From assembly GCF_019056395.1 (NCBI RefSeq), contig NZ_CP077639.1:2110001-2174000 (forward strand): a stretch of DNA of 64,000 bases. The letters are read 5' to 3'. The notes under the pieces were generated by a model. The model searched no databases and was not told where the DNA came from. It saw nothing but the letters and a program-made list of their open reading frames with translations. Position numbers and translations under genes: made by a program. Source of the stretch: Terribacillus sp. DMT04. Its GTDB lineage: Bacteria > Bacillota > Bacilli > Bacillales > Amphibacillaceae. This document shows positions 1 to 64,000 of the stretch, one piece after another (the first letter of the stretch is position 1; each line of letters begins with the position of its first letter).

Positions 1-2
1 CA

Positions 3-377
3 ACATTACTTATTATTATCGGTGCCGCACTGTTATTGCATGCTTATCTTGCGAAAGATCATAAAAACTTATTCGCCGGCTATACACTGCTTGGTCTGGG
101 AGTCCATTTTCATGGGCTGCGCCACTACACGTTTTGGACGGATAGCTGGGGTGCCTATCCGCTCTTGGTTGGAGCTGCGCTTTTACTGGCAGCGCTGAAA
201 ACCAAAAAAGGCTACATATGGGCGATTTTGCTGCTGGCACTTGGTATTTTTGCGATTGCCGCCCCTGCACAGCCGGCATGGTTTGGCTGGCTCGACCGAA
301 TAGCTGGTGTCATTCGTGATTTCTGGCCTGTGCTGCTCATACTTGCTGGCGCATACCTTTTGTTCCGAAAAAAATAA
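3..377 (+). CDS. LiaF-like transmembrane domain protein (5' end outside window)
   Basis: The frame is open from the first bases of the window to a TAA at 375-377, so the 5' end is missing; a TTG at 36 lies inside a hydrophobic stretch and is unlikely to be the true start. The visible ~124 residues form about four membrane segments with short polar turns, ending in a segment that reads RDFWPVLLILAGAYLLF. That closing motif is typical of the small membrane domain found in LiaI/LiaF and related cell-envelope stress proteins. Function here is unknown. The gene converges on engB and shares a bidirectional terminator with it. It could equally be a stand-alone membrane protein of that domain family without any Lia role. 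Confidence 0.6.
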   Translation, partial: TLLIIIGAALLLHAYLAKDHKNLFAGYTLLGLGVHFHGLRHYTFWTDSWGAYPLLVGAALLLAALKTKKGYIWAILLLALGIFAIAAPAQPAWFGWLDRIAGVIRDFWPVLLILAGAYLLFRKK

Positions 378-411
378 CCGTACAAGCTCAGCGGCTTGTA
401 CGGTTATTTTT
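371..411. terminator. Bidirectional rho-independent terminator
   Basis: A perfect 11-bp stem (ACCGTACAAGC at 377-387 with GCTTGTACGGT at 394-404) is flanked by A-rich and T-rich runs on both sides, extending the pairing outward. It serves both the membrane gene from the left and engB from the right. Confidence 0.9.
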
Positions 412-992
412 CATAGGAATTGTTTTAATACTCCCCATGCTTCTTCCTTACCTTCTCCTGTTTCAGATGAGAACGGCAATATGATGTCTTCTTGTTCCAG
501 CTGCAATTCATCAGCTGCGCGTTTAATATGCTGCACACGCTTGCCTTTTGGAATCTTGTCCAATTTCGTTGCAACCACAACTACCGGCAGTTCATAATGC
601 TTGAGAAAATCATACATGGTCACATCGTCCTTGGTTGGCTTGTGCCGAATATCAACTAACAGCACGACTGCCTTCAAGTTTTCCCGCTCTGTAAAATATT
701 CTTCAAGCATTCTGCCCCATGCGTTACGTTCCCGCTTGGAAACTTTTGCATAGCCATAGCCCGGCACATCGACGAAATGGAAACGCTCATTGATCTTGTA
801 AAAGTTCAATGTTTGCGTCTTTCCTGGTTTCTGTGATGTGCGGACAAGGTTCTTTCGGTTAATCATCTTATTAATAAAAGATGACTTCCCAACATTAGAG
901 CGGCCAGCTAAAGCAATCTCCGGCATATGCGTCTCCGGATATTGCTTTTTCGATACCGCGCTAATTACTATTTCTGCTTCAGTTACTTTCAT
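411..992 (-). CDS. engB: Ribosome biogenesis GTPase EngB/YsxC
   Basis: A 193-residue small GTPase of the TrmE-Era-EngA-EngB family that takes part in late assembly of the 50S ribosomal subunit in the cytoplasm. The G1 motif GRSNVGKS lies at about residues 30-37, the G3 motif DVPGYG at 75-80, the G4 motif TKLDK at 142-146 and a G5-like SSETG at 175-179. Length and motifs are normal for the family. The start overlaps the 3' end of lonA by 14 bp, so the two are probably translationally coupled, as in Bacillus subtilis where ysxC follows lonA. A weak ribosome site (GGAAGA) precedes the ATG. The call is secure. Confidence 0.96.
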
Positions 993-3315
993 GTTTATCT
1001 TCCACCAATGCGTATTTTAATACCTCATCAAGATGGCTGACTTTAATAAACGTCATGTCCTGCTTAATTGTATCCGGAATGTCTTCCAAATCCCGGTCAT
1101 TGTCAGCTGGGAAAAGTATCGTTGATATTCCGGCTCGGTGTGCGCTCAAGGATTTCTCCTTTAGACCGCCAATCGGCAGCACGCGCCCGCGAAGCGTAAT
1201 CTCACCAGTCATACCCACTTCTTTTCGTACCGGTCTGCCCGTCAATGCACTAGTCAAAGCGGTCGCAATCGTAATACCAGCGGAAGGCCCATCTTTCGGT
1301 GTTGCTCCTTCTGGCACATGGATATGGATATCATACTGTTCGTGGAACGCCGGATCCACACCAAGCTTCTCCGCATTCGAACGGATATAGCTGAATGCTG
1401 CCTGAGCAGATTCTTTCATCACATCGCCAAGTTTCCCAGTGAGCGTCAGTTTTCCTTTTCCTGGAGATAAAGAAACTTCGATAGATAGTGTATCTCCGCC
1501 GGCTGTTGTATAAGCAAGACCTGTCGCTGCGCCAACTTGATTCTCCTCTTCCATTAAACCATAACGGAAGCGCGGACGTCCAAGTAATTCTTCCACTTTC
1601 TTTTCGGTAACGGTAATTCGCTTCTTATCTTCTGACACAATGATTCTGGCAACTTTTCGGCATACAGCAGCAAGTTCACGTTCCAGCCCGCGGACACCAG
1701 CTTCTCTCGTGTAGCGGCGAACAATATGCTGCAATGCTTCATCTTTTAAAATAATATTGCCTTTTTTCAATCCATTTTCTTTAATCTGCTTTGGCAGTAA
1801 GTGTTCTTTGGCAATATGCAGCTTTTCCACTTCGGTGTATCCTGCTATGCTGATAATCTCCATCCGATCCAGCAGTGGTCCTGGAATAGAACCGAGATTG
1901 TTCGCTGTAGCAATAAACATCACATTGGATAGATCATACGTTTCTTCAATGAAGTGATCACTGAATGTGCTGTTTTGTTCCGGATCCAGCACTTCAAGCA
2001 TCGCGGAAGATGGATCGCCTCGGAAATCATTTGACATCTTGTCAATCTCATCAAGAAGGACAATTGGATTGGTTGTTCCTGCACGGCGCATTCCCTGCAT
2101 GATACGTCCAGGCATCGCGCCAACATACGTCCGACGGTGACCGCGAATCTCCGCTTCATCTCGAACACCACCTAATGATATACGGACGAAGTTACGGTTG
2201 ATCGCTTTCCCAATACTTGTAGCTAAAGATGTTTTCCCGACCCCAGGAGGTCCAGCCAAGCACAAAATCGGCCCTTTTAAGGAATTGGTAAGCTTTTGTA
2301 CAGCCAAATACTCCAAAATCCGTTCTTTCACTTTTTCCAAGCCATAATGATCGGCATCCAACGTTTCCTCTGCATGCGGAATATCCAAATTGTCTTCTGT
2401 TTGTTTCTTCCACGGCAAGGCAATTAACCATTCGAGATAGTTGCGGATAACAGAGCTTTCCGCTGAGCTTTGCGGTACTCGTTCGTATCGGCTCAGTTCC
2501 TTCTCTGCAATTTCTTTCATATGGTCTGTCATGTCCGAATTCTTGATATCCTCACGGAACTGTTCGATTTCCCCGGACTTGCCATCCCGGTCGCCCAGCT
2601 CCTTCTGGATTGCTTTCATTTGCTCACGCAAGTAATATTCCTTTTGCGTCTTCTCAACGGACTGCTTCACACGCTGTCCGATTTTTTTCTCTAAATCCAA
2701 TACTTCTCGCTCATTGGTAATAATGGTGATGATGTGACGCAGCCGTTCTTTAACATCCAGCATCTCCAAGATTTCCTGTTTATCTTCTAATCGCAAAGAA
2801 AGATGCGATGTAATAATATCCGCCATCCGTCCCGGCTCTTTGATATCTGTTAAGGTTGCCAATGTTTCTTGGCCAATCTTCTTCGAAACCTTTATGTATT
2901 GCTCAAACTGTTCCAACAACGCACGCATGAGCGCCTCTTCTTCATTCTTCGTGCCGTGCTCGTCTGGTCTTTCTTCGATTTCGACGATGAATTGCTTTTC
3001 ATCTTCAACAAAACGAATGATTTCCGCTCTATATAATCCTTCAACCAGCACGCGCATGGTACCGTTCGGCAGCTTCATCATCTGATTGACTTTTGCTACA
3101 GTACCGACTCGATGAATCTCTTCTTCCGTCGGCTGATCCAGGTCTACCTCTTTTTGCGCAGCAAGAAAGATTGTTTCTTCTTCCAACATCGCACGTTCCA
3201 ATGCATGCACCGATTTCTCTCTGCCTACATCTAAATGCAACACCATCGTAGGAAAAATAAGCAATCCTCGTAAGGGCAAGAGAGGCGTTACTAGTGTCTT
3301 TTCTTTTTCTCCCAT
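979..3315 (-). CDS. lonA: ATP-dependent protease LonA
   Basis: A 778-residue soluble Lon protease that unfolds and degrades misfolded and regulatory proteins. In order it has the N-terminal LON substrate-binding domain (about residues 8-205), a helical region, the AAA+ module with Walker A GPPGVGKT near 355, and the C-terminal serine-lysine protease domain with the catalytic serine in DGPSAG (about Ser678) and the lysine in GGLKEK (about Lys721). Length matches LonA of Bacillus. The start is supported by GGAGGTGTCACG immediately before ATG. A strong terminator separates it from clpX, so it has its own promoter and forms a unit with engB. The lonB gene that lies between clpX and lonA in B. subtilis is absent here. 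Confidence 0.97.
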
Positions 3316-3369
3316 CGTGACACCTCCATATGTCTTCTTGAGTCCTTTTTAAAGTATATACACAACAGC

Positions 3370-3380
3370 GGTACAGTACC
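3370..3380. promoter_or_regulatory. Short palindrome upstream of lonA
   Basis: GGTACTGTACC (minus-strand reading) is an 11-bp perfect inverted repeat about 55 bp upstream of the lonA start, just upstream of a TATACT that could be a -10 element. It could be an operator, but an 11-bp palindrome may occur by chance. It does not fit the CtsR direct repeat. Confidence 0.25.
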
Positions 3381-3404
3381 CACACTTTGTGCATTTAAAG
3401 AAAA

Positions 3405-3437
3405 AAATCCCTTGCCACCAACTGTAACAAGGGATTT
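3405..3437 (-). terminator. clpX terminator
   Basis: A 10-bp stem (AAATCCCTTG with CAAGGGATTT) around a 13-nt loop is followed on the minus strand by a run of T. It lies 34 bp past the clpX stop codon. Confidence 0.9.
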
Positions 3438-3470
3438 GCTGTACATGTTATATTGCCTGACCGATGAAAC

Positions 3471-4754
3471 TTATGCGCTCTCTTTTGGAGATTGTTTATT
3501 TTCATCTGTAACGGTGCCATCATGAAGAACAAATTTCGGACGGCCGTTTTCAAGCAGTACGGTGTCTTTAGTTATGATGCATTGCTTAATATCATCACGG
3601 GACGGCAGCTCATACATAACATCAAGCATGATACCTTCCATAATGGAACGCAAACCACGTGCACCCGTTTTACGTTCAATTGCCAGTTTGGCAATTTCGC
3701 GCAAGGCTTCTTCCTCGATTACCAATTCTACATGGTCCATCTGGAATAACTTCTCGTATTGTTTAACCAATGCGTTTTTCGGTTTCGTTAAAATTTCAAT
3801 CAATGCCTCTTCATCAAGCGGCTCTAGAGCGCCGATAACTGGAAGACGACCGATGAATTCAGGAATCAAACCGAATTTCAGCATATCTTCCGGCAATACT
3901 TTAGCAAGCAATTCGCCTTTATCAAGCGTCTGGCTGCCTTCTTCACTTGCACCGAAGCCGATTACTTTGTTACCAAGACGGCGTTTGATAATTTGCTCAA
4001 TACCATCAAACGCACCACCGCAAATAAACAGAACGTTTGTCGTATCAATCTGGATGAATTCTTGATGCGGATGCTTACGGCCGCCTTGTGGCGGTACGCT
4101 CGCTACCGTACCTTCAAGGATTTTAAGAAGTGCTTGCTGCACACCTTCCCCTGATACATCACGTGTGATGGATGGGTTTTCGGATTTACGAGCAACTTTA
4201 TCGATTTCATCAATGTAAATGATACCTTTTTCTGCTTTTTCTACATCGTAGTCCGCAGATTGGATCAGTTTAAGCAAGATGTTCTCTACGTCTTCCCCAA
4301 CATAACCTGCTTCTGTTAGAGAAGTAGCATCCGCAATGGCGAACGGTACGTTAAGAATACGCGCTAAAGTCTGTGCAAGCAATGTCTTACCGCTACCAGT
4401 CGGTCCGATCATCGCAATATTACTCTTAGACAATTCTACATCGTCTGAACCTTTTGTGGAGTTAATCCGTTTGTAGTGGTTATATACCGCAACAGCAAGG
4501 TTTTTCTTCGCTTTGTCCTGTCCGATAACATAGTCATTTAGGATGTCGCGAATTTCTTGTGGTTTCGGAATTTCTTTGAATTCTACTTCTTCTTCATTCC
4601 CAAGTTCCTCTTCCACGATCTCTGTGCACAAGTCGATGCACTCATCACATATATAGACGCCTGGTCCGGCTACTAATTTACGTACTTGGTCTTGGCTTTT
4701 GCCGCAGAAAGAGCATTTCAGCTGCCCTTTTTCTTCATTAAATTTAAACATCAT
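3471..4754 (-). CDS. clpX: ATP-dependent Clp protease ATP-binding subunit ClpX
   Basis: A 427-residue AAA+ unfoldase that recognises tagged substrates and feeds them to the ClpP peptidase. The N-terminal zinc-binding domain has cysteines at 14, 17, 36 and 39. Walker A is GPTGSGKT at 117-124, followed by the Walker B stretch IIYIDEIDK and the pore loop GYVGEDV. It is followed by its own terminator and stands between tig and lonA as in related genomes. Two ATG codons are adjacent at the start (Met-Met-Phe); GAGGGGTG upstream can serve either, so the start is uncertain by one residue. The family call is secure. Confidence 0.97.
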
Positions 4755-5110
4755 TTCACCCCTCGAATGTAATATCTATATATGATATCTCGAAAGATCA
4801 AACACATTCTGGATGCGCCCAGCCTTCCTTTAGCCAATCATATCAGATAACAGCAGTATTAAAAAGCAAAACACTTTTTCCCTCAGTATTAGCCAAATAA
4901 CGGGGTATAAACCCTTGCTTCGAAAGATTTCTCTTTCTATCCCTGCTGGCAAATACTGCATATACGAAAAAAGAGGTACGTTTTATTATGGAGTTTTTTT
5001 TGTAAAAGTCAAATCATATGTATGTAGTATATGTAAACAAAAAAGTCGTTCATGCACGTATTCCACAGAGAGGGGAAGAATCCCTTCCTCTGTGCATACG
5101 TTTATGTTTT
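4755..5110. other. clpX-tig intergenic region with a stem-loop
   Basis: No gene was seen in this ~350-bp stretch. At 5064-5094 an imperfect stem-loop (CACAGAG with CTCTGTG, inner AGGG with CCCT) stands ahead of the tig terminator; it lacks a T-run on either strand, so it is not a typical terminator. The rest is AT-rich and should hold the clpX promoter. Confidence 0.5.
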
Positions 5111-5148
5111 AGAAAAACAAGGCCCAGTGGTTGCTGCCTTGTTTTTCT
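5111..5148 (-). terminator. tig terminator
   Basis: A 13-bp stem (AGAAAAACAAGGC with GCCTTGTTTTTCT) around a 12-nt loop lies just past the tig stop codon. T-rich sides on both strands could make it work in both directions. Confidence 0.9.
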
Positions 5149-5159
5149 CTATGTCTATC

Positions 5160-6449
5160 TTATGCAGTTTTACTGTTGTCAACCAACACATCAATTGCTT
5201 TTTGGAACTTCAGATCATCTTTAATAGCGTCTGTGTTGCCACCAAGCATTTGTGTTAATTGTTCTTTGTCTGTTTGGTACATTTCAGCCATCTTGTCAAG
5301 CTCAGCGTTAACATCCTCATCAGTTACATCAAGGTTTTCCGCTTTTGCGATTGCTTCAAGAGTCAAGTTTGTTTTCACACGTTTGCCAGCATCTTCTTTC
5401 ATTTGCTCGCGAAGTGCAGCTTCATCTTGACCAGAGAACTGCTGATACATCTCAAGCGTCATACCTTGCATTTGCAAGCGCTGTTCGAATTCACGAACCA
5501 TACGATCAAGCTCTGTATCTACCATTGCTTGTGGAACTTCTACAGTTGCATTGTCTGTAGCAAGGTTGATTAGCTGTTCACGCTTGTTGTTTTCAGCTGC
5601 GTTTGTTTTTTCTTCTTGCAAACGGTTTTTCGTTTTCTCACGAAGTGCATCCAAAGATTCTACTTCTTCGTCTACGTCTTTTGCGAATTCATCATCAAGC
5701 TCAGGAAGTTCTTTTGCTTTGATTTCATGAATTTTCACTTTGAAGACAGCTTCCTTACCAGCAAGCTCTTCTGCATGATATTCTTCAGGGAATGTTACAG
5801 TGATATCAGACTCACTGCCGGATTCTTTGCCTGTAAGCTGTTCTTCGAATCCAGGAATGAAGCTGCCAGAACCGATTTCTAAGCTATGGTTCTCTGCTTT
5901 TCCGCCTTCGAATGCAACGCCATCAACGAAGCCTTCGAAGTCCATTACAACTGTATCGCCTTCTTCAACTGTACCTTCTTCTTTAACAACCAATTCAGCT
6001 TGGTTGTTGCGAAGCGTCTCGATTTCTTTTTCTACATCTTCATCAGAAACAGTTGTATCTTCTGCTTCTACTTCAAGACCTTTATAGTCACCAAGTTCTA
6101 CTTCAGGTTTGATTGCTACAGTAGCTTTGAAGATAAGTTCTTTACCTTGTTCGATTTGCTCAAGATCTACGTCCGGCTGTGCAACTGGCTCAATACCAGT
6201 CTCTTCAACAGCGTTCATATAAGCTTGAGGAAGCACGATATCAATCGCGTCTTGATATAGAGATTCTACACCAAAGCGTTGTTCGAACATTTTACGAGGT
6301 ACTCTTCCTTTACGGAAACCTGGTACCTGTACAGTTTTGACAACTTTTTTAAACGCTTGGTCAAGCGCGTTGTCCAACTCTTCAGGGGATAGGGTAATTG
6401 TTAAGACACCCTCGTTCTTGCCTTCTGTTCTTTCGAATTTTGCTGACAT
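5160..6449 (-). CDS. tig: Trigger factor
   Basis: A 429-residue ribosome-associated chaperone that binds nascent chains at the exit tunnel and has peptidyl-prolyl isomerase activity. The N-terminal ribosome-binding domain carries the signature loop (GFRKGRVPR, about residues 43-51), the FKBP-like domain lies at about 150-245 ([14 protein letters not shown]), and the helical C-terminal domain follows. Length is normal. GGAGGGAATATT precedes the ATG. The gene stands alone between a TPR-protein gene and clpX, with its own terminator, as in B. subtilis. The call is secure. Confidence 0.97.
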
Positions 6450-6593
6450 AATATTCCCTCCAACATCTATCGTTTCTTACCTGTTAATCGTTCTCAATTC
6501 TAGCATTAAAGAAGTTATTAACTAGTACTGGTTTACAACCATCTCATTATAACATATTCATAGTCGCTTTCAACACTTACAGCACGAACTGTG

Positions 6594-7577
6594 TCATTCC
6601 TCGGCAACAGTCAGATATTTTGCTTCAAAAGTGATAATTTCTTCCATCATAGAAGCGATTTGCTGTGCTTCTTCATCTGAGACAGGCGGCTGCTCTATTT
6701 GTAAGTAGCTGCCTGCCAGCTTCTGCAGCGCTGCAGCCAGTGTCAAGCTCTCGTTTTCATCTGGAATAATAGGATATTTTACATACGTATATCGGTACAA
6801 TAATTTGTACACCAAGTCGAAAAGTGATGGATTCTGCTGCTCAAGCAAATGCAGATGCTGAAGTACACGCTCCATCCCTTCTGATTTGTCTACTAGCTGT
6901 AAATTCTCAGGTATCACCGTAATTGTTTCTTTCATCTTATGTATGGAAACCGGAAATTCTATTTCCTGCTTGATGAACCACTCCAGTACGGCTGTTTGCA
7001 CCACCGGATCAGATTCCTCATCAAGCAGATACGCTTCCATCTTTTGTACATGAGGACTTAAGTCGAGCAGGTGGCATTTTTGAATGAGCTGCCATTGAGC
7101 AGAGACATCCTGATTCGTTCTTGCTTTCTCAAAGTTATGTATCAGCTGATCGGCTGCCGTTTGATACTTATCTTCTGCCATTTTCCGACTCACCTTTTGC
7201 AGCTGGTCAAACGACGTTCGAAGCGGCACAGGAATAGTCTCCAGTTCATATACCTCATCCAGCATTTCCACTACCTCCTCGTAGCGACCGAGCTGGAACA
7301 GCAGCGTCAAATGAATATGTAAGTATTGCAGGTAATCCTTGTCCTTCGCTTCCAGCAGCTGCAAGGACATCTCTTCCGCCTCTTCATGTTTGCCAAGTTC
7401 CATCAAGCAGATTAGTCGACCTGTCAGAATTTCCGGCTGTCGGTAGCCATAATCCAACAGCTGCTCAAATTTCTGAATCGCTTCGGCATAATTTTTCTCC
7501 TGCAGCTCCTTCATCCCTTCCTGCTCCAACCGTGTCTTCAGACCGGGAAACAGTACTACATTATTCTCTTTATCCAT
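6594..7577 (-). CDS. ysoA: TPR-repeat protein, YsoA-like
   Basis: A 327-residue cytoplasmic protein, acidic and almost wholly helical, with tetratricopeptide-like repeats in its first ~130 residues (for example the stretch beginning KNYAEAIQKFEQLLDYG). The position immediately upstream of tig matches ysoA of B. subtilis, whose function I do not know beyond the TPR assignment. I chose the ATG at 7577 (MDKENN) rather than one nine bases upstream, because the ribosome site AAGGA sits eight bases before it and overlaps the upstream ATG. No catalytic motif was recognised. Symbol is by synteny and general resemblance. Confidence 0.7.
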   Translation of the reverse strand: MDKENNVVLFPGLKTRLEQEGMKELQEKNYAEAIQKFEQLLDYGYRQPEILTGRLICLMELGKHEEAEEMSLQLLEAKDKDYLQYLHIHLTLLFQLGRYEEVVEMLDEVYELETIPVPLRTSFDQLQKVSRKMAEDKYQTAADQLIHNFEKARTNQDVSAQWQLIQKCHLLDLSPHVQKMEAYLLDEESDPVVQTAVLEWFIKQEIEFPVSIHKMKETITVIPENLQLVDKSEGMERVLQHLHLLEQQNPSLFDLVYKLLYRYTYVKYPIIPDENESLTLAAALQKLAGSYLQIEQPPVSDEEAQQIASMMEEIITFEAKYLTVAEE

Positions 7578-7679
7578 CGGCAACATCCTTATCAGATTTT
7601 CAGTTCAGAGACACTGGTATCAGCTATACCCTTAAATGTAACAAAGAAAACGCTTGTTGAAAACTTATAATAGCAAAAA

Positions 7680-7703
7680 GCTGTGAATCAAACCATTCAC
7701 AGC
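7680..7703 (-). terminator. Terminator after the 112-residue gene
   Basis: A 9-bp perfect stem (GCTGTGAAT with ATTCACAGC) around CAAACC is followed on the minus strand by TTTTTGC. Confidence 0.85.
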
Positions 7704-7720
7704 CTGTGCCACGTAACAAA

Positions 7721-8059
7721 TTATTTGTCTGCATTGGATGCAGGAATCGGGAATGGTATCACATTCTCCATGCTTACTGGCAAATCATCTTCGTCTTCTT
7801 CATCCAGAAAATCAAACAGCCGCTGCTGCATATCTCCCATTTCTGAAGTCAGTTCTTCTTGTTTGTTATTTGTTGCAAAGATATCGCGCTTAATCTGAAG
7901 ATAGAATTCCTTCAGTGCCTTATCCGTATACTTGCTCAACAGCCAGTCGGTTACCGTATACTCCTCTTGCAGCTCCAGGTCATAGATGCGGACCATAAAG
8001 TATTTGCCATAAGGAACAGATTCGATAAACCGATATCGTTTTGTCTCATCTAAGTACAT
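7721..8059 (-). CDS. Small acidic protein of unknown function
   Basis: The frame is open from 8152, but the best start is the ATG at 8059, preceded by GGAGGTGGCTT, giving 112 residues. The product begins MYLDETKRYRF, has a central helical region and an acidic stretch (FLDEEDEDDLP), and no membrane segment or signal peptide. I do not recognise the family. It lies between ysoA and a beta-helix protein gene and has its own terminator, so it is probably a single-gene unit or the last gene after the beta-helix protein. It may bind another protein, but that is only a guess from its composition. Confidence 0.7.
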   Translation of the reverse strand: MYLDETKRYRFIESVPYGKYFMVRIYDLELQEEYTVTDWLLSKYTDKALKEFYLQIKRDIFATNNKQEELTSEMGDMQQRLFDFLDEEDEDDLPVSMENVIPFPIPASNADK

Positions 8060-8133
8060 AAGCCACCTCCAACCAAAGTGTAGCATGTATATCGATGCAT
8101 TTATGTATATTTTCGCCATAATATACATAAAAA

Positions 8134-9327
8134 TTACATTTTGTTCACACATATATCTGCTTTTTTCTTAACAGAAACACGTCTATAAGCGGTATCAGTG
8201 ATATGGGCTTTCTTTCCTTTATACATGTCGACATAGTTATCATAAAGAATAGCACCTTCAATTGGTGATGTTTGGCTGCCTTTCAATCTGACTGCCGATC
8301 CATAACCTCCGCCGCCGCTAATCTGATTTTTGATAAGTAGTATATTCTTAACTGGGTTACTACGCCCTGTAGGTCTGTTGTTCACATCTGTATCATTTCG
8401 TCCGTCCACGTGATTGAGATGAATGGCAATTCCGCCACCGCATGTATCCAGACAGTTATGAAAGCAAACAACATCGCGCCACGAAAAGGCCCGGACCGCC
8501 CACTGCAGAGTCTCTTTCATTTTGTTATCAGTTATATAAATTCGTTCATGCCATCTGTCTGCTGTAGCAGCATGCGACCCAACTGCTCTGCCCCAGCTTC
8601 CTTTTGTCTGCGAGGGTCCAAAATAGTTATGGTGAATCCAAATATCCTGACATGCTGTTTGGTCAAATACAGACCCGCCCCATGGAAAAACACGACGCGT
8701 TTTTGCCAAGTCAAGCTGGATTGCTTCACTATAAGACCGCTTGCCATTGCGGTCATCATAGCCGCAAAATTGACAATCTCTCACCTCTGCATGCTGAACA
8801 GCATTCAATTCAATTGCATGTCCGCCGCCATGCTCAAGCAGCTGTACCTTTTCTATCAAAATATTTTTAGCATGCGCAAACACAAAACTTGTCCCGCCGC
8901 CAAATGCAGGGTAGTTCGCATTCCACTTACCGCCGCTGATAATGATGTTGCCATTGCCGGTATAATGGCGCATCCGATCACGCCGGCGCAAATTCAACAG
9001 CATAGGTCCATGATGCTCTTTCAAAAATACCGCCGCATCACTTGCTTCCAAATAAGTATGCTCCCGGAGACGCAAGGGGCGGCGCAGTATGTAGCGCCCA
9101 GGCGGAAAAATAATATGTATCCCCTTTTTATCAGCCAAACGTAAAAGCTGCTGGATACCTCTTGCATCGTCTCGCCTTCCATCAGCTCTGACAAGCGGAT
9201 GATCTGTGGCTACTATTGTACGTGCAGTTATTAACTTTTCTTTTAAAAGACCTGTTGTTTTGCTGATGTTACGCAGATTTTCTGCCAAATACATAAATGT
9301 CTCTGTACTGTTTTGCACTGTCTCCAT
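8134..9327 (-). CDS. Right-handed beta-helix (pectate lyase superfamily) protein
   Basis: A 397-residue protein with an N-terminal segment typical of the pectate-lyase-superfamily fold (a region like DGRRDDARGIQQLLRLAD followed by IIFPPGRYILRRPLRL, about residues 50-110), then repeating short beta strands with Asn/Gly turns (IISGGKWNANYPAF, NILIEKVQLLEHGGGH, IYITDNKMK), which make a parallel beta-helix. There is no signal peptide, which is unusual for a secreted polysaccharide lyase and would suit a cytoplasmic or spore-associated role. GGAGGAGTCAGC precedes the ATG. The basic C-terminus ends KKKADICVNKM. Catalytic residues were not identified, so enzymatic activity is an open question. Confidence 0.75.
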   Translation of the reverse strand: METVQNSTETFMYLAENLRNISKTTGLLKEKLITARTIVATDHPLVRADGRRDDARGIQQLLRLADKKGIHIIFPPGRYILRRPLRLREHTYLEASDAAVFLKEHHGPMLLNLRRRDRMRHYTGNGNIIISGGKWNANYPAFGGGTSFVFAHAKNILIEKVQLLEHGGGHAIELNAVQHAEVRDCQFCGYDDRNGKRSYSEAIQLDLAKTRRVFPWGGSVFDQTACQDIWIHHNYFGPSQTKGSWGRAVGSHAATADRWHERIYITDNKMKETLQWAVRAFSWRDVVCFHNCLDTCGGGIAIHLNHVDGRNDTDVNNRPTGRSNPVKNILLIKNQISGGGGYGSAVRLKGSQTSPIEGAILYDNYVDMYKGKKAHITDTAYRRVSVKKKADICVNKM

Positions 9328-9439
9328 GCTGACTCCTCCATATCATTATCAATACTTATTCTTAACCGATATGGAATGCATTCAATCTTCAGCGGTGAAA
9401 TTAATAAATCTAGTACAAATTAAGGCTGCTGCACATTCA

Positions 9440-9754
9440 TTAATAGACGTTTGCTAACGCAGCATAAGAAAATAATAATACCCAGAAGCCGAAAAAGCAG
9501 TACACTAAGAACAACACAACGTGAGTTACGGCCAATGCTACTTTACTGCTAGTTTCGTAGGCGAAGAATGATGTGAAGAAACCAACAATTGGAACCGCTC
9601 CTAACGCTATCATAAGAAAAGTACCACTCTTAACTAGCAATTCTCCTAAAGGTGCGCCTGCTGATGCTAATGGCAGCACGAACAATATAATATAACCTGA
9701 TACAAAGACAATTAAAGATGTTAGTGAAATGCGTTCTAATTCGAAATACTTCAT
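9440..9754 (-). CDS. Small integral membrane protein
   Basis: A 104-residue protein with about four hydrophobic segments covering most of its length. The frame is open from 9865, but AAGGAGGTTGTGT before the ATG at 9754 (MKYFELERISL) fixes the start. There is no signal peptide apart from the first membrane segment and no motif I recognise. It sits between cwlJ and the beta-helix gene on the same strand, separated from cwlJ by a terminator, so it is transcribed independently of cwlJ. Confidence 0.7.
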   Translation of the reverse strand: MKYFELERISLTSLIVFVSGYIILFVLPLASAGAPLGELLVKSGTFLMIALGAVPIVGFFTSFFAYETSSKVALAVTHVVLFLVYCFFGFWVLLFSYAALANVY

Positions 9755-9840
9755 ACACAACCTCCTTGCCACAAACACATCATTTGTAATAATAACATAA
9801 ATTATGGAATATAAATCATAAATAACCATCATGCAAAAAA

Positions 9841-9861
9841 GCCCTCCATAGCAAGGAAGGC
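9841..9861 (-). terminator. cwlJ terminator
   Basis: GCCCTCC pairs with GGAAGGC (one G-U pair) around a 7-nt loop, and the minus strand continues with six T. It lies about 20 bp past the cwlJ stop. Confidence 0.8.
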
Positions 9862-9881
9862 CCATTTTCTGTTCTCCGTTA

Positions 9882-10322
9882 TCACCCTATATACACACTC
9901 TCACAAGTCCCCGGCAGCGGTTCGTAAAAACAATGGTCTTTGTACTGGCCGGTAAACGGCTGATCATACCAAGTAGGCGGGCATGGCGCGTAAGGATTGA
10001 AGTACCAAAGGGCATACCGTGCGGGCTGCTCGCGCCAATTCTTTAAATTCCTTTCGGCCAGCCTTCTTTCTGAATCGCGTGCTCGCTGATAAAAGACGTT
10101 GCCTTTCTGTACAGCTTCAAACGAATAGTTGCCGCCTTGTACTTGAAAGATAACATCACGGATTGCTCGAACATCGCCAAAATCTAAGCAATCAGCTACC
10201 GCTCTGTTCACAATAACTGTTCCAACGTAAAGCATGCCTTGCTGCCCTTCTCCCTCAGCTTCTGCTCGCATCATTCTGGCCATGAGATCTACATCTTTGC
10301 TGGTGTACTTGACTCGTGCCAT
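9882..10322 (-). CDS. cwlJ: Spore cortex-lytic cell wall hydrolase CwlJ
   Basis: A 146-residue hydrolase of the SleB/CwlJ family, which degrades spore cortex peptidoglycan during germination. The conserved opening VDLMARMMRAEAEGEGQQG (residues 11-29) includes the likely catalytic Glu21, and the C-terminal half keeps FYQRARDSER, ALWYFNP and the end CESVY that I associate with CwlJ rather than SleB. It lacks a signal peptide and peptidoglycan-binding repeats, as expected for CwlJ, which is placed on the spore from the mother cell. AGGTGATAAA precedes the ATG. It lies downstream of a GDSL esterase gene, with its own terminator. In other bacilli it is often linked to gerQ, which is not seen here. 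Confidence 0.92.
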   Translation of the reverse strand: MARVKYTSKDVDLMARMMRAEAEGEGQQGMLYVGTVIVNRAVADCLDFGDVRAIRDVIFQVQGGNYSFEAVQKGNVFYQRARDSERRLAERNLKNWREQPARYALWYFNPYAPCPPTWYDQPFTGQYKDHCFYEPLPGTCESVYIG

Positions 10323-10392
10323 TTTATCACCTCAGAACAACGTATGAAGAAGAACCTTGTCTAATGCCAGCGTATTTTAGATTTTATAAGGA

Positions 10393-10992
10393 TTACATTC
10401 CTTCTGCGGCATAATATGCTTTCAGCCATGTATCAGCCATCAGCTGGTTGCCCGCTTCCGTCATATGAACGCCATCCGTTGTCAAATCAGTCTTTTCTGT
10501 TTCCAGGAATGCTGTGTGCGTCGGGACTAATGTTGCTTTGTATGTTGTAGCCAATTCTCGTACAATTTCTACATACGGCAGCAGCAGCTGATTTCCTTTT
10601 GAATTCTTATTTTCCTCAATAATTGTTGGCTCCATGAGGAACAGCTTTGCTTCAAGCTTGACGGTTTCAGCCAGCAATTTGTTATAGACGTCTTTGAATT
10701 CCTCAGGTGAAACCTGCTTTATTTGCGGCTGATCCAGCTGTCTCCAAACGTCATTGATACCAATAGAAACAGAAATTAAGTCGGGGGCTAAACGGAGTAC
10801 ATCTTCTTCCCATCTTGCAGCTAAATCGGTAACGCGATGACCTCCCACTCCTTTATTAATAACCTCTGCTTCTTTTTTCTGCTGGATGTCATCTTGAATC
10901 ATTTTTACGTAACCGTCTCCTATCGCCAGCGGATCTTCAAACCTTCCGCACTCTGTTATGCTGTCACCGATAAAAACCCATTTTTCCGCCAT
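10393..10992 (-). CDS. SGNH/GDSL-type esterase
   Basis: A 199-residue hydrolase of the SGNH fold. Block I is GDSIT (about residues 9-13, nucleophile Ser11), block II includes the Gly of GVGGHR, block III is GINDVW, and block V is DGVHMT with the Asp-His pair near the C-terminus. No signal peptide is visible, so it should act in the cytoplasm. Members of this family often deacetylate sugars or oligosaccharides. It lies 18 bp after the YesN-type regulator gene on the same strand, in the same apparent unit as the sensor kinase, suggesting a role in using an acetylated plant oligosaccharide imported by the nearby ABC transporter; that link is inference. Confidence 0.85.
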   Translation of the reverse strand: MAEKWVFIGDSITECGRFEDPLAIGDGYVKMIQDDIQQKKEAEVINKGVGGHRVTDLAARWEEDVLRLAPDLISVSIGINDVWRQLDQPQIKQVSPEEFKDVYNKLLAETVKLEAKLFLMEPTIIEENKNSKGNQLLLPYVEIVRELATTYKATLVPTHTAFLETEKTDLTTDGVHMTEAGNQLMADTWLKAYYAAEGM

Positions 10993-11010
10993 GTAAAAGC
11001 ACTCCTTTTC

Positions 11011-11757
11011 TTATCTTTTTTTGATCCACTCTGTAGGTGTACTGCCCGTTCTCTTCTTAAAGATATGACTGAAATATTGCGGATTGTTGCCATACCCTAC
11101 TTGTTCAGCTAGCTCAAACACTTTAATATCGTTTTGTTTCTCCATAATTTCCAGCGCTTTGTCTATCTTCCTATTTAATACATACGCTGAAAATTTCTCT
11201 CCCACTTCTTTTTTAAACAATTTGCCAAGGTAATCTGTATTCATATAAAGTACTTCACTAGCCACCCAGCGCAGCGATAAATCCGGATTCTCTATATTGT
11301 CACGTATGCTGTCTATCATTTTGTTCACCACACTAGAATATCGCTTCGTTTCGCTTGGGACCTTTTTCACTTGTTCCCTCTTTTCGCCAAGTTCCTTCAC
11401 AACTTCCGCTAACGCTTCCTGGATATCTTCCTCACTGGATGGTTTGAGCAAATAATGCTTTACCCCAAAACGCATCGCTTTCTGTGCATATTCAAATTCG
11501 TTAAAACCGGACAATAATATCCATTTGATAAGAGGTGATAATTTACTTCCTTGTTCAATCAACCCCATTCCATCCAGTCCAGGCATGGTAATATCCGTAA
11601 TAACAATGTCAGGAGCATGCTTTTCAATAAACTCCATCGCTTCTAATCCATTTCGGGCCACTCCTTCTAGTTTTGTTCCGTGCCGCTCCCACTCTACAAT
11701 CGAAGAAATACCCTCGAGCAGCATTGGTTCATCATCTACCAGCAGCACTTTGAACAT
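11011..11757 (-). CDS. Response regulator, YesN-type, with AraC-family DNA-binding domain
   Basis: A 248-residue regulator. The N-terminal receiver domain has the acidic pair in VDDEP, the phospho-acceptor Asp in DIVITDITMPGLDG (about residue 54) and the conserved Lys in LLKPSS. The C-terminus is an AraC-type double helix-turn-helix ending in GYGNNPQYFSHIFKKRTGSTPTEW. I chose ATG at 11757, eight bases after AGGAGG, over a GTG two codons upstream. It overlaps the sensor kinase gene by 26 bp, a tight pair. The system resembles YesM-YesN, which controls sugar or pectin-derived oligosaccharide uptake; the likely target is the ABC transporter operon at 14.3-20.1 kb. Confidence 0.9.
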   Translation of the reverse strand: MFKVLLVDDEPMLLEGISSIVEWERHGTKLEGVARNGLEAMEFIEKHAPDIVITDITMPGLDGMGLIEQGSKLSPLIKWILLSGFNEFEYAQKAMRFGVKHYLLKPSSEEDIQEALAEVVKELGEKREQVKKVPSETKRYSSVVNKMIDSIRDNIENPDLSLRWVASEVLYMNTDYLGKLFKKEVGEKFSAYVLNRKIDKALEIMEKQNDIKVFELAEQVGYGNNPQYFSHIFKKRTGSTPTEWIKKR

Positions 11758-13510
11758 GATCACTCCCTCCTTTATAAGGAATTGTCAGCATGACCGTCGT
11801 CCCGGAACCACGTTTACTTCTTACTTCAATCCCATATGCTGGGCCAAACAGCATCTTTAACCTGTTGTTTATATTTCTAATTCCTAACCCTGTTCCTTTC
11901 GTACGGTACACGCCGCTTTGCAGATTACAAATGAATGCATCTTCCATGCCGGGACCATCATCTATAACAGAAATAACGGTATCTTCTCCAACTTGCGCTG
12001 CCTCGATTGTAATCGTACAGACGCCAACTATTTCCTGCACACCATATCGGATTGCATTTTCCACTAAAGGCTGCAGGCTGAATTTGGGTACCTTACAAGT
12101 GAGAAGGTGATCAGGCAGACGATTGTGAAAGACTAAACGATTCTGGAAACGGTACGATTGAATCATAATATAATGGTTTACAATTTCCATTTCTTCGGCA
12201 AGCGTGATGAGCGGCTCTTTCGTTTCAAGCGATGAACGCAAAATAAAGCCTAGTGAAGTAGCCATACGTGATGTTTCCTGCGCTTTGCCTAGTTTCGCTG
12301 ACCAATTGATAGATTCTAATGTGTTGTATAAAAAGTGCGGATTTATTTGGGCTTGAAGCGTTTTGAACTCTGCGTCTTTTATGACAAGCTGTTTCTCATA
12401 GTTTTCTTCAATTAACGAATGGATCTGACGCATCATTTTATTGAAGTTCTCATGCATTTGTCCCGCCTCATCGTTGGTAAACTTTCGATCATGATTATCA
12501 TAAAAATCCACAACCTCTGCCGATTCGACTCTTTTCATCTTTCTGTTTAACGCTTCAATCGGATTCGTTATTCCTTTTATAAAGCGAATGCCAAGCAAAA
12601 GGAGCAAGACAAACAACAGCAAATAAAGACTGATGACGGCTTTCATTACAAAAGAACCTGCTTCAAACAATTGATTATAAGGAGAAGCAATCATATACTT
12701 CCAATTTGTGAAATTAGCCGAGGTATAAGTCACAAAATATCTCTCACCCTCATAATTGACTACACGATAGCCTGCATCATTTAGCAAGTTGGAGGCTAAA
12801 TATGCATCCTTTTCAGCTGTTTCTTGAGGAAATATTACCTCTTGGTCTGCATTCGTAATCAGCAGCTTCGTGCCTTGTTCTGCTGCACTGTCTTCGAATG
12901 AAGACACCATCTCATTCATATTAAATCGAACAATAACCATTCCTAATCGCTCGAACGATAAATTTGCATATGCATTCACCTCTCTGGCAGCTACAAATGA
13001 TTCATCCTGCTCATCCGCCACAAACCACTCCACGCCGCCATCCTTTTCCATTGTTGCTTGCTTATACGTCATTAACTGTTCGTCTTCAATCGCCACAACG
13101 CGCTTCCCTATACTATAATTGCGATCGGCAGTGTCATATAACTGAATAGAATCAATATAATTCTCAAATGCGCCTAGTTCGACAAGTCTTCTTTCCATAC
13201 TCACACCAATCAGATATGATTCATAACTGCCCTCACTTTCTTTTAGGTCAGCTAAGTAGGCTTGAAGGTAGGGATCCGTAGCTAATGTATATGAAAGCCT
13301 TTTCATTTTTGCGATCTCTTTTTCCACCAAAGCAGAGGATACCTTCAAAGACTGGGCAGACTGCCGGTGGATTTCTTCATTGTACACATGCAGGGCGTAC
13401 TGGATAAGTAATAAACCGCCTACACTAAACGAAATCAAGATAAGGGACAGCAAGCAAAACAGTTTATGCTTCATTTTTAGATCAGAAAATAAACGGATGA
13501 ATCTTTTCAT
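11732..13510 (-). CDS. Sensor histidine kinase, YesM-type
   Basis: A 592-residue membrane kinase. It has an N-terminal membrane segment (about residues 16-38), an extracellular sensing domain of ~240 residues, a second membrane segment (about 285-305), a HAMP-like linker, a His_kinase domain with the phosphorylated His in INPHFLYNTLESI (about residue 388) and a HATPase domain with N-box NAIRYG and G-boxes DDGPGM and GTGLGIRN. This domain order is that of the YesM/LytS-like class that pairs with AraC-type regulators. GAGGGGAATAACCATC precedes the ATG. The ligand is unknown; the neighbouring sugar ABC transporter suggests an oligosaccharide. Confidence 0.9.
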   Translation of the reverse strand: MKRFIRLFSDLKMKHKLFCLLSLILISFSVGGLLLIQYALHVYNEEIHRQSAQSLKVSSALVEKEIAKMKRLSYTLATDPYLQAYLADLKESEGSYESYLIGVSMERRLVELGAFENYIDSIQLYDTADRNYSIGKRVVAIEDEQLMTYKQATMEKDGGVEWFVADEQDESFVAAREVNAYANLSFERLGMVIVRFNMNEMVSSFEDSAAEQGTKLLITNADQEVIFPQETAEKDAYLASNLLNDAGYRVVNYEGERYFVTYTSANFTNWKYMIASPYNQLFEAGSFVMKAVISLYLLLFVLLLLLGIRFIKGITNPIEALNRKMKRVESAEVVDFYDNHDRKFTNDEAGQMHENFNKMMRQIHSLIEENYEKQLVIKDAEFKTLQAQINPHFLYNTLESINWSAKLGKAQETSRMATSLGFILRSSLETKEPLITLAEEMEIVNHYIMIQSYRFQNRLVFHNRLPDHLLTCKVPKFSLQPLVENAIRYGVQEIVGVCTITIEAAQVGEDTVISVIDDGPGMEDAFICNLQSGVYRTKGTGLGIRNINNRLKMLFGPAYGIEVRSKRGSGTTVMLTIPYKGGSDHVQSAAGR

Positions 13511-13840
13511 GATGGTTATTCCCCTCTAACTTTGGGTGCAATCTTTCTATTCTAATTCACTCCTACTCCATTTAATTCGCTAATTTGACGATATTCCCTT
13601 CTTCTTGGATACACAGTTTCACAACCTCTTTTGTATATTTCTTTTAGGTAATGCTGTAACATATATTTTTCCTATCACATAAACAATGCCACGTCATTTT
13701 TTTAAAACGTCAGCGTTGCCTTGTAGACTTTCCTATTTATTATATATAGTTCTGATAATAATTCTTATACTCCTTTTCTTTCCCGTACAACATACACCTC
13801 TTCCGAACTAATGCATTCATTTTCTAGGGAATAAAACAAA
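13511..13840. other. Intergenic region upstream of the sensor kinase
   Basis: AT-rich and without a convincing gene on either strand. It should contain the promoter of the kinase-regulator-esterase unit. No operator was recognised. Confidence 0.5.
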
Positions 13841-14258
13841 AAACTGGGACAAAAAAAGATTAATACATCCTAAATGTGTACGATGACTAGATCCATACTT
13901 TTTCATGCAGCCCTCTGACGGCTGCTGCCTCTCCAACTTTAGCTGTTATTGTCGGACAGGAATGGCTTTTGAAGCAGACCCCGACAAGAAAATCGCTATC
14001 TTTTTCGAGGAGTCTACATATTCTCCCTACACGAGTGAAGGTTTCTCATAACAAAAATCAGCGTAGGAAATACACGGGACTCCCGCGGGAGGAAGGCTAG
14101 GGGAGACCCCCGCAGTGCGTTTTTTGCACACGGAGGCTCCCCAGCCGCCCGCAGGAAAGCGGAGTGCATTTCCGAAGCGATGCGCTCATCTTCGATCACA
14201 ATGCAAATAATCCAAACAACGCTGCTGATAATTGCAGTATTGTTTGGATTTTTATACC
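13841..14258. repeat. Dispersed structured repeat, copy 1
   Basis: This stretch is closely similar along its length to 60409-60790. Shared blocks include AGATCCATACTTTTTCATGC, AGGAGTCTACRT, AACAAAAATCAGCGTAGGAA, ATTTCCGAAGCG and the closing hairpin AATCCAAACAA...TTGTTTGGATT. The left end has ACTGGGACAAAA, the same 12-mer found at the left end of the IS1182 element at 21260. Local inverted repeats are conserved, including GCAGCC/GGCTGC and GTCGG/CCGAC. The right terminal repeat present in copy 2 is missing here, so this copy is truncated against the SDR operon. Copy 1 holds a 56-bp GC-rich block absent from copy 2. Short frames in it are not genes. Confidence 0.88.
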
Positions 14259-14265
14259 TCTGTTC

Positions 14266-15039
14266 CTACCCTATCAGCAGCGATTCCGCTCCATCAATAT
14301 AGATTTCTGTACCTGTAATATGACTTGATTCATCCGAGGCCAAAAATTTCACTAAGTTAGCTACTTCTTCCGGCTTTCCTGATCGATGATCCAATGGCTT
14401 GCTGCCTTCAGGGAATGTGACAGGCACTTCTACTTCTTCTAAATCCGCTGATGGTTTTATCGATTGTTTAAAATCAGTTTCAACGCCGCCCGGACAGATG
14501 ACGTTTACACGAATGTGATATTGCGCCAGCTCCAATGCAGCCATTTTAGCAAATGTTGCCTGCGCTGCTTTGGAAGTAGAGTAAGCTGTGAAACCTGCTT
14601 GTGAAAAGACACGGTTGCCACTCACTGAACTAGTGATAATAACGCTGCCGCCATGCTGCTTTAGATAAGGAATGACTGCCTTAACAAGATAGAATGTCCC
14701 ATTTAAGTTAATGCTGAGCACCTGGCTCCAATTATCAATGCTCATTGACTCTATTGAGGAGGTTTCACCGACAATGCCGGCGTTAGCAAATACCACATCA
14801 ATCCTGCCGTAATGCTGCATCACTTTTTCTACCGCCGCCTCTACTTGATTATACGCCGCCATATCACAAGGAATTGCCAATACAGTATCGCCTTGAGCTT
14901 CCATTTCTTCTTGAACTGCTTGTAATTTTGCTTTATTAACATCCAGTAAGCAAATACGGAAACCTGCTTTGGCCAGCTTACGTGCAGCAGCCTTGCCGAT
15001 TCCCGATGCTCCGCCAGAGATGACGGCCGTTTTTTCCAC
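14266..15039 (-). CDS. SDR family NAD(P)-dependent oxidoreductase
   Basis: A 257-residue classical short-chain dehydrogenase with the cofactor motif GGASGIG (residues 9-15), the NAG motif in VFANAGIV, the catalytic serine in IITSSVSG and the pair Tyr/Lys in YSTSK. The best start is GTG at 15039, eight bases after GGAGG; an upstream TTG would lie inside the ribosome site. It is the last gene of the sugar-transport operon, 15 bp after the Gfo/Idh gene, and the two probably oxidise or epimerise the imported sugar. The substrate cannot be told from sequence. Downstream lies repeat copy 1. Confidence 0.88.
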   Translation of the reverse strand: MEKTAVISGGASGIGKAAARKLAKAGFRICLLDVNKAKLQAVQEEMEAQGDTVLAIPCDMAAYNQVEAAVEKVMQHYGRIDVVFANAGIVGETSSIESMSIDNWSQVLSINLNGTFYLVKAVIPYLKQHGGSVIITSSVSGNRVFSQAGFTAYSTSKAAQATFAKMAALELAQYHIRVNVICPGGVETDFKQSIKPSADLEEVEVPVTFPEGSKPLDHRSGKPEEVANLVKFLASDESSHITGTEIYIDGAESLLIG

Positions 15040-15054
15040 GAATATTGCCTCCAA

Positions 15055-16335
15055 TTATAGATTGATTAAGTCTTTTATAAGAACGGCGTTGCCTGTTTTC
15101 AAGGAATGATTTCCTGCGATGCCAGTCATAATGCTCATCGCACCATCCACATGCGATGCTGCTCGCTTGAACACATCCGGCTGCGGATTGCCAAACAAAT
15201 CTTCCAGCAAAGCTGTGTCGCCCCCTCCATGCCCGCCTGCTTTCGTTTGCACTTCAACCTCGTAAGGCGTATCAAACATGGGACTAACGACGATGGACAA
15301 CTGCTCCAGCTGACCTTCTTCGGCTTTGTTTCCTCCCGAATTCACATAAGACTTTTCAATAATACGCGCATCAATTCTTCCTTTAGTACCATTAAAAGAG
15401 ACTTGAAAACCTTCCCAAGGCAAGTAAGCGTTCAAGGAGTACGTCAGAATGCTTTTGTTTTTATAATTCACCAGCACGCCTAAAGTATCCTCAATACTTA
15501 TGCCATCTCCAAAAACACTTTGATCTCTTTGATAGCCATCTTCTTTTTCAGCATCCAGATACATCGCTTTTAAATGCGCATTGTTTGCCAAGTCTATCGC
15601 GAATGGATCATCTTTCGCCAGTTCACTCTGATGAGCGCGCTGGTAAAAGTTTGTTACGCCCCTTTGCTCGGCATTTTCTCTGCCGTAAAAAAGCAGATCA
15701 CCGACCGCATACACACGCTCCGGGATTGTATCCAGCCAGAAGTTAACCAAGTCAAAATGATGCGTGGACTTATGCACCAGCAGACCACCGCTGTTTCGTT
15801 TATCTCGGTGCCACCTGCGGAAATAATCAGCTCCATGCTTTGTATCAAGCGCCCATTCAAAATGCACAGCATTCACTTGGCCAATGATGCCTGAGCTGAT
15901 AAGCTCTTTGATTTTTGTATTATGCGGTGCGTATCGGTAATTAAATGTAACGCGCACTTCTCTTCCAGTCTGCTGAATAGTATTTAAAATCTCTTGGCAT
16001 TTGTGTTCGTCAATTGTCATCGGTTTTTCAGTTATTACGTCACAGCCAAGTTCCAGCGCCTGTATGATATACGTATGATGTGTACGATCAATCGTTGTGA
16101 CCATTACGACATCCGGCTTTTCCTGCAGAATCATCTTTTTAAAATCTGCAGCATGATACAAAGGAATACTGGGATGCTGATATTTCCCCTGCAAAAGCTG
16201 ATTTGCATAATCCATCCGTGTCTGATTTGAGTCACAGAAAGCTACCAATTTACATGTGTCTTTGAAATCTTTCGCCATCGCGCCGTAATAAAATTCTGCC
16301 CGGCCACCTGTGCCAACGAGTGCATATTTTTTCAT
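15055..16335 (-). CDS. Gfo/Idh/MocA family oxidoreductase
   Basis: A 426-residue NAD(P)-dependent sugar dehydrogenase or related lyase. The N-terminal Rossmann fold begins KYALVGTGGRAEFY with the dinucleotide glycines at about residues 8-11, and the family signature EKPMTID lies near residue 100. The C-terminal alpha/beta domain has HKSTHHFDLVNFWLD, typical of the substrate-binding face. Longer than the ~350-residue average, with the extra length in the C-terminal half. AAGGGGAATATCGT precedes ATG. It lies between the YesL gene and the SDR gene in the operon and probably acts with the SDR on the imported sugar. Confidence 0.88.
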   Translation of the reverse strand: MKKYALVGTGGRAEFYYGAMAKDFKDTCKLVAFCDSNQTRMDYANQLLQGKYQHPSIPLYHAADFKKMILQEKPDVVMVTTIDRTHHTYIIQALELGCDVITEKPMTIDEHKCQEILNTIQQTGREVRVTFNYRYAPHNTKIKELISSGIIGQVNAVHFEWALDTKHGADYFRRWHRDKRNSGGLLVHKSTHHFDLVNFWLDTIPERVYAVGDLLFYGRENAEQRGVTNFYQRAHQSELAKDDPFAIDLANNAHLKAMYLDAEKEDGYQRDQSVFGDGISIEDTLGVLVNYKNKSILTYSLNAYLPWEGFQVSFNGTKGRIDARIIEKSYVNSGGNKAEEGQLEQLSIVVSPMFDTPYEVEVQTKAGGHGGGDTALLEDLFGNPQPDVFKRAASHVDGAMSIMTGIAGNHSLKTGNAVLIKDLINL

Positions 16336-16351
16336 ACGATATTCCCCTTAC

Positions 16352-16975
16352 TCAGGCTCGTTTAGCCAGTAATTTGGTTGCTTTTTGCTCTGTTCTTTCA
16401 AATGCTCTTACAGCTGGCATCATGATAATCAGGGCCAGAATACTGAAACTGAAAAACAAAGCCAGCCCTTGGAAGTACCACAGAATTGCACTTATACCCC
16501 CAACTGCTACACACATTTGAAAGGTTTGGCCAGGATTGAGCATTATCATAAAGAAAGCACGCTTGACAATTTGCATCGGGTTCATTTCATACCGAACGAG
16601 CATCGGAAATGCATATAAACTTGTCAGTCCAACGAGGCATGTAAGAACTAGATAAGGAATCGTGAGATATAATGCGGCGCCATTTGCAGCTGAAGTTAAG
16701 AAAAGAAAATCCAGGTAAAGGATATATCCTAATAAAACAAAAATATATCCCAGTTTATTGCTGTTTAAAAACTCTTTTTTATATGTGGTCAGGAAAGTTT
16801 GAAATATCGGAAAGTCTGTTTTTCCTTGCAGCCATTGCTGCATCACATGCAGGAGAGCTGTAGTAGCCGGGAAGAACCCAAACAGTACCAGCCCTGGTAA
16901 TAAGAAGAGCAGCCAGAGAATGTTCACATAAGCCATTCTCGTAACCCACTCCAACCCTTTATTAATTGCAGCCAT
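16352..16975 (-). CDS. YesL family (DUF624) membrane protein
   Basis: A 207-residue membrane protein with about five hydrophobic segments. The opening (a Gly-Leu-Glu-Trp start, then NILWLLFLLPGLVLFGFFPAT) is characteristic of the YesL/DUF624 family, which is regularly encoded with YesM-YesN systems and CUT1 sugar ABC transporters. Its biochemical role is unknown. ATG at 16975 follows AGGAG by nine bases. It lies 17 bp after the second permease gene. The presence of this family supports assigning the YesMN-like pair at 11.0-13.5 kb to this operon. Confidence 0.88.
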   Translation of the reverse strand: MAAINKGLEWVTRMAYVNILWLLFLLPGLVLFGFFPATTALLHVMQQWLQGKTDFPIFQTFLTTYKKEFLNSNKLGYIFVLLGYILYLDFLFLTSAANGAALYLTIPYLVLTCLVGLTSLYAFPMLVRYEMNPMQIVKRAFFMIMLNPGQTFQMCVAVGGISAILWYFQGLALFFSFSILALIIMMPAVRAFERTEQKATKLLAKRA

Positions 16976-16992
16976 TCCATACCGCTCCTTTC

Positions 16993-17832
16993 CTAGCCTT
17001 TTAGACCAGTTGTACTGATACCTTCTACAACATAACGCTGGAAGATGAAGAAGATGACAAATACCGGGACAAGTGTAACCATCGACATGGCAAACATCGC
17101 TCCCCAGTTGGAGACTGTCTCATTACTTAGGAACATGTTCAGTGCCATCGAAACGGTGTACTTTTCCGGACTATTTAAATACAGTACCGGTCCAAGCAAG
17201 TTATCCCATGTCCAATAGAATGTGAAGATTGCCGTCGTTGCTAATGCAGGTACAATCAGCGGCAGAATTACTTTATAAAAGATTTGGAATGTGTTAGCGC
17301 CATCAATTGTCGCAGCTTCATCCAGCTCCCTCGGTATCGTTCGAATAAATTGAACGAGCAAGAAGATGAAGAATGGGTGTCCAAAGAAAGCTGGAACAAC
17401 AAGCGGTTTCAGTGAGTTAAGCCAGCCTAGTTCTGAGAAAATGATGTACTGCGGGATCATGACTACCTCGTAAGGAAGCATCAATGTCACCAGCATAATG
17501 GCAAACCAAAATCCACGGCCAACAAACTTTAATCTGGCAAATCCGAAAGCAATTAATGAACAAGATATCAAATGACCAACAAGCATCCAGAAAACAAATA
17601 CAATCGTATTTTTAATGAATGTCCCAAACCCGTATCCGCCAAACCCTTCCCATCCTTGCGGGTAATTGACAAGCGTGAATGGATTCGGAATAAGCGAACC
17701 TGCCGTGACAAATATATCTTTACTTTCCTTAAATGAACTGACTAACAGCCAGATCACCGGATACAGCAGCAGGATTGCAAAGCCTCCGACTAAAATATGA
17801 TAAAGAAGATATTTAACTTTTGAATTAGCCAA
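16993..17832 (-). CDS. Carbohydrate ABC transporter permease (MalG type)
   Basis: A 279-residue inner-membrane permease of the CUT1 sugar ABC family with six membrane segments. The EAA loop that contacts the ATPase reads [20 protein letters not shown], about residues 190-209. The C-terminus ends GISTTGLKG, a common ending of MalG-type permeases. The start is TTG with GGAGGTGAAGTAGC upstream, only 3 bp after the other permease gene. No ATP-binding subunit is encoded in the operon; in such systems a shared MsmX-type ATPase encoded elsewhere is used. The sugar is not determined. Confidence 0.93.
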
Positions 17833-17834
17833 AG

Positions 17835-18728
17835 CTACTTCACCTCCGACTCATAATGCACCCAGTACTTGGACGTCCAGAATATAATCCCTGTCAAAGC
17901 AGCTACAATCAGCAGCATTACCCACGCCATCGCGGAAGCATATCCCATGTTGAAGTACTCAAACCCTTGTTTGAAAAGATACAGGGAGTACAGCAGCGTA
18001 CCATCCAGCGGGCCGCCTGTGCCTTTGGAGATAATAAATGCCGGTACAAATGTCATAAATGCAGCAATAGTCTGCATGATGATGTTGAAAAGCAAAACCG
18101 GGCTTAACATTGGCAAGGTAATCTGGAAGAATTTTTGGAAGAAGTTTGCTCCATCTACACTAGCTGCTTCATAAAAACTGGACGGAATGGATTTTAATCC
18201 AGCCAGGAAGATCAGCATCGATGATCCAAATTGCCATATAGACAAGAAAATCAACATCCATAAAGCAGCTGTCGGCTCTCCAAACCAGCGAACAGCATCC
18301 AAACCAAGACCACCTAAAGCTAAGTTCACGATTCCTTCATCACCAAAGATATTACGCCACATGATTGCAACCGCTACACTTCCGCCGATTAAGGAAGGCA
18401 GATAATACATAGTCCGGTACAAACCAACTGCTCTTGATCCAGCATTTAGCAGCATGGCAACAAGTAACGCAAATGCCAATCTTAAAGGTACACCGCCTAG
18501 TACGTAAATGACCGTTACCTTCAATGACTGCAGATAACGCGGGTCCTCTGTGAACATTTTTATATAGTTATCTAATCCTATCCATTTCGGCGCATCAAAC
18601 AGACCATAACTTGTAAACGAGAAATATAAGGAAGCCAGCATAGGAATAATCGTAAAGCATAAAAAGCCAATAACGAATGGACCGATAAAAACATAACCCC
18701 ATAAATTACGTTGCAAACGTGAATTCAA
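17835..18728 (-). CDS. Carbohydrate ABC transporter permease (MalF type)
   Basis: A 297-residue CUT1 permease with six membrane segments, beginning with a short cytoplasmic tail then [20 protein letters not shown]. The EAA loop reads [20 protein letters not shown]. It forms the heterodimeric channel with the MalG-type protein next to it. The start is probably a TTG at 18728, since GGGGTGGAGTGGG stands before it and no ATG is well placed; this start is less certain than the family. A stem-loop separates it from the binding-protein gene. Confidence 0.92.
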
Positions 18729-18767
18729 CCCACTCCACCCCTCTCTTTTAGAAGTGTGATGAAGACA

Positions 18768-18793
18768 GAAAGCTGACCTCTGAATCAGCTTTC
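18768..18793 (-). promoter_or_regulatory. Stem-loop between binding-protein and permease genes
   Basis: A 9-bp perfect stem (GAAAGCTGA with TCAGCTTTC) around an 8-nt loop lies between the solute-binding gene and the first permease gene. On the minus strand it is followed by only a broken T-run, so it is more likely an mRNA-stabilising or partial-termination element that keeps binding protein in excess. Confidence 0.6.
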
Positions 18794-18813
18794 CGCTTTA
18801 TCACGGTGCGCTT

Positions 18814-20103
18814 CTATTGCCCGAGCATACCTTCTGCTTGGCTGCGGAAGCTTTTTGCTGCTTCTTCCGGTGTAACCTGACCATAGCTGATTTGTTCAGA
18901 AATTGTGTCTAACAGCTCGATCACCTCACCAGCACCTGCAGGATCCGGTGCTCCCATCGGCGAACTATTCTGTTCCGCCCAAGCTACGTATTCAAATACT
19001 TGTGCCTGCGCTTCCGACACTTCACTCATCAATGCTTCTTTAACCTCCGATGAGCCCGGCACACCACGGTCACCTAGAATTAATTTGTTCGCTTCAATGT
19101 CATTCATAAAGAAGTTCAAGAAATCAGCAGCAGCTTCTTTATGTTCGGAGTTTTGTGAAACAGAGAAGAACATACCCGGCTTTAAGTACAAGCCATCTGA
19201 TGTACCCGGTCCCGGCATTGGCGCGATTTCAAGCGGCTTCTCTGCCACCTGCTTCAAACCGACAAACTGGTTGGACCATTGGAAAATCCCAACGCCTTCT
19301 CCTTTTACAACTGGATCATCTTCAATGCCTGTTATCTGCGCAAGTACATCAGGTGTTGGCGTAGAACCTTTTTCTACTTGCTTGGCTATCATGTCGAAAT
19401 AATCGACGAACAACTGATCATCTTTGTAGCCAAGACCGCTGCCATCTTCCGCATACAAACGAGCACCATTACTGCGAAGATAATAATCAAAGAACACATC
19501 TGGTTTTAAGTGTGTGTCAAAGTAAATACCTTTCGCAGCTGCTTTATCAGACATGGACTGGTAATCCTCCCATGTCCATTCTTCTGGAATTTCACGATCA
19601 AGTCCTATTTCTTCTAATAAGTCCGGATTATAATGGAACCCAACGGCGTTTACACCCGTATTCATACCATAAATCCCATCATTTATCTTTCCGCCATTCA
19701 CGTAGTCTTCGGTCATGTTGCTCGTATCAATCTGCTCACCAAGATAAGGTGTCAGATCGGCCAATTTATTGCCTTGTGCATATTGCGCTAGATAAGACAC
19801 ATCCATCTGCACGATATCCGGCAGTTCATTTGCGGCAGCCTGAGGAGAAAGCTTCTGCCAATAGTCATCCCAGCTCGCATACTCTGCTTCAATATTTACA
19901 TCAGGATTTTGCTCTTCATACATCTCAATAACTTTAGCCGTATAATCATTTCGCGGCTGATCACCCCACCAAGCCATCCGCAGCGTCACCTTGCCATCTT
20001 CTGAACCAGAACCACCACTCGAACTGCTGCCTCCGCCACTACAAGCAGCAAGCAGCAAAACCAAGATCAAACCCCATGCAACCAATACAGACTTTCTTCT
20101 CAT
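18814..20103 (-). CDS. Sugar ABC transporter solute-binding lipoprotein
   Basis: A 429-residue extracellular solute-binding protein (family 1) tethered to the membrane. The signal peptide is short and hydrophobic with a lipobox LLAAC at about residues 17-21, followed by a Gly/Ser-rich linker. The mature protein has the usual two-lobed binding-protein features (for example VTLRMAWWGD at the start and the late tract with DPAGAGEVIELL). It is the first gene of the operon, with a strong ribosome site AAAGGGGGA and a consensus cre site 28 bp upstream, so it should be repressed by CcpA in the presence of glucose. The bound sugar is unknown. Confidence 0.93.
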   Translation of the reverse strand: MRRKSVLVAWGLILVLLLAACSGGGSSSSGGSGSEDGKVTLRMAWWGDQPRNDYTAKVIEMYEEQNPDVNIEAEYASWDDYWQKLSPQAAANELPDIVQMDVSYLAQYAQGNKLADLTPYLGEQIDTSNMTEDYVNGGKINDGIYGMNTGVNAVGFHYNPDLLEEIGLDREIPEEWTWEDYQSMSDKAAAKGIYFDTHLKPDVFFDYYLRSNGARLYAEDGSGLGYKDDQLFVDYFDMIAKQVEKGSTPTPDVLAQITGIEDDPVVKGEGVGIFQWSNQFVGLKQVAEKPLEIAPMPGPGTSDGLYLKPGMFFSVSQNSEHKEAAADFLNFFMNDIEANKLILGDRGVPGSSEVKEALMSEVSEAQAQVFEYVAWAEQNSSPMGAPDPAGAGEVIELLDTISEQISYGQVTPEEAAKSFRSQAEGMLGQ

Positions 20104-20130
20104 CCCACATCCCCCTTTGTTTGTTGTTGA

Positions 20131-20144
20131 TGTAAGCGTTTACA
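20131..20144. promoter_or_regulatory. Catabolite-responsive element (cre)
   Basis: TGTAAGCGTTTACA agrees at every position, on both strands, with the remembered CcpA consensus TGWAARCGYTWNCW. It lies 28-41 bp upstream of the start codon of the sugar-binding protein gene, close to or within the promoter, where binding should repress transcription. Confidence 0.88.
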
Positions 20145-20402
20145 ATATTTAGTTTATCAAAAGGGTGGGTAATTGGCATTACAGAAAACAGAGGTAAATG
20201 GTTAAAAATTGGAGGAAGTGTTTTCGGCTGAGGAGGATAGTCACAATTTATAAAGCTGCAAAAACAATTAGCTACTCGTACTGGTGCATTAAAACAAGTG
20301 CATTGAAGAGGAAAGAACGAAAAAAGGATGGCTGAACAGGTTGAACACATATAAAAAGGAAGATTACTTGAGGTTATTTTAAAACCGACAACTTCGGTAT
20401 AT
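20145..20402. other. Intergenic region upstream of the sugar operon
   Basis: No gene seen. The operon promoter should lie near 20150-20190 on the minus strand; TTGATA is a possible -35 element but no good -10 partner was found at the right spacing. Confidence 0.4.
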
Positions 20403-20723
20403 CTATCTAAAATACTTTCTAATCAAAATAGCATTTGATATAGAAACAATCGCTAAAACAACTATCCATCCATATAGAAATTTAGGATTAATAGCAAACT
20501 TTTCAATTGTAAATATGGAAACAGGAACTAAAAAAAATATAATGCCCATTACAATTGAATAGGTCCCTTGTTGTTTTTTATATCCATCTTTGTCCGTTAC
20601 TTTCTCAAGTTTGTCTGTAAAACTCCACATTAGTAAATCTTCAGCTTTATCATTCAAATACGCATAACCCAACAAGAAACTTACAATAGAACTAATGTAT
20701 AGTAAAAATATTAAAAATCCCAT
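20403..20723 (-). CDS. Small membrane protein of unknown function
   Basis: A 106-residue protein with three hydrophobic segments (near residues 1-20, 55-75 and 82-100) and a polar, Lys/Asp-rich segment between the first and second. The frame is open to 20810, but the ATG at 20723 (MGFLIFLLY) has AAGGGG ten bases upstream and begins with a membrane segment, so it is the better start. AT-rich compared with the flanking sugar operon. I do not recognise the family. It lies alone between that operon and the IS element. Confidence 0.6.
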   Translation of the reverse strand: MGFLIFLLYISSIVSFLLGYAYLNDKAEDLLMWSFTDKLEKVTDKDGYKKQQGTYSIVMGIIFFLVPVSIFTIEKFAINPKFLYGWIVVLAIVSISNAILIRKYFR

Positions 20724-21259
20724 GAGATAGCAGCCCCTTTCACTCCTATATGTACCCGATATTTGGTTAGGCACTTCACTCGAATGGTTTTTTACTAAGG
20801 AAAAATGCAAGCATTATTACATGCTTACCGCACGTAATTAGTAAAGAAATCTAGCTCTAAACTAGATCCCTTTACTAATTCACATTTATAATGGTTTGCA
20901 TATGTCCCCTTCGTATAAAAAACAACCTCCTGCTTTTCCACTCGTTATAAAAGTCTATAATCGTAGCATGTATTGCATGCAACGCCATTAAAATCAAATA
21001 CAACATCATAAACCTAACAAGTCCCCTGTAAAATAATTAATAATAACATTTATGACTAATTAAAAAGCACAAAACAATTTTATCTTTGTTCATGTGCATC
21101 AAAGAAAATCTCCATCTGCTCTTTTTAGTTTAGCGCAAGATGGTATTTTTTCATTATAATTCATTTTTTTAGACATTACTGATATGTATTAACAATCATA
21201 CTAGTTATTTTAGAGCTAACTAAATAACAACGGATCAGCCTATCTACTAAAACAAAAAA
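20724..21259. other. AT-rich intergenic region with a 45-nt hairpin
   Basis: No gene was seen in this ~535-bp stretch. At 20836-20880 an 11-bp perfect stem (AATTAGTAAAG with CTTTACTAATT) encloses a second inverted repeat TCTAG/CTAGA. It lacks a T-run on either side. The rest is AT-rich flank of the IS element. Confidence 0.5.
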
Positions 21260-21300
21260 GGAAGAGACTGGGACAAAACCCAAAAAATGAGTAATTAAAA

Positions 21301-21340
21301 TGAGGCAGGCGTCTCCGAGAATTCGGAGATGTCTGCCTCA
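21301..21340 (+). terminator. Hairpin inside the left end of the IS
   Basis: A 40-nt near-perfect inverted repeat (TGAGGCAG...CTGCCTCA, inner TCTCCGA/TTCGGAGA) followed by TCTTTTTAT lies ~95 bp before the transposase. It would stop read-through transcription from the chromosome into the transposase gene. Confidence 0.8.
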
Positions 21341-21435
21341 TCTTTTTATCGTTAATGTATCGTTTATAGAAGCAAAAAAAGGACCCCTCTGATAGAATTA
21401 AGTTACGACACAAAACACAAAAGAGGAGGGTCCTT

Positions 21436-23250
21436 ATGTTTAAACATTATACCATGTGTGAAGTCGTTTTACCTCTAGATTTGGAAAGAAAATTACCTGA
21501 AAATGATATTGCTTTTACCGTTAACCATTTAGTAGAAAGTATTCCAGATGAAGCTTTTGACGGTTTCCGTCGGGAAACCGGACACCCTGCTTATCACCCT
21601 CGCATGATGATGAAGATTATTTTATGTGCCTATACGCAATCCGTTTTCTCGGGCCGTAAGATTGAGTCATTACTTCAAGACAGCGTACGCATGATGTGGC
21701 TTGCCCAAGATTATCAGCCCAGCTATCGCACCATCAACCGATTCCGTGTGAACCCTCACGTAAAAGAACTCTTACGCCAGTGCTTTGTCCAATTTCGCAG
21801 CCAGCTGGTTCAAGAAAAAGTCATTGAAGAAGAAGCCATTTTTATTGATGGCACCAAAATCGAAGCAAATGCCAACAAGTTTACTTTTGTATGGCGGAAG
21901 TCCACTGAGAAATACAGTACGCAATTGGTGGAAAGATCGGCTCAGATGTATGAAGAACTGTTGGAGCAGGAAATTATCCCCGCAATCGAGCTGGAGAACC
22001 CCGAAGCCCTATCGGGCGAAGAGTTAACAAAAGTAGCAGAAAAACTGGACGAAAAAGTGCAGGAATACGATCGTCGCATAGAAGCAAGTGATGATACTGC
22101 CGAACGCAAGCAGCTTCGTTCCGAACGTAAAGCACCAAAACAGTACCGAAAGCAAGTCAATGATTTCATTAAACGGAAATCAAAATATCAGGTCGACATG
22201 GAAATCTTCGGAGACAGAAATAGCTACTCCAAAACTGACCATGGTGCCACTTTTATGCGCATGAAAGATGATTATATGAAAAATGGCCAGCTTAAACCTG
22301 GGTACAATGTGCAGCTGGCTACTGAAGGTCAATATGCCCTGGCCTATGATGTGTTCCCGAATCCTACGGATACGCGAACTTTTATCCCTTTCCTTGATAA
22401 GATTGAACGGGACTTTTTTGAGCTGCCCGACTATATTGTCGCGGATGCCGGATATGGCAGTGAGCAAAATTATGATGATGTGGTAAATAATCGGAAGCGC
22501 ATCCCTCTCATCACCTATAATCACTACCGAAAAGAAAAGCAAAAGAAATATAAACAAGATCCTTACCAAGTAGCTCACTGGGATTACGATGCCGAAGGCG
22601 ACTTTTTCACTTGCCCGAATAACCGGAAATTAGCGTTTCGGTACCTATCCGAAAGATGCGACAAATTTGGATTCAAGCGTCATTATCGCGTGTATGAATG
22701 TGACGATTGTACTGCTTGTCCCTTACGTGCAGAATGTACGAAAGCGAAAGAAGGAAACAACCGGAAAATCTATTACAACGAAAGATGGGAAAAACAAAAA
22801 GCATATACCCAGCAATTACTCAGCGAAAAAGAAACAGGGAAAATTTACGGGAAACGTAAAATAGATGTCGAGCCAGTCTTCGGATTTCTGAAGGCTCATT
22901 TGTGTTTCACTCGTTTCTCGGTACGAAGTAAAGAGAAAGTGGAAAACGAATTAGGATTCGCCTTCATGGCGGTGAACATCAGGAAGTTCACCGCCAGATC
23001 AGCAAGTATAGTAAGGAATTCAAAAAATATCAGATCAAAAAAGATCTCGGTCACCATTTTCCTGGTGACCGAGATCTTTTTTGTGTCAGAGAGGAGTTAT
23101 GTCCCGCTCTCTTCCTTTTCAATTAGCGTCCCAAGAGGGATTCGAACCCCCGACCCACAGCTTAGAAGGCTGTTGCTCTATCCAGCTGAGCTATTGGGAC
23201 ATGGAGCGGGTGAAGGGAATCGAACCCTCGACATCAGCTTGGAAGGCTGA
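21436..23250 (+). CDS. IS1182-family transposase (open through the right end)
   Basis: A DDE transposase of about 550 residues encoded by the IS. The N-terminal domain begins MFKHYTMCEVVLPLDLE, and the acidic catalytic residues are likely the Asp in FIDGTKIEANANKF, the Asp in YIVADAGYG and the Glu in DVEPVFGFLKAH. A cysteine cluster (CDDCTACPLRAEC) lies late in the protein. AGAGGAGGGTCC precedes the ATG. No stop codon occurs inside the IS: the frame passes through the terminal hairpin and right inverted repeat (SYVPLSS), then runs antisense through both tRNA genes to a TGA at 23248-23250. The tail after about residue 560 is flank-encoded and has no meaning. The core looks intact and possibly active. 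Confidence 0.88.
   Translation: MFKHYTMCEVVLPLDLERKLPENDIAFTVNHLVESIPDEAFDGFRRETGHPAYHPRMMMKIILCAYTQSVFSGRKIESLLQDSVRMMWLAQDYQPSYRTINRFRVNPHVKELLRQCFVQFRSQLVQEKVIEEEAIFIDGTKIEANANKFTFVWRKSTEKYSTQLVERSAQMYEELLEQEIIPAIELENPEALSGEELTKVAEKLDEKVQEYDRRIEASDDTAERKQLRSERKAPKQYRKQVNDFIKRKSKYQVDMEIFGDRNSYSKTDHGATFMRMKDDYMKNGQLKPGYNVQLATEGQYALAYDVFPNPTDTRTFIPFLDKIERDFFELPDYIVADAGYGSEQNYDDVVNNRKRIPLITYNHYRKEKQKKYKQDPYQVAHWDYDAEGDFFTCPNNRKLAFRYLSERCDKFGFKRHYRVYECDDCTACPLRAECTKAKEGNNRKIYYNERWEKQKAYTQQLLSEKETGKIYGKRKIDVEPVFGFLKAHLCFTRFSVRSKEKVENELGFAFMAVNIRKFTARSASIVRNSKNIRSKKISVTIFLVTEIFFVSERSYVPLSSFSISVPRGIRTPDPQLRRLLLYPAELLGHGAGEGNRTLDISLEG
23043..23076 (+). terminator. Terminator at the right end of the IS
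   Basis: GATCTCGGTCACC pairs perfectly with GGTGACCGAGATC, flanked by six A and six T, so it can act on both strands. It should end the transposase transcript and, from the other side, the tRNA transcript. Confidence 0.9.
23127..23200 (-). tRNA. tRNA-Arg (anticodon TCT)
   Basis: Cloverleaf: acceptor stem GTCCCAA/TTGGGAC, D-arm with AGCTCAGCTGGATAGAGC, anticodon loop CTTCTAA giving anticodon TCT, and T-arm GGGGGTTCGAATCCCTC. The CCA end is not encoded (CTA follows the discriminator G). It follows tRNA-Gly by one base and is probably cotranscribed. The IS1182 end lies 12 bp downstream. Confidence 0.95.
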
Positions 23251-23275
23251 GGTTTTACCACTAAACTACACCCGC
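23202..23275 (-). tRNA. tRNA-Gly (anticodon TCC)
   Basis: Acceptor stem GCGGGTG/CACCCGC, D-arm with GTAGTTTAGTGGTAAAAC, anticodon loop CTTCCAA giving anticodon TCC, and T-arm GAGGGTTCGATTCCCTT. The 3' CCA is encoded. First gene of a two-tRNA unit with a strong promoter upstream. Confidence 0.96.
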
Positions 23276-23318
23276 GTAATGCGTTTATGTATGTTGCCCT
23301 CTCTCAAGGACAAGATTA

Positions 23319-23347
23319 ATAATACACGATATGTTTCTATTCGTCAA
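23319..23347 (-). promoter_or_regulatory. SigA-type promoter of the tRNA unit
   Basis: Minus-strand TTGACG, a 17-bp spacer, then TATTAT, about 45 bp upstream of the tRNA-Gly 5' end. Spacing is ideal. Confidence 0.8.
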
Positions 23348-23366
23348 CAGTTTTTTTAGATTTTAA

Positions 23367-23394
23367 AAATTGCTCCGGTATCCCGGAGCAATTT
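23367..23394 (-). terminator. Terminator of the DUF420 gene
   Basis: A 12-bp perfect stem (AAATTGCTCCGG with CCGGAGCAATTT) with a 4-nt loop, T-rich on the minus strand, begins 2 bp past the stop codon. Confidence 0.9.
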
Positions 23395-23396
23395 CA

Positions 23397-23951
23397 TTAA
23401 TAATACGGGCGGATCATTAGGTAAACGATGACACCTGTTAGACTGACATAAAGCCATAATGGCATTGTCCAGCGAGCAATCTTGCGGTGTTTTGGCACGT
23501 CCATGTTCCAGGCACGCGTGATCGATGCAAGAGCTAACGGTACGATGACTGCTGCCAGCACGATATGCGTAATTAAGATAAAGAAATAAATAGGACGAAT
23601 GATACCTTCCCCGCCGAAGGATGAATCTCCCGCTAAGTAGTGATAAGACACATAAGACACTAAAAATAATGTGGTTGTGATAAACGCTGCGTAGATGAAG
23701 CGCTTATGCCATATTATTTTCTTCTTCATGATGAAGATTAATGCCAACAGCAGGAAGATGAACGTAAAGCTGTTGAATATTGCGTTTAGCATTGGCAGGA
23801 TGTGAACGTCGAATAAATCAAAATCTTCGACAGGCGGTAAGCCGCTTAATACAACAACCAATCCATCAATAATGATAGTCAGCCAAATGACAAGCGGACG
23901 ATAATTGCGTTTTTTATGATTTGGTTTATAACCGAAATCGGATTCATTCAT
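23397..23951 (-). CDS. DUF420 membrane protein, YozB/CtaM-like
   Basis: A 184-residue membrane protein with five hydrophobic segments and conserved His residues (WHKRF and SYHYLAG) that suit heme or copper handling. The pattern is that of the DUF420 family. In Staphylococcus aureus a member named CtaM is needed for assembly of heme-copper oxidase; a similar role here is inference from the family. AGAGGTGATTCTGA precedes the ATG. It stands alone between the tRNA unit and ysnB, with its own terminator. Confidence 0.85.
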   Translation of the reverse strand: MNESDFGYKPNHKKRNYRPLVIWLTIIIDGLVVVLSGLPPVEDFDLFDVHILPMLNAIFNSFTFIFLLLALIFIMKKKIIWHKRFIYAAFITTTLFLVSYVSYHYLAGDSSFGGEGIIRPIYFFILITHIVLAAVIVPLALASITRAWNMDVPKHRKIARWTMPLWLYVSLTGVIVYLMIRPYY

Positions 23952-24041
23952 TCAGAATCACCTCTATTCGTAACATTACACTAGTATAACGTAAGTTCGA
24001 GGCAATTCGGCAAGCAAAAGGTTACAATTTTTTGTCCGGAA

Positions 24042-24554
24042 TCAGCTGAACGAGACAGATTTCTCCAGTTCCTGCACTTCTTTTCCATCCATTGTGTGAA
24101 AACGGACAGTCGCAATTTTGTCTTCGTAGGACAACATACAATAAGTCGGGTGCGGCGATTGCTTTGGCAGGCGGATGCTTCCAGGATTGATGTAAAGCCG
24201 GCCATTGATCACATCAGCTCTCGCCACATGGGAATGTCCGTAGCAAACTATCTTCGCATCCTTTTCCATCGCCAGCTGCTCCAAAGAACGCAGGCTGGCT
24301 TTTACCCCATATAGATGACCGTGTGTGATCAAGATTGGTAAGTCATCAACAGTTAGCTGCTCTACTTCGGGATATGCTCTGTCAAAATCACAATTACCTG
24401 CAACACGGTAATACCCTGCCATTTCCGGCGCGTCAAAAGGCAGCTCCGAATCACCACAGTGGATACTTCCGATAACTTCCTCTTCATGACGCTGTTTCAG
24501 CAATGCTACTTCTGATGTAAGCCCATGACTATCACTTGTGATTAATAGCTTCAT
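24042..24554 (-). CDS. ysnB: Metallophosphoesterase, YsnB/YfcE-type phosphodiesterase
   Basis: A 170-residue calcineurin-like phosphoesterase. Metal-binding motifs are clear: DSHG at residues 8-11, GDSE in HCGDSELPF, GNCD, and the paired histidines in THGH and GHSH. Length and motifs match the YfcE/MJ0936 family. GAGGGAGATAG precedes the ATG. The gene follows rdgB by 9 bp, the same pair order as ysnA-ysnB in B. subtilis. Its physiological substrate is unknown. Confidence 0.9.
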   Translation of the reverse strand: MKLLITSDSHGLTSEVALLKQRHEEEVIGSIHCGDSELPFDAPEMAGYYRVAGNCDFDRAYPEVEQLTVDDLPILITHGHLYGVKASLRSLEQLAMEKDAKIVCYGHSHVARADVINGRLYINPGSIRLPKQSPHPTYCMLSYEDKIATVRFHTMDGKEVQELEKSVSFS

Positions 24555-24563
24555 CTATCTCCC

Positions 24564-25163
24564 TCACTTCGCTTGTTCATTCAGCCACTTTTCCAAATGG
24601 ACCATCGCTTGTTTACGATGGCTAATTTGGTTTTTCTCAGCCGGATCTAACTGCGCCATCGTTTTCTCATAGCCTTCTGGCTGGAAGACTGGGTCATAAC
24701 CGAAACCATGTTCACCTTGTGGCGCTTCGGTTATGATACCTTCCACATGTCCTCGCGCGTAGAACGTTTCTTTACCAGGCTGTGAAACAGCAAGTACACA
24801 GACAAAACGCGCTGTGCGTTCGACGGTTGGAACACCTTGGAGCTCTTCCAGTACTTTGTCCATATTCGCTTGATCACTCTTAGCTTCTCCAGCATAACGA
24901 GCAGAATAAACACCCGGGCGACCATCTAAAGCATCAATTTCCAAACCAGAATCATCGGCAAGAACTGGGACTTGCAAAAAGCCCGCTATCGTTTCTGCCT
25001 TTAAGGCTGCGTTCTCCTCAAAAGTTGTCCCAGTTTCTTCAACATCATCAAATTGCTTGTCTAATTCGTCGAGACCATATGCTGTCATATCATATTGCTC
25101 GAAGAATGCTTTAAATTCTTTTAGCTTTCCAGCGTTTTTTGTTGCGATAATTATTTTATTCAT
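24564..25163 (-). CDS. rdgB: XTP/dITP diphosphatase (RdgB/HAM1 family)
   Basis: A 199-residue nucleotide house-cleaning enzyme that hydrolyses non-canonical purine triphosphates such as XTP and dITP to monophosphates. The substrate-binding opening is IIIATKNAGKLKEF, the acidic residues lie in EENAALKAE and LADDSGLEIDAL, and HGFGYDP and SHRKQA are diagnostic. Two adjacent ATG codons could start it; ATG at 25163 lies seven bases after GGAGG and is preferred. In B. subtilis rph lies between gerM and this gene, but here gerM has a terminator and rph is absent from the interval. Confidence 0.95.
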   Translation of the reverse strand: MNKIIIATKNAGKLKEFKAFFEQYDMTAYGLDELDKQFDDVEETGTTFEENAALKAETIAGFLQVPVLADDSGLEIDALDGRPGVYSARYAGEAKSDQANMDKVLEELQGVPTVERTARFVCVLAVSQPGKETFYARGHVEGIITEAPQGEHGFGYDPVFQPEGYEKTMAQLDPAEKNQISHRKQAMVHLEKWLNEQAK

Positions 25164-25301
25164 CATAATCCCTCCAATAAACGTAACTCTGTTTCTATAC
25201 CCTAAATGGAAACTTGCTAAATATTATGTAATTCTTACTTCTAAAGTATATCCTTCTAACCGCTGTCATTGCAAAAGTTCAGCAATTCTTTTCAAGCACA
25301 A

Positions 25302-25331
25302 AAAAAGTCCAGTCAGCTGACCGGACTTTTT
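25302..25331 (-). terminator. gerM terminator
   Basis: AAAAAGTCC pairs with GGACTTTTT, with the inner GTCAGCTGAC palindrome closing the stem; a T-run follows on the minus strand. It starts just past the gerM stop. Confidence 0.9.
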
Positions 25332-25336
25332 CATAC

Positions 25337-26521
25337 TTATAATTTTTCGGCTGGTACGTATTGTTCTCTTGTCACTGGCTCTGCGTATGCTTCGCCTTGT
25401 TCATTGAACACTTCTTCCACGCCTTCTATTTTCACGTTTACTGCTTCCACATCTGCCATTTCCGTTAAGCTCATTACTAGCGTTTCCATCAGCTGATCAG
25501 AGATGGCTGCTTCGTCTGCGTTGCTCAGCACTTCTTTGTTGAATTCGAGATTCAGTACGCCATCTTTCAACGTTGGTTCAGATGTTAAAGCAGAGCCAGT
25601 GTTAAATACGTTGGATAGGCTGCTGTCCATCGCAGGACCGTCAATCAAGGATTTAACTACTGCTTCGTAACTATTTTCTGCGTTGCTGCTAATACGCTCT
25701 GTGACTGGCACTTCATAAGCTGCTCCATCGACTGCTTCTGCTGGGAAGTATAGTGTCACAGATTTACTATCAACTGTTGTAATACCGTTGTCCATCAAGT
25801 TAATACCATCAGCACGAGATAAGCTCTTGCCGATTGGCGTACCATCGACTGGCATTTTCGCCAATTCTTGTCCTTCTACACGGACAGACACATTTTTTAC
25901 ATTTTCAAACTGCGTGAGTGTGTACGTAATCGACTCGAGAATTTTCTTCTCGTTTGCTGCTTGGTATTCATTGAATTCTTTTGAGAAGTCGACTACTAAT
26001 GTGCCGTCTTTTTTGGCATCAATGCCGTTGATCGTTGTACCTGCCGGCAATACAGCCTGGAATCCGTTTGGAAGCATGTCCGTTACAGGACCGTCTTTGA
26101 CAAGGTATTCCAATGTTTCTTTGGCTACTTCATTTGTTTGCGGCAATTCAAACGTCATCGGTACTACCATGTTATTCGCATCCATCAGGAATAGCTGACG
26201 TTTGGCAGTAGCAGATTCAGCGACTTCTCCTTTGTTCGTTTCATCTTCAGGCTGCTTTTCTTCACCTTCTGCTGGTTCTTCGCCTTCAGCAGGTGCTTCT
26301 TCACTTCCTGCGGATTCACCTTCAACAGGTGTTTCTCCCTCTGCTGGCGATGCGTCAGTTGCGCCTGGCTCAAGTGCACTTTCTTCCAGCTTGTCCACAT
26401 ATGTGGTATCCTGCGGCACATCTACTTCATCGATTGCTTGCTCTCCTTTTAGTGAACATCCGGCCAGTAAAATGGAAAGGCCTATTACGCTAGTGAAAAG
26501 ACCTGCTATTTTCTTATTCAT
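25337..26521 (-). CDS. gerM: Sporulation/germination lipoprotein GerM
   Basis: A 394-residue lipoprotein. The signal peptide ends in a lipobox ILLAGC (Cys at about 22), then comes a long low-complexity Pro/Glu/Gly tract rich in PAEGE-like repeats (about residues 50-100), then two GerMN domains (about 130-245 and 265-385) with the repeated pattern in which an amphipathic strand ends near YTLTQF or METLVMSL. GerM is needed for sporulation and germination in B. subtilis and helps the GerM-SpoIIIAG-SpoIIQ assembly. ATG at 26521 is preferred over one 12 codons upstream because it begins the signal peptide and follows GGGGGAAGAAG. The gene lies after racE, as in B. subtilis. Confidence 0.93.
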   Translation of the reverse strand: MNKKIAGLFTSVIGLSILLAGCSLKGEQAIDEVDVPQDTTYVDKLEESALEPGATDASPAEGETPVEGESAGSEEAPAEGEEPAEGEEKQPEDETNKGEVAESATAKRQLFLMDANNMVVPMTFELPQTNEVAKETLEYLVKDGPVTDMLPNGFQAVLPAGTTINGIDAKKDGTLVVDFSKEFNEYQAANEKKILESITYTLTQFENVKNVSVRVEGQELAKMPVDGTPIGKSLSRADGINLMDNGITTVDSKSVTLYFPAEAVDGAAYEVPVTERISSNAENSYEAVVKSLIDGPAMDSSLSNVFNTGSALTSEPTLKDGVLNLEFNKEVLSNADEAAISDQLMETLVMSLTEMADVEAVNVKIEGVEEVFNEQGEAYAEPVTREQYVPAEKL

Positions 26522-26608
26522 ACGCACTTCTTCCCCCTTGATGGTTTGTACTATCATGTATACGAGCCATCAAAGGATTTAGACCATCTTTATTTAGATA
26601 GAGTGCGA

Positions 26609-27409
26609 TTAGCCGAATTTAATTCTGCCTACTTCCGTAACTGGCCGCTGCAGCCACATGTTTGCGATTTTCATAAACAGATGTGTATCACCTGTTGCAT
26701 AAAATTGATGGGAAACAGGACGCGTTCCTTCATATAGTTTTCGTTTGAAACCGAGAATGGCACTTACTTCCCTTGCTGTTTCATCTCCAGAACTAATAAC
26801 TTCTACTTGATCCCCGACCACGTCCTCAATGACTGATTTGATGAGCGGGTAATGCGTGCAGCCGAGAATGAGCGTGTCCATCTGTTTCCAATTCTCTAAC
26901 GGCTTTAACGCCTCTTGGACAACCTGGTGTGCAAGAGGCCCAGAAATGACGCCTTTTTCCACCATCGGCACAAATGTCGGACAAGCAAGTCCTTCAATCT
27001 CCAGCTCACTATTGATATTTTTAAGCGCCTTACGGTACGCATGGCTGCGAATCGTGCCTTCTGTACCTAGTACGCCTATATGATTGGTGTTCGTTGTTTT
27101 GATTGCTGCCCGTGCGCCTGGTTCAATAACACCGACAACTGGTATGTCCAGCTTTTGCTTCAGTTCTTCTAAAGTAAAAGCTGTCGCCGTGTTACAAGCA
27201 ATCACAAGCATTTTAATATTCTTCTCCAGGAGGAAATTTACCATATCCCAAGTAAATTCCACAACTTCCTCTTCTGGCCGCGGACCATATGGGCAGCGCA
27301 GCGTATCACCTACGTAAATAAGGTTCTCTTTTGGCAGCTGCCGCATTAATTCTCTGGCAACCGTCAGTCCCCCTACTCCTGAATCGATGACCCCTATTGG
27401 ATAATCCAC
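26609..27409 (-). CDS. racE: Glutamate racemase
   Basis: A 266-residue cytoplasmic enzyme that interconverts L- and D-glutamate for peptidoglycan. Motifs are DSGVGGLTV (Asp9), ACNTAT with Cys72, and LGCTHYPL with Cys184, the two catalytic thiols. The start is GTG after GAGGAGATAAAC, 2 bp past the MarR-type gene, so the pair is coupled. The same neighbours (ysmB, racE, gerM) occur in B. subtilis. The generic name is murI. Confidence 0.96.
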   Translation of the reverse strand: MDYPIGVIDSGVGGLTVARELMRQLPKENLIYVGDTLRCPYGPRPEEEVVEFTWDMVNFLLEKNIKMLVIACNTATAFTLEELKQKLDIPVVGVIEPGARAAIKTTNTNHIGVLGTEGTIRSHAYRKALKNINSELEIEGLACPTFVPMVEKGVISGPLAHQVVQEALKPLENWKQMDTLILGCTHYPLIKSVIEDVVGDQVEVISSGDETAREVSAILGFKRKLYEGTRPVSHQFYATGDTHLFMKIANMWLQRPVTEVGRIKFG

Positions 27410-27411
27410 GT

Positions 27412-27894
27412 TTATCTCCTCTTTTTCTTCTCTGTTTTAGCCTCTAGCTGTTCGTAATCATTCATTTTACCGTGTAACTTATGTAAGAGCAACTGCAGCT
27501 GATCTGCTTCATCCGGCGAAAAAGTTTCCAGCAGATGTCCGAGATAAGCTTGTCGTTTCTTGATCACTTCCGTAATGATTTGCTCTCCCTTTTCCAGGAT
27601 ATGCACACGCACGATGCGCCGGTCCTTTTCATCACGCACACGCTTTACCAGTTCGTTTTTCTCCAGCCGATCCACGATATCTGTCGTCGTACTAATGGCC
27701 AGCTTAATTGTTTGAGATAGTTCCCCTGTCGTTAAATCGCCTTTGTCTGCCAGCCATTGCAGCGCGACGAATTGCGGTGCTGTAATTGGATACTGCAGCA
27801 AAATCTCTCGTCCTTTTTGCTTAATAATCACAGCAATATGCCGCAATTCCTTCTCAATGGCTGCAATTCGTTCGGCTGTCAATGTGTCGTACAC
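27412..27894 (-). CDS. ysmB: MarR-family transcriptional regulator, YsmB-like
   Basis: A 160-residue winged-helix regulator. The recognition region runs through GDLTTGELSQTIKLAIS TTTDIVDRLEKN (about residues 55-85), followed by the wing with VRDEKDRRIVRVHIL. The start is GTG after GGGGGAATGGAAC. It is 2 bp upstream of racE, so it shares that transcript, and 16 bp downstream of the antiporter gene. In B. subtilis ysmB holds this position. Effector and targets are unknown. The basic tail EKKKRR may be part of DNA binding. Confidence 0.85.
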   Translation of the reverse strand: MYDTLTAERIAAIEKELRHIAVIIKQKGREILLQYPITAPQFVALQWLADKGDLTTGELSQTIKLAISTTTDIVDRLEKNELVKRVRDEKDRRIVRVHILEKGEQIITEVIKKRQAYLGHLLETFSPDEADQLQLLLHKLHGKMNDYEQLEAKTEKKKRR

Positions 27895-27909
27895 GTTCCA
27901 TTCCCCCTG

Positions 27910-29391
27910 CTACTTCTTCGTTAAAGTATTCCTGCGTAAGTATTTCGCTAGTTTTTTCTTATATTGTAAGGAAACCATAATATACAATGTATCGCCGGAC
28001 TCAATGACTGTCTGACCATTAGGCGAAATAATCTCGCCATTTCTTAGGATGGCGTTAATTAAAGTTGTCTCTGGCAATTCCAGATGCTCTAATGATTTTC
28101 CAGTAATTTCATTTACTTCGGTTGGTTTATATTCTACCATCTCCAGATTATTTCGTCCCATGCTGATTAATTCGAGCGTTTCAATTTCATTCGTTGACTG
28201 TGGCTCTACTAACTTCAGCTTGGTTGCGAGTGCTGTCACTGTTGACCCTTGCAAGACGGTTGACAACAGTACGACGAAAAAGACAGCATTAAAGATGAGC
28301 TGACTGTTTTCGATGCCGGCAATTAACGGGAAGAGAGCCAGCACAATTGGCACAGCCCCCTTTAAGCCAGCCCAGGAAATGAACAGCTTTTCTTTCGCAG
28401 AATATCTGAAACGAATAAGACTGAGGAAAGTAGCCAGCGGACGCGCCAAGAAAATCAGCACAAGTGAAAGCAAAAATCCTTTAAGCATTAAGCTTGGTGT
28501 AAACAGCTCTGACGGAAATACAAACAATCCGAGCAAGACAAACATACTAATCTGCATCAGCCAGCCGAAGCCTTCATTAAAACGTATAATGGCACGGCGA
28601 TAAGTAATTTCGGCATTACCGATATACAAGGCACTTACATACACAGCTAATAAGCCAGATGCATGGATAAGCGATGTAATGCCATAGCTTGCCAACGCAA
28701 AAGAAAGGGCAAACAATGGATAAAGTCCGCTCGTATCCAAATTGATACGGTTGATTGCTGTAACGGCAATAAAACCGATTAAAAGCCCCATCGCGGCACC
28801 AGCACCCATTTCCCAGATAAAGCTGCCAATCATGGAAACAACACTGGAGCCATGTCCGCTAATTAATTCAATACAAGTAATGGTTAAAAACATTGCCATC
28901 GGGTCGTTTGTACCGGATTCTGCTTCCAATGTGGAAGTAAGTTTTTCTTTCACATTTTGTCCTTTCAAGACAGAAAAGACAGCAGCAGCGTCCGTGGAAC
29001 CGACAATGGATCCAATTAATACAGACTCCAGCCAAGGCAAATCAAATATGTAACGCGCAGCAACTGCCACGATAGCAGATGTGAGTAATACGCCTATTGT
29101 AGACATCGTAATCGCCGGAGCAAGCGCCGGCTTCATTGTCTGCCAATTTGCGTGCAAACCACCTTCAAATAAAATAACAATCAGCGCAAAAATACCGATT
29201 CCTTCCGCTAAATACACATTATCAAAATATACGAGACCAAAACCATCACTCCCGACAATCATACCGACCGCGATAAACAGAACGAGCGCCGGAACACCGA
29301 ACCTAGTCGAAAATTTCGTCACTACAACACTCACAACGAGCAGCAGCGCGAACAGAAAGATGAATTGATTTGTTATCACATAATCCTGCAT
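27910..29391 (-). CDS. Potassium/proton antiporter (CPA family with C-terminal TrkA_C domain)
   Basis: A 493-residue inner-membrane antiporter with about twelve membrane segments (residues ~5-390) and a cytoplasmic C-terminal TrkA_C-type domain (about 410-485). The membrane part contains the acidic residues in GSIVGSTDAAAVFSVL and ESGTNDP, conserved in CPA-type cation/H+ exchangers. This layout is that of NhaP2/CvrA-type K+/H+ antiporters, but ion specificity is not proven by sequence. ATG at 29391 (MQDYV) is preferred, since the ATG two codons upstream lies in the ribosome site GGGGGA. It lies upstream of ysmB-racE on the same strand. Confidence 0.87.
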   Translation of the reverse strand: MQDYVITNQFIFLFALLLVVSVVVTKFSTRFGVPALVLFIAVGMIVGSDGFGLVYFDNVYLAEGIGIFALIVILFEGGLHANWQTMKPALAPAITMSTIGVLLTSAIVAVAARYIFDLPWLESVLIGSIVGSTDAAAVFSVLKGQNVKEKLTSTLEAESGTNDPMAMFLTITCIELISGHGSSVVSMIGSFIWEMGAGAAMGLLIGFIAVTAINRINLDTSGLYPLFALSFALASYGITSLIHASGLLAVYVSALYIGNAEITYRRAIIRFNEGFGWLMQISMFVLLGLFVFPSELFTPSLMLKGFLLSLVLIFLARPLATFLSLIRFRYSAKEKLFISWAGLKGAVPIVLALFPLIAGIENSQLIFNAVFFVVLLSTVLQGSTVTALATKLKLVEPQSTNEIETLELISMGRNNLEMVEYKPTEVNEITGKSLEHLELPETTLINAILRNGEIISPNGQTVIESGDTLYIMVSLQYKKKLAKYLRRNTLTKK

Positions 29392-29509
29392 GTACATCCC
29401 CCTACAACTTCTCGAGCTTTTTATAACTTTTTTATCCTACCCTTTATGATACCTTTAAAAACGCATACCTGCATGGAATACGCCCTATTTACCCTGGAAC
29501 AGCAAAAAA

Positions 29510-29527
29510 CCGACACACATGTGTCGG
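29510..29527 (-). terminator. Terminator after the 148-residue gene
   Basis: CCGACACACATGTGTCGG folds as an 8-bp stem, followed by TTTTTTGC on the minus strand. Confidence 0.85.
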
Positions 29528-29543
29528 CTGTTTGTCTGCTTCT

Positions 29544-29990
29544 TTATTTAAACATAGGGCTGAATGTATACGAGCGAAACAGCTCCGAAAAAGAAGATAC
29601 CGGCAAATCACGATAAGCAACGGTACGGCATCCGTTAATGCTGACCAAAATACAGTTCTGTTCTTCATCATAACGACTTACTACTGTATTTCCTTTCTTC
29701 ATCGCCCACTTTTCAAAATCCGCTGGCGGAGAGTTTCCAAACTGTGTTTCCTGAAACTGCGCAATCATACACTCTGCACCGCTGTAATGTATTGCTATCT
29801 CCTCAACAGATAAATTGTACAACGCCGCGAACGGCTGCATCACAATTGAATCATCTTCATCGGACGTGTAGAATTCCCCTGCCCCTGTTTGCTGCACAAA
29901 GGCTTCACGAACATCTTTGAAAATTTGCTGCTGCAATTTTGGCAATGCTGCAATGACTGGAGCGACAGACAGACTTTTCACAATTTCCAT
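29544..29990 (-). CDS. Protein of unknown function
   Basis: A 148-residue soluble protein. The frame is open to 30080, but AAAGGAGGGTTTTCC before ATG at 29990 (MEIVKSLSV) sets the start. It begins with two helices, followed by strands (EEQNCILVSINGCRTVAYRDLP), giving a mixed alpha/beta protein without membrane segments. I do not recognise a family. It lies between the antiporter gene and a Gly-rich membrane protein gene on the same strand, with its own terminator. Confidence 0.65.
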   Translation of the reverse strand: MEIVKSLSVAPVIAALPKLQQQIFKDVREAFVQQTGAGEFYTSDEDDSIVMQPFAALYNLSVEEIAIHYSGAECMIAQFQETQFGNSPPADFEKWAMKKGNTVVSRYDEEQNCILVSINGCRTVAYRDLPVSSFSELFRSYTFSPMFK

Positions 29991-30100
29991 GGAAAACCCT
30001 CCTTTTCTGTACAGTTTCGACAGAACAAGAGGGATACCTGCAAATATTAGGTGAAAACCCAGACAAACCGCTAATTTCACAGATTAGAGAATACGTGCAG

Positions 30101-30424
30101 TTATTCTCCTCCGCCGCCTACTCCGCCGTCTGAGCCCCCACCGTCATAGCTTGGACTGCTCGAGCCTGCATCAAGGGATTGGGAACTCAAGTCAGTGTCG
30201 TGGTATTTTTTATGATTTCCATCCAAATCAGCCGATTCAAACGCTGTCATAGAAGCTAAAACAGAAACATCTCCATTGTTGTCATGCTTTGTTTTTTTAT
30301 TATGCTCCTGATACTGATCAGTGCGGGAAGCGTTCTTTTTCTTTGTCTTCACAATCGCCAGCGCCGCAACTGCTACCAATACAATGAGACCAACAATCAC
30401 GATAACAGTTGTTATGTTATTCAT
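30101..30424 (-). CDS. Single-pass membrane protein with Gly-rich tail
   Basis: A 107-residue protein with one N-terminal membrane segment (VIVIVGLIVLVAVAALAIV, about residues 8-26), a basic stop-transfer stretch (KTKKKN), a polar middle region and a C-terminal tail of Ser, Asp and Gly (ending GGVGGGGE). The N-terminus is short, so the tail is probably cytoplasmic. AGGAGCGAGATAT precedes the ATG. Small proteins with a similar Gly-rich, low-complexity end are common but not understood. No function is proposed. Confidence 0.65.
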   Translation of the reverse strand: MNNITTVIVIVGLIVLVAVAALAIVKTKKKNASRTDQYQEHNKKTKHDNNGDVSVLASMTAFESADLDGNHKKYHDTDLSSQSLDAGSSSPSYDGGGSDGGVGGGGE

Positions 30425-30535
30425 ATATCTCGCTCCTCACAAAATTTATTACTATGTAAAAATCAATCCTTTACCATCATAACATACAAATATTTACACG
30501 TTTAGCTGCACTTGTATTGGCTCTTGTAATAAAAT

Positions 30536-30557
30536 AAGGCCGCCCTTAGGCAGCCTT
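30536..30557 (-). terminator. Terminator overlapping the holin-like gene end
   Basis: AAGGCCGCC pairs with GGCAGCCTT (one wobble pair) around a 4-nt loop, followed on the minus strand by TTATTTTATT. The stop codon of the gene lies inside the stem. Confidence 0.75.
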
Positions 30558-30818
30558 ATCTTTATCGCTATTAGATATAGTTCTCTTCCCTAAAGAATAC
30601 AATCCTGATGCAGCCAGACCAGCTAAACCGCCTGACCAAATCCGCAAAACGAGGGTAAGATCCGTTAATGGCCAAGCAAGAAAACCAATAAGCAAACCAG
30701 TCAGCAAGCTAAGCAATGGCAAGAATCGTTTGTTAACAGTGACTGTCTTTTTTACCAGCTGTACTAAAGCAATTACAATAGGGCTAATAATTGATGCAAA
30801 AGTCATCACTTCTTCCAT
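30546..30818 (-). CDS. Holin-like small membrane protein
   Basis: A 90-residue protein with two or three hydrophobic segments and a charged C-terminus (KRTISNSDKDKAA). The pattern (VQLVKKTVTVNKRFLPLLSLLTGLLIGFLAW followed by a Gly/Ala-rich segment GGLAGLAASGLYSLGKR) resembles phage holins of the Listeria A118 type. No endolysin or phage gene is nearby, so it is an orphan: either a phage remnant or a domesticated holin-like protein. AAGGTTAA precedes the ATG. Membrane location is clear; holin function is inferred from family resemblance. Confidence 0.65.
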   Translation of the reverse strand: MEEVMTFASIISPIVIALVQLVKKTVTVNKRFLPLLSLLTGLLIGFLAWPLTDLTLVLRIWSGGLAGLAASGLYSLGKRTISNSDKDKAA

Positions 30819-31081
30819 TTAACCTTGCCTCCCCGACGATTTTAATACTTACCCCTCATTACTTCTCCATGCTGTACCTAGTTCTCCTTCATCTATTTTT
30901 TGTTGTACTTAGCATTGTAGCGCCTTCACTGCCTCCAAAACCATTCACCTGGCTCATTTTAGGCTATGATGTCATAAACTACGACATACATCATTATCTT
31001 ATGTTAGCCTTTTAAACTAAGAGAATTTCAGCGTTAAACTTAAAACCTAAACAACAAACTTAATAGGAGAAGAAAAAAAAT

Positions 31082-31747
31082 TTAAAGCATCTTAAATAAT
31101 CCAAGAGTTATTAATAAACACGGTGATAAATAAACTATTTTTTGCAGACATCTTATTTTTGCTAAAACAAAACCTGACTTAATACCAAATAAAACAAATA
31201 AGCCGCTCATTAAAGCAACTAGTATGGCTGTTACAACTGGTGAATAACCCCCGATCATAGCAGCACCAATTCCAGCACCAAATGCATCTAAAGCAAGAGC
31301 TATACCTAATAATAGCGATTCTTTCGCTGAAATTGTACCTGAACGGTCTAAATCAGCCATTTGTGGTTTTTTAAGCACAGTTATGAACAGACCAAATTTC
31401 TTTATTTCAATCTTCCATTCTTTGTTCTCCATTTTATTTTTAGGTATTAAATCCTCTTCCACATTTTCATCAATCTTCTTAGATCGGAGAACATTATACA
31501 GACTAAATCCCCCTATTGAAATTAAGATCATGCTCCCAATTACTTCTGCAAAATCGGGAGGAATAAAAGAAGTTAATAAGCTCCCAATCGACATCGATGT
31601 CAGAACTGTAACTCCTGAACATAACATAATAATTAGTAACGCCAATAAAGAAATGCGGATTCGCCTCATACCATAAGTAACTCCAACACCAAAACCGTCC
31701 AAGCTCACGGCAATGATCAAGAGCATCATTCCTGCAAAATAGGCCAT
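31082..31747 (-). CDS. ytaF: Sporulation membrane protein YtaF
   Basis: A 221-residue membrane protein of the YtaF/MntP group with six hydrophobic segments. It has two repeated halves, each with an Asp in a membrane helix (AVSLDGFGVG near residue 17, and ALALDAFGAGIG near 152), and the diagnostic linker ADLDRSGTISAKESLLLG. YtaF is linked to sporulation in Bacillus; its biochemical role is not established, and related MntP proteins export manganese. More AT-rich than the backbone genes. It stands alone; GGATGGGATAGT precedes the ATG. Confidence 0.88.
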   Translation of the reverse strand: MAYFAGMMLLIIAVSLDGFGVGVTYGMRRIRISLLALLIIMLCSGVTVLTSMSIGSLLTSFIPPDFAEVIGSMILISIGGFSLYNVLRSKKIDENVEEDLIPKNKMENKEWKIEIKKFGLFITVLKKPQMADLDRSGTISAKESLLLGIALALDAFGAGIGAAMIGGYSPVVTAILVALMSGLFVLFGIKSGFVLAKIRCLQKIVYLSPCLLITLGLFKML

Positions 31748-31896
31748 ACTATCCCATCCTTCATTTATTTAAAGCTGAATTAATTATATGAAGGAATGCG
31801 ATAAATGTGAACTAATGCATTAGGTGGGAAATGTCTCACTTCTCGCTATGCGTTTTATACACATATTGGGGCATCAATTATGTAGAAGAGTTGAAG
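31748..31896. other. Intergenic sequence upstream of ytaF
   Basis: No gene or RNA was seen. It is AT-rich and should contain the ytaF promoter. Confidence 0.4.
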
Positions 31897-32073
31897 TTAG
31901 GAAAGCAATTCTAAATATTTATGTATGTTACCATCACTGAATGTTAATGAAGCAGGACTACTCTGCGTTTCTATATGTATAGTTACAGCACTATGTTCTG
32001 CCTTTTTATAACATAGAAGTTTATAATAGTAAGCTTCCGGACTTTTTACAAGACTGTGACTGACACCTTTCAG
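31897..32073 (-). pseudogene. Possible gene remnant downstream of the 171-residue gene
   Basis: On the minus strand a 57-codon open frame without a good start begins inside the stop codon of the preceding gene and ends at TAA 31897-31899. It reads in a protein-like way (YYYKLLCYKKAEHSAV then SLTFSDGNIHKYLELLS). It could be the end of the preceding gene after a frameshift, or the 3' end of a lost gene. I do not recognise it. Confidence 0.3.
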
Positions 32074-32585
32074 TTAGTTATCAAACAGCCGATTGTAATA
32101 ACCAAACCACTAAATTCTTTTTTTAGTTGGTTTATTTGTACTTCTTCAGCCATTATATCTAACACGTCCGTGCTGGTATAAATAATATATTGTTTGGTTT
32201 GAAAAACAATAGGACCGTATATCCGATCTTCAATAATATAAGAAATAAGTTTAAAAACATCCTCATTTCTAAAATTGACCTCAGCATATATTAGTTTAAA
32301 ACTCTCACTATAATCGATAATTTTTTCTTTCCAATTTGTGATCTTCAGGAATTTACCAACACCTATTTTTTTGCCATACCTTTTGCCGCCACTATAAGAA
32401 GCGACACAAAATGTCGCTTTAATAAGCGTATCTTCACTTGTAACTAGATGTATAATATCTCTTAATAATTCTCTGTTCCGATACTTATAAAACAAGTTAT
32501 ATACAAACCGTATCCTATACTTGTCAGTTGTTTGAAAGTATGGGGTTTCTTCATTACTATAAATATCTATCTCATTCAGCATCAT
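32070..32585 (-). CDS. Protein of unknown function
   Basis: A 171-residue soluble protein rich in Ile, Lys, Tyr and Asn, with AT-rich codons unlike the backbone genes, suggesting acquisition. It reads as alternating strands and helices (KYRIRFVYNLFYKYRNRELLRDI; later PIVFQTKQYIIYTSTDVLDIM). No motif is recognised. The ribosome site is weak (GGTGA nine bases before the first of two ATG codons), so the start is uncertain by one residue. It belongs to a run of four small genes on one strand between ytaF and gerE. Confidence 0.6.
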   Translation of the reverse strand: MMLNEIDIYSNEETPYFQTTDKYRIRFVYNLFYKYRNRELLRDIIHLVTSEDTLIKATFCVASYSGGKRYGKKIGVGKFLKITNWKEKIIDYSESFKLIYAEVNFRNEDVFKLISYIIEDRIYGPIVFQTKQYIIYTSTDVLDIMAEEVQINQLKKEFSGLVITIGCLITN

Positions 32586-32681
32586 TACGGTTCGTCACCA
32601 TTCTTTTAATTGTAATAATTATGTCAATCTTGTCCCTTACGAGAAAGGGAGTTGCACTATTAAGGAGGGTTGTATCTAAGA

Positions 32682-32837
32682 TTACTTTTTTCTATCCATT
32701 AACTTTTCAATAGTAAAACAGCCACCAAATAGCAACACCGCTACTATAACTAAGCGAGCGAAATTTCTATCAGGGTACACTAATTCGAATGTATAGAAGA
32801 TAACAAACGCATATATAGCCATCACAACATATTTCAC
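32682..32837 (-). CDS. Very small membrane protein
   Basis: A 51-residue protein with two hydrophobic segments and a basic end (EKLMDRKK). Start: GTG at 32837 lies six bases after a perfect GGAGG and gives a product that begins with a membrane segment; a longer reading from a GTG at 32873 overlaps the upstream gene but has no ribosome site. Function is unknown. It follows the 172-residue gene closely, so the two may be cotranscribed. Confidence 0.55.
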   Translation of the reverse strand: MKYVVMAIYAFVIFYTFELVYPDRNFARLVIVAVLLFGGCFTIEKLMDRKK

Positions 32838-32869
32838 AGAATACCTCCATCTATAAAACAACGCTTTAT

Positions 32870-33388
32870 TCACAACATAGATACTAGGCGCTTAACCCTG
32901 TCGAGATTATACTTGTATGAAGCAAGATTAATATCTGTTACAAGCGTGCTGTAGAATAACTTACCATGAGTCGACAGCTCTTTCACGAATAGCTCTCTGT
33001 CGATACTTACAATTTTATGGTCAAATTGGACTTGAATGTTTGCACCCTCATCTTTCATTGCTAATAGAATAGGCTGACCCGGAAAAAGGCACTTACCTTC
33101 ACCAAATTCTAAACATTCTTCCAGCGTGTTAAACAGGAACGCCCAAAGCATTGGCAGATCATCCCAATACTCTACACCCAAGTATTCCTTAGATTTAAAC
33201 CTAAATGAAAGACCGCCATCAAGACTTAAGAGATTGTCATCAAGGAGTTCTTCTAAGTTCGTTTTCAAGTGATCAATGAATTTTTCTTTATTATCTTCAA
33301 GGAAACAAACATGTTCGTCTGTATTTATCAAACTATTGTTCAGATTCCTAATTGGTTTAATGACTATAAATTGTTTAATCTGCAGCAT
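32870..33388 (-). CDS. Protein of unknown function, possibly an immunity-type protein
   Basis: A 172-residue soluble, acidic protein. AGGAG lies nine bases before ATG at 33388. It has an N-terminal strand region (KQFIVIKPIRNLNN), a middle part with EYLGVEYWDDLPMLWAFLFN, and a long loop GKCLFPGQPILLAMKDEGAN. The composition and the run of neighbouring small genes recall the orphan immunity genes found downstream of polymorphic toxin loci, but no toxin is encoded here and I cannot assign a family. AT-rich relative to the backbone. Confidence 0.6.
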   Translation of the reverse strand: MLQIKQFIVIKPIRNLNNSLINTDEHVCFLEDNKEKFIDHLKTNLEELLDDNLLSLDGGLSFRFKSKEYLGVEYWDDLPMLWAFLFNTLEECLEFGEGKCLFPGQPILLAMKDEGANIQVQFDHKIVSIDRELFVKELSTHGKLFYSTLVTDINLASYKYNLDRVKRLVSML

Positions 33389-33417
33389 ATAACCATACTC
33401 CTAGAGATTGAGATCAA

Positions 33418-33864
33418 TTATCGGATTTTATCTGCTAGAAATTCTTTAGCGACTTTGTTATCAGAGTCTAGCTCTATTATTTTTCTAGCAGCAGCAAGTG
33501 CTTCTTCACCATCAATTACTTTGTCCGGTACTTCATGTAAGAACAATAAATATGATAAGTATCCAGCTAACTCCTGCTGATCAGCTAACGCAATACAGCG
33601 TCTTGCGTGATAAAGAGCCGCATGATAGGCTCCCTCTATATGACAAAGCGGATTAACAAGCAATTCAAAAGCTATTTCATGAAATTCTATTTTTTCATCT
33701 TCTATAAGTAAACTTACCATGAATGTATAAACAGACATACTTGGACAAGTAAAAGCAATATCTGTTAATTCCCCGTCAAGTTCTTCAAAAGATAAGTGCT
33801 TCAAGAAGCTTTTCGCCTCTGCAAATCTACCTTTTAGTATTAATTGTTTAAATTTAGTAGACAT
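33418..33864 (-). CDS. Helical protein of unknown function, possibly an immunity-type protein
   Basis: A 148-residue, almost wholly helical protein. GGTGGGGG six bases before ATG at 33864 (MSTKFKQLILKG) sets the start; the frame is open 17 codons further. Repeating helix pairs (FAEAKSFLKHLSFEELDGEL, then CHIEGAYHAALYHARRCIALA, then EEALAAARKIIELDSDNKVA) recall TPR or HEAT-like folds. I have a vague memory of similar proteins beside Bacillus toxin loci, which is not proof. It is the first gene of the small-gene run and 30 bp upstream of the 172-residue gene. Confidence 0.62.
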   Translation of the reverse strand: MSTKFKQLILKGRFAEAKSFLKHLSFEELDGELTDIAFTCPSMSVYTFMVSLLIEDEKIEFHEIAFELLVNPLCHIEGAYHAALYHARRCIALADQQELAGYLSYLLFLHEVPDKVIDGEEALAAARKIIELDSDNKVAKEFLADKIR

Positions 33865-34245
33865 ACAAATCCCCCACCTATTACTCTGTAAATGTAACTG
33901 TAACAGTTTTCCCACTAAGTTTTAATAGAACTTTTTATAAGTTATCCCTTTACCACGGCGCACAATATGGACGACACCTTAGAAAAGTCGCTCCATTCGT
34001 TTCCTCTTCTCTTCACCATTGTGTATAAACAAAAAAGTCCCCCTCAACTGGCTAGAAGCAATCCTGATGAATGATAATAGCCATATGTATGTATAAAGCA
34101 AAAAGTGCTGTTCCGGCAACTCTCTTATAGTTTTAATCATATCTGTATTTTTAGTCCAGCATCAATTTAGAATAACGCTTACTCCATCAGCCTCATCGAC
34201 TGCATTCGTCAGCACATCATCATAATTGCTTTTCCCCAAAACAAA
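33865..34245. other. Intergenic region before gerE terminator
   Basis: About 380 bp without a convincing gene on either strand. It should contain the promoter of the small-gene run. No operator or RNA was recognised. Confidence 0.4.
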
Positions 34246-34270
34246 AAAACCGACCATCACAGTCGGTTTT
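34246..34270 (-). terminator. gerE terminator
   Basis: AAAACCGAC pairs perfectly with GTCGGTTTT around a 7-nt loop, followed on the minus strand by a T-run. It lies ~80 bp past the gerE stop. Confidence 0.85.
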
Positions 34271-34348
34271 CAGCAGCCATTAAAGCAAGCGATTATTTCT
34301 TTCTGCTTACAGTCAGCTATGTCAAGCAACAGGCAGATCAATCGCCCG

Positions 34349-34573
34349 TCAGAGCTTCAGTTCCCCCATACGAAGGAGCTCCACTACAGCCTGAGACCGT
34401 CCCTTTACTCCCAGTTTCTGCATCGTATTCGAAATGTGGTTTCGCACCGTCTTCTCTGAAATAAAAAGCTCTTGTGCGATATCCTTGGTCGTCTTATCTT
34501 GTACCAGTAGCTCAAAGACTTCTTTTTCTCGTTTGGTGAGTAATTGTTTTGGCCTGTAGTCACTATCCTTCAA
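34349..34573 (-). CDS. gerE: Spore-coat gene regulator GerE
   Basis: A 74-residue DNA-binding protein that consists only of a LuxR/FixJ-type helix-turn-helix. It reads LLTKREKEVFELLVQDKTTK then IAQELFISEKTVRNHISN and GVKGRSQAVVELLRMGELKL, almost the same as GerE of B. subtilis as I remember it. GerE adjusts late mother-cell SigK-dependent transcription of spore coat genes. In B. subtilis it lies next to sdhB; here an ~11-kb accessory block separates the two. Full length. Confidence 0.97.
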   Translation of the reverse strand: MKDSDYRPKQLLTKREKEVFELLVQDKTTKDIAQELFISEKTVRNHISNTMQKLGVKGRSQAVVELLRMGELKL

Positions 34574-34775
34574 AATTTAACCCCTCCTTGCTCTCTTCAG
34601 GGTTGCTGCGTCAGGTATTTATTTAGTCCATGTAGCTTATGTAAAGGAATGCCAGAGGGTGAACAGGAATTAGCGGAATGTTAACGATTTGTTTTATAGA
34701 TTCCATTATGATCTTATCCATAACATTTCTCCTCAGAGATAATACTCTCTGCCGCATTTACATTATTTACTTATT

Positions 34776-35027
34776 TTACTTTTTCTTCTTCGACAGCTTA
34801 TCAACAACTAAGAAAACCGCAAGCGCAAGAACGAGGACGTCAATTAATCCGAATGAATCCAGCAATGTACGTTTAATTGATTGCATTGTGTAAAGTTTGT
34901 ATACGAATATACCTAAAGATATCACTGCGCTAATCAAGAATACATAAAATAACGCTTTGGCTGAATTAGGGATAAATAGAAATACGAAAAAGACAACAAA
35001 AATGATCACCAAATAGATTATTTCCAT
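34776..35027 (-). CDS. Small membrane protein
   Basis: An 83-residue protein with three hydrophobic segments (about residues 3-20, 24-42 and 60-76) and a basic end (KLSKKKK). AGAGGAGGGAAGATTTAT before the ATG is a strong ribosome site. No family is recognised. It stands alone, facing away from the GntR-ABC operon and sharing its upstream region. Confidence 0.65.
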   Translation of the reverse strand: MEIIYLVIIFVVFFVFLFIPNSAKALFYVFLISAVISLGIFVYKLYTMQSIKRTLLDSFGLIDVLVLALAVFLVVDKLSKKKK

Positions 35028-35201
35028 ATAAATCTTCCCTCCTCTATATCCATAAATTTATTTTTTTTCTGTTACCTGTATTATTTGACTCAAGAAGATC
35101 TTACAAAACATATCTGTTAATTTACTTATACTTTATAAATTCCTACAGTAAGTATTATTTTTTCCATCATTTCAATATAAAGGTTGCAAAACGGTTCAAA
35201 T
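35028..35201. other. Divergent upstream region
   Basis: AT-rich intergenic sequence between the small membrane gene and the GntR operon promoter. No gene seen. Confidence 0.4.
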
Positions 35202-35232
35202 TTGTATATATTGTACATACAGTGTATATACA
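35202..35232 (+). promoter_or_regulatory. Promoter with palindromic operator for the GntR-ABC operon
   Basis: TTGTAT at 35202-35207, a 17-bp spacer and TATATA at 35225-35230 form a SigA-type promoter. The perfect palindrome TGTATATACA (35223-35232) covers the -10 element, and a related half, TGTATATA, overlaps the -35. Such overlap fits autorepression by the YtrA-type regulator encoded downstream. Confidence 0.6.
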
Positions 35233-35342
35233 TTATAACGAATATCTACTCACACTTGAGTTGGCTTTCTACAACAAAATCAGTGGCTTTGAATACATAC
35301 ACAAAAGAATGCGTTCTACTAAAAAGCAGATGAGGGACCGGC

Positions 35343-35714
35343 ATGCAAATTATAATTTCAAACAGTTCGAAGGAGCCGATTTATGAACAAATTACGAATC
35401 AGATTAAATCGTCTATTTTAACCGGTGAGCTGCAAGAAGGATCTCCTATCCCTTCCATGCGCAAGCTCGCTAAGGATTTACAGATTAGCGTTATCACAAC
35501 AAAACGGGCTTATGAAGAATTAGAAAAAGCAGGATTTATTTATTCCATTATTGGAAAAGGATCTTTTGTTGCGGAGCAAAATCTCGATCTCATAAAAGAG
35601 AAAAAACTGAAGGTCATTGAGGAGCAGCTTAGCGCAGTTATAACAAACAGCAGAGAAATCGGCCTCTCCCTTGATGAGCTGCAGCAGATAATGAAGATTT
35701 TATACGAGGAGTGA
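35343..35714 (+). CDS. GntR-family regulator, YtrA subfamily
   Basis: A 123-residue regulator with an N-terminal GntR winged helix (EPIYEQITNQIKSSILTGEL, then the recognition helices around SMRKLAKDLQISVITTKRAYEEL) and only a short C-terminal helical tail, which is typical of the YtrA subfamily. It is the first gene of an operon with an ABC ATPase and a membrane subunit, the usual YtrA arrangement, and probably represses that operon through the palindrome over the promoter. Inducers of the subfamily are often cell-wall-active compounds, but that is not shown here. Confidence 0.92.
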   Translation: MQIIISNSSKEPIYEQITNQIKSSILTGELQEGSPIPSMRKLAKDLQISVITTKRAYEELEKAGFIYSIIGKGSFVAEQNLDLIKEKKLKVIEEQLSAVITNSREIGLSLDELQQIMKILYEE

Positions 35715-35719
35715 CGTGC

Positions 35720-36586
35720 ATGGATAATGTAGTGGAATTAAACAATGTGACAAAGCAATTCAAGGATTTCTCTGTTAAGGACCTGAACCTGCAAGTGAAG
35801 CGCGGGTTTGTGCATGGTTTTATCGGCGCTAATGGTGCTGGTAAGTCTACGACAATTAAAATGATGATGAATTTATTAAGGCCTGATTCTGGTGAAGTGA
35901 GAGTTTTTGGACTGGATTACAAAAAGCATGAAAAAGAAATCAAGGAACGCATAGGTTTTGTGTATGATAGTAACGTTTTTTATGAAGGTCTTAATCTAAA
36001 AGATATTAAACGCATTGTTGCACCAGCATATAAACATTGGGATAATGCTCTATTCTCTCACTATACGGATCAATTCGAATTACCGCTGAACAAATCAATA
36101 AAGAAATTCTCAAAGGGCATGCAAATGAAAGCTTCCTTGGCTATCGCGCTTTCCCACAATGCCGAGCTAATCATTATGGATGAACCTACTGCTGGGCTGG
36201 ACCCTATTTTCAGACGAGAATTGCTTGGGTTATTACAAGAAGTAATGTTAGATGGCAACCGCACCATCTTTTTCTCCACTCATATCACCACAGATTTAGA
36301 CCGCATCGCAGATTATATAGCTTTCCTACACAAAGGACAACTGATATTTAATAAGACGATTCACGAGGTAAGTGAAAATTATGCAATTGTGAAAGGAAAA
36401 ACAGAGTTGCTGGATCGAGACACGAAAGAAGCTTTTGTTCATATTCATCAATCCTCCGCTGGATTCGAAGCATTAACAGATGATCCTGCCGGAGCGGAAA
36501 ATACATTTGGAGATAACGCGGTTATTGAACGCGCTACGTTGGAAGACATTATGTACTATGTGAAAGGCGGTATACAGCATGTTTAA
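35720..36586 (+). CDS. ABC transporter ATP-binding protein
   Basis: A 288-residue ATPase. Walker A is GANGAGKST (about residues 36-44), the signature is the variant FSKGMQMK, Walker B is LIIMDEPTAGLDP and the switch His is in STHITTDLD. The ATPase part ends near residue 225 and a ~60-residue C-terminal extension follows. GAGGAG eight bases before ATG at 35720 sets the start; a GTG at 35711 overlapping the regulator stop is an alternative. It acts with the next gene as an ABC-2-type exporter. Confidence 0.92.
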   Translation: MDNVVELNNVTKQFKDFSVKDLNLQVKRGFVHGFIGANGAGKSTTIKMMMNLLRPDSGEVRVFGLDYKKHEKEIKERIGFVYDSNVFYEGLNLKDIKRIVAPAYKHWDNALFSHYTDQFELPLNKSIKKFSKGMQMKASLAIALSHNAELIIMDEPTAGLDPIFRRELLGLLQEVMLDGNRTIFFSTHITTDLDRIADYIAFLHKGQLIFNKTIHEVSENYAIVKGKTELLDRDTKEAFVHIHQSSAGFEALTDDPAGAENTFGDNAVIERATLEDIMYYVKGGIQHV

Positions 36587-37184
36587 TTTAATTAGACGAG
36601 ATGTTATACTTCAAAAATGGGGCTTATTTGTCCTTATACCCTTTATATTATTCTTTATCATTATGAAGGCACATCCAATTATAATCTTTCTGATTGCCAG
36701 TATATATATTCCATTTAACACGTATGCTTATGATGAAAAAACGGAGACAAATATTTTATTAAATTCTTTACCGTACACACGGAATGAAATTATTGCATCG
36801 CGCTATCTAGGAGCAGTCATCTATATGGTTATTGCAACGGGAATAACCAGCGCTGCATTATATGTTTTCCACAAGCCTTTTACAATGACACATATTGTGA
36901 TTAGTACAAGTTTATTCTTATTATTTGTCGCCATCAGCTTTCCTCTATTCTATATATTTAAACAGGGACATATTAGTAGTGTTTTAATGTTTAGTTTTAT
37001 CCTTACAACAATTTTAATCTCTAGGATTGCTTCTAACTATCATCAATACCTGACAACTGTAATTGACTTTCTTGCCAATATATCTGTACCTATATTGTAT
37101 ACAGGGACTGCACTAGCAATCTTGGTAGTCTATGGTACTTCATGGGGGATAACCACTTTTATTTATCAGCGCAAAGCTTTATAG
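36579..37184 (+). CDS. ABC-2 type membrane subunit
   Basis: A 201-residue membrane protein with six hydrophobic segments. It has the early motif TYAYDEKTETNILLNSLPYT, which is typical of the small ABC-2 permeases paired with YtrA-type regulators. The start overlaps the ATPase gene by 8 bp, implying coupled translation. The substrate is unknown. AT-rich. Confidence 0.87.
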   Translation: MFNLIRRDVILQKWGLFVLIPFILFFIIMKAHPIIIFLIASIYIPFNTYAYDEKTETNILLNSLPYTRNEIIASRYLGAVIYMVIATGITSAALYVFHKPFTMTHIVISTSLFLLFVAISFPLFYIFKQGHISSVLMFSFILTTILISRIASNYHQYLTTVIDFLANISVPILYTGTALAILVVYGTSWGITTFIYQRKAL

Positions 37185-37258
37185 ATGTATAGGATACTTT
37201 AATCATCTCTGCTACAATAATGGCATCCAATTTCCAGCATGTTCTAGGGGTGGTTATA

Positions 37259-37489
37259 ATGAAACCTAAGAAACTGATTTATCTAACTCTACATGTTTTT
37301 GCACCCTGTATTTACTTTTTTGGACATCTCGCCATACAGTATGTCAGAGGGAACAATTTAATGGAAGCTGCTGTAGATATCTTATGTATCATCGCCATTT
37401 ACTCAATTTTATTGGGAATCATCTGGTCATTATTAATCGATAAACTTGACCAGGCTATCAAAGCAGATGAAGAGAATAACGGTGTGTAG
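37259..37489 (+). CDS. Small membrane protein at the end of the GntR-ABC operon
   Basis: A 76-residue protein with two hydrophobic segments (about residues 5-25 and 38-58) and an acidic C-terminus (KADEENNGV). AGGGGTGG five bases before ATG at 37259 sets the start. It lies 74 bp after the permease gene with a terminator downstream, so it is probably the last gene of the operon. No family is recognised. Confidence 0.6.
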   Translation: MKPKKLIYLTLHVFAPCIYFFGHLAIQYVRGNNLMEAAVDILCIIAIYSILLGIIWSLLIDKLDQAIKADEENNGV

Positions 37490-37500
37490 TGGTTATAAGA

Positions 37501-37528
37501 AACCAGGTCTGTGCCAGCAAACCTGGTT
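37501..37528 (+). terminator. Terminator of the GntR-ABC operon
   Basis: AACCAGGT pairs with ACCTGGTT around a 12-nt loop, followed by TTTTTAC; it lies just past the 76-residue gene. Confidence 0.8.
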
Positions 37529-37620
37529 TTTACAATTTTCGCAGATCACAAAACAAAGAAGTTCTGTTGCGCGCTATCCTTTGATGTGTTCACAGTACAA
37601 ACGGTGTATGCTAATCAATT

Positions 37621-37900
37621 CTAATACTTAACCACACACATCTCTTTTCCAAATCTATCTCCTTCATCAACAAATCCTAATCCTGCATACACGTTATGCG
37701 CACCATGATTCTCTGGATGATAGCCCACAAAGACCTTATCTGTTTGAAGAATGTCTTTCTTCTTATAAGCAGGAGTTTCCTTGCTAATCTGCCATACCCT
37801 TTTCTTTGAAAAAAGATTAAATCATATCGTATCCATTACTTCTTCTTTACGTGTATGATACATACAGAACCGCACATATTTTCCCATCCACTAATTCCTC
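37621..37900 (-). pseudogene. Remnant of a GNAT-family acetyltransferase gene
   Basis: On the minus strand the last ~60 codons before TAG (37621-37623) read as the end of a GNAT acetyltransferase: ILQTDKVFVGYHPENHGAHN, then VYAGLGFVDEGDRFGKEMCV. Upstream of this the frame is broken by a TGA near 37830, and a piece of similar character (ELVDGKICAVLYVSY) follows in another frame. Most of the N-terminal part is missing. The gene is dead by deletion and frameshift. Confidence 0.7.
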
Positions 37901-38083
37901 ACTCTTTTTTCTCTTTTGGGTATTTATAAAGTCATTATTGTACATTATGACGAATATAGCCATGTTGTTGGCTTGAATTTTTATGATAGGAATTGAAGTA
38001 TATTAAATACCACTTTTCACTTCCCTTCGGTTGTCACTTGGCTTATCCTTAAGGAAGTACGACAATAAAAGGGGACGTTAGTT

Positions 38084-38935
38084 ATGAAGGATGAATTGAG
38101 ATACATAGGAGAGAAGATACAGGAGAATAAAGATATAATAGCTAAGTCTGTGCTTCAACGCCTTGATTCGAATTTAGGTCATGATCTTCGTCTTTTATCT
38201 CTTCCTAACGAGGAGCTTTATGATTTTAACGCTGAACTCGTGTATATAATTGGTTCAGTTCTTCTGCCGGAGGAAAATAAAGAAGAAGTAAAACAGCACT
38301 TCCTTAGCTGGGGATCGAGAGCAGGCCAAGCAGCAACTGATATGAACATTTCTTTAACGGCTACCTTGCAGTATGTTTCCAATTTCCGCAGTGTCATTTG
38401 GGATATTTTCACTGAGGAGCTGGAGGAGCGGCATTTTGCGGCGATTACGATGCTCGATGTATCGAAGATTATTGATCCGATGCTGGAAACTGTCAGCTTT
38501 GAAATCGGCCGACAATTCGAGAGCCATAACAAAAAGATGGTAAGCATCGCGTATAGTGCGCTGGAAGAACTGTCGGTTCCAGTCGTTCCTATTTATGAAG
38601 GATTGGCTGTTATACCGATTGTTGGGGAAATTGATACACATCGCGCCAAATTGATTATGGAAACAGCGTTAACCCAAGGGAGCGCATTGGATTTGGATAA
38701 TATTATCTTAGATGTTTCCGGTGTTCTGATGATTGATACGATGGTTGCCGATCAAATTTTTCATATCGTACAGTCACTTCGATTAAGTGGTATTAAAACG
38801 ATTATTACTGGTATTCGACCGGAGATTGCACAAACTATGGTATCACTCGGATTGGAATTCCGTTCGATTACAACACAGTCCACGCTAAAAAATGCACTGC
38901 ATCTTCTCGGCTACGGGAAGCTGGACGAGCAATAA
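38084..38935 (+). CDS. RsbR-type stressosome protein with STAS domain
   Basis: A 283-residue protein. The N-terminal half is helical, like the non-heme globin domain of RsbR proteins, and the C-terminal half (about residues 160-275) is a STAS domain, beginning SVPVVPIYEGLAVIPIVGEI and with a Thr/Asp core in DVSGVLMIDTMVADQIF where RsbT phosphorylates RsbR. RsbR paralogues with RsbS and RsbT form the stressosome that activates SigB. This copy stands outside any rsb operon, so it matches the orphan RsbRB/RC/RD type. A terminator follows. Confidence 0.88.
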   Translation: MKDELRYIGEKIQENKDIIAKSVLQRLDSNLGHDLRLLSLPNEELYDFNAELVYIIGSVLLPEENKEEVKQHFLSWGSRAGQAATDMNISLTATLQYVSNFRSVIWDIFTEELEERHFAAITMLDVSKIIDPMLETVSFEIGRQFESHNKKMVSIAYSALEELSVPVVPIYEGLAVIPIVGEIDTHRAKLIMETALTQGSALDLDNIILDVSGVLMIDTMVADQIFHIVQSLRLSGIKTIITGIRPEIAQTMVSLGLEFRSITTQSTLKNALHLLGYGKLDEQ

Positions 38936-38940
38936 GATTA

Positions 38941-38971
38941 AAAGGAGCTGATCACAATAATCAGCTCCTTT
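38941..38971 (+). terminator. Terminator after the RsbR-type gene
   Basis: AAAGGAGCTGAT pairs perfectly with ATCAGCTCCTTT; the downstream T-run is short. Confidence 0.75.
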
Positions 38972-39015
38972 ATTCTCACTTCACGATTCTGTATATTTTT
39001 TCCACCAACCTCATC

Positions 39016-39168
39016 TCACACCATTCGCACTGCCTTGGAAAACGTTCCGCAGTCTATTTCTTTGTTCCCCCCTTTCAGACCCTCAAATATAGCGTCCACA
39101 GATTGAAACACAAATCCGATTCCAGATGCACCGCCTGTTATTACAATGTTATTTCCAGTAAGATTCAT
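39016..39168 (-). pseudogene. SDR gene with in-frame internal deletion
   Basis: A 50-codon frame begins with a good ribosome site (GCAGGAGGTAGACAA) and ATG at 39168. The product starts NLTGNNIVITGGASGIGF, the N-terminal cofactor motif of a DltE-like short-chain dehydrogenase, then jumps at about residue 20 into what reads as the C-terminal end of the same family (SVDAIFEGLKGGNKEID). About 200 codons are missing. Both catalytic and most cofactor residues are lost, so any product is not an enzyme. Confidence 0.75.
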
Positions 39169-39284
39169 TTGTCTACCTCCTGCTATGTTCTGGTGTTATC
39201 ATACCCACTAACTACTTGAGACGATTATCGTATCTGTTTTGGGGTAAGTTATGACTGACCCTATTAGAAACGGAGTGATAATCT

Positions 39285-40763
39285 GTGGCAATCGAGCCAA
39301 TCATAATTGAAGCGATTATCAACGGAGAAAAACATAAAGCAGAAAACCAGGCCCCTCGTGAAAATCCGGCTCATCCTGATGAAATTGTTGGCTACGCTCC
39401 TCTCAACACAAAAGAGGAAACCGTTCAAGCAATTGATGCAGCAGATCAAGCCTTTACCGAATGGCGAGACACATCATTTGATGAGCGAATTAATCGGATG
39501 CGCCGTGCCATTCAGAAAATCAAAGACAAAACACCAGAAATTGCAGAGCTGCTTGCTCGTGAGCATGGGAAAGCATTATATGATGCCAAAGGCGAAATCG
39601 CCGTTTCGCTTATGTGGATGGAGTTCGCTTGTGATAATGTGGCTGAAGTTCTCAAAGACGAAGAACACGAGCATGATGGTGGTAAGACGATTATTGCTCG
39701 AGATGCGATTGGTGTTATTAGCGCCATTTCGCCTTGGAACTATCCTATTTCCCTTTCCACCATTAAGATTGCTCCTGCTCTGCTCGCCGGAAACACGATG
39801 GTGCTGAAGCCTAGTCCGCTGGCACCGCTTGCTGTCAGCAAAGTAACCGAACTAATCGCGGAAGAGTTTCCTCCTGGCGTACTGAATTTGGTACATGGTG
39901 AAGCAGAAGTTGGTGTCGAACTTACTTCCAACCCGAAAGTAGCAAAAATCGCCTTCACCGGCGGCACAGAAACTGCTAAGCATATTATGAAAGCAGCAGC
40001 TGATACTATTAAGCATATGACACTAGAGCTTGGCGGAAACGACGCAGCTATTGTACTGGACGATTTTGATGTAAACGATGAAAAAGCCATGCGCCGACTC
40101 GTTGTTTCCAATTTCTTAACAGCAGGTCAAATCTGTATGATTGCGAAACGTGTTTATGTTCACGAATCTATTTATGATACCTTTATAAAAAAATACCGCG
40201 AAGCTGCCGACAAATGGATTCGAGTTGGTGATCCATTTGACGAGAACGTCACAGTTGGTGCGGTCAATAATAAGAAACAAATTGAATTTGTACAAAGTCT
40301 CATCGATGATAGTAAACAAAAAGGCGCAGAAGTGATTAAACTCGGTAAAATATTGGATGAAGATCTCTTCGAGCAGGGTTATTTCATGCAGCCGACACTC
40401 GTTTTAGGCGCAGACTATGACGATCCAATTGTGGAACAAGAGCAGTTCGGTCCTACTGTACCAATTTTACCGTTTAAAGACGACGAGCATGCCATTCACC
40501 TTGCCAATAAGAGCATCTTTGGATTGACGAGTTCTGTCTGGGGAAATCAGGAGCACGCTGTAAAGGTTGCTAAACGCATCCAAGCAGGTACAACGATGAT
40601 TAATACGGCCGCTGTCCAAGGCTTAGATGTTCGCTTCCCATTCGGCGGCGTCAAACAGTCTGGAATCGGGCGCGAGTACGGCAAAGAAGGCCTCCTCGCA
40701 TATGCGGAAACACATGTTATCAATATGCCGAAGTCTTTAGATTTACCTTATATACCGGAATGA
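39285..40763 (+). CDS. Aldehyde dehydrogenase family protein (possible succinate-semialdehyde dehydrogenase)
   Basis: A 492-residue NAD(P)-dependent aldehyde dehydrogenase. The cofactor region has SPWNYP and FTGGTETAKHIM, the general base Glu lies in LELGGNDAAIV, and the nucleophile Cys is in TAGQICMIAKR (about residue 285). The start is GTG after CGGAGTGATAATCT. Which aldehyde it uses cannot be told; the family includes succinate-semialdehyde dehydrogenases. It is a single-gene unit with a strong terminator; next to it lies the SDR remnant on the other strand. Confidence 0.85.
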   Translation: MAIEPIIIEAIINGEKHKAENQAPRENPAHPDEIVGYAPLNTKEETVQAIDAADQAFTEWRDTSFDERINRMRRAIQKIKDKTPEIAELLAREHGKALYDAKGEIAVSLMWMEFACDNVAEVLKDEEHEHDGGKTIIARDAIGVISAISPWNYPISLSTIKIAPALLAGNTMVLKPSPLAPLAVSKVTELIAEEFPPGVLNLVHGEAEVGVELTSNPKVAKIAFTGGTETAKHIMKAAADTIKHMTLELGGNDAAIVLDDFDVNDEKAMRRLVVSNFLTAGQICMIAKRVYVHESIYDTFIKKYREAADKWIRVGDPFDENVTVGAVNNKKQIEFVQSLIDDSKQKGAEVIKLGKILDEDLFEQGYFMQPTLVLGADYDDPIVEQEQFGPTVPILPFKDDEHAIHLANKSIFGLTSSVWGNQEHAVKVAKRIQAGTTMINTAAVQGLDVRFPFGGVKQSGIGREYGKEGLLAYAETHVINMPKSLDLPYIPE

Positions 40764-40764
40764 C

Positions 40765-40800
40765 AAAAAGCAGTGCATCTACCCTGATGCACTGCTTTTT
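40765..40800 (+). terminator. Terminator of the aldehyde dehydrogenase gene
   Basis: A 15-bp perfect stem (AAAAAGCAGTGCATC with GATGCACTGCTTTTT) around a 6-nt loop; it could act both ways. Confidence 0.93.
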
Positions 40801-40866
40801 GCTCTTGTAAGCTGTCGCTCTCGTCCGTATGATGGATGTAGAAACAGCGAAGGAGTCTTTAACAGC

Positions 40867-41610
40867 ATGAAACAACCATTACAACTAACAGTTTGGCTGA
40901 TCGTTACGCTATTCTTACTAAGTGCTTGTGGAACAGTCAGCTCTAATCAGTCAACAGAAACAAACAGCCATGCAACAACAACTTCCGGCACAACCGATAA
41001 AGTGGAAGTATCGCTGATCCGTATTGTTGATGGTGATACGATTAAAGTAAATTATAACGGCCAGGAAGAAACAGTTCGCTATTTGCTTATTGATACTCCG
41101 GAAACGAAAGCTCCAAATAAATGCGTACAGCCATACGGAAAGAAAGCCTCCAAGCGCAATGAGGAGCTCGTTGAGAACGGGAAGCTGGAACTGGAATTCG
41201 ATGTCGGACAACGAAAAGATAAATACGGACGGCTGCTTGCCTACGTGTATGCAGACGGACAAAGCGTTCAAGAAACACTGCTAAAAGAAGGATTGGCGCG
41301 GTTAGCATATGTGTATCCGCCCAATACCAGATATCTTGATTTATTTGAAGACGCAGAAGCATATGCAATAAATGCTCACAAAGCAGTATGGCAGCAAGAT
41401 GGTTACGCAACGGACGAAGGATTCAATGGCTGCTCTTTCGAAAAGAAAGATAATGCATCAAGTCATGTTGACCAAGGCCAATCCGATAAGGCGACAAGTT
41501 TTGCTAACTGTACAGCCCTGCGAGAAACATATCCAGAAGGTGTACCTAGCACACATCCTGCTTATCAGCGCAAATTTGACCGAGACAAAGATAATTATGC
41601 TTGTGAATGA
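40867..41610 (+). CDS. Thermonuclease-family lipoprotein with Excalibur domain
   Basis: A 247-residue secreted lipoprotein. The signal peptide ends in lipobox LLSAC (Cys about 20). The staphylococcal-nuclease domain follows (about residues 45-175), with the calcium and catalytic motifs VDGDTIKV, LLIDTPETK and the Arg of KDKYGRLLAYVY. At the C-terminus is an Excalibur calcium-binding motif (FDRDKDNYACE). It should degrade nucleic acid at the cell surface, like YokF/YncB-type enzymes in B. subtilis. The gene is alone. Confidence 0.9.
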   Translation: MKQPLQLTVWLIVTLFLLSACGTVSSNQSTETNSHATTTSGTTDKVEVSLIRIVDGDTIKVNYNGQEETVRYLLIDTPETKAPNKCVQPYGKKASKRNEELVENGKLELEFDVGQRKDKYGRLLAYVYADGQSVQETLLKEGLARLAYVYPPNTRYLDLFEDAEAYAINAHKAVWQQDGYATDEGFNGCSFEKKDNASSHVDQGQSDKATSFANCTALRETYPEGVPSTHPAYQRKFDRDKDNYACE

Positions 41611-41717
41611 TCGGAGAATATAATGTTCCCATTCCATTCGTACAATTCCTCTTACATGACAACAGCTGTACTTTTTGTATATAGTGAGGTTATCTACATA
41701 ACAAAGGAGAATGACTA

Positions 41718-42170
41718 ATGACAAAAGCAGCTCACTGGAAAGAAAGCTGGCTTCAGCATCGCAACGTATTAAATAACCTGCTTGACCAAATCGAGGATGG
41801 GCATTTAGATTATCAGCCTTGGGAAGATGCAATGACACTGAAAGACTTAGTGCTTCATGTAGCATCATCTAATGTTATGATCCTTGAGATGGTAAAAACA
41901 GACGAGATGTACAATCCAGAAATTCCAGAAGTACAATCAATGGACGAATTGCGTCAAGCAGTTCGCCAATTCACTGATAAAACAGCAGCTATATTCGACA
42001 GTATTACGGATGAGGAATTGGCACAAGATAACCAAGCAAAAATACCAACCATGCAAGGAAAAAGAGAAGTCTACGTGCAAGCGATGTATGACCATGAACT
42101 GCATCACAAAGGACAATTGTTCGTCTATGCACGGCTCGTTGGAGCAACAGATCTTCCTTTCTTCCGTTAA
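41718..42170 (+). CDS. DinB-family protein
   Basis: A 150-residue four-helix-bundle protein of the DinB/YfiT-like superfamily. Putative metal ligands are the His in LKDLVLHVASS and those in MYDHELHHKGQLF, in the usual order for the family. DinB-family proteins include thiol-S-transferases that use bacillithiol, but the activity of this one is unknown. AAAGGAGAATGACTA precedes the ATG. It is a single gene followed by a strong terminator. Confidence 0.87.
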   Translation: MTKAAHWKESWLQHRNVLNNLLDQIEDGHLDYQPWEDAMTLKDLVLHVASSNVMILEMVKTDEMYNPEIPEVQSMDELRQAVRQFTDKTAAIFDSITDEELAQDNQAKIPTMQGKREVYVQAMYDHELHHKGQLFVYARLVGATDLPFFR

Positions 42171-42176
42171 CCTTAT

Positions 42177-42210
42177 AAAGATCCTGCGGTTTGCCTGCCG
42201 CAGGATCTTT
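42177..42210 (+). terminator. dinB-family gene terminator
   Basis: A 13-bp perfect stem (AAAGATCCTGCGG with CCGCAGGATCTTT) is followed by TTCTC; it starts 6 bp past the stop. Confidence 0.92.
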
Positions 42211-42327
42211 TTCTCTAGTATGCTACGCTGTATATTTTCAAATATTTTCAAAAACTGCTATACAACAATTCCCTCTCGATATATAATCTTCTAAACACCT
42301 TAGAAAACATGGAAAGAGGGATGAAAC

Positions 42328-42495
42328 ATAGCATTCGTAATCATGCGTGAAGAAAAAGAGGACGTACGCTGCCTGACTGAGGCCGGAACCGCCATGTGTA
42401 AGTTGTTTGCTACATTCGAAGAAGCCAAATTGATGAAAAAGCAACTCGCTGTTGAGACTGCATCGCATATCCGCTGGTTTATTGTGGAAATGTAA
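42328..42495 (+). CDS. Small protein with a possible ATA start
   Basis: A 55-codon frame reads AFVIMREEKEDVRCLTEAGT and ends in HIRWFIVEM; it has cysteines at about 15 and 25 and is followed by a terminator. The ribosome site GAGGG lies seven bases before ATA at 42328, where an ATG would be expected. The only in-frame ATG (42343) has no ribosome site and would cut the first strand. ATA is a rare but known start codon (as in infC-type genes), or the gene has lost its start by one base change. Function unknown. Confidence 0.5.
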   Translation: MAFVIMREEKEDVRCLTEAGTAMCKLFATFEEAKLMKKQLAVETASHIRWFIVEM

Positions 42496-42512
42496 TTCCT
42501 GTATTAGAACAG

Positions 42513-42555
42513 ACAAGTAGTCGGAATCGCTTTCGAGGAAGCCCCGGCTGCTTGT
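42513..42555 (+). terminator. Terminator of the small gene
   Basis: ACAAGTAGTCGG pairs with CCGGCTGCTTGT (two wobble pairs), followed by TTTTTAT. Its presence supports the 55-codon frame being a transcribed gene. Confidence 0.8.
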
Positions 42556-42681
42556 TTTTTATTTGATAAGCAGACTTCCGTTTCTTAATATGCATTATAA
42601 GTAGGTACTTGATTATTATCAACGAAAGATCACATTCTGATATAATGACTTTTAGCATCCATAATATAGGAGGGATATAGA

Positions 42682-42867
42682 GTGAGGAAACTATTTAAAT
42701 CAACAACTGACAAAACTTTGTATGGGGTATGCGGCGGTATTGCTGAATTCTTTGGGATACCTTCTTTAATTGTAAGGCTATTATTTATTTTTACATCTTC
42801 TGTTTCTATTTGGGTTTATCTCTTCCTCGTTTGGTCTTTAGATGAAAAACCAACATTATTAAGATAG
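42682..42867 (+). CDS. PspC domain protein
   Basis: A 61-residue protein made up of one PspC domain: LYGVCGGIAEFFGIPSLIVR followed by a hydrophobic segment with VYLFLVWSL. The start is GTG after AGGAGGGATATAGA. PspC proteins sit in the membrane and often accompany envelope-stress systems. It has no psp partner here. Single gene. Confidence 0.9.
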   Translation: MRKLFKSTTDKTLYGVCGGIAEFFGIPSLIVRLLFIFTSSVSIWVYLFLVWSLDEKPTLLR

Positions 42868-42923
42868 CTTTATCTACTTGTTAAGCTGAGACACCTTCTT
42901 AAACTTCCTCCTAAAAAAACAAA

Positions 42924-42952
42924 GCGGGAAGAACATTCACTAATCCTCCCGC
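42924..42952 (-). terminator. Terminator overlapping the end of the 61-residue gene
   Basis: GCGGGA pairs with TCCCGC around a 17-nt loop, T-rich on the minus strand. The 3' end of the gene lies in the stem. Confidence 0.7.
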
Positions 42953-43125
42953 CTTGCAAGCTCCTTATCATTCATATTTTTCACTATAAATACTAGTGCG
43001 ATTACTTGAAGTACCGCTCCAACAAAAAATAGAATTGGCTGCTTTATCCATGCGAAAAATCCAAAAAAACCAGAAGCGAAAAGCAGTGATACAACTCCCC
43101 ACAAATGCCACTTAGATTGAAACAT
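42940..43125 (-). CDS. Small membrane protein, tandem paralogue A
   Basis: A 61-residue protein with two hydrophobic segments and a charged C-terminus (NDKELARRED). It begins FQSKWHLWGVVSLLFASG and has AVLQVIALVFIVKNM, closely matched by the next upstream gene (FQIWGVGLLLLASS and LILQVIAMILLIKHL). The two clearly come from a duplication. No function known. Confidence 0.65.
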   Translation of the reverse strand: MFQSKWHLWGVVSLLFASGFFGFFAWIKQPILFFVGAVLQVIALVFIVKNMNDKELARRED

Positions 43126-43154
43126 CGCGCTTCCCCCCTTATGTTTACGGAAAA

Positions 43155-43343
43155 TTAGTAAAGGTCATCTTTATTTATACTTCTCTTACCCAAATGCTTT
43201 ATTAAAAGTATCATCGCAATCACTTGCAAAATAAGTCCTGTTATAAGAAACGCTGCACCCTCTGTTGCTGCTCCTATTAGCATCAATGAGGAGGCTAATA
43301 AAAGTAAACCAACTCCCCAAATCTGAAACTTGGATCTATTCAT
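43155..43343 (-). CDS. Small membrane protein, tandem paralogue B
   Basis: A 62-residue protein with two hydrophobic segments (about residues 8-25 and 30-48), upstream of its paralogue by 29 bp and probably cotranscribed with it. AAGGAGGGGAG precedes the ATG. The two keep the same spacing of Trp-Gly-Val and of Leu-Gln-Val-Ile-Ala but differ elsewhere. No known family recognised. Confidence 0.65.
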   Translation of the reverse strand: MNRSKFQIWGVGLLLLASSLMLIGAATEGAAFLITGLILQVIAMILLIKHLGKRSINKDDLY

Positions 43344-43412
43344 TCTCTCCCCTCCTTTTATTCAGCCTATACTCACCGTATCATAAATTACTTGAATTTG
43401 GAAAATAAATCC

Positions 43413-43460
43413 TTGTTAAACTAATGGTATTAGTCTAAGATTTAACTAACACCATTAGTT
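43413..43460 (+). promoter_or_regulatory. Promoter with two palindromic operators for the MBL-TetR pair
   Basis: A SigA-type promoter TTGTTA (43413-43418), 17-bp spacer, TAAGAT (43436-43441). Inside the spacer is the perfect palindrome ACTAATGGTATTAGT (43420-43434), and just after the -10 lies AACTAACACCATTAGTT (43444-43460). Both are TTAGT-type inverted repeats, the expected layout for a TetR operator blocking the promoter. Confidence 0.8.
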
Positions 43461-43473
43461 AGGAGTGATATAT

Positions 43474-44184
43474 GTGCGTATACTAAAGCATCAACATCTT
43501 TATCAGCTTACTTTTATGCCGCGTTTGTTTCCTGTTAATTGTTACCTGATTGAAGAAAGAGATAGTCTGACACTGGTGGATGCAGCTATGACTTCTTCGG
43601 CAGCAGCCATCTTATCTGCCGCAGAAACAATTGGTAAACCGATTCGTAAGATTGTATTATCACATGCACATGCTGATCATATCGGCGCATTAGACAAGTT
43701 AAAAGAAGCCTTACCATATGCAGAAGTGTTTATGTCGGAAACAGAGTGGAAATTACTTTCGGGTGCATTCACATTAAAAGCTAATGATCCACCTATAAAA
43801 GGTGGGTTTCCAAAAAATATTAAGACAAAGCCGAATGATTTTTTGTTAGAAGGCGATCGAATAGATTCACTGGAGGTCATCGCTGCGCTTGGGCATTCCC
43901 CCGGTATGCTTGCTTTCTTTGATCATCGAAATGGGGCACTTATTGCCGGAGATAGCTTCCAGCTGCGCGGCGGCATGGCAGTAGCTGGTGATATTCGCTG
44001 GCGCTTTCCATTCCCAGCATGGGGGACGTGGAACAAAGAACTTTCTATCACTTCTGCACAAAAATTAACCGATCTAGAACCAAAGCTTCTTGCTGTCGGG
44101 CATGGTGATCTTCTGCATCATCCAGTACCCAACATGCAACAAGCCATCCAGCGAGCTAAAAAGGGATTGCATTTTAATGCCTAA
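43474..44184 (+). CDS. MBL-fold metallo-hydrolase
   Basis: A 236-residue metallo-beta-lactamase-fold hydrolase. The metal motif is SHAHADHIG (about residues 62-70), followed by the His in GHSPG, the Asp in IAGDSFQLRGG, and the final His in VGHGDLLHHP. The start is GTG at 43474, eight bases after AGGAG. It is cotranscribed with a TetR gene that overlaps its end by 8 bp, and both lie behind two palindromic operators. The substrate is unknown; a detoxification role is plausible for this gene pair. Confidence 0.88.
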   Translation: MRILKHQHLYQLTFMPRLFPVNCYLIEERDSLTLVDAAMTSSAAAILSAAETIGKPIRKIVLSHAHADHIGALDKLKEALPYAEVFMSETEWKLLSGAFTLKANDPPIKGGFPKNIKTKPNDFLLEGDRIDSLEVIAALGHSPGMLAFFDHRNGALIAGDSFQLRGGMAVAGDIRWRFPFPAWGTWNKELSITSAQKLTDLEPKLLAVGHGDLLHHPVPNMQQAIQRAKKGLHFNA

Positions 44185-44695
44185 AATGCAGCTTACACAA
44201 TCCAAAATAACAGACACAGCACTCTCTATTGCTGAACAGCAAGGCTTTGAAGCTGTAACAATGGCGAATATCGCACGCGCTCTATCCATTAAACCCCCCT
44301 CTTTGTATAATCATTTCAAGAACTTAGAAGAGATAAAAATAGCCATGGCACTCATTGCGCAACAAAAACTGTATGAAGCTTTGAAAGACCAAGATACACT
44401 CCTGTCATTAGCCAAGAGTTACGTGAATTTTTCTAAGTTACACGCTGGTTTGTATACCGCTTCTCTGTGCGGGGGTACAGGTGAAACAGGTCACGCAATC
44501 GTACAACTCTTTGCCACTACACCCATTTTGGCTGAATTAGAGGAAACAGAGAGAACCCATGCCATCCGCGGATTCCGGAGTATGGTGCATGGATTTATAG
44601 ATTTACAGTATTACGAGGGGTTTAAGATGGATGTTGATCTGGAGGAATCGCTTGTGAAGATGGTTAGTGTTTTCGAGCGAGGATTGGGTTGTTAA
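44177..44695 (+). CDS. TetR-family transcriptional regulator
   Basis: A 172-residue regulator with an N-terminal TetR helix-turn-helix (ITDTALSIAEQQGFEAVTMA, then IARALSIKPPSLYNHFKN) and a helical ligand-binding C-terminal domain with features of the TetR C-terminal 33 type (LHAGLYTASLC, VHGFIDLQ). Start ATG at 44177 overlaps the MBL gene by 8 bp, with AAGGGA ten bases upstream. It very likely represses its own operon through the palindromes at 43420-43460. Confidence 0.9.
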   Translation: MPKMQLTQSKITDTALSIAEQQGFEAVTMANIARALSIKPPSLYNHFKNLEEIKIAMALIAQQKLYEALKDQDTLLSLAKSYVNFSKLHAGLYTASLCGGTGETGHAIVQLFATTPILAELEETERTHAIRGFRSMVHGFIDLQYYEGFKMDVDLEESLVKMVSVFERGLGC

Positions 44696-44863
44696 CACCC
44701 TGATTAACTTGTTTGCCAGAATGGAGTAGTTAACAACCGTGCTACTGACGAAGATTCTATTTTAATAGCGGTTATATCTACAAGCCAATAAAACAACACG
44801 CCATAAGCTGCTTCGGGTTGCTTCATTGCTGATAAGAAAAATGCACATGTAAACATGATAACA

Positions 44864-44904
44864 AGGCAGAAAACCTATTTACTTACCGAATATGCTTTCT
44901 GCCT
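44864..44904 (+). terminator. Possible terminator downstream of the TetR gene
   Basis: AGGCAGAAA pairs with TTTCTGCCT around a 23-nt loop, followed by CTTTCTATCTT. The loop is large and the distance from the TetR stop is ~170 bp, so it is a weak candidate. Confidence 0.45.
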
Positions 44905-44937
44905 CTTTCTATCTTGATTACTCCTGATTACTAAAGA

Positions 44938-45492
44938 TCATTTTTCAAAAATGACTCGTACATTTTCTTTTCCTTGGTACAAGGGATCATTGGTAACGAT
45001 AGATAAGCTCTGTGCATCGTGATCTGCCAGCAAAATAGTCGATTCTTTAGTCATGTCTACAGCTGCAAATTTATTTCGATAGCTTATTGGATATTGAGTG
45101 ATTAGCCACATATTGTTTTCCTGCGCTAAATGAAACCAGTGAGTAAATGCACTTTTTAATATGTTCTCGCTTGGAACGGTGATTGTAAAGGATGGTATCT
45201 TAGCGCGGTACGTTTTTCCAACGCTCATTGTAAGTACTTTTCTTCCTGTATCCCGATACTCAATTTTGTATTTGTTACGCTTTAACAACACTGAGTCAAT
45301 AATATCATCGTACCCTTCAAAATGGATATACAGTGGATACTTAAAGCACTTAGACACAGCTTTTTGCATTAGAAGTTTTGTATCCTCGACGTAATCGTCA
45401 TTAACTCCCACTATATGAAAATGCTCAAAATTACCATCTGCTTTTACCCAATCTAGTTCCTTCTCTAAGTCTTGTATCACTTGTATCTCCAT
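44938..45492 (-). CDS. Protein of unknown function
   Basis: A 184-residue soluble mixed alpha/beta protein. The start is ATG at 45492 (MEIQVIQDLEKELDWVK), nine bases after AAAGGTG; the frame is open nine codons further. Distinct stretches are HFHIVGVNDDYVEDTKLLMQ, YPLYIHFEGYDDI and YRAKIPSFTITVPSENILKS. No motif, membrane segment or signal peptide. AT-rich. It lies just downstream of sdhB on the same strand side, separated by the sdh terminator, in the accessory block between gerE and sdh. Confidence 0.6.
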   Translation of the reverse strand: MEIQVIQDLEKELDWVKADGNFEHFHIVGVNDDYVEDTKLLMQKAVSKCFKYPLYIHFEGYDDIIDSVLLKRNKYKIEYRDTGRKVLTMSVGKTYRAKIPSFTITVPSENILKSAFTHWFHLAQENNMWLITQYPISYRNKFAAVDMTKESTILLADHDAQSLSIVTNDPLYQGKENVRVIFEK

Positions 45493-45574
45493 TTTATAGC
45501 ACACCTTTCTTTTATGCATACGATTGATATGCTGTCCACATGTTCTGGCATCCCTTCTTTCCTCATCCTACAAA

Positions 45575-45603
45575 AAACGGAACTCAACGTATGAGTTCCG
45601 TTT
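45575..45603 (-). terminator. sdh operon terminator
   Basis: AAACGGAACTC pairs perfectly with GAGTTCCGTTT around a 7-nt loop, with a T-run on the minus strand, 9 bp past the sdhB stop. Confidence 0.92.
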
Positions 45604-45611
45604 CTCTGTTG

Positions 45612-46382
45612 TTAATAATTCGTATCACTACCAAAGAAGTTCTTAAACGACTGGATATTCGTTGCGCGGTTCATCTCAGCGATGGATGTTGTCAACGGGA
45701 TACCTTTTGGACAAACTTGGACGCAGTTTTGGGAGTTACCGCAGCTGCCGATGCCGCCTTCGCCCATTAGAGCTTCCAGACGTTCCCCCTTGTTCATTGC
45801 TCCTGTTGGGTGGGAGTTGAACAGACGTACTTGAGAAATCGGTGCGGGGCCGATAAAGTCGGATTTGTCATTGACGTTCGGACATGCTTCCAAGCATACC
45901 CCGCAAGTCATGCACTTGGAGAGTTCATATGCCCACTGGCGTTTTTTCTCTGGCATACGAGGTCCTGGTCCAAGGTCGTACGTACCGTCAATTGGCACCC
46001 ATGCTTTGACTTTTTTCAAGCTGTCAAACATTTGGGAACGGTCTACGGCTAAGTCACGAACGATTGGGAAAGTAGACATTGGCTCAAGTCGGATTGGCTG
46101 CTCTAATTTATCAATCAGTGCGGCACAAGATTGTCTAGGCTCGCCGTTGATCACCATCGAACAGGCTCCGCATACTTCCTCCAAACAGTTCATATCCCAA
46201 TAAATCGGCGTTGACTCTTTTCCTTCCGCATTCACTGGGTTTCTGCGAATCTCCATTAAAGCAGAGATGACATTCATATTCTCTCGGTATGGTACCTCAA
46301 ACGTTTCTTCATAAGGAGCGCTGCTCGGATCGTTCTGACGCGTAACAATCAGGGTAACCGTCTCTTGTTTGGTCGCTTCCAT
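45612..46382 (-). CDS. sdhB: Succinate dehydrogenase iron-sulfur subunit
   Basis: A 256-residue electron-transfer subunit of respiratory complex II (succinate:menaquinone reductase) on the cytoplasmic face of the membrane. The [2Fe-2S] cluster ligands lie in CLEEVCGACSMVINGEPRQSC (split as C..C..C and a final C), and the other clusters are bound by CMTCGVCLEACPN and CVQVCP. Length and motifs match the Bacillus protein. The start ATG overlaps the sdhA stop (TAATG). Third gene of sdhCAB. Confidence 0.96.
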   Translation of the reverse strand: MEATKQETVTLIVTRQNDPSSAPYEETFEVPYRENMNVISALMEIRRNPVNAEGKESTPIYWDMNCLEEVCGACSMVINGEPRQSCAALIDKLEQPIRLEPMSTFPIVRDLAVDRSQMFDSLKKVKAWVPIDGTYDLGPGPRMPEKKRQWAYELSKCMTCGVCLEACPNVNDKSDFIGPAPISQVRLFNSHPTGAMNKGERLEALMGEGGIGSCGNSQNCVQVCPKGIPLTTSIAEMNRATNIQSFKNFFGSDTNY

Positions 46383-48151
46383 TATGCTTTTGCCTCCTTC
46401 GCTTTCGCTTGGCTGTAGTCACGTTTTCTTGGCTCGATATAGGAAGTGTCGACTGCTTCGTAATAGATATGTGGTGAGTTGGTAGATTCATCATATCTAG
46501 CCATTGTTGTTTTCAAGAATTCTTCATCGTTTCGTTCCGGGAATTCCGGCTTGTAATGAGCTCCGCGGCTTTCATTTCGCTGGTAGGCACCAATTGTCAT
46601 CACACGCGCTAAGTGAAGCATATTCTTCAGCTGACGTGTGAACATGACACCTTGGTTGCTCCAAAGGGACGTATCGTGGATGTTGATATTGTTCCAGCGT
46701 TCCTGAAGCTCCTGCAGTTTATCGTCTGTTTTCAGCAGCTTGCTGTTTTCGCGAACAACTGTTACATTATCTGTCATCCACTCGCCAAGCTCACGATGCA
46801 GCTTGTACGCATTTTCCGTCCCGTCCATTTTAAGCATCTTATCGAAGGAAGCCTGCTCTTTTGCAAGGGCATCGTCGAATAGCTTGCTGGAAAGGTCGTC
46901 TGCGTGTTTATCTAATCCATCGATGTATTTGATGGCATTAGGCCCTGCGACCATACCGCCATAGATTGCTGATAATAGCGAGTTGGCGCCCAGACGGTTT
47001 CCGCCATGCTGCGAGTAGTCACATTCACCAGCTGCAAATATTCCTGGGATGTTTGTCATTTGATCATCGCTGATCCATAGTCCGCCCATTGAATAGTGTA
47101 CGGCCGGGAAGATCTTCATTGGTACTTTACGCGGATCATCTCCAGCGAATTTCTCGTAGATCTCAATGATTCCACCCAGTTTGACATCCAATTCTTTCGG
47201 ATCTTTATGAGATAGATCCAGATATACCATGTTCTCCCCGTTGATACCGAGCTTTTGGTTCACACACACATCAAAAATCTCTCGAGTGGCAATGTCACGC
47301 GGCACCAAGTTTCCGTATGCCGGATATTTTTCTTCCAGGAAGTACCAAGGCTCACCATCTTTATACGTCCATACACGGCCGCCTTCTCCGCGGGCAGATT
47401 CACTCATCAAGCGAAGTTTATCGTCACCTGGTATTGCAGTCGGGTGAATCTGGATGAACTCTCCATTCGCATAAATTGCGCCTTGTTCATACAAAGCACC
47501 AGCAGCAGAACCCGTATTGATAATGGAGTTTGTCGATTTACCGAAGATAATCCCAGGTCCGCCTGTTGCCATAATGACAGCATCTGCACGCAATGCGCGC
47601 AATTCATGGGATTGGATGTTCTGTGTCAGGATACCGCGCCCGATACCTTCTTCATCAATGATTGCGTGAACGAATTCCCAGCCTTCATATTTCGTTACCA
47701 GTCCAGCTGTTTCGAAGCGGCGGACTTGTTCATCCAGCGCGTAAAGCAGCTGCTGGCCAGTTGTCGCACCAGCGTAAGCTGTCCGGTGGTATTGTGTCCC
47801 TCCAAAACGGCGGAAATCAAGCAGTCCTTCAGGCGTTCTGTTAAACATAACACCCATCCGGTCGAGCATATGAATAATGCTTGGTGCAGCATCACACATT
47901 CCTTTAACAGGACCTTGGTTGGCAAGGAAGTCCCCGCCATATACTGTATCGTCAAAATGTTCCCACGTGGAGTCGCCTTCCCCTTTTGTATTAACAGCTC
48001 CGTTAATACCGCCTTGGGCGCAAACAGAGTGGGAGCGTTTCACTGGAACAATGGATAATAAATCTACATGAACGCCAGCTTCTGCAGCTTTGATGGTTGC
48101 CATCAAGCCTGCAAGTCCCCCGCCGACGACTACGATGTTACGTTTACTCAT
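46382..48151 (-). CDS. sdhA: Succinate dehydrogenase flavoprotein subunit
   Basis: A 589-residue flavoprotein that oxidises succinate to fumarate. FAD-binding glycines are in VVVGGGLAGLMA at the start, the covalently flavinylated His is in RSHSVCAQGGING (about residue 41), and substrate-binding features lie in HYSMGGL (about 355) and GANSLLSAIYGG. Length is right for the Bacillus/epsilon-type enzyme. GAAAGGGGACTTAAAGAT precedes the ATG. It is 31 bp after sdhC and fused by one base with sdhB. Confidence 0.97.
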   Translation of the reverse strand: MSKRNIVVVGGGLAGLMATIKAAEAGVHVDLLSIVPVKRSHSVCAQGGINGAVNTKGEGDSTWEHFDDTVYGGDFLANQGPVKGMCDAAPSIIHMLDRMGVMFNRTPEGLLDFRRFGGTQYHRTAYAGATTGQQLLYALDEQVRRFETAGLVTKYEGWEFVHAIIDEEGIGRGILTQNIQSHELRALRADAVIMATGGPGIIFGKSTNSIINTGSAAGALYEQGAIYANGEFIQIHPTAIPGDDKLRLMSESARGEGGRVWTYKDGEPWYFLEEKYPAYGNLVPRDIATREIFDVCVNQKLGINGENMVYLDLSHKDPKELDVKLGGIIEIYEKFAGDDPRKVPMKIFPAVHYSMGGLWISDDQMTNIPGIFAAGECDYSQHGGNRLGANSLLSAIYGGMVAGPNAIKYIDGLDKHADDLSSKLFDDALAKEQASFDKMLKMDGTENAYKLHRELGEWMTDNVTVVRENSKLLKTDDKLQELQERWNNINIHDTSLWSNQGVMFTRQLKNMLHLARVMTIGAYQRNESRGAHYKPEFPERNDEEFLKTTMARYDESTNSPHIYYEAVDTSYIEPRKRDYSQAKAKEAKA

Positions 48152-48182
48152 ATCTTTAAGTCCCCTTTCTTAAAGCTGCTGT

Positions 48183-48803
48183 CTATACGCCCATTCCAAT
48201 TGCAAGCAAGGAACGTATTCCCAAATACGTAACGCCCAGGAATACAAGCAGCGTCGCATATGTCGCGATTCGCTGAGAGCGCGGAGACACGGTAATGCCC
48301 CATGTAACCAGAAAACTCCATAAACCGTTCGCGAAATGGAACGTTGTGGAAATGACGCCAATCAAGTAGAACCAGAAGAAAAATGGCTGCGTAAGAATCG
48401 CTTCCATAAAATCAAAGTCAATCGTTTCCTGTGTAAAGATTGTAATAATACGAGTTTGATAGACATGCCACGCAATGAAAATCAATGTCAAGATACCAGT
48501 AATCCGCTGCAGCAAGAACATTAAATTACGGAAGTAGCCATATCTTCTCGCATTGTTCTTACCTGTCAATACAATATACACACCGAGAATGGCATGGTAA
48601 AGGATCGGTATGTAAATAACCACCCATTCAAGGACAAAGCGGAATGGAAGATCATGCATGAAACCGGCAGCTTGATTAAAGCTGTCGCTCCCGTATGCAG
48701 CAAAATGGTTGATCACCAAATGCTGGATAAGGAAGATTCCAATTGGAAGCACTCCCAACAACGAATGAAGCCTGCGGTAGAAAAACTCTCGATTCTCGTT
48801 CAT
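48183..48803 (-). CDS. sdhC: Succinate dehydrogenase cytochrome b558 subunit
   Basis: A 206-residue membrane anchor with five membrane helices that binds two hemes b. The start is ATG at 48803 (MNENREFFYRRLHSLLGVLP), after GAGGGGGTACGT; this is where B. subtilis SdhC starts. Conserved histidines for heme (HSLLG; IFLIQHL; YHAILG; AWHVYQTR) are in place. It is the first gene of sdhCAB, with a strong promoter and two cre-like sites upstream. Confidence 0.95.
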   Translation of the reverse strand: MNENREFFYRRLHSLLGVLPIGIFLIQHLVINHFAAYGSDSFNQAAGFMHDLPFRFVLEWVVIYIPILYHAILGVYIVLTGKNNARRYGYFRNLMFLLQRITGILTLIFIAWHVYQTRIITIFTQETIDFDFMEAILTQPFFFWFYLIGVISTTFHFANGLWSFLVTWGITVSPRSQRIATYATLLVFLGVTYLGIRSLLAIGMGV

Positions 48804-48838
48804 ACGTACCCCCTCTGTAGCTCTCTGAATTAACAGAA

Positions 48839-48852
48839 TGATTGCGTTTTCA
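48839..48852. promoter_or_regulatory. cre-like site downstream of the sdh promoter
   Basis: The minus-strand sequence TGAAAACGCAATCA differs at one position from the CcpA consensus TGWAARCGYTWNCW. It lies between the sdhC promoter and the gene, where bound CcpA could block elongation. Confidence 0.6.
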
Positions 48853-48906
48853 TAACCAGTCAAAAATAACACCGATTGAAAACTTAAATCCGTTATTAAC
48901 AATATT

Positions 48907-48935
48907 ATTGTATAACTATCAAATTTAGGCGTCAA
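48907..48935 (-). promoter_or_regulatory. SigA-type promoter of sdhCAB
   Basis: Minus-strand TTGACG (48930-48935), a 17-bp spacer and TACAAT (48907-48912), about 105 bp before sdhC. Close to consensus. Confidence 0.85.
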
Positions 48936-48948
48936 GAAAACGCTTAGA
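48935..48948. promoter_or_regulatory. cre-like site at the sdh -35 region
   Basis: AGAAAACGCTTAGA keeps the core GAAAACGCTTA of the CcpA site with two mismatches to the consensus. It abuts the -35 element of the sdh promoter. Confidence 0.5.
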
Positions 48949-49123
48949 AAAAATTAATAAACAATTTTTTTATTTTGTTAAATTATGTCGAAGCAATTCG
49001 ATTTTTGTCAGCTTTGTAAACATTCTTAATTCCGTCAAAAGACATTAGCGGTAAGTACTGATTTCATGTTAAAGTGAATACAGATAACTTGTAATTGCAA
49101 CAAGGCGGGAAAGGAAGACATGC
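48949..49123. other. Divergent upstream region of sdhC and yslB
   Basis: AT-rich and without genes. It should contain the yslB promoter on the plus strand; no clear match was fixed. Confidence 0.4.
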
Positions 49124-49567
49124 ATGCAAAAAAGAATGCAAGAATTCGACAGAGATTATATGGAGCAGCTCATCACCCACGGAGCTGGTCATGATATATT
49201 GCGTTTTGTCAGTTTACCAGACTTATTAGGCGAGGATGCCTCCTCTATCCTTTATGTGCTCGGTAAGAAGCTGGCACGGAAAGTAAACCCGGCGTCCATG
49301 GAACAAATCGAGGATTTCTTTATTCAAATGGGCTGGGGCAACCTTAGTCTCGTCAAACAAAAGCGGCATGAAATGACATTCGAACTCTCCGGAGCTCCTG
49401 TTGTACATAGATGGAAAGTTGGTCTCGGGAAGGAATATCGCATGGAAGCAGGCTTCCTCGCTGCCAGCATCGAACAAATTAAAGAGCTTATGTGTGAAGT
49501 GGTAGACGAAAACGTTCCCAAACGTGAACATGTTCAGTTTCATGTATATTTTGCTAAAGAAAGTTAA
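49124..49567 (+). CDS. yslB: DUF2507 protein YslB
   Basis: A 147-residue cytoplasmic protein. The stretch HEMTFELSGAPVVHRW and the late ASIEQIKELMCEVVDE are typical of the YslB family, a small heme-NO-binding-like fold with unknown role. The position beside sdhC is the same as in B. subtilis, but here it is transcribed divergently from sdhCAB. Its terminator is shared with the gene at 49601. Confidence 0.88.
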   Translation: MQKRMQEFDRDYMEQLITHGAGHDILRFVSLPDLLGEDASSILYVLGKKLARKVNPASMEQIEDFFIQMGWGNLSLVKQKRHEMTFELSGAPVVHRWKVGLGKEYRMEAGFLAASIEQIKELMCEVVDENVPKREHVQFHVYFAKES

Positions 49568-49582
49568 TGTTGCAGATCTGAT

Positions 49583-49612
49583 AAAGACGTGTGAATATTC
49601 TCACACGTCTTT
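49583..49612. terminator. Bidirectional terminator
   Basis: AAAGACGTGTGA pairs perfectly with TCACACGTCTTT around ATATTC, followed by TTTT on the plus strand. It also covers the last codons of the minus-strand gene at 49601. Confidence 0.9.
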
Positions 49613-50083
49613 TTTGTTTATTTTTATTCTTTTTAATTCTTTTTCAAGGCTCATGCAGCCGCGTGTCTTTTGATGACATAAGAATAAGACGTAAAAACGG
49701 GCCAGCTCAAACGTTTTATATTCACGATAAAATACAGGATACTTTTTAACATAACTGTTATCTTGAAGGATCCATTCTGGATGACGTGAAAAGAAGTTTT
49801 GGCTGCACCACGCAATCAAAGTTCTGCTAGGAAGCTTGCCTCTGCATACATGGTAGACGGCAGCGGCAATATCCATCCAATATGTATTCCAATCTGCTCC
49901 GTCCAGCATGTCTGCTCTTGGATGGTCTGCAATCAAATGCTTCAAATCCTCATAAGGGAAAGAATCCCGCAGAGGCAGGGATAACATTTCCTTCATGGTT
50001 CTAGTCCAGTTTTCTTGTACAACTGCTTGTTTAAGCTGCTGATAGTACGCGGTTGGCATTACACTATATTTTCCTTCTTTCAT
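49601..50083 (-). CDS. Protein of unknown function
   Basis: A 160-residue basic, largely helical protein with several Trp, Tyr and Cys residues (ADWNTYWMDIAAAVYHVCRG, then LIAWCSQNFFSRHPEWILQD). No signal peptide or membrane segment. AGGAGTATT precedes the ATG. It lies between yslB and uvrC, each with its own terminator, so it is a single-gene unit. The stop codon lies within the shared terminator. No family recognised. Confidence 0.65.
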   Translation of the reverse strand: MKEGKYSVMPTAYYQQLKQAVVQENWTRTMKEMLSLPLRDSFPYEDLKHLIADHPRADMLDGADWNTYWMDIAAAVYHVCRGKLPSRTLIAWCSQNFFSRHPEWILQDNSYVKKYPVFYREYKTFELARFYVLFLCHQKTRGCMSLEKELKRIKINKKDV

Positions 50084-50103
50084 AATACTCCTATCCCTAA
50101 AAA

Positions 50104-50135
50104 AATAGACCAGGCCATCATAAGCCTAGTCTATT
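50104..50135 (-). terminator. uvrC terminator
   Basis: AATAGACCAGGC pairs with GCCTAGTCTATT (one wobble), T-rich on the minus strand. The uvrC stop overlaps the stem. Confidence 0.85.
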
Positions 50136-51936
50136 CTTGTTCATCCTCTGCTTCACTTTCAACAGGGTTATTCAAATGATTCAAAATAACTTGCGCAGTT
50201 GGTGCTGGTATGCCAAGCTTGCTAATTTCTTCGACGGAAGCTTCCTGGATAGCTGGTACTGATTTGAAATGGCGCATAAGCAGTCTTCTGCGCTTCTCCC
50301 CTACGCCAGGAATATCATCCAGCTTGGATTTAATCGCACTCTTGCCGCGAAGCTGTCGGTGGAAGCTGATGGCAAAGCGATGAACTTCATCCTGTATCCG
50401 CTGCACCAAATAGAAATCTTGTGCATTTCGGTCAAACTGAACGACTTCTGGCGGTGTGCCGTAAAGCAATTCACTCGTTCGGTGCTTGTCATCCTTCGCA
50501 AGACCGCAAACCGGGATATCTAATCCAAGTTCATCCTCCAGTACTTCCAAGGCAGCGCTCATTTGGCCTTTTCCGCCGTCAATGACAATTAAGTCAGGCA
50601 GCGGCAGGTTATCCTGCAATACACGCTTATAGCGGCGTCTGATGACTTCCCGCATCGTATCGTAATCATCCGGCCCTTTTACATCACGTACTTTGTACTT
50701 TCGATATTCTTTTTTATCAGGACGTCCATCAGTGAAAACGATCATCGCTGATACTGGGTCGGTTCCTTGAATATTCGAGTTATCAAAAGCTTCAATGCGG
50801 TGCGGTGTTTCGATATGCAGCTTTTCTCCGAGTGACTCTACTGCTTTGATTGTTCGGTCTTCATCACGCTCAATAAGTGAGAATTTTTCTTTAATAGCGA
50901 TTTTCGCATTTTTTCTGGCAAGCTCCACTAATTCTTTTTTCCGGCCTCGGAATGGGATGGCAACATCGGTATCTAGTAGCTGCTGCAACCCTTCTACGTT
51001 TGTGCCAATTGGTACGAGCACCTGTTTTGGCATCAAATGGTTTTGATGTAAATAGAAACGTCCGACAAAGGTAAGGAATGTTTCTTCGGGTTCATCAAAG
51101 AATGGGAACATGCTGACATCACGTTCAATCAGCTTGCCTTGGCGGATAAAGAATACTTGCACACACATCCAGCCTTTGTCATAAGCAAAGCCGAAAACAT
51201 CTCTGTCTGTCTGATCCGTCAATGTCATCTTCTGCTGCTCCATGACAGATTCAATATGCTGAATTTGGTCACGCAATTCTTTTGCCCGCTCAAAATCAAG
51301 TTCTTCAGACGCTTCCTGCATTCTTTGCTGCAAATCCTTCTTAATTTGATGGTGTCCGCCATTTAAGAAGGTCGTAATATTTTGTACGATATTACGGTTT
51401 GTTTCCTGAGAGACAGGATATACGCAAGGACCAAGGCATTGGTGCATATGGTAATACAAGCAAACGCGGTCCGGCATCGTATTGCATTTACGCAGCGGGT
51501 AAAGCCTGTCCAGCAGTTTCTTCGTTTCCCTGGCTGCGATGACGTTCGGGTACGGCCCAAAGTATTTGCCTTTATCTTTTTTCACTTTTCGTGTCACCAG
51601 CAAGCGCGGCTGTTCTTCTGCTGTGATTTTTAAATAGGGATATGTCTTATCATCCTTTAGCAGGATGTTATATTTGGGATCGTATTTTTTAATTAAATTC
51701 ATTTCTAAAATGAGTGCTTCGATTTCGGAGGAAGTGACAATATATTCGAAATCGACAATCTCTGTGACAAGCCGCTGTGTTTTGCGGTCGTGAGCACCAG
51801 TAAAATAGGAGCGCACGCGGTTGCGGAGTGTCTTCGATTTTCCAACATAGATGACTGTCCCATTTTTATCTTTCATCAAATAACAGCCAGGCTGCGGCGG
51901 CAGAACAGCGAGTTTATCTGTAATCGTCTTGTTCAT
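50131..51936 (-). CDS. uvrC: Excinuclease ABC subunit C
   Basis: A 601-residue nucleotide-excision-repair endonuclease that cuts on both sides of a lesion bound by UvrB. In order: GIY-YIG nuclease (about residues 14-92, with [18 protein letters not shown]), a UvrB-interacting UVR motif (about 200-235, [17 protein letters not shown]), the RNase H-like C-terminal nuclease (about 380-535, starting [20 protein letters not shown], with Asp in VIDGGKGQ), and a helix-hairpin-helix end ([16 protein letters not shown]). Full length. GAGGGGAAAGCGA precedes ATG. It follows trxA as in B. subtilis. Confidence 0.97.
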
Positions 51937-51973
51937 TCGCTTTCCCCTCTATACAATTCTTTACATAAAGGAA

Positions 51974-51998
51974 CCCTTGCTACAGAAAGTAACAAGGG
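51974..51998 (-). terminator. Possible trxA terminator
   Basis: CCCTTG pairs with CAAGGG around a 13-nt loop, 17 bp past the trxA stop; the minus-strand T-run is short. Confidence 0.6.
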
Positions 51999-52015
51999 AT
52001 CCAATTCATGATTGC

Positions 52016-52330
52016 TTACGCGTGTTTGTTTACTAGCTCAACAAGAGCTTCTTTTGGCTGGTAGCCAATTACTTGGTCTACAACTTCGCCATCTTTGAAA
52101 AGAAGCAAAGTCGGGATGCTCATTACGCCGAATTTACCAGCAGTTGCTTGGTTTTCATCAACGTCAAGTTTTACGATTTTGACTTTATCGCTCATTTCGC
52201 CATCGATTTCTTCCAATACTGGAGCGATCATTTTACAAGGGCCGCACCAAGTTGCCCAAAAGTCAGCAAGGACAAGTCCTTGACCAGTTTCTGTACTAAA
52301 GTTTGAATCCGTTGCATTTACAATTGCCAT
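52016..52330 (-). CDS. trxA: Thioredoxin
   Basis: A 104-residue thioredoxin that reduces protein disulfides in the cytoplasm. The active site is WCGPC with Cys29 and Cys32, and the cis-proline lies in [23 protein letters not shown] precedes the ATG. It lies between yshE and uvrC, as in B. subtilis, with independent transcription signals. Confidence 0.97.
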
Positions 52331-52429
52331 TGTCTATTCCTCCTAAATAAAGCTTTCACCAGAGTATAGCACTGCTGAAGTCCGGAACGCTACTAGTTTG
52401 CTTATAAGGCTCCATTCCTAAACATTGTA

Positions 52430-52834
52430 CTAAATACTTGCTCCTATAACATAAGACAATCCTACGGAAATAACAAGCGATATAAACCCAACTGCGCGAT
52501 TATCATTTGCAATTTCTGTATCAATCTTGTAAGTCGGCGTAAGGAACTCAAAGATAAAATAACCGATCAGCAGCATGACGAAGCCGACAGAACTCCATAC
52601 GATACTCTCTAAAATACCATCATTATGTTCATAAGAATAACGAAGCACATTCGCAACTCCGAACATCTTTCCTCCTGTCGCCAACGCTACTGATAAGTTT
52701 CCTCGTCTGATTTCTTCCCAGTTTTTATAAGAAGTAACCAGCTCGAAAATAGCCATAAATACAATAATGCTCAATACCGCCACACTGTAGCGAGCAGCTG
52801 TCAGGACAAACGTATTTTCCCAAAATGACTCCAT
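52430..52834 (-). CDS. yshE: DUF350 membrane protein YshE
   Basis: A 134-residue membrane protein with four hydrophobic segments (about residues 12-32, 55-75, 80-100, 113-133). The stretch ELVTSYKNWEEIRRGNLSVA and the symmetrical two-unit build are typical of DUF350. It follows mutS2 by 21 bp and is probably cotranscribed with it, as yshE in B. subtilis. No function is established. Confidence 0.87.
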   Translation of the reverse strand: MESFWENTFVLTAARYSVAVLSIIVFMAIFELVTSYKNWEEIRRGNLSVALATGGKMFGVANVLRYSYEHNDGILESIVWSSVGFVMLLIGYFIFEFLTPTYKIDTEIANDNRAVGFISLVISVGLSYVIGASI

Positions 52835-52855
52835 AACTTCGAATTCCCCCGGTCG

Positions 52856-55198
52856 TTACTGAAATTCCAGCACGGTAACACCAGTTCCGCCTTCACTCAT
52901 ACCGCCGGAGCGATGATTTTTTACGGCACGATGACGCTTGGCAAATTCCTGCACACCTGTCCGCAATGCGCCTGTTCCTTTACCGTGGATAATCGAGACT
53001 TGCGGATAACCCGCTAATAGTGCATCATCCACATATTTCTCTACGCGGCGCAGTGCATCTTCATATCGTTCTCCGCGCAAATCCAGCTCTGTGCTTACAT
53101 GATAGGCGGAGCCTTTTACAGTGGCTACCGGCTTTTCTTTTAATGTATCTTGTCTCTTTACGAATTCAATGTCTTTTCGTTTCGCTTTTATTTTCATAAT
53201 TCCAATTTGGAGTAAATATTCTTTGTCGCTGACCTTCTCAACAACTGTTCCTTTTTGACCGAGCGTAAGCAGAAGTACTTCATCACCAGGCATAAGCTGC
53301 TGCGATTCCTTCGATTTTGGCGCAGCTTTTGCGCCTTTTTTAGCAAGCTCCGGTGAAGCATCCTCCAGCCGTTTGCGTGCTTCAATAATTTCATGTTCTT
53401 TTACGCTTGCTTGATTTTTCATCGTACGAAGCGAGCCGACAATTTCTTCTGCTTCTTCCCGTGCTTTCTCTACCGCTTTAGCAGCTTTTTCTTCTGCTTT
53501 TTGGTAAAGGCGTTCCCGCTTGGCGTCAAACTCCTGCCATTGCTTCTCCAGATCCTGCTTCAGTGCTTCTGCTTCTTCAAGCTGTATCCTGGCAGTTTCA
53601 TAATCCTGTTCTGCTTGACGGCGAGAAGTCTCTAAGGAAGCAATCATATTTTCCACACTCTTCGAATCAGTACCAATCAGTTCTTTTGCACTGTCGATGA
53701 CAGACTCTTTCAAGCCGAGACGGCGTGATATTTCAAAGGCATTACTGCGTCCTGGAACGCCAATTAAGAGACGATACGTTGGCTTTAGCGTTTCTACATC
53801 AAATTCCACGCTGGCGTTCACAACACGCTCTCGGTTAAATCCATATGCCTTCAGCTCCGGATAATGGGTTGTCGCTACAACGGACGCACCGCGCTTGATT
53901 GTTTCATCCAGAATACTCATTGCTAATGCGGCACCTTCCTGAGGATCAGTTCCGGCGCCAAGTTCATCGAACAAAACAAGTGATTGATGATCGACTTGCT
54001 GCAAAATATCCACGATGTTCACCATATGCGAACTGAATGTACTCAAGCTTTGTTCGATAGACTGTTCATCGCCGATATCTGCAAACACATCAGTAAAAAC
54101 AGCCATCTCACCGCCATCAAGTGCCGGCACTTGCAAACCAGACTGCGCCATAAGTGTGCAAAGGCCGATTGTCTTGATGGTGACCGTTTTACCGCCGGTA
54201 TTAGGCCCGGTGATTACAATGGTGGAATATTCTTCTCCAAGGTCAATATCATTTGCTACCACTTCGTCTGGATCGATGAGCGGATGTCTTGCCTGCTTCA
54301 AGTGGATAATGCCTTGATCGTTCATCTTCGGCATAGAACAGCGCATCACCGCGCCCAGCTTTGCTCGAGCTGCAATAAAGTCAATCTGGCCTAGAATGTC
54401 AATATTCGCAAGCAAGATCGCTTCGTCTTCAGCAACTCGCATACTAATCTCTTTTAAAATGCGTTCGACTTCTGCTTTTTCCTGTGCTCGTGCTTCCTGC
54501 AGCTGGTTATTCATATCTACAACTGCTTGCGGCTCCATAAACAATGTCTGGCCAGAGGAAGACTGGTCATGTACAATACCGCCGATTGCTCCGCGATATT
54601 CTTGTTTAACCGGCAGTACATAGCGGTCATTTCGAATTGTAATAATAGAATCGGATAACATCTTGCTTTTTGAACGGGTATAAGACTCTAATTTTTCTCT
54701 TACTCTGCTTTCATTCGTGCGGATTTTAGTACGGATTCCGCGCAGACGGTCCGATGCGCCATCCATGACACGACCATGATCATCAATGGCGTTTTTGATA
54801 TGGCGTTCCAGATCGCTTAACGAAATAAGCTGTTCAACAAGTGCCCGAATAATCGGTAGTTCAAGGTCTTCCAATTCTTCTACAAAATGTTTCAGATTTT
54901 TTCCGCCATAAATCGTACTTGCAATATCCAAACACTCATTGGCATTTAAAATGCCGCCGATTACCGCTCGCTTCACGCTAGCACCGATATCATGAATTCC
55001 GCCGAGTGGAACTCCTCCTCGAAGACGGATAATAGATGCCGCTTCATCCGTTTCCGCTTGCAGCTGCTCAACTGCTTCTAATTCGGTTGCTGGCTGGATT
55101 TGCATCGTTCTTTTTTTGCCAAGTGAAGATGCAGCTTGTTCACTCAGCATTTGGATGATCTTATCGAATTCCAATACGCGGAATATTCGTTTGTTCAT
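52856..55198 (-). CDS. mutS2: Endonuclease MutS2
   Basis: A 780-residue MutS-like ATPase. The core and clamp helices come first (about residues 1-310), then the ATPase with Walker A GPNTGGKT (about 333-340) and Walker [19 protein letters not shown], a long coiled coil (about 515-630) and a C-terminal Smr nuclease domain (about 705-780) with [13 protein letters not shown] and HGKGTGALR. It lacks the mismatch-recognition domain. In bacilli it acts on collided ribosomes and on recombination intermediates. GTGAGGGGAAAAA precedes ATG. Between polX and yshE. Confidence 0.96.
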
Positions 55199-55220
55199 TT
55201 TTTCCCCTCACTTTTAGCAG

Positions 55221-56936
55221 TTAGTTGCGCTGAAAAAGCTCCATCAACTGTTGCTTCGACCATGTGTTGATGACTGTCTCCGGTTTAAGCCAGCCTTTTC
55301 GGGCCATAGCGACTCCTACTTCCATAAAAGATAGAGTCGCATAGCTGTGGGCATCGGTATTGACAGCAATCTTGACACCGAGCTCCTGCGCTTTCTTTAA
55401 GTACGTCCATGACAAGTCCAGTCGGTTTGGATTGGCATTCAATTCAATAACTGTTCCTGTTTCTGCCGCTTTCTCTAACAGCCAATCCGGATCGGCCGCG
55501 TAACCGGCTCTTCTGCCGATAAGACGGCCTGTTGGATGAGCTATTACATTAACATTCGGATGTTCCAGTGCTGCTGTCAAACGATCCTTTATTTGATCAG
55601 CTGATTGTGAAAAGCTGGAATGAATTGCACCGATAACGTAATCCATCTCTTGCATAAATGCATCATCAAAGTCTAAGCGGGCGTCTGGCAGAATATCCAT
55701 TTCCACGCCGGCAAAAATATGAAAGTCAGGGAACAAAGCGTTGACACGCTCAATTTCTTCCCGCTGTTTTCGAAGCCGCTTCTCATCCAATCCGTTTGCC
55801 ACTTTCAAATATTTCGAGTGATCGGTAATGGCGATATAAGAATAACCTAGTTCGATTGCTTGCTTTGCCATTTGTTCAATTGACTGCGCACCATCACTCC
55901 ATGTAGAGTGCATGTGCAAATCGCCTTGAATATCGGAAAGCTGAATGAGCGGCATTTCTTGTTTGAAGCTGTCTAACTCGCCGTGTGCTTCCCGAATTTC
56001 AGGAGGTATAAAAGTTAAATCAAAGTGCTGGAAAAAGTCCTTTTCTGTTTGGAATGTTGTCAGTTCACTTGTTTCCACATTCTCCACACCATATTCACTA
56101 ATCCGCTCGCCGCGTTTTTTGGCCAGCTGGCGAAGCGCGACGTTGTGGTCAGCAGAACCAGTAAAGTGATGTAATGTCGTCGCAAAAGCTTCTGGTTCGA
56201 TTAATCGGAAATCGACGTTAATGTCATAACCTTCTTCTAATGTGACGGATACTTTTGTTTCTCCATTGGCAATAACTTCTTTTAAATTCTCAATCGTCAG
56301 CAGCTGTTCTTGGACTTGTTTAGGCTCATTGGTTGCGATAATAAAGTCCAAATCTTTCACCGTTTCCTGCATGCGGCGCAAGCTCCCTGCCCGGGCATAG
56401 CGCTCAATACCATCCAGGCTTTCTAAAAATGCTTCAATTCGTTCTGCTAATGGCAGCATCATCGCAATTGGAATACGCTCTGGTCTGGAACCGACATTTG
56501 CTAAGCCGTCGAGAATCTTTTCAGCAGACTTCTTGCCAAAACCGCTTAGTGTTGCAACTTTTCCTGATTCTACTGCTGTTTTCAACGATGCTCCGTCCAC
56601 TACGCCAAGCTCCTGGTAAAGCTTGGCCAGTTTCTTCCCGCCTAATCCTGGCAAATCAAGCAGCGGCACAAGGCCTTCTGGCACTTCCTCCTGCAGCTGT
56701 CGAAGTGTATCAGACTCTTCGTTTTGAATATATTCTTCTATCACAGCAGCCGTACCTTTGCCGATACCGTTTAGTGCTGTAAAGTCCGTAATCTCATCTA
56801 GTGACTGATCATTTGTTTCCAGCGCATTCGCAGCTTTTCGGTATGCGGATACCTTGAATGTATTTTCCCCTTTTAGTTCAAGATAAATTGCAATTGTCTC
56901 TAATAGTTTAACAACGTCCTTTTTGTTAATAGCCAT
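55221..56936 (-). CDS. polX: DNA polymerase/3'-5' exonuclease PolX
   Basis: A 571-residue family X DNA polymerase for base-excision repair, with a PHP phosphoesterase domain. The N-terminal polymerase part (about residues 1-315) has two helix-hairpin-helix motifs (FTALNGIGKGTA; LPGLGGKKLAKLY) and DLDFIIATNE; the PHP domain (about 335-560) begins GDLHMHSTWSDGAQSIEQMA. ATG at 56936 follows AAAGGATGAGACAC and matches the length of the B. subtilis enzyme; an upstream in-frame start is not needed. It lies between cvpA and mutS2 as usual. Confidence 0.95.
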   Translation of the reverse strand: MAINKKDVVKLLETIAIYLELKGENTFKVSAYRKAANALETNDQSLDEITDFTALNGIGKGTAAVIEEYIQNEESDTLRQLQEEVPEGLVPLLDLPGLGGKKLAKLYQELGVVDGASLKTAVESGKVATLSGFGKKSAEKILDGLANVGSRPERIPIAMMLPLAERIEAFLESLDGIERYARAGSLRRMQETVKDLDFIIATNEPKQVQEQLLTIENLKEVIANGETKVSVTLEEGYDINVDFRLIEPEAFATTLHHFTGSADHNVALRQLAKKRGERISEYGVENVETSELTTFQTEKDFFQHFDLTFIPPEIREAHGELDSFKQEMPLIQLSDIQGDLHMHSTWSDGAQSIEQMAKQAIELGYSYIAITDHSKYLKVANGLDEKRLRKQREEIERVNALFPDFHIFAGVEMDILPDARLDFDDAFMQEMDYVIGAIHSSFSQSADQIKDRLTAALEHPNVNVIAHPTGRLIGRRAGYAADPDWLLEKAAETGTVIELNANPNRLDLSWTYLKKAQELGVKIAVNTDAHSYATLSFMEVGVAMARKGWLKPETVINTWSKQQLMELFQRN

Positions 56937-56964
56937 GTGTCTCATCCTTTCGACCAAGGTAGAA

Positions 56965-56992
56965 AACCCTTGCGCACGATGCCGCAAGGGTT
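56965..56992 (-). terminator. Stem-loop between cvpA and polX
   Basis: AACCCTTGCG pairs perfectly with CGCAAGGGTT around an 8-nt loop, with only TTTTC after it on the minus strand. It may reduce rather than stop transcription into polX. The cvpA stop lies in the stem. Confidence 0.6.
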
Positions 56993-57566
56993 AGTTATTC
57001 CATCCCATCATTTCGCTGGGTAATTTATTTGCAACATGATTCAGCCATAAATCTTTAATTTCACCAGATATATATGGTGTATGCTCTACTATCCAAGCTG
57101 CGAGTATCGACTTATCCAGTGCTTCCTGAATTGGTGTAATCGGCAGCAATACGGAGAGATATAGAATGACGAATACAATTAAATATATCTCGATGAAGCC
57201 GAGCGCGCCGCCAAGAAGTTTGTTGACAGAACGTAAGATCGGCAAATCGGCGATAAAATCAAGCATCGAACCGATAATGTGTAAAACAATTTTTGTTGCG
57301 AAAAAGAGAATCGCAAACGCAATGGCGTTATAAAACACTTGATCTAAGGGCACAGCTCCAAATATATCAGACCATGTACTGTCTGATGACACATCCGGAT
57401 ACGGAATCCATAATTCCAATTTCGGAGCCAGTTGATCATAATAAATAGCAGCAACTATAAATGACACAATAAAGCTTGCCAAATGGAACAGCTGCATAAT
57501 GAAGCCTCGCTTCAGGCCGACGAGAACGCCAAACAGAAGCAACGCGATAATGAGTAAATCAATCAT
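56991..57566 (-). CDS. cvpA: CvpA family membrane protein
   Basis: A 191-residue membrane protein with four hydrophobic segments. It opens IDLLIIALLLFGVLVGLKRG, the CvpA signature, and ends with an amphipathic helix. In other bacteria CvpA is needed for colicin V production and envelope function; its exact role is unknown. It overlaps zapA by 8 bp, and the order zapA-cvpA-polX-mutS2 is that of B. subtilis (yshA-yshB-yshC-yshD). Confidence 0.9.
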   Translation of the reverse strand: MIDLLIIALLLFGVLVGLKRGFIMQLFHLASFIVSFIVAAIYYDQLAPKLELWIPYPDVSSDSTWSDIFGAVPLDQVFYNAIAFAILFFATKIVLHIIGSMLDFIADLPILRSVNKLLGGALGFIEIYLIVFVILYLSVLLPITPIQEALDKSILAAWIVEHTPYISGEIKDLWLNHVANKLPSEMMGWNN

Positions 57567-57834
57567 TGTCCTTGCTTGCCTCTTTCCTTGTAATAGAACC
57601 TAGCAATTGTGCATAGTCTTCTTTTAGTTTCAAATAATCATTTGTCGTATTTACAGCCGTTAGTACGGCTAATTTCGCTGTATCAAGATTCGGATTCGCA
57701 GCAGAGATCTCCGACATCTTCTGGTCGACTAGGCTCGCCACCATGCGCATGCGATGGGCTGGCTCTTGGCCTACAATTGTATAGGATCGGTTATGTATTT
57801 CTACCGTAACACGTGTTTTATCTGACTGGGACAC
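57559..57834 (-). CDS. zapA: Cell division protein ZapA
   Basis: A 91-residue cytoplasmic protein that promotes FtsZ bundling. The N-terminal globular part reads RVTVEIHNRSYTIVGQEPAH and the C-terminal half is a coiled coil (LDTAKLAVLTAVNTTNDYLK). The start is GTG at 57834 after GGGGGATAAC; the frame is open 25 codons further but has no ribosome site there. It diverges from rnhC, as in B. subtilis, and is first in the zapA-cvpA-polX-mutS2 unit. Confidence 0.92.
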   Translation of the reverse strand: MSQSDKTRVTVEIHNRSYTIVGQEPAHRMRMVASLVDQKMSEISAANPNLDTAKLAVLTAVNTTNDYLKLKEDYAQLLGSITRKEASKDND

Positions 57835-57958
57835 GTTATCCCCCCTCACTTCTCTTATAATACTAAACCTTATAGTAACATGAAGGTGCCATTTTAGGAA
57901 ACAATTCAATATAGCTTTATCGGCATGCTATACTGGGTGTCAGATTGGAGAGATGAAC

Positions 57959-58894
57959 GTGGGACAAATCGTATTGCAAGTAACAATGGACAAAATCCAG
58001 GAAATGAAAACAACCTACAGCCAAACAGCAAAAGCAGCACCACCCGGAGCTGTATTTGCCGCCAAAACACCTAGCTGCAGTATCACTGCCTATAAATCCG
58101 GCAAAGTGCTGTTCCAAGGCAAAGCTCCGGAAACAGAGGCAGATAAATGGGGAACTGCTCCAGCAGCTTCTAAAAGCACCAGCTCCTCAAAACCAAGTGT
58201 GAATGATCATAAGTATGCGCCAGATCCTTCTTTATTTACCGCCTCTCACATCGGCTCAGATGAAGCAGGTACAGGTGATTTCTTTGGCCCAATCACTGTT
58301 GCGAGTGCGTATGTAGATAAAAGCCAAGTTGCACTGCTGAAAGAGCTGGGTGTAAAAGATTCTAAACTGTTAAAGGATGATGCAATCCAGCGTATTGCAA
58401 AGGATCTTATGCACGCAGAGATGCCTTACTCTCTCTTAGTGATGCGCAATGAAAAATACAATCAGCTGCAGCAGCGCGGCTGGTCGCAAGGCAAGATGAA
58501 AACGATGATGCACCATCATGCCATCCAAAAGCTAGTTGCGAAGATTGCCCCGATTAAGCCAGAGGGCATTCTGATTGACCAGTTTCAGCTGCCGTCCACT
58601 TATATAAAGCATCTTGCTTCTGAAGGAGAAAAGCTGCAGCCAGACGTGAGCTTTATGACGAAAGCGGAAAGCTATTCTCTTGCAGTAGCAGCAGCTTCGA
58701 TTATCTCCCGAGCGAGCTTCTTAAAAGAGATGGACAAGCTTTCCAAGCAGGCAGGTTTTACGATTCCGAAAGGCGCCAGTGCAGCTGTTGATCAAGCAGC
58801 TGGCCGACTTATCCGAAGCAAAGGACGCCAAGCGCTTCCTGTATTCACGAAAATGCATTTTGCAAATAGCGCCAAAGCCGAAAAGTACGTCTAA
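57959..58894 (+). CDS. rnhC: Ribonuclease HIII
   Basis: A 311-residue enzyme that degrades RNA in RNA-DNA hybrids. The N-terminal TBP-like substrate-binding domain (about residues 1-75) includes GAVFAAKTPSCSITAYKSGK, and the catalytic domain begins HIGSDEAGTGDFFGP, whose Asp-Glu pair and later Asp (LIDQFQLP) form the active site. GTG at 57959, eight bases after GGAG, is preferred to ATG at 57953, which touches the ribosome site. It converges with the HNH gene, overlapping by 4 bp. Confidence 0.95.
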   Translation: MGQIVLQVTMDKIQEMKTTYSQTAKAAPPGAVFAAKTPSCSITAYKSGKVLFQGKAPETEADKWGTAPAASKSTSSSKPSVNDHKYAPDPSLFTASHIGSDEAGTGDFFGPITVASAYVDKSQVALLKELGVKDSKLLKDDAIQRIAKDLMHAEMPYSLLVMRNEKYNQLQQRGWSQGKMKTMMHHHAIQKLVAKIAPIKPEGILIDQFQLPSTYIKHLASEGEKLQPDVSFMTKAESYSLAVAAASIISRASFLKEMDKLSKQAGFTIPKGASAAVDQAAGRLIRSKGRQALPVFTKMHFANSAKAEKYV

Positions 58895-59196
58895 CGTCCA
58901 TATTTTCGCCGACTATTTGATTTCCTGGTCCGCACGAGCCTGCCAGCAGGCTGCTTGCGGATCCATTTTATATACTTGGACAATTTTTCATCTGACCGCA
59001 GCGCTTCGATCGTACCAAGCCGTCCTGCCAGCTCCTCATTGGTATACAATGCATGGATTTGTTTGTGACACGGAATGCAAATCATCGCTGTATTTAGAAA
59101 TGTACCGCCCATTTCCTTTGGTATAAGATGATGTTCTGTTAACGTAACCTCATCTCGGCCGCACAGCTCGCATCTGCCAATATGCTGTTTTGCCAC
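58891..59196 (-). CDS. HNH endonuclease-type protein
   Basis: A 101-residue small protein with two zinc Cys pairs (CELCG and CIPCH) and the nuclease motif LTEHHLIPKEMGG, followed by IPCHKQIHALYTNEELA. This is the HNH_5-like/YisB type. The start is GTG at 59196, six bases after GAGGGG. The role is unknown; such small HNH proteins are widespread in Bacillaceae and need not be part of a mobile element. C-terminus is basic (SNSRRKYGR). Confidence 0.87.
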   Translation of the reverse strand: MAKQHIGRCELCGRDEVTLTEHHLIPKEMGGTFLNTAMICIPCHKQIHALYTNEELAGRLGTIEALRSDEKLSKYIKWIRKQPAGRLVRTRKSNSRRKYGR

Positions 59197-59251
59197 ATTC
59201 ATCCCCTCACTTAGTACCAGTATAGACAGTAATCTCCGCTTTTAACGTACA

Positions 59252-59740
59252 TTAGTCTATTTCCCGATAATACCGCAGCGACACTTGTGATTCGCCTGTT
59301 TCCGTCAGATTGACTTTCTTGCCCCGCAGATGGAAGCCTCTTGCTTCATAAAAAGGAATGCCTAACATATTGCCTGCTTGTACGGATACCCATTGTTCTG
59401 AAGCACCTTGCTGCTTTTGATCCTTTGTCAATGCCTCCAGCAGCAGCTTTCCAGCACCCTTATAACGCGCCGATTCATCGACATACAACACAAACACTTC
59501 CCCAGTCGCTTGTCCTGTCATTGCCCCTCCAATGACGCCAATCACTTGTCCAGCTTGCATTGCCACAGAATGATAACCTCCGGATTGGATTTCTTCTTTT
59601 ACTCGATCAAGGTTATACCAATATTCGACATTTTGCCGCTGAAACTGCTCACTAAGCTGCCCAGCAACCGTTTGCCGCCACCCTTTGGAACAGATGGCTG
59701 CTATTGCTTCTGCGTGTTTTAGTTCTGGTTTTTTGATCAT
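59252..59740 (-). CDS. GNAT family N-acetyltransferase
   Basis: A 162-residue acetyltransferase. The acetyl-CoA-binding motif is VDESARYKGAGKLLLEALTK (about residues 90-109), preceded by strands IGVIGGAMTGQATGEVFVLY and followed by FYEARGFHLRGKK. AAAGGAGAGCGGAA precedes the ATG. Substrate unknown. It stands between the HNH gene and a small membrane gene, in the block inserted between rnhC and pheT. Confidence 0.88.
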   Translation of the reverse strand: MIKKPELKHAEAIAAICSKGWRQTVAGQLSEQFQRQNVEYWYNLDRVKEEIQSGGYHSVAMQAGQVIGVIGGAMTGQATGEVFVLYVDESARYKGAGKLLLEALTKDQKQQGASEQWVSVQAGNMLGIPFYEARGFHLRGKKVNLTETGESQVSLRYYREID

Positions 59741-59801
59741 TTCCGCTCTCCTTTTTATTAAGAAAGAACCAACACCAAGGTGCTGATCCTTCTAACCATA
59801 A

Positions 59802-59981
59802 TTACTGCTCTGTTTCTTTTTTCGATTTGAATTTGCTTATTAAGAATACTGCAATGTTTAACCCGATAAAGACTAACATTCCGTAACCAATCGCATTGCT
59901 CACAATGGTTGCATAGACAGTAAATGATAGGAAGAGTACGAAACAGGCAAGGTATAATATATTTCGCATTGTAAATTGCAA
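59802..59981 (-). CDS. Small membrane protein
   Basis: A 59-residue protein with two hydrophobic segments and a basic end (FKSKKETEQ). A TTG at 59981, seven bases after GGGG, is the best-placed start; an ATG (MRNILYL) five codons on has no ribosome site. The pattern does not match a known family in my memory. Low GC. Confidence 0.5.
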   Translation of the reverse strand: MQFTMRNILYLACFVLFLSFTVYATIVSNAIGYGMLVFIGLNIAVFLISKFKSKKETEQ

Positions 59982-60129
59982 ACAATCACCCCTAGTCAAC
60001 TAATAAATTAATTACATCATTTAATTGTTAAATTATAACATAAATTACATCTATAGTTTAAAATAGAGGTAGTAAGCGACCTTTTTATTAGCTTACAAGG
60101 ATAAACTATAATCGATAAAAAGTGCTTTT

Positions 60130-60330
60130 GTGGCTTTCACTTTCTTGACTTTATTGTTCGTAGTCAATCTCATCCCTTTTTTGATTTATTACAAACAATA
60201 TAGAGCGCTTAGTAAAAATAATGCAAATGATAATGCATATGACGCATTAGTTGAACGCATGTCGAAAGCAGATAATTTTATTTTACCTATCATGCTGGTT
60301 TTAGTTGCTTTCATTTATTTTACACAATAA
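60130..60330 (+). CDS. Small membrane protein
   Basis: A 66-residue protein with two hydrophobic segments (about residues 2-20 and 49-65) and a polar middle rich in Asn. The start is GTG at 60130 with a poor ribosome site (AAAAAGTG), so translation is uncertain, but a good terminator follows the frame. It faces away from the preceding small gene. No family recognised. Confidence 0.5.
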   Translation: MAFTFLTLLFVVNLIPFLIYYKQYRALSKNNANDNAYDALVERMSKADNFILPIMLVLVAFIYFTQ

Positions 60331-60333
60331 AAA

Positions 60334-60366
60334 ATGAACCTGATTTTATCTCAGATTCATCTTTTT
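60334..60366 (+). terminator. Terminator of the 66-residue gene
   Basis: ATGAACCTGA pairs with TCAGATTCAT (one mismatch), followed by CTTTTTA. Confidence 0.75.
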
Positions 60367-60408
60367 ATTTGAGAATTCCTCCTCACAAACTTGCATTAAA
60401 AAAGAAAG

Positions 60409-60790
60409 AAACTCAGACAAAACAAGATTAATTCATCCTAAAAAGCGAACGATTACTAGATCCATACTTTTTCATGCAGCCCTCTGACAGCTGCTGTCTT
60501 TAGCTGTTTCGTCGGACAATAATGGCTTTTACAGTAAACACCGACAAGAAAATAGCTACTAATTTTCGAGGAGTCTACGTCTTCTACCTTCTCCACGAGT
60601 GAAGACTTCTCATAACAAAAATCAGCGTAGGAAATACACGGAGACTCACCAGCCGCCCACAGGAAAGCGGAGTGTATTTCCGAAGCGGTGCTCTCACCTT
60701 AATTTCCAATGCAAAAAATCCAAACAACGCTGCTGTAATTGCAGTATTGTTTGGATTTTTTAAATAGCTTAAACAGTTTTGTCTCAGCCT
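60409..60790. repeat. Dispersed structured repeat, copy 2
   Basis: This is the second copy of the repeat at 13841-14258, in the same orientation and similar along its length, but without the 56-bp GC-rich block of copy 1. Both ends are present: ACTCAGACAAAAC at 60411-60423 and the complement of GCTGAGACAAAAC at 60777-60789 (11 of 13 match). These ends resemble the IS1182 ends (ACTGGGACAAAAC). A terminator-like hairpin (AATCCAAACAA with TTGTTTGGATT, then TTTTT) lies near the right end. No real gene inside. Confidence 0.88.
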
Positions 60791-60919
60791 TATCTTCCTA
60801 CGTTTAGTCAAGTACTTATTCATAGCTTTTTAATATAGGTTATAGCCTTTTTTGGGTATAGGAAATAAACCTCGTTGTATTTATTTTTAAAACGAGGGAG
60901 AATTCGTGATACAATGAAG

Positions 60920-62137
60920 TTAGTGGTCCATAGAGACCGTGTACGAGTAATCGTACAATGTATTATTCTTGATCATGGAATAAATACATTTGAGAAGCTT
61001 GTTCATGCAAGCTACGGTGGCAACCTTATCCTTCTTGGGTACAGGTTGCTTTTTTAGTTTGTAATAATAGTCGACAATGTGATTGGGAGCTGCTTTTTGT
61101 TGGCGGATCATGTTTCGGACAATGAAGTATAATATTTTTCTTCCCTTAGGGTTTCCTCGTTTATTAATGTGATCTTGGCCATGATACTTTCCAGATTGAT
61201 ATCTTCGGATATCAATTCCTACAAAAGCGTTGACTTTCTTATGATCTGGGAAGCGAGACAAGTCACCAAATTCACCGATAAAAAGCGCTGCGCTAATTTC
61301 TCCAATTCCTGGAAGGCTGGTTAGTAACTCGAACTCAGGCAGTTTTTTTGAACCATCAATCATTTGATTAGAAATTTTCTCTTTTTCCTCTAATAGTTGA
61401 AGTAGCTGGAGCGCATAGTACTGCACTTTTTGGGTTTGAATACTATCTGGAGATACTGCAGGATAGGATTCTTTGGCATAATCTATTATTTGAACAGCCT
61501 TTTGTTTTGCACGATTTTCGGAAATTTTCTTAGTGGTACTTCTAATCAATAGATTTTTTATCTTGGTCTGGCTCGATTTCAAAACAAGCACAGGATGAGG
61601 GAACAAACTGATAAGTGTTAAGGCATAAGGTGTAATCCTGCTTGAGAAGAATTGTTCCAGCTCCGGAAAACTTAATTGAAGGGCATGGTGCAGATACATA
61701 CGCATACGCTTTATCTCACCCTCTATTTCTTGATAGAAACGCGCAAAATCACGGAGTCGATGATAAAGGTCGGGCTGTTGAACTTTTTCTTCCCTGGAGT
61801 GCAGGTGGTGAGCTTGCGCTAATTTATGCGCATCATTTTTGTCTGTTTTCCAGCTTCGGAGAGTAGCCATTTCGAGCTGTTTTTTAGCCGCAAGGGGATT
61901 CAACAGACAATAACGTAACTGATTCTTTTGACAGAAGGTTTCCACTGGTTTCGAATAAATGCCGGTGGATTCAAACACAAGAACCGGGTCACCAGGGAGA
62001 TTCCGGATTTCCTCAAGTAAGGTGTTAAAGCCTGTCTGCGTGTGTCTTAGTTCCCCTTCAGCTAAACAGATTTCACCCTGATAAATGACTTTATAGCTTT
62101 TCCCCATTGATACATCTAAAGCAATTACATACTCCAA
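60920..62137 (-). CDS. IS110-family transposase (DEDD recombinase)
   Basis: A 405-residue recombinase. The N-terminal RuvC-like DEDD domain has the first Asp in IALDVSMGKSY (Asp8), the Glu in VFESTGIYSK (about 54) and the Asp pair in SWKTDKNDAHKLAQAH (about 98 and 101). The middle is helical, and the C-terminal Transposase_20 domain has LLTSLPGIGEISAALFIGEF then the Ser-containing RYQSGKYHG (about residue 320) and GNPKGRKILYFIVRNM. The start is TTG at 62137, seven bases after AGGAG. All expected catalytic residues are present, so it may be active. Confidence 0.93.
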   Translation of the reverse strand: MEYVIALDVSMGKSYKVIYQGEICLAEGELRHTQTGFNTLLEEIRNLPGDPVLVFESTGIYSKPVETFCQKNQLRYCLLNPLAAKKQLEMATLRSWKTDKNDAHKLAQAHHLHSREEKVQQPDLYHRLRDFARFYQEIEGEIKRMRMYLHHALQLSFPELEQFFSSRITPYALTLISLFPHPVLVLKSSQTKIKNLLIRSTTKKISENRAKQKAVQIIDYAKESYPAVSPDSIQTQKVQYYALQLLQLLEEKEKISNQMIDGSKKLPEFELLTSLPGIGEISAALFIGEFGDLSRFPDHKKVNAFVGIDIRRYQSGKYHGQDHINKRGNPKGRKILYFIVRNMIRQQKAAPNHIVDYYYKLKKQPVPKKDKVATVACMNKLLKCIYSMIKNNTLYDYSYTVSMDH

Positions 62138-62167
62138 TTTATATCTCCTCTCACGTGTTTTGAAAGG

Positions 62168-62306
62168 TCTTCACTTTTTCATTTCGATTCCAATTTCCTA
62201 TACACGAGCTCCATTGGCCCCAACATACTTAAATCTGATTCAGAAATGAAAGTGAAGAAGCTCGGTTTTAAATTCGGATTCAAGATCCCAGAGGCTGATC
62301 GAGCTT
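62168..62306 (-). ncRNA. Candidate bridge RNA of the IS110 element
   Basis: The non-coding region upstream of the transposase can be folded by eye into two adjacent domains (RNA on the minus strand). Domain 1 (62306 to 62258): AAGCTCG pairs with CGAGCTT and an inner GGAT/ATCC hairpin caps it, leaving an internal loop with sides of ~11 and ~12 nt. Domain 2 (62258 to 62168): a 16-bp stem TCTTCACTTTCATTTC/GAAATGAAAAAGTGAAGA (2-nt bulge), capped by TTGG/CCAA, with sides of ~19 and ~28 nt. The longer side of domain 2 has GTATAGGAAAT, identical to 60856-60866 near the other end. This two-loop plan matches the target-binding and donor-binding loops of IS110 bridge RNAs. No expression evidence. Confidence 0.55.
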
Positions 62307-62342
62307 TCTTTCACCTCTCACTATACTCCTAAAAAGAAAAAT

Positions 62343-62378
62343 AGTGGGCAAAGTCATCCGTCGATGACCTTACCCACT
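62343..62378 (-). terminator. pheT terminator
   Basis: A 16-bp stem with two wobble pairs (AGTGGGCAAAGTCATC with GATGACCTTACCCACT, plus-strand reading) around a 4-nt loop, with two T-runs on the minus strand, 20 bp past the pheT stop. It isolates the IS110 element from pheT transcription. Confidence 0.92.
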
Positions 62379-62397
62379 AATCTTAGTATGTTTTATA

Positions 62398-64000
62398 TTA
62401 ACTTCTCAATTCCGCACCATGCGCTGCTTTCACAGCTTCCTTAATGCTGTTATAAGATGCTTCTACTTCTTCATCTGTTAGTGTGCGTGTTGGGTCTTGG
62501 TACAGCACAGTATAAGCAATGGACTTCTTGCCAGCTTCCATGTGCTCGCCTTGGTATACATCAAAGATTTGCACTTGCTGCACTAGCTCACCACCTGCTT
62601 CTTTGATCGTCCGCTGAATGTCGCCAGCATGTGCTGTTTCATCAACAACAAGCGCGATATCACGCGTGACAGACGGGTGACGCGGTACTGTGCGGAAGCT
62701 TGGTTCTTCTTTATACTGATCCATCAAATAAGCCACGTCTAAATCGAATACATATGTTTCTTTCAAATCGTACGCTTTTTGTACGGTTGGGTGCAATTGT
62801 CCTACCACACCAACTGTGCGGCCGTTATGGGAAACCGTTGCTGTACGTCCAGGATGATAGCCCTCTACTTGTGCCTGCTGGAAAACAGGTTCAAGGTCAA
62901 GCTGTGCGAAGATGCCTTCAACTATTCCTTTTACAACATAGAAATCAACTGGCTTCTTCTCTTGCTGCCATGGCTGCTCCATCCACGTACCAGTAATTGC
63001 ACCTGCAAGACGGGCCGTTTCTTTAGGCTGCTCTGTCGTTTGCTCTTCTTCTGAAAGGAAAACACGACCAAATTCAAAGTAGCCTAAGTTATCTTGTTTA
63101 CGTGCCACATTATAAGACAGTGTGTCAACAAGTTCTGGAAGCAAGCTAATGCGCAGGTGACTGTGATCTTCACTCATCGGCATTTTTAATGCAACAGCGT
63201 GTACGCTTTTCTCTTTTACTTCTGGGCTGACAAGCATTTCTGTGCGTGCTTTGCTCGTTAGCGAGTAAGTGATTGTTTCCATCAAGCCAGCACCTTGCAA
63301 ATACTGTTTTAGCTGACGTTTTAAATATTGCTTTGTAGTCAGTTTACCAGCAAACGCTTCTCCTTCTGGCAGCGTGTAAGGAATATTATCATATCCGTAG
63401 ATACGAGCAATTTCCTCGAGCATGTCTTCAAACAAGCTGATGTCGCCGCGTCTTGTTGGGATAAAAACCGTGAATTGGCTCTTATCTTGTTCAAAACGGA
63501 ACTGCAATCTAGTCAAAATCGATGCGATTTCATCATCAGAGATTGTAGTACCTAAACGTGCGTTTACGCTTGTCGTATCTAGCTCGACTTTTTTCTCTTG
63601 GCGATCTAATTCGTCGAATTCAACAACACCTTCGGCAACCGTTCCGCCAGCGTATTCTGCTAGTAAGCGAGCAGCATAAGCGCCTGCTTTTTTGACACGA
63701 TTTGGATCAATGCCTTTTTCGTAGCGCGAGCTCGCTTCACTGCGTAAGTTATGATGCTTGCTGGAGCGGCGGATTGCACGGGAATCAAAGTAAGCTGCTT
63801 CCAGCAATACAGTTGTCGTTTGATTAGAAACTTCAGAGTTAGCGCCGCCCATCACACCTGCAAGCGCAATCGGCTCCTTGCCGTTTGTGATAACTAGCTC
63901 ATCACCTTTTAGTGTGCGTTTTTGATCATCCAGAGTTTGCATTGTTTCGCCTTCGTTCGCAGTTCGGACAACAATTTCTTTTGTTGCCACTTTGTCATAA
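62398..64000 (-). CDS. pheT: Phenylalanyl-tRNA synthetase beta subunit (N-terminal part outside window)
   Basis: About 534 C-terminal residues of a protein that is ~800 residues long in bacilli; the frame is open to the window edge, and an internal Met at 63990 is not the start. The visible part has the end of the B3/B4 domain (GDELVITNGKEPIALAGVMG), the B5 domain (about 63300-63700), the catalytic-like core-fold domain with YNVARKQDNLGYFEFGRVF, and a C-terminal anticodon-binding FDX-ACB domain (HPSVTRDIALVVDETAH; YQDPTRTLTDEEV). It charges tRNA-Phe as an alpha2-beta2 enzyme with PheS. Strong terminator downstream. Confidence 0.96.
   Translation of the reverse strand, partial: YDKVATKEIVVRTANEGETMQTLDDQKRTLKGDELVITNGKEPIALAGVMGGANSEVSNQTTTVLLEAAYFDSRAIRRSSKHHNLRSEASSRYEKGIDPNRVKKAGAYAARLLAEYAGGTVAEGVVEFDELDRQEKKVELDTTSVNARLGTTISDDEIASILTRLQFRFEQDKSQFTVFIPTRRGDISLFEDMLEEIARIYGYDNIPYTLPEGEAFAGKLTTKQYLKRQLKQYLQGAGLMETITYSLTSKARTEMLVSPEVKEKSVHAVALKMPMSEDHSHLRISLLPELVDTLSYNVARKQDNLGYFEFGRVFLSEEEQTTEQPKETARLAGAITGTWMEQPWQQEKKPVDFYVVKGIVEGIFAQLDLEPVFQQAQVEGYHPGRTATVSHNGRTVGVVGQLHPTVQKAYDLKETYVFDLDVAYLMDQYKEEPSFRTVPRHPSVTRDIALVVDETAHAGDIQRTIKEAGGELVQQVQIFDVYQGEHMEAGKKSIAYTVLYQDPTRTLTDEEVEASYNSIKEAVKAAHGAELRS

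What the first reader, a model, noticed from the sequence alone, without database searches (positions are those of the whole stretch)
62168..62306. Possible bridge RNA upstream of an IS110 transposase
Seen directly: two adjacent stem/internal-loop domains in the non-coding region before the recombinase, and an 11-nt identity (GTATAGGAAAT) between the longer loop side of domain 2 (62193-62203, minus strand) and 60856-60866 near the other end. Known: IS110 recombinases use a bridge RNA with a 5' target-binding and a 3' donor-binding loop. The order, size and location here fit. Inference: domain 1 binds target, domain 2 binds donor. This would be a bridge RNA not yet described for this element. 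I could not fix the guide-target geometry.
Basis: partly seen in the sequence, partly recalled or inferred. Interest (0 to 1): 0.78.

Follow-up and report, generated by a model that had tools for sequence, protein, structure and literature searches.

The report
Bridge RNA with reversed guide order
A jumping gene in this bacterium carries a small folded RNA that appears to guide it to its insertion sites, like the recently found bridge RNAs, but with its guide segments in the opposite order from the studied elements that keep their RNA in the same place.

Summary
The two stem/internal-loop domains are real and very probably form the bridge RNA of an IS110-family insertion sequence (60795-62392, minus; four copies in this genome). 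In 47 aligned relatives 93.5% of structure cells pair and 20 of 23 pairs change on both sides. Domain 1 matches the target: its 5' side is complementary to the right flank (33 distinct guides, mean 7.6 of 9 against 5.6 re-paired, 0/5000; held-out set also 0/5000). Domain 2 matches both element tips and changes with them. One congener shows the site without the element. Unexpected: the RNA is upstream of the recombinase gene, as in IS621 and ISEc21, but both loops have the reversed guide order that was reported for IS1111 elements. A conserved left-end hairpin looks able to stop read-through from outside but not transcripts from the circle-junction promoter (inferred). No expression or activity data. 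New variant of a known kind.

The parts
60795..62392 (-). whole IS110-family element, left end at 62392, right end at 60795, core AA at each end (62391-62392 and 60795-60796)
   Evidence: ends from comparison of four own-genome copies and the site without the element in a congener
60920..62137 (-). recombinase gene, 405 aa, TTG start
   Evidence: PF01548 and PF02371; NF033542 above its cut-off; residues D8, E56, D99, D102 and the RRYQSG motif at 311
62385..62392 (-). left tip AACATACT, paired by the 5' side of domain 2
   Evidence: covariation
62380..62385 (-). TAAGAT, -10-like hexamer of the circle-junction promoter
62331..62379 (-). left-end hairpin (62342-62379) and U-tract: terminator-like, possibly only for read-through from outside
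62252..62314 (-). [quoted passage not shown]
62290..62297 (-). [quoted passage not shown]
62276..62289 (-). apical hairpin of domain 1
62265..62274 (-). target guide, 3' side (AATTTAAAAC): same sense as the A-rich left flank (weak evidence)
62180..62248 (-). [quoted passage not shown]
62222..62230 (-). donor guide, 5' side (AAGTATGTT): complementary to the left tip
62206..62221 (-). apical hairpin of domain 2
62194..62202 (-). donor guide, 3' side (TATAGGAAA): same sense as the right tip
60863..60897 (-). weak hairpin and T-rich tail after the recombinase gene, possible terminator
   Evidence: -8.1 kcal/mol
60806..60811 (-). TTGACT, -35-like hexamer of the circle-junction promoter
60795..60802 (-). 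right tip CGTAGGAA, paired by the 3' side of domain 2
60776..60794 (-). right target flank GATAAGGCTGAGACAAAAC, end of a dispersed repeat

Best explanation
62180-62314 (minus) encodes the bridge RNA of an IS110-family element. On excision the right and left ends join around core AA and make a sigma-70-like promoter (TTGACT-16 nt-TAAGAT) that would transcribe the RNA and then the recombinase (inferred). [quoted passage not shown] Strand exchange at AA then inserts the circle (inferred from IS621). Each pairing uses the same strand and side as in IS621, but the order along the RNA is reversed in both loops; in other words the RNA-recombinase cassette is turned round relative to the element ends.
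For: Structure: 20 of 23 pairs with double changes, 0/500 shuffles. Target: 33 distinct guides, 7.61 of 9 against 5.64 re-paired, 0/5000; sense and left-flank controls at the permuted level; the RNA-wide scan peaks just before the hairpin of domain 1. Held-out: 20 new pairs 6.95 against 5.42, 11 new guides 6.55 against 5.01, both 0/5000. Donor: left tips AACATACT, AACAATCT, AACAACCT and right tips GTAGGA, GTAAGA each go with a matching loop. One of the nine substitutions in copy L004 lies in the guide and fits its own flank. Site without element in a congener. IS621 run the same way gives the opposite order.
Against: No RNA or activity data. The window copy's own guide matches its flank in only 7 of 9, and the distance from core to motif varies by a few bases. 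Left-flank match is weak (6.35 against 6.01 of 8, 1/5000). Elements are related, so changes are not all independent. The single-sequence fold is weak. The IS621 control did not recover the left-end guide, and its top right-flank hit fell outside the target loop. In the second clade right-flank best matches fall in the expected place in 4 of 7 and right-tip matches in 2 of 7.
Confidence: 0.93

Rival explanations
1. The conserved structure is a cis-acting leader that controls the recombinase mRNA; the matches to flanks and tips are by-products.
For: It lies directly upstream of the gene and a conserved terminator-like hairpin precedes it.
Against: A leader would not need to change with each element's insertion site and tips.
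Confidence: 0.04
2. It is a bridge RNA, but the reversed order is an error of end or side assignment; the guide order is really that of IS621.
For: Ends in most relatives were located with motifs taken from the window copy, and the left flank is too A-rich to be a strong test.
Against: Own-genome copies fix both ends without motifs; the congener site agrees; the right-flank signal is antisense and sits on the 5' side of loop 1, and the left-tip signal is antisense and sits on the 5' side of loop 2.
Confidence: 0.03
3. The recombinase protein alone picks the GAGGCTGGGACAAAA-like motif, and RNA likeness is secondary.
For: The motif is shared by most sites in relatives.
Against: Close relatives sit at quite different sites that fit their own guides, such as L075, L083, L130, L131 and L136.
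Confidence: 0.02

Closest known systems
IS621 bridge RNA (IS110 group; PMC11208160, PMC11208158)
   Same: RNA in the left end upstream of the recombinase gene, two loops, first for target and second for donor, two guides per loop, promoter across the circle junction, same strand and side for each pairing
   Different: order of the two guides reversed in both loops; core AA, not CT; recombinase 405 aa (IS621 328 residues in the PDB chain); the hairpin before the loops is followed by a U-tract
ISEc21 seekRNA (IS110 type; PMC11187229)
   Same: RNA upstream of the gene; [quoted passage not shown]
   Different: in ISEc21 the top-strand match is 3' of the bottom-strand match; here it is 5'
IS1111-type seekRNAs (ISEc11, ISPa11, ISKpn4, ISPst6; PMC11187229)
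   Same: order of target guides (top-strand match 5' of bottom-strand match)
   Different: their RNA is downstream of the gene; they have subterminal inverted repeats of 7-17 bp and recombinases of 330-350 aa according to the papers; here upstream RNA, longest end-to-end inverted repeat 5 bp, 405 aa
ISSep2 (named IS110-like element of staphylococci)
   Same: about 42% identical recombinase, the same tips, the same two loops and guide order as read by eye
   Different: another guide and site; the listing of papers with this name (abstract starts only) showed none on its RNA

Membership tests
IS110 family | DEDD (RuvC-like) domain and C-terminal domain with conserved serine | tested here: met
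   PF01548 and PF02371, NF033542 187 bits against cut-off 140, D8/E56/D99/D102 and RRYQSG
IS110 family | structured RNA in the left end with a target loop and a donor loop | tested here: met
IS110 family | promoter formed by joining the ends | tested here: inconclusive
   hexamers at 16-nt spacing in 44 of 44 elements, but the hexamers were part of the motifs used to find the ends; no transcript data
IS110 family | RNA is expressed, binds the recombinase and directs recombination | not testable with these tools
   needs bench work
IS621/ISEc21-type bridge RNA | 5' guide pairs with the bottom strand, 3' guide with the top strand | tested here: not met
   order reversed in both loops; IS621 control
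IS1111 group | RNA in the right end, downstream of the gene | tested here: not met
   RNA upstream of the gene in all 47 aligned elements, which were chosen by that region
IS1111 group | subterminal inverted repeats of 7-17 bp | tested here: not met
   longest exact inverted repeat between the outer 45 nt of the two ends is 5 bp (window copy only)
IS1111 group | top-strand guide 5' of bottom-strand guide | tested here: met
   the IS1111 side is taken from PMC11187229, no IS1111 element was analysed here
Rfam families | match at the curated score | tested here: not met
   none in the element; three sub-threshold hits near 60700-60832 only

The most novel reading that the evidence does not exclude
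This clade of Bacilli elements is a third bridge-RNA architecture: the RNA is upstream as in IS110, both loops have IS1111-type polarity (the cassette is inverted relative to the recombination sites), and a left-end hairpin overlapping the presumed start site makes expression depend on the excised circle, because only read-through from outside can complete the terminator.
Probability: 0.5. Interest if true: 0.65.

Novelty: new variant of a known kind. Interest (0 to 1): 0.55.

Why it matters
It separates two traits that the published work describes together, the place of the RNA and the order of its guides, and so bears on how IS110 and IS1111 elements diverged. It gives a natural series of guide and target pairs from Gram-positive bacteria, several of them perfect over 9 nt, with an AA core, as starting material for programmable recombinases. 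The conditional-terminator idea is a simple and testable account of how such elements could stay quiet while integrated.

Tried and rejected
Donor pairing through the 11-nt identity at 60856-60866: rejected. The hairpin at 62342-62379 as a pheT terminator outside the element: rejected, it is shared by all four copies, though it may still end pheT transcripts. Single-sequence folding as evidence: too weak. Guide order in more distant IS110 clades (Peribacillus plasmid, 28% identity; Agrobacterium plasmid, 26%): guides not resolved, left open, so I cannot say where in the family the order changed. Kozakia, ISEc32 and one Klebsiella element were fetched and support no conclusion. No IS1111 element was analysed; no tree was built; no protein structure was predicted; no covariance model was built. 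The phage collection has no match to the RNA region.

Literature: searches listed no paper that, from titles, abstract starts and the passages I read, describes this clade's RNA, an upstream RNA with reversed order, or this target motif as an IS110 site. The library holds no bioRxiv preprints and few subscription papers, and figures cannot be seen; Extended Data Fig. 10 of PMC11208160 could show such a case. Seen of each paper: PMC11208160 outline, sections 6 and 12, and passages; PMC11187229 outline, part 1 of 4 of section 5, sections 12, 13 and 14, and passages; PMC11208158 passages only; all others listings only.

Full report
What is there. The finding lies in an insertion sequence of the IS110 family on the minus strand. 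The recombinase (62137-60920, 405 aa) matches PF01548 and PF02371 and NCBIfam 'IS110 family RNA-guided transposase' above its cut-off; its best matches among solved structures are IS621 and ISCro4. The own genome holds four full copies at 99-100% identity and two right-end fragments. Comparison of the four copies shows identity from 257 nt upstream of the start codon to 1342 nt downstream of it; with the tips found in relatives the element is 60795-62392, with AA at each end. In one (L168) of the nine other genomes of the genus, pheT is followed, without an element, by TTAATATAAAAAGATAAAGATAAGGCTG; the window has TTAATATAA-AA on the left and AA-GATAAGGCTG on the right. The two agree but for 7 bp (one A and one GATAAA unit) in the congener. 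The other eight genomes have no such motif there.

The RNA. Upstream regions of 47 elements (recombinase identity 35-100%) were aligned, and RNAalifold finds 17 pairs covering domain 1 and the apical hairpin of domain 2. I added the outer stem of domain 2 by hand after looking at the alignment. With it 93.5% of 1054 cells pair, 20 of 23 pairs have changes on both sides, no shuffle of 500 reaches any of the five measures, and slides by one column give 37-48%. The added stem is the weaker part (86.6% and 74.5% of cells paired). The single window sequence alone would not have convinced.

Target guides. Of the 47 elements 44 had a usable right end; L050, L085 and L103 did not. For L047 I replaced the automatic right end by a later one that had the usual flank. 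The 12 nt before the apical hairpin of domain 1 were compared, as reverse complement, with the right flank. After removal of duplicates (42 pairs) the mean is 7.55 of 9 against 5.79 when re-paired; with one element per distinct guide (33) 7.61 against 5.64; 0 of 5000 permutations reach either. Sense against right flank, and antisense and sense against left flank, are at the permuted level. A scan of every 9-mer of the RNA peaks at alignment column 63, just before the hairpin. Examples: L075 CAACGTTAT with ATAACGTTG; L136 GGACGCTT with AAGCGTCC; L133 and L126, and L135 and L132, show matching changes in guide and flank. Weak cases exist: L056, L060, L063, L071, L072, L086, L088, L100, L107 and L108 reach only 6 of 9. 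Copy L004 of the own genome differs from the window copy at nine places within the element; one lies in the guide and fits its own flank.

Held-out set. Of 45 new loci 6 were dropped (no left end, no right end or truncated gene), 15 repeated another held-out pair and 4 repeated a pair seen before. The 20 new pairs average 6.95 against 5.42 and the 11 new guides 6.55 against 5.01, both 0/5000, with sense controls at the off-diagonal level. Two of the 20 are flawed and lower the mean: L224 has 6 nt of flank, and L235 looks like the element of L047 with its wrong internal right end.

Left flank. It is A-rich. The 3' side of domain 1 resembles it in the same sense slightly more than chance (6.35 against 6.01 of 8, 1/5000, 46 elements); L048 is among the best cases. 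This guide is the least certain.

Donor guides. The left tip has three forms among the 47: AACATACT 31, AACAATCT 11, AACAACCT 5. The 5' side of domain 2 is its complement over 8 nt in 30 of 31 of the first form, and over 5-7 of 8 in the others. In the held-out set L215 has AACAGACT with a loop to fit, while L212 has a mismatch. The right tip has GTAGGA in 32 and GTAAGA in 11 of 44, and the 3' side of domain 2 has AGGAAA and AAGAAA respectively in each; the remaining element, L131, has a mismatch. These forms follow clades, so the number of independent changes is small.

Reversed order. [quoted passage not shown] PMC11187229 reports the same order for ISEc21 and the reverse for the IS1111 elements tested, whose RNA is downstream of the gene. 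IS621 scanned by me gave left-flank sense on the 5' side of loop 1, right-flank antisense at its 3' side and right-tip sense on the 5' side of loop 2; but the top right-flank hit was elsewhere and the known discontinuous left-tip pairing was not recovered, so this control rests partly on the papers. In the present clade the four relations come in the other order. ISSep2 agrees as read by eye. In a second clade at 36-38% identity the left-tip relation is in place in 7 of 7, left flank in 5 of 7, right flank in 4 of 7 and right tip in 2 of 7: in favour, but mixed. The RNP may be just like that of IS621, since turning target and donor round gives the same pairing; what differs is the direction of RNA and gene between the ends.

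Expression. Joined ends give TTGACT-16 nt-TAAGAT or TAACAT in 44 of 44 elements; the hexamers were part of the motifs used to find the ends, so this is not an independent count. In 43 of 43 distinct left ends a hairpin begins 0-4 nt after the -10 hexamer and is followed by at least 5 T in 8. In the window copy the full hairpin has -27.9 kcal/mol and abuts the U-tract; a transcript starting 7 nt after the -10 would keep -14.9 kcal/mol and leave 6 unpaired bases before the U-tract. That gap is 3 nt or more in 42 of 43. I infer that read-through from outside is stopped while circle-driven transcripts pass. The start site is assumed, not mapped. The passages of the two papers that I searched for 'terminator' mention a junction promoter but no such hairpin.

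Target. In most close relatives the right flank begins (A)AGAGGCTGGGACAAAA or near it. The own genome has 62 sites with at most one mismatch to GRCTGRGACAAAA, against 12 for the control pattern. The window copy and L003 sit at the end of a dispersed repeat of about 390 bp (88 matching places in the genome, several per copy); L002 and L004 sit at other sequences with a similar start. The distance from core to motif varies by a few bases even within one genome (L054 and L057, L058 and L061), which I cannot explain.

Verdict. A bridge RNA: very likely. Its way of working looks ordinary, its polarity does not. The claims that would raise the interest, reversed polarity with an upstream RNA and a circle-gated terminator, rest on sequence alone.

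Noticed in passing
window 60405-60796: About 390-bp dispersed non-coding repeat with inverted ends next to the element; 88 matching places in the genome.
   Followed up: partly
L005 1440-1730; L006 1505-1595: Two right-end fragments of related elements in the own genome, L005 beside a GGCTGGGACAAAA motif.
   Followed up: partly
L240, L243, L245, L247-L254: Eleven copies in one genome of the same family all sit at the same sequence (CCGTGCCCGCGGA / AGCGAGTGTATTTCACC or nearly so), which looks like another dispersed repeat.
   Followed up: partly
L089-L093, L095, L106: A second clade (36-38% identity) is flanked by GGCTCTTTGTCAAA-like sequence on the left and CTGTTGTTGATGAA-like sequence on the right, which I recall as ISL3-type ends (not tested).
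   Followed up: partly
L150 and copies L154-L158: IS110 element (28% identity) in several copies on a Peribacillus plasmid, with another RNA layout that I could not resolve.
   Followed up: partly
window 62331-62379: Terminator-like hairpin of the element lies just behind pheT and could end or replace the termination of that gene.
   Followed up: no
window 23127-23275: Two adjacent tRNA genes on the minus strand.
   Followed up: no
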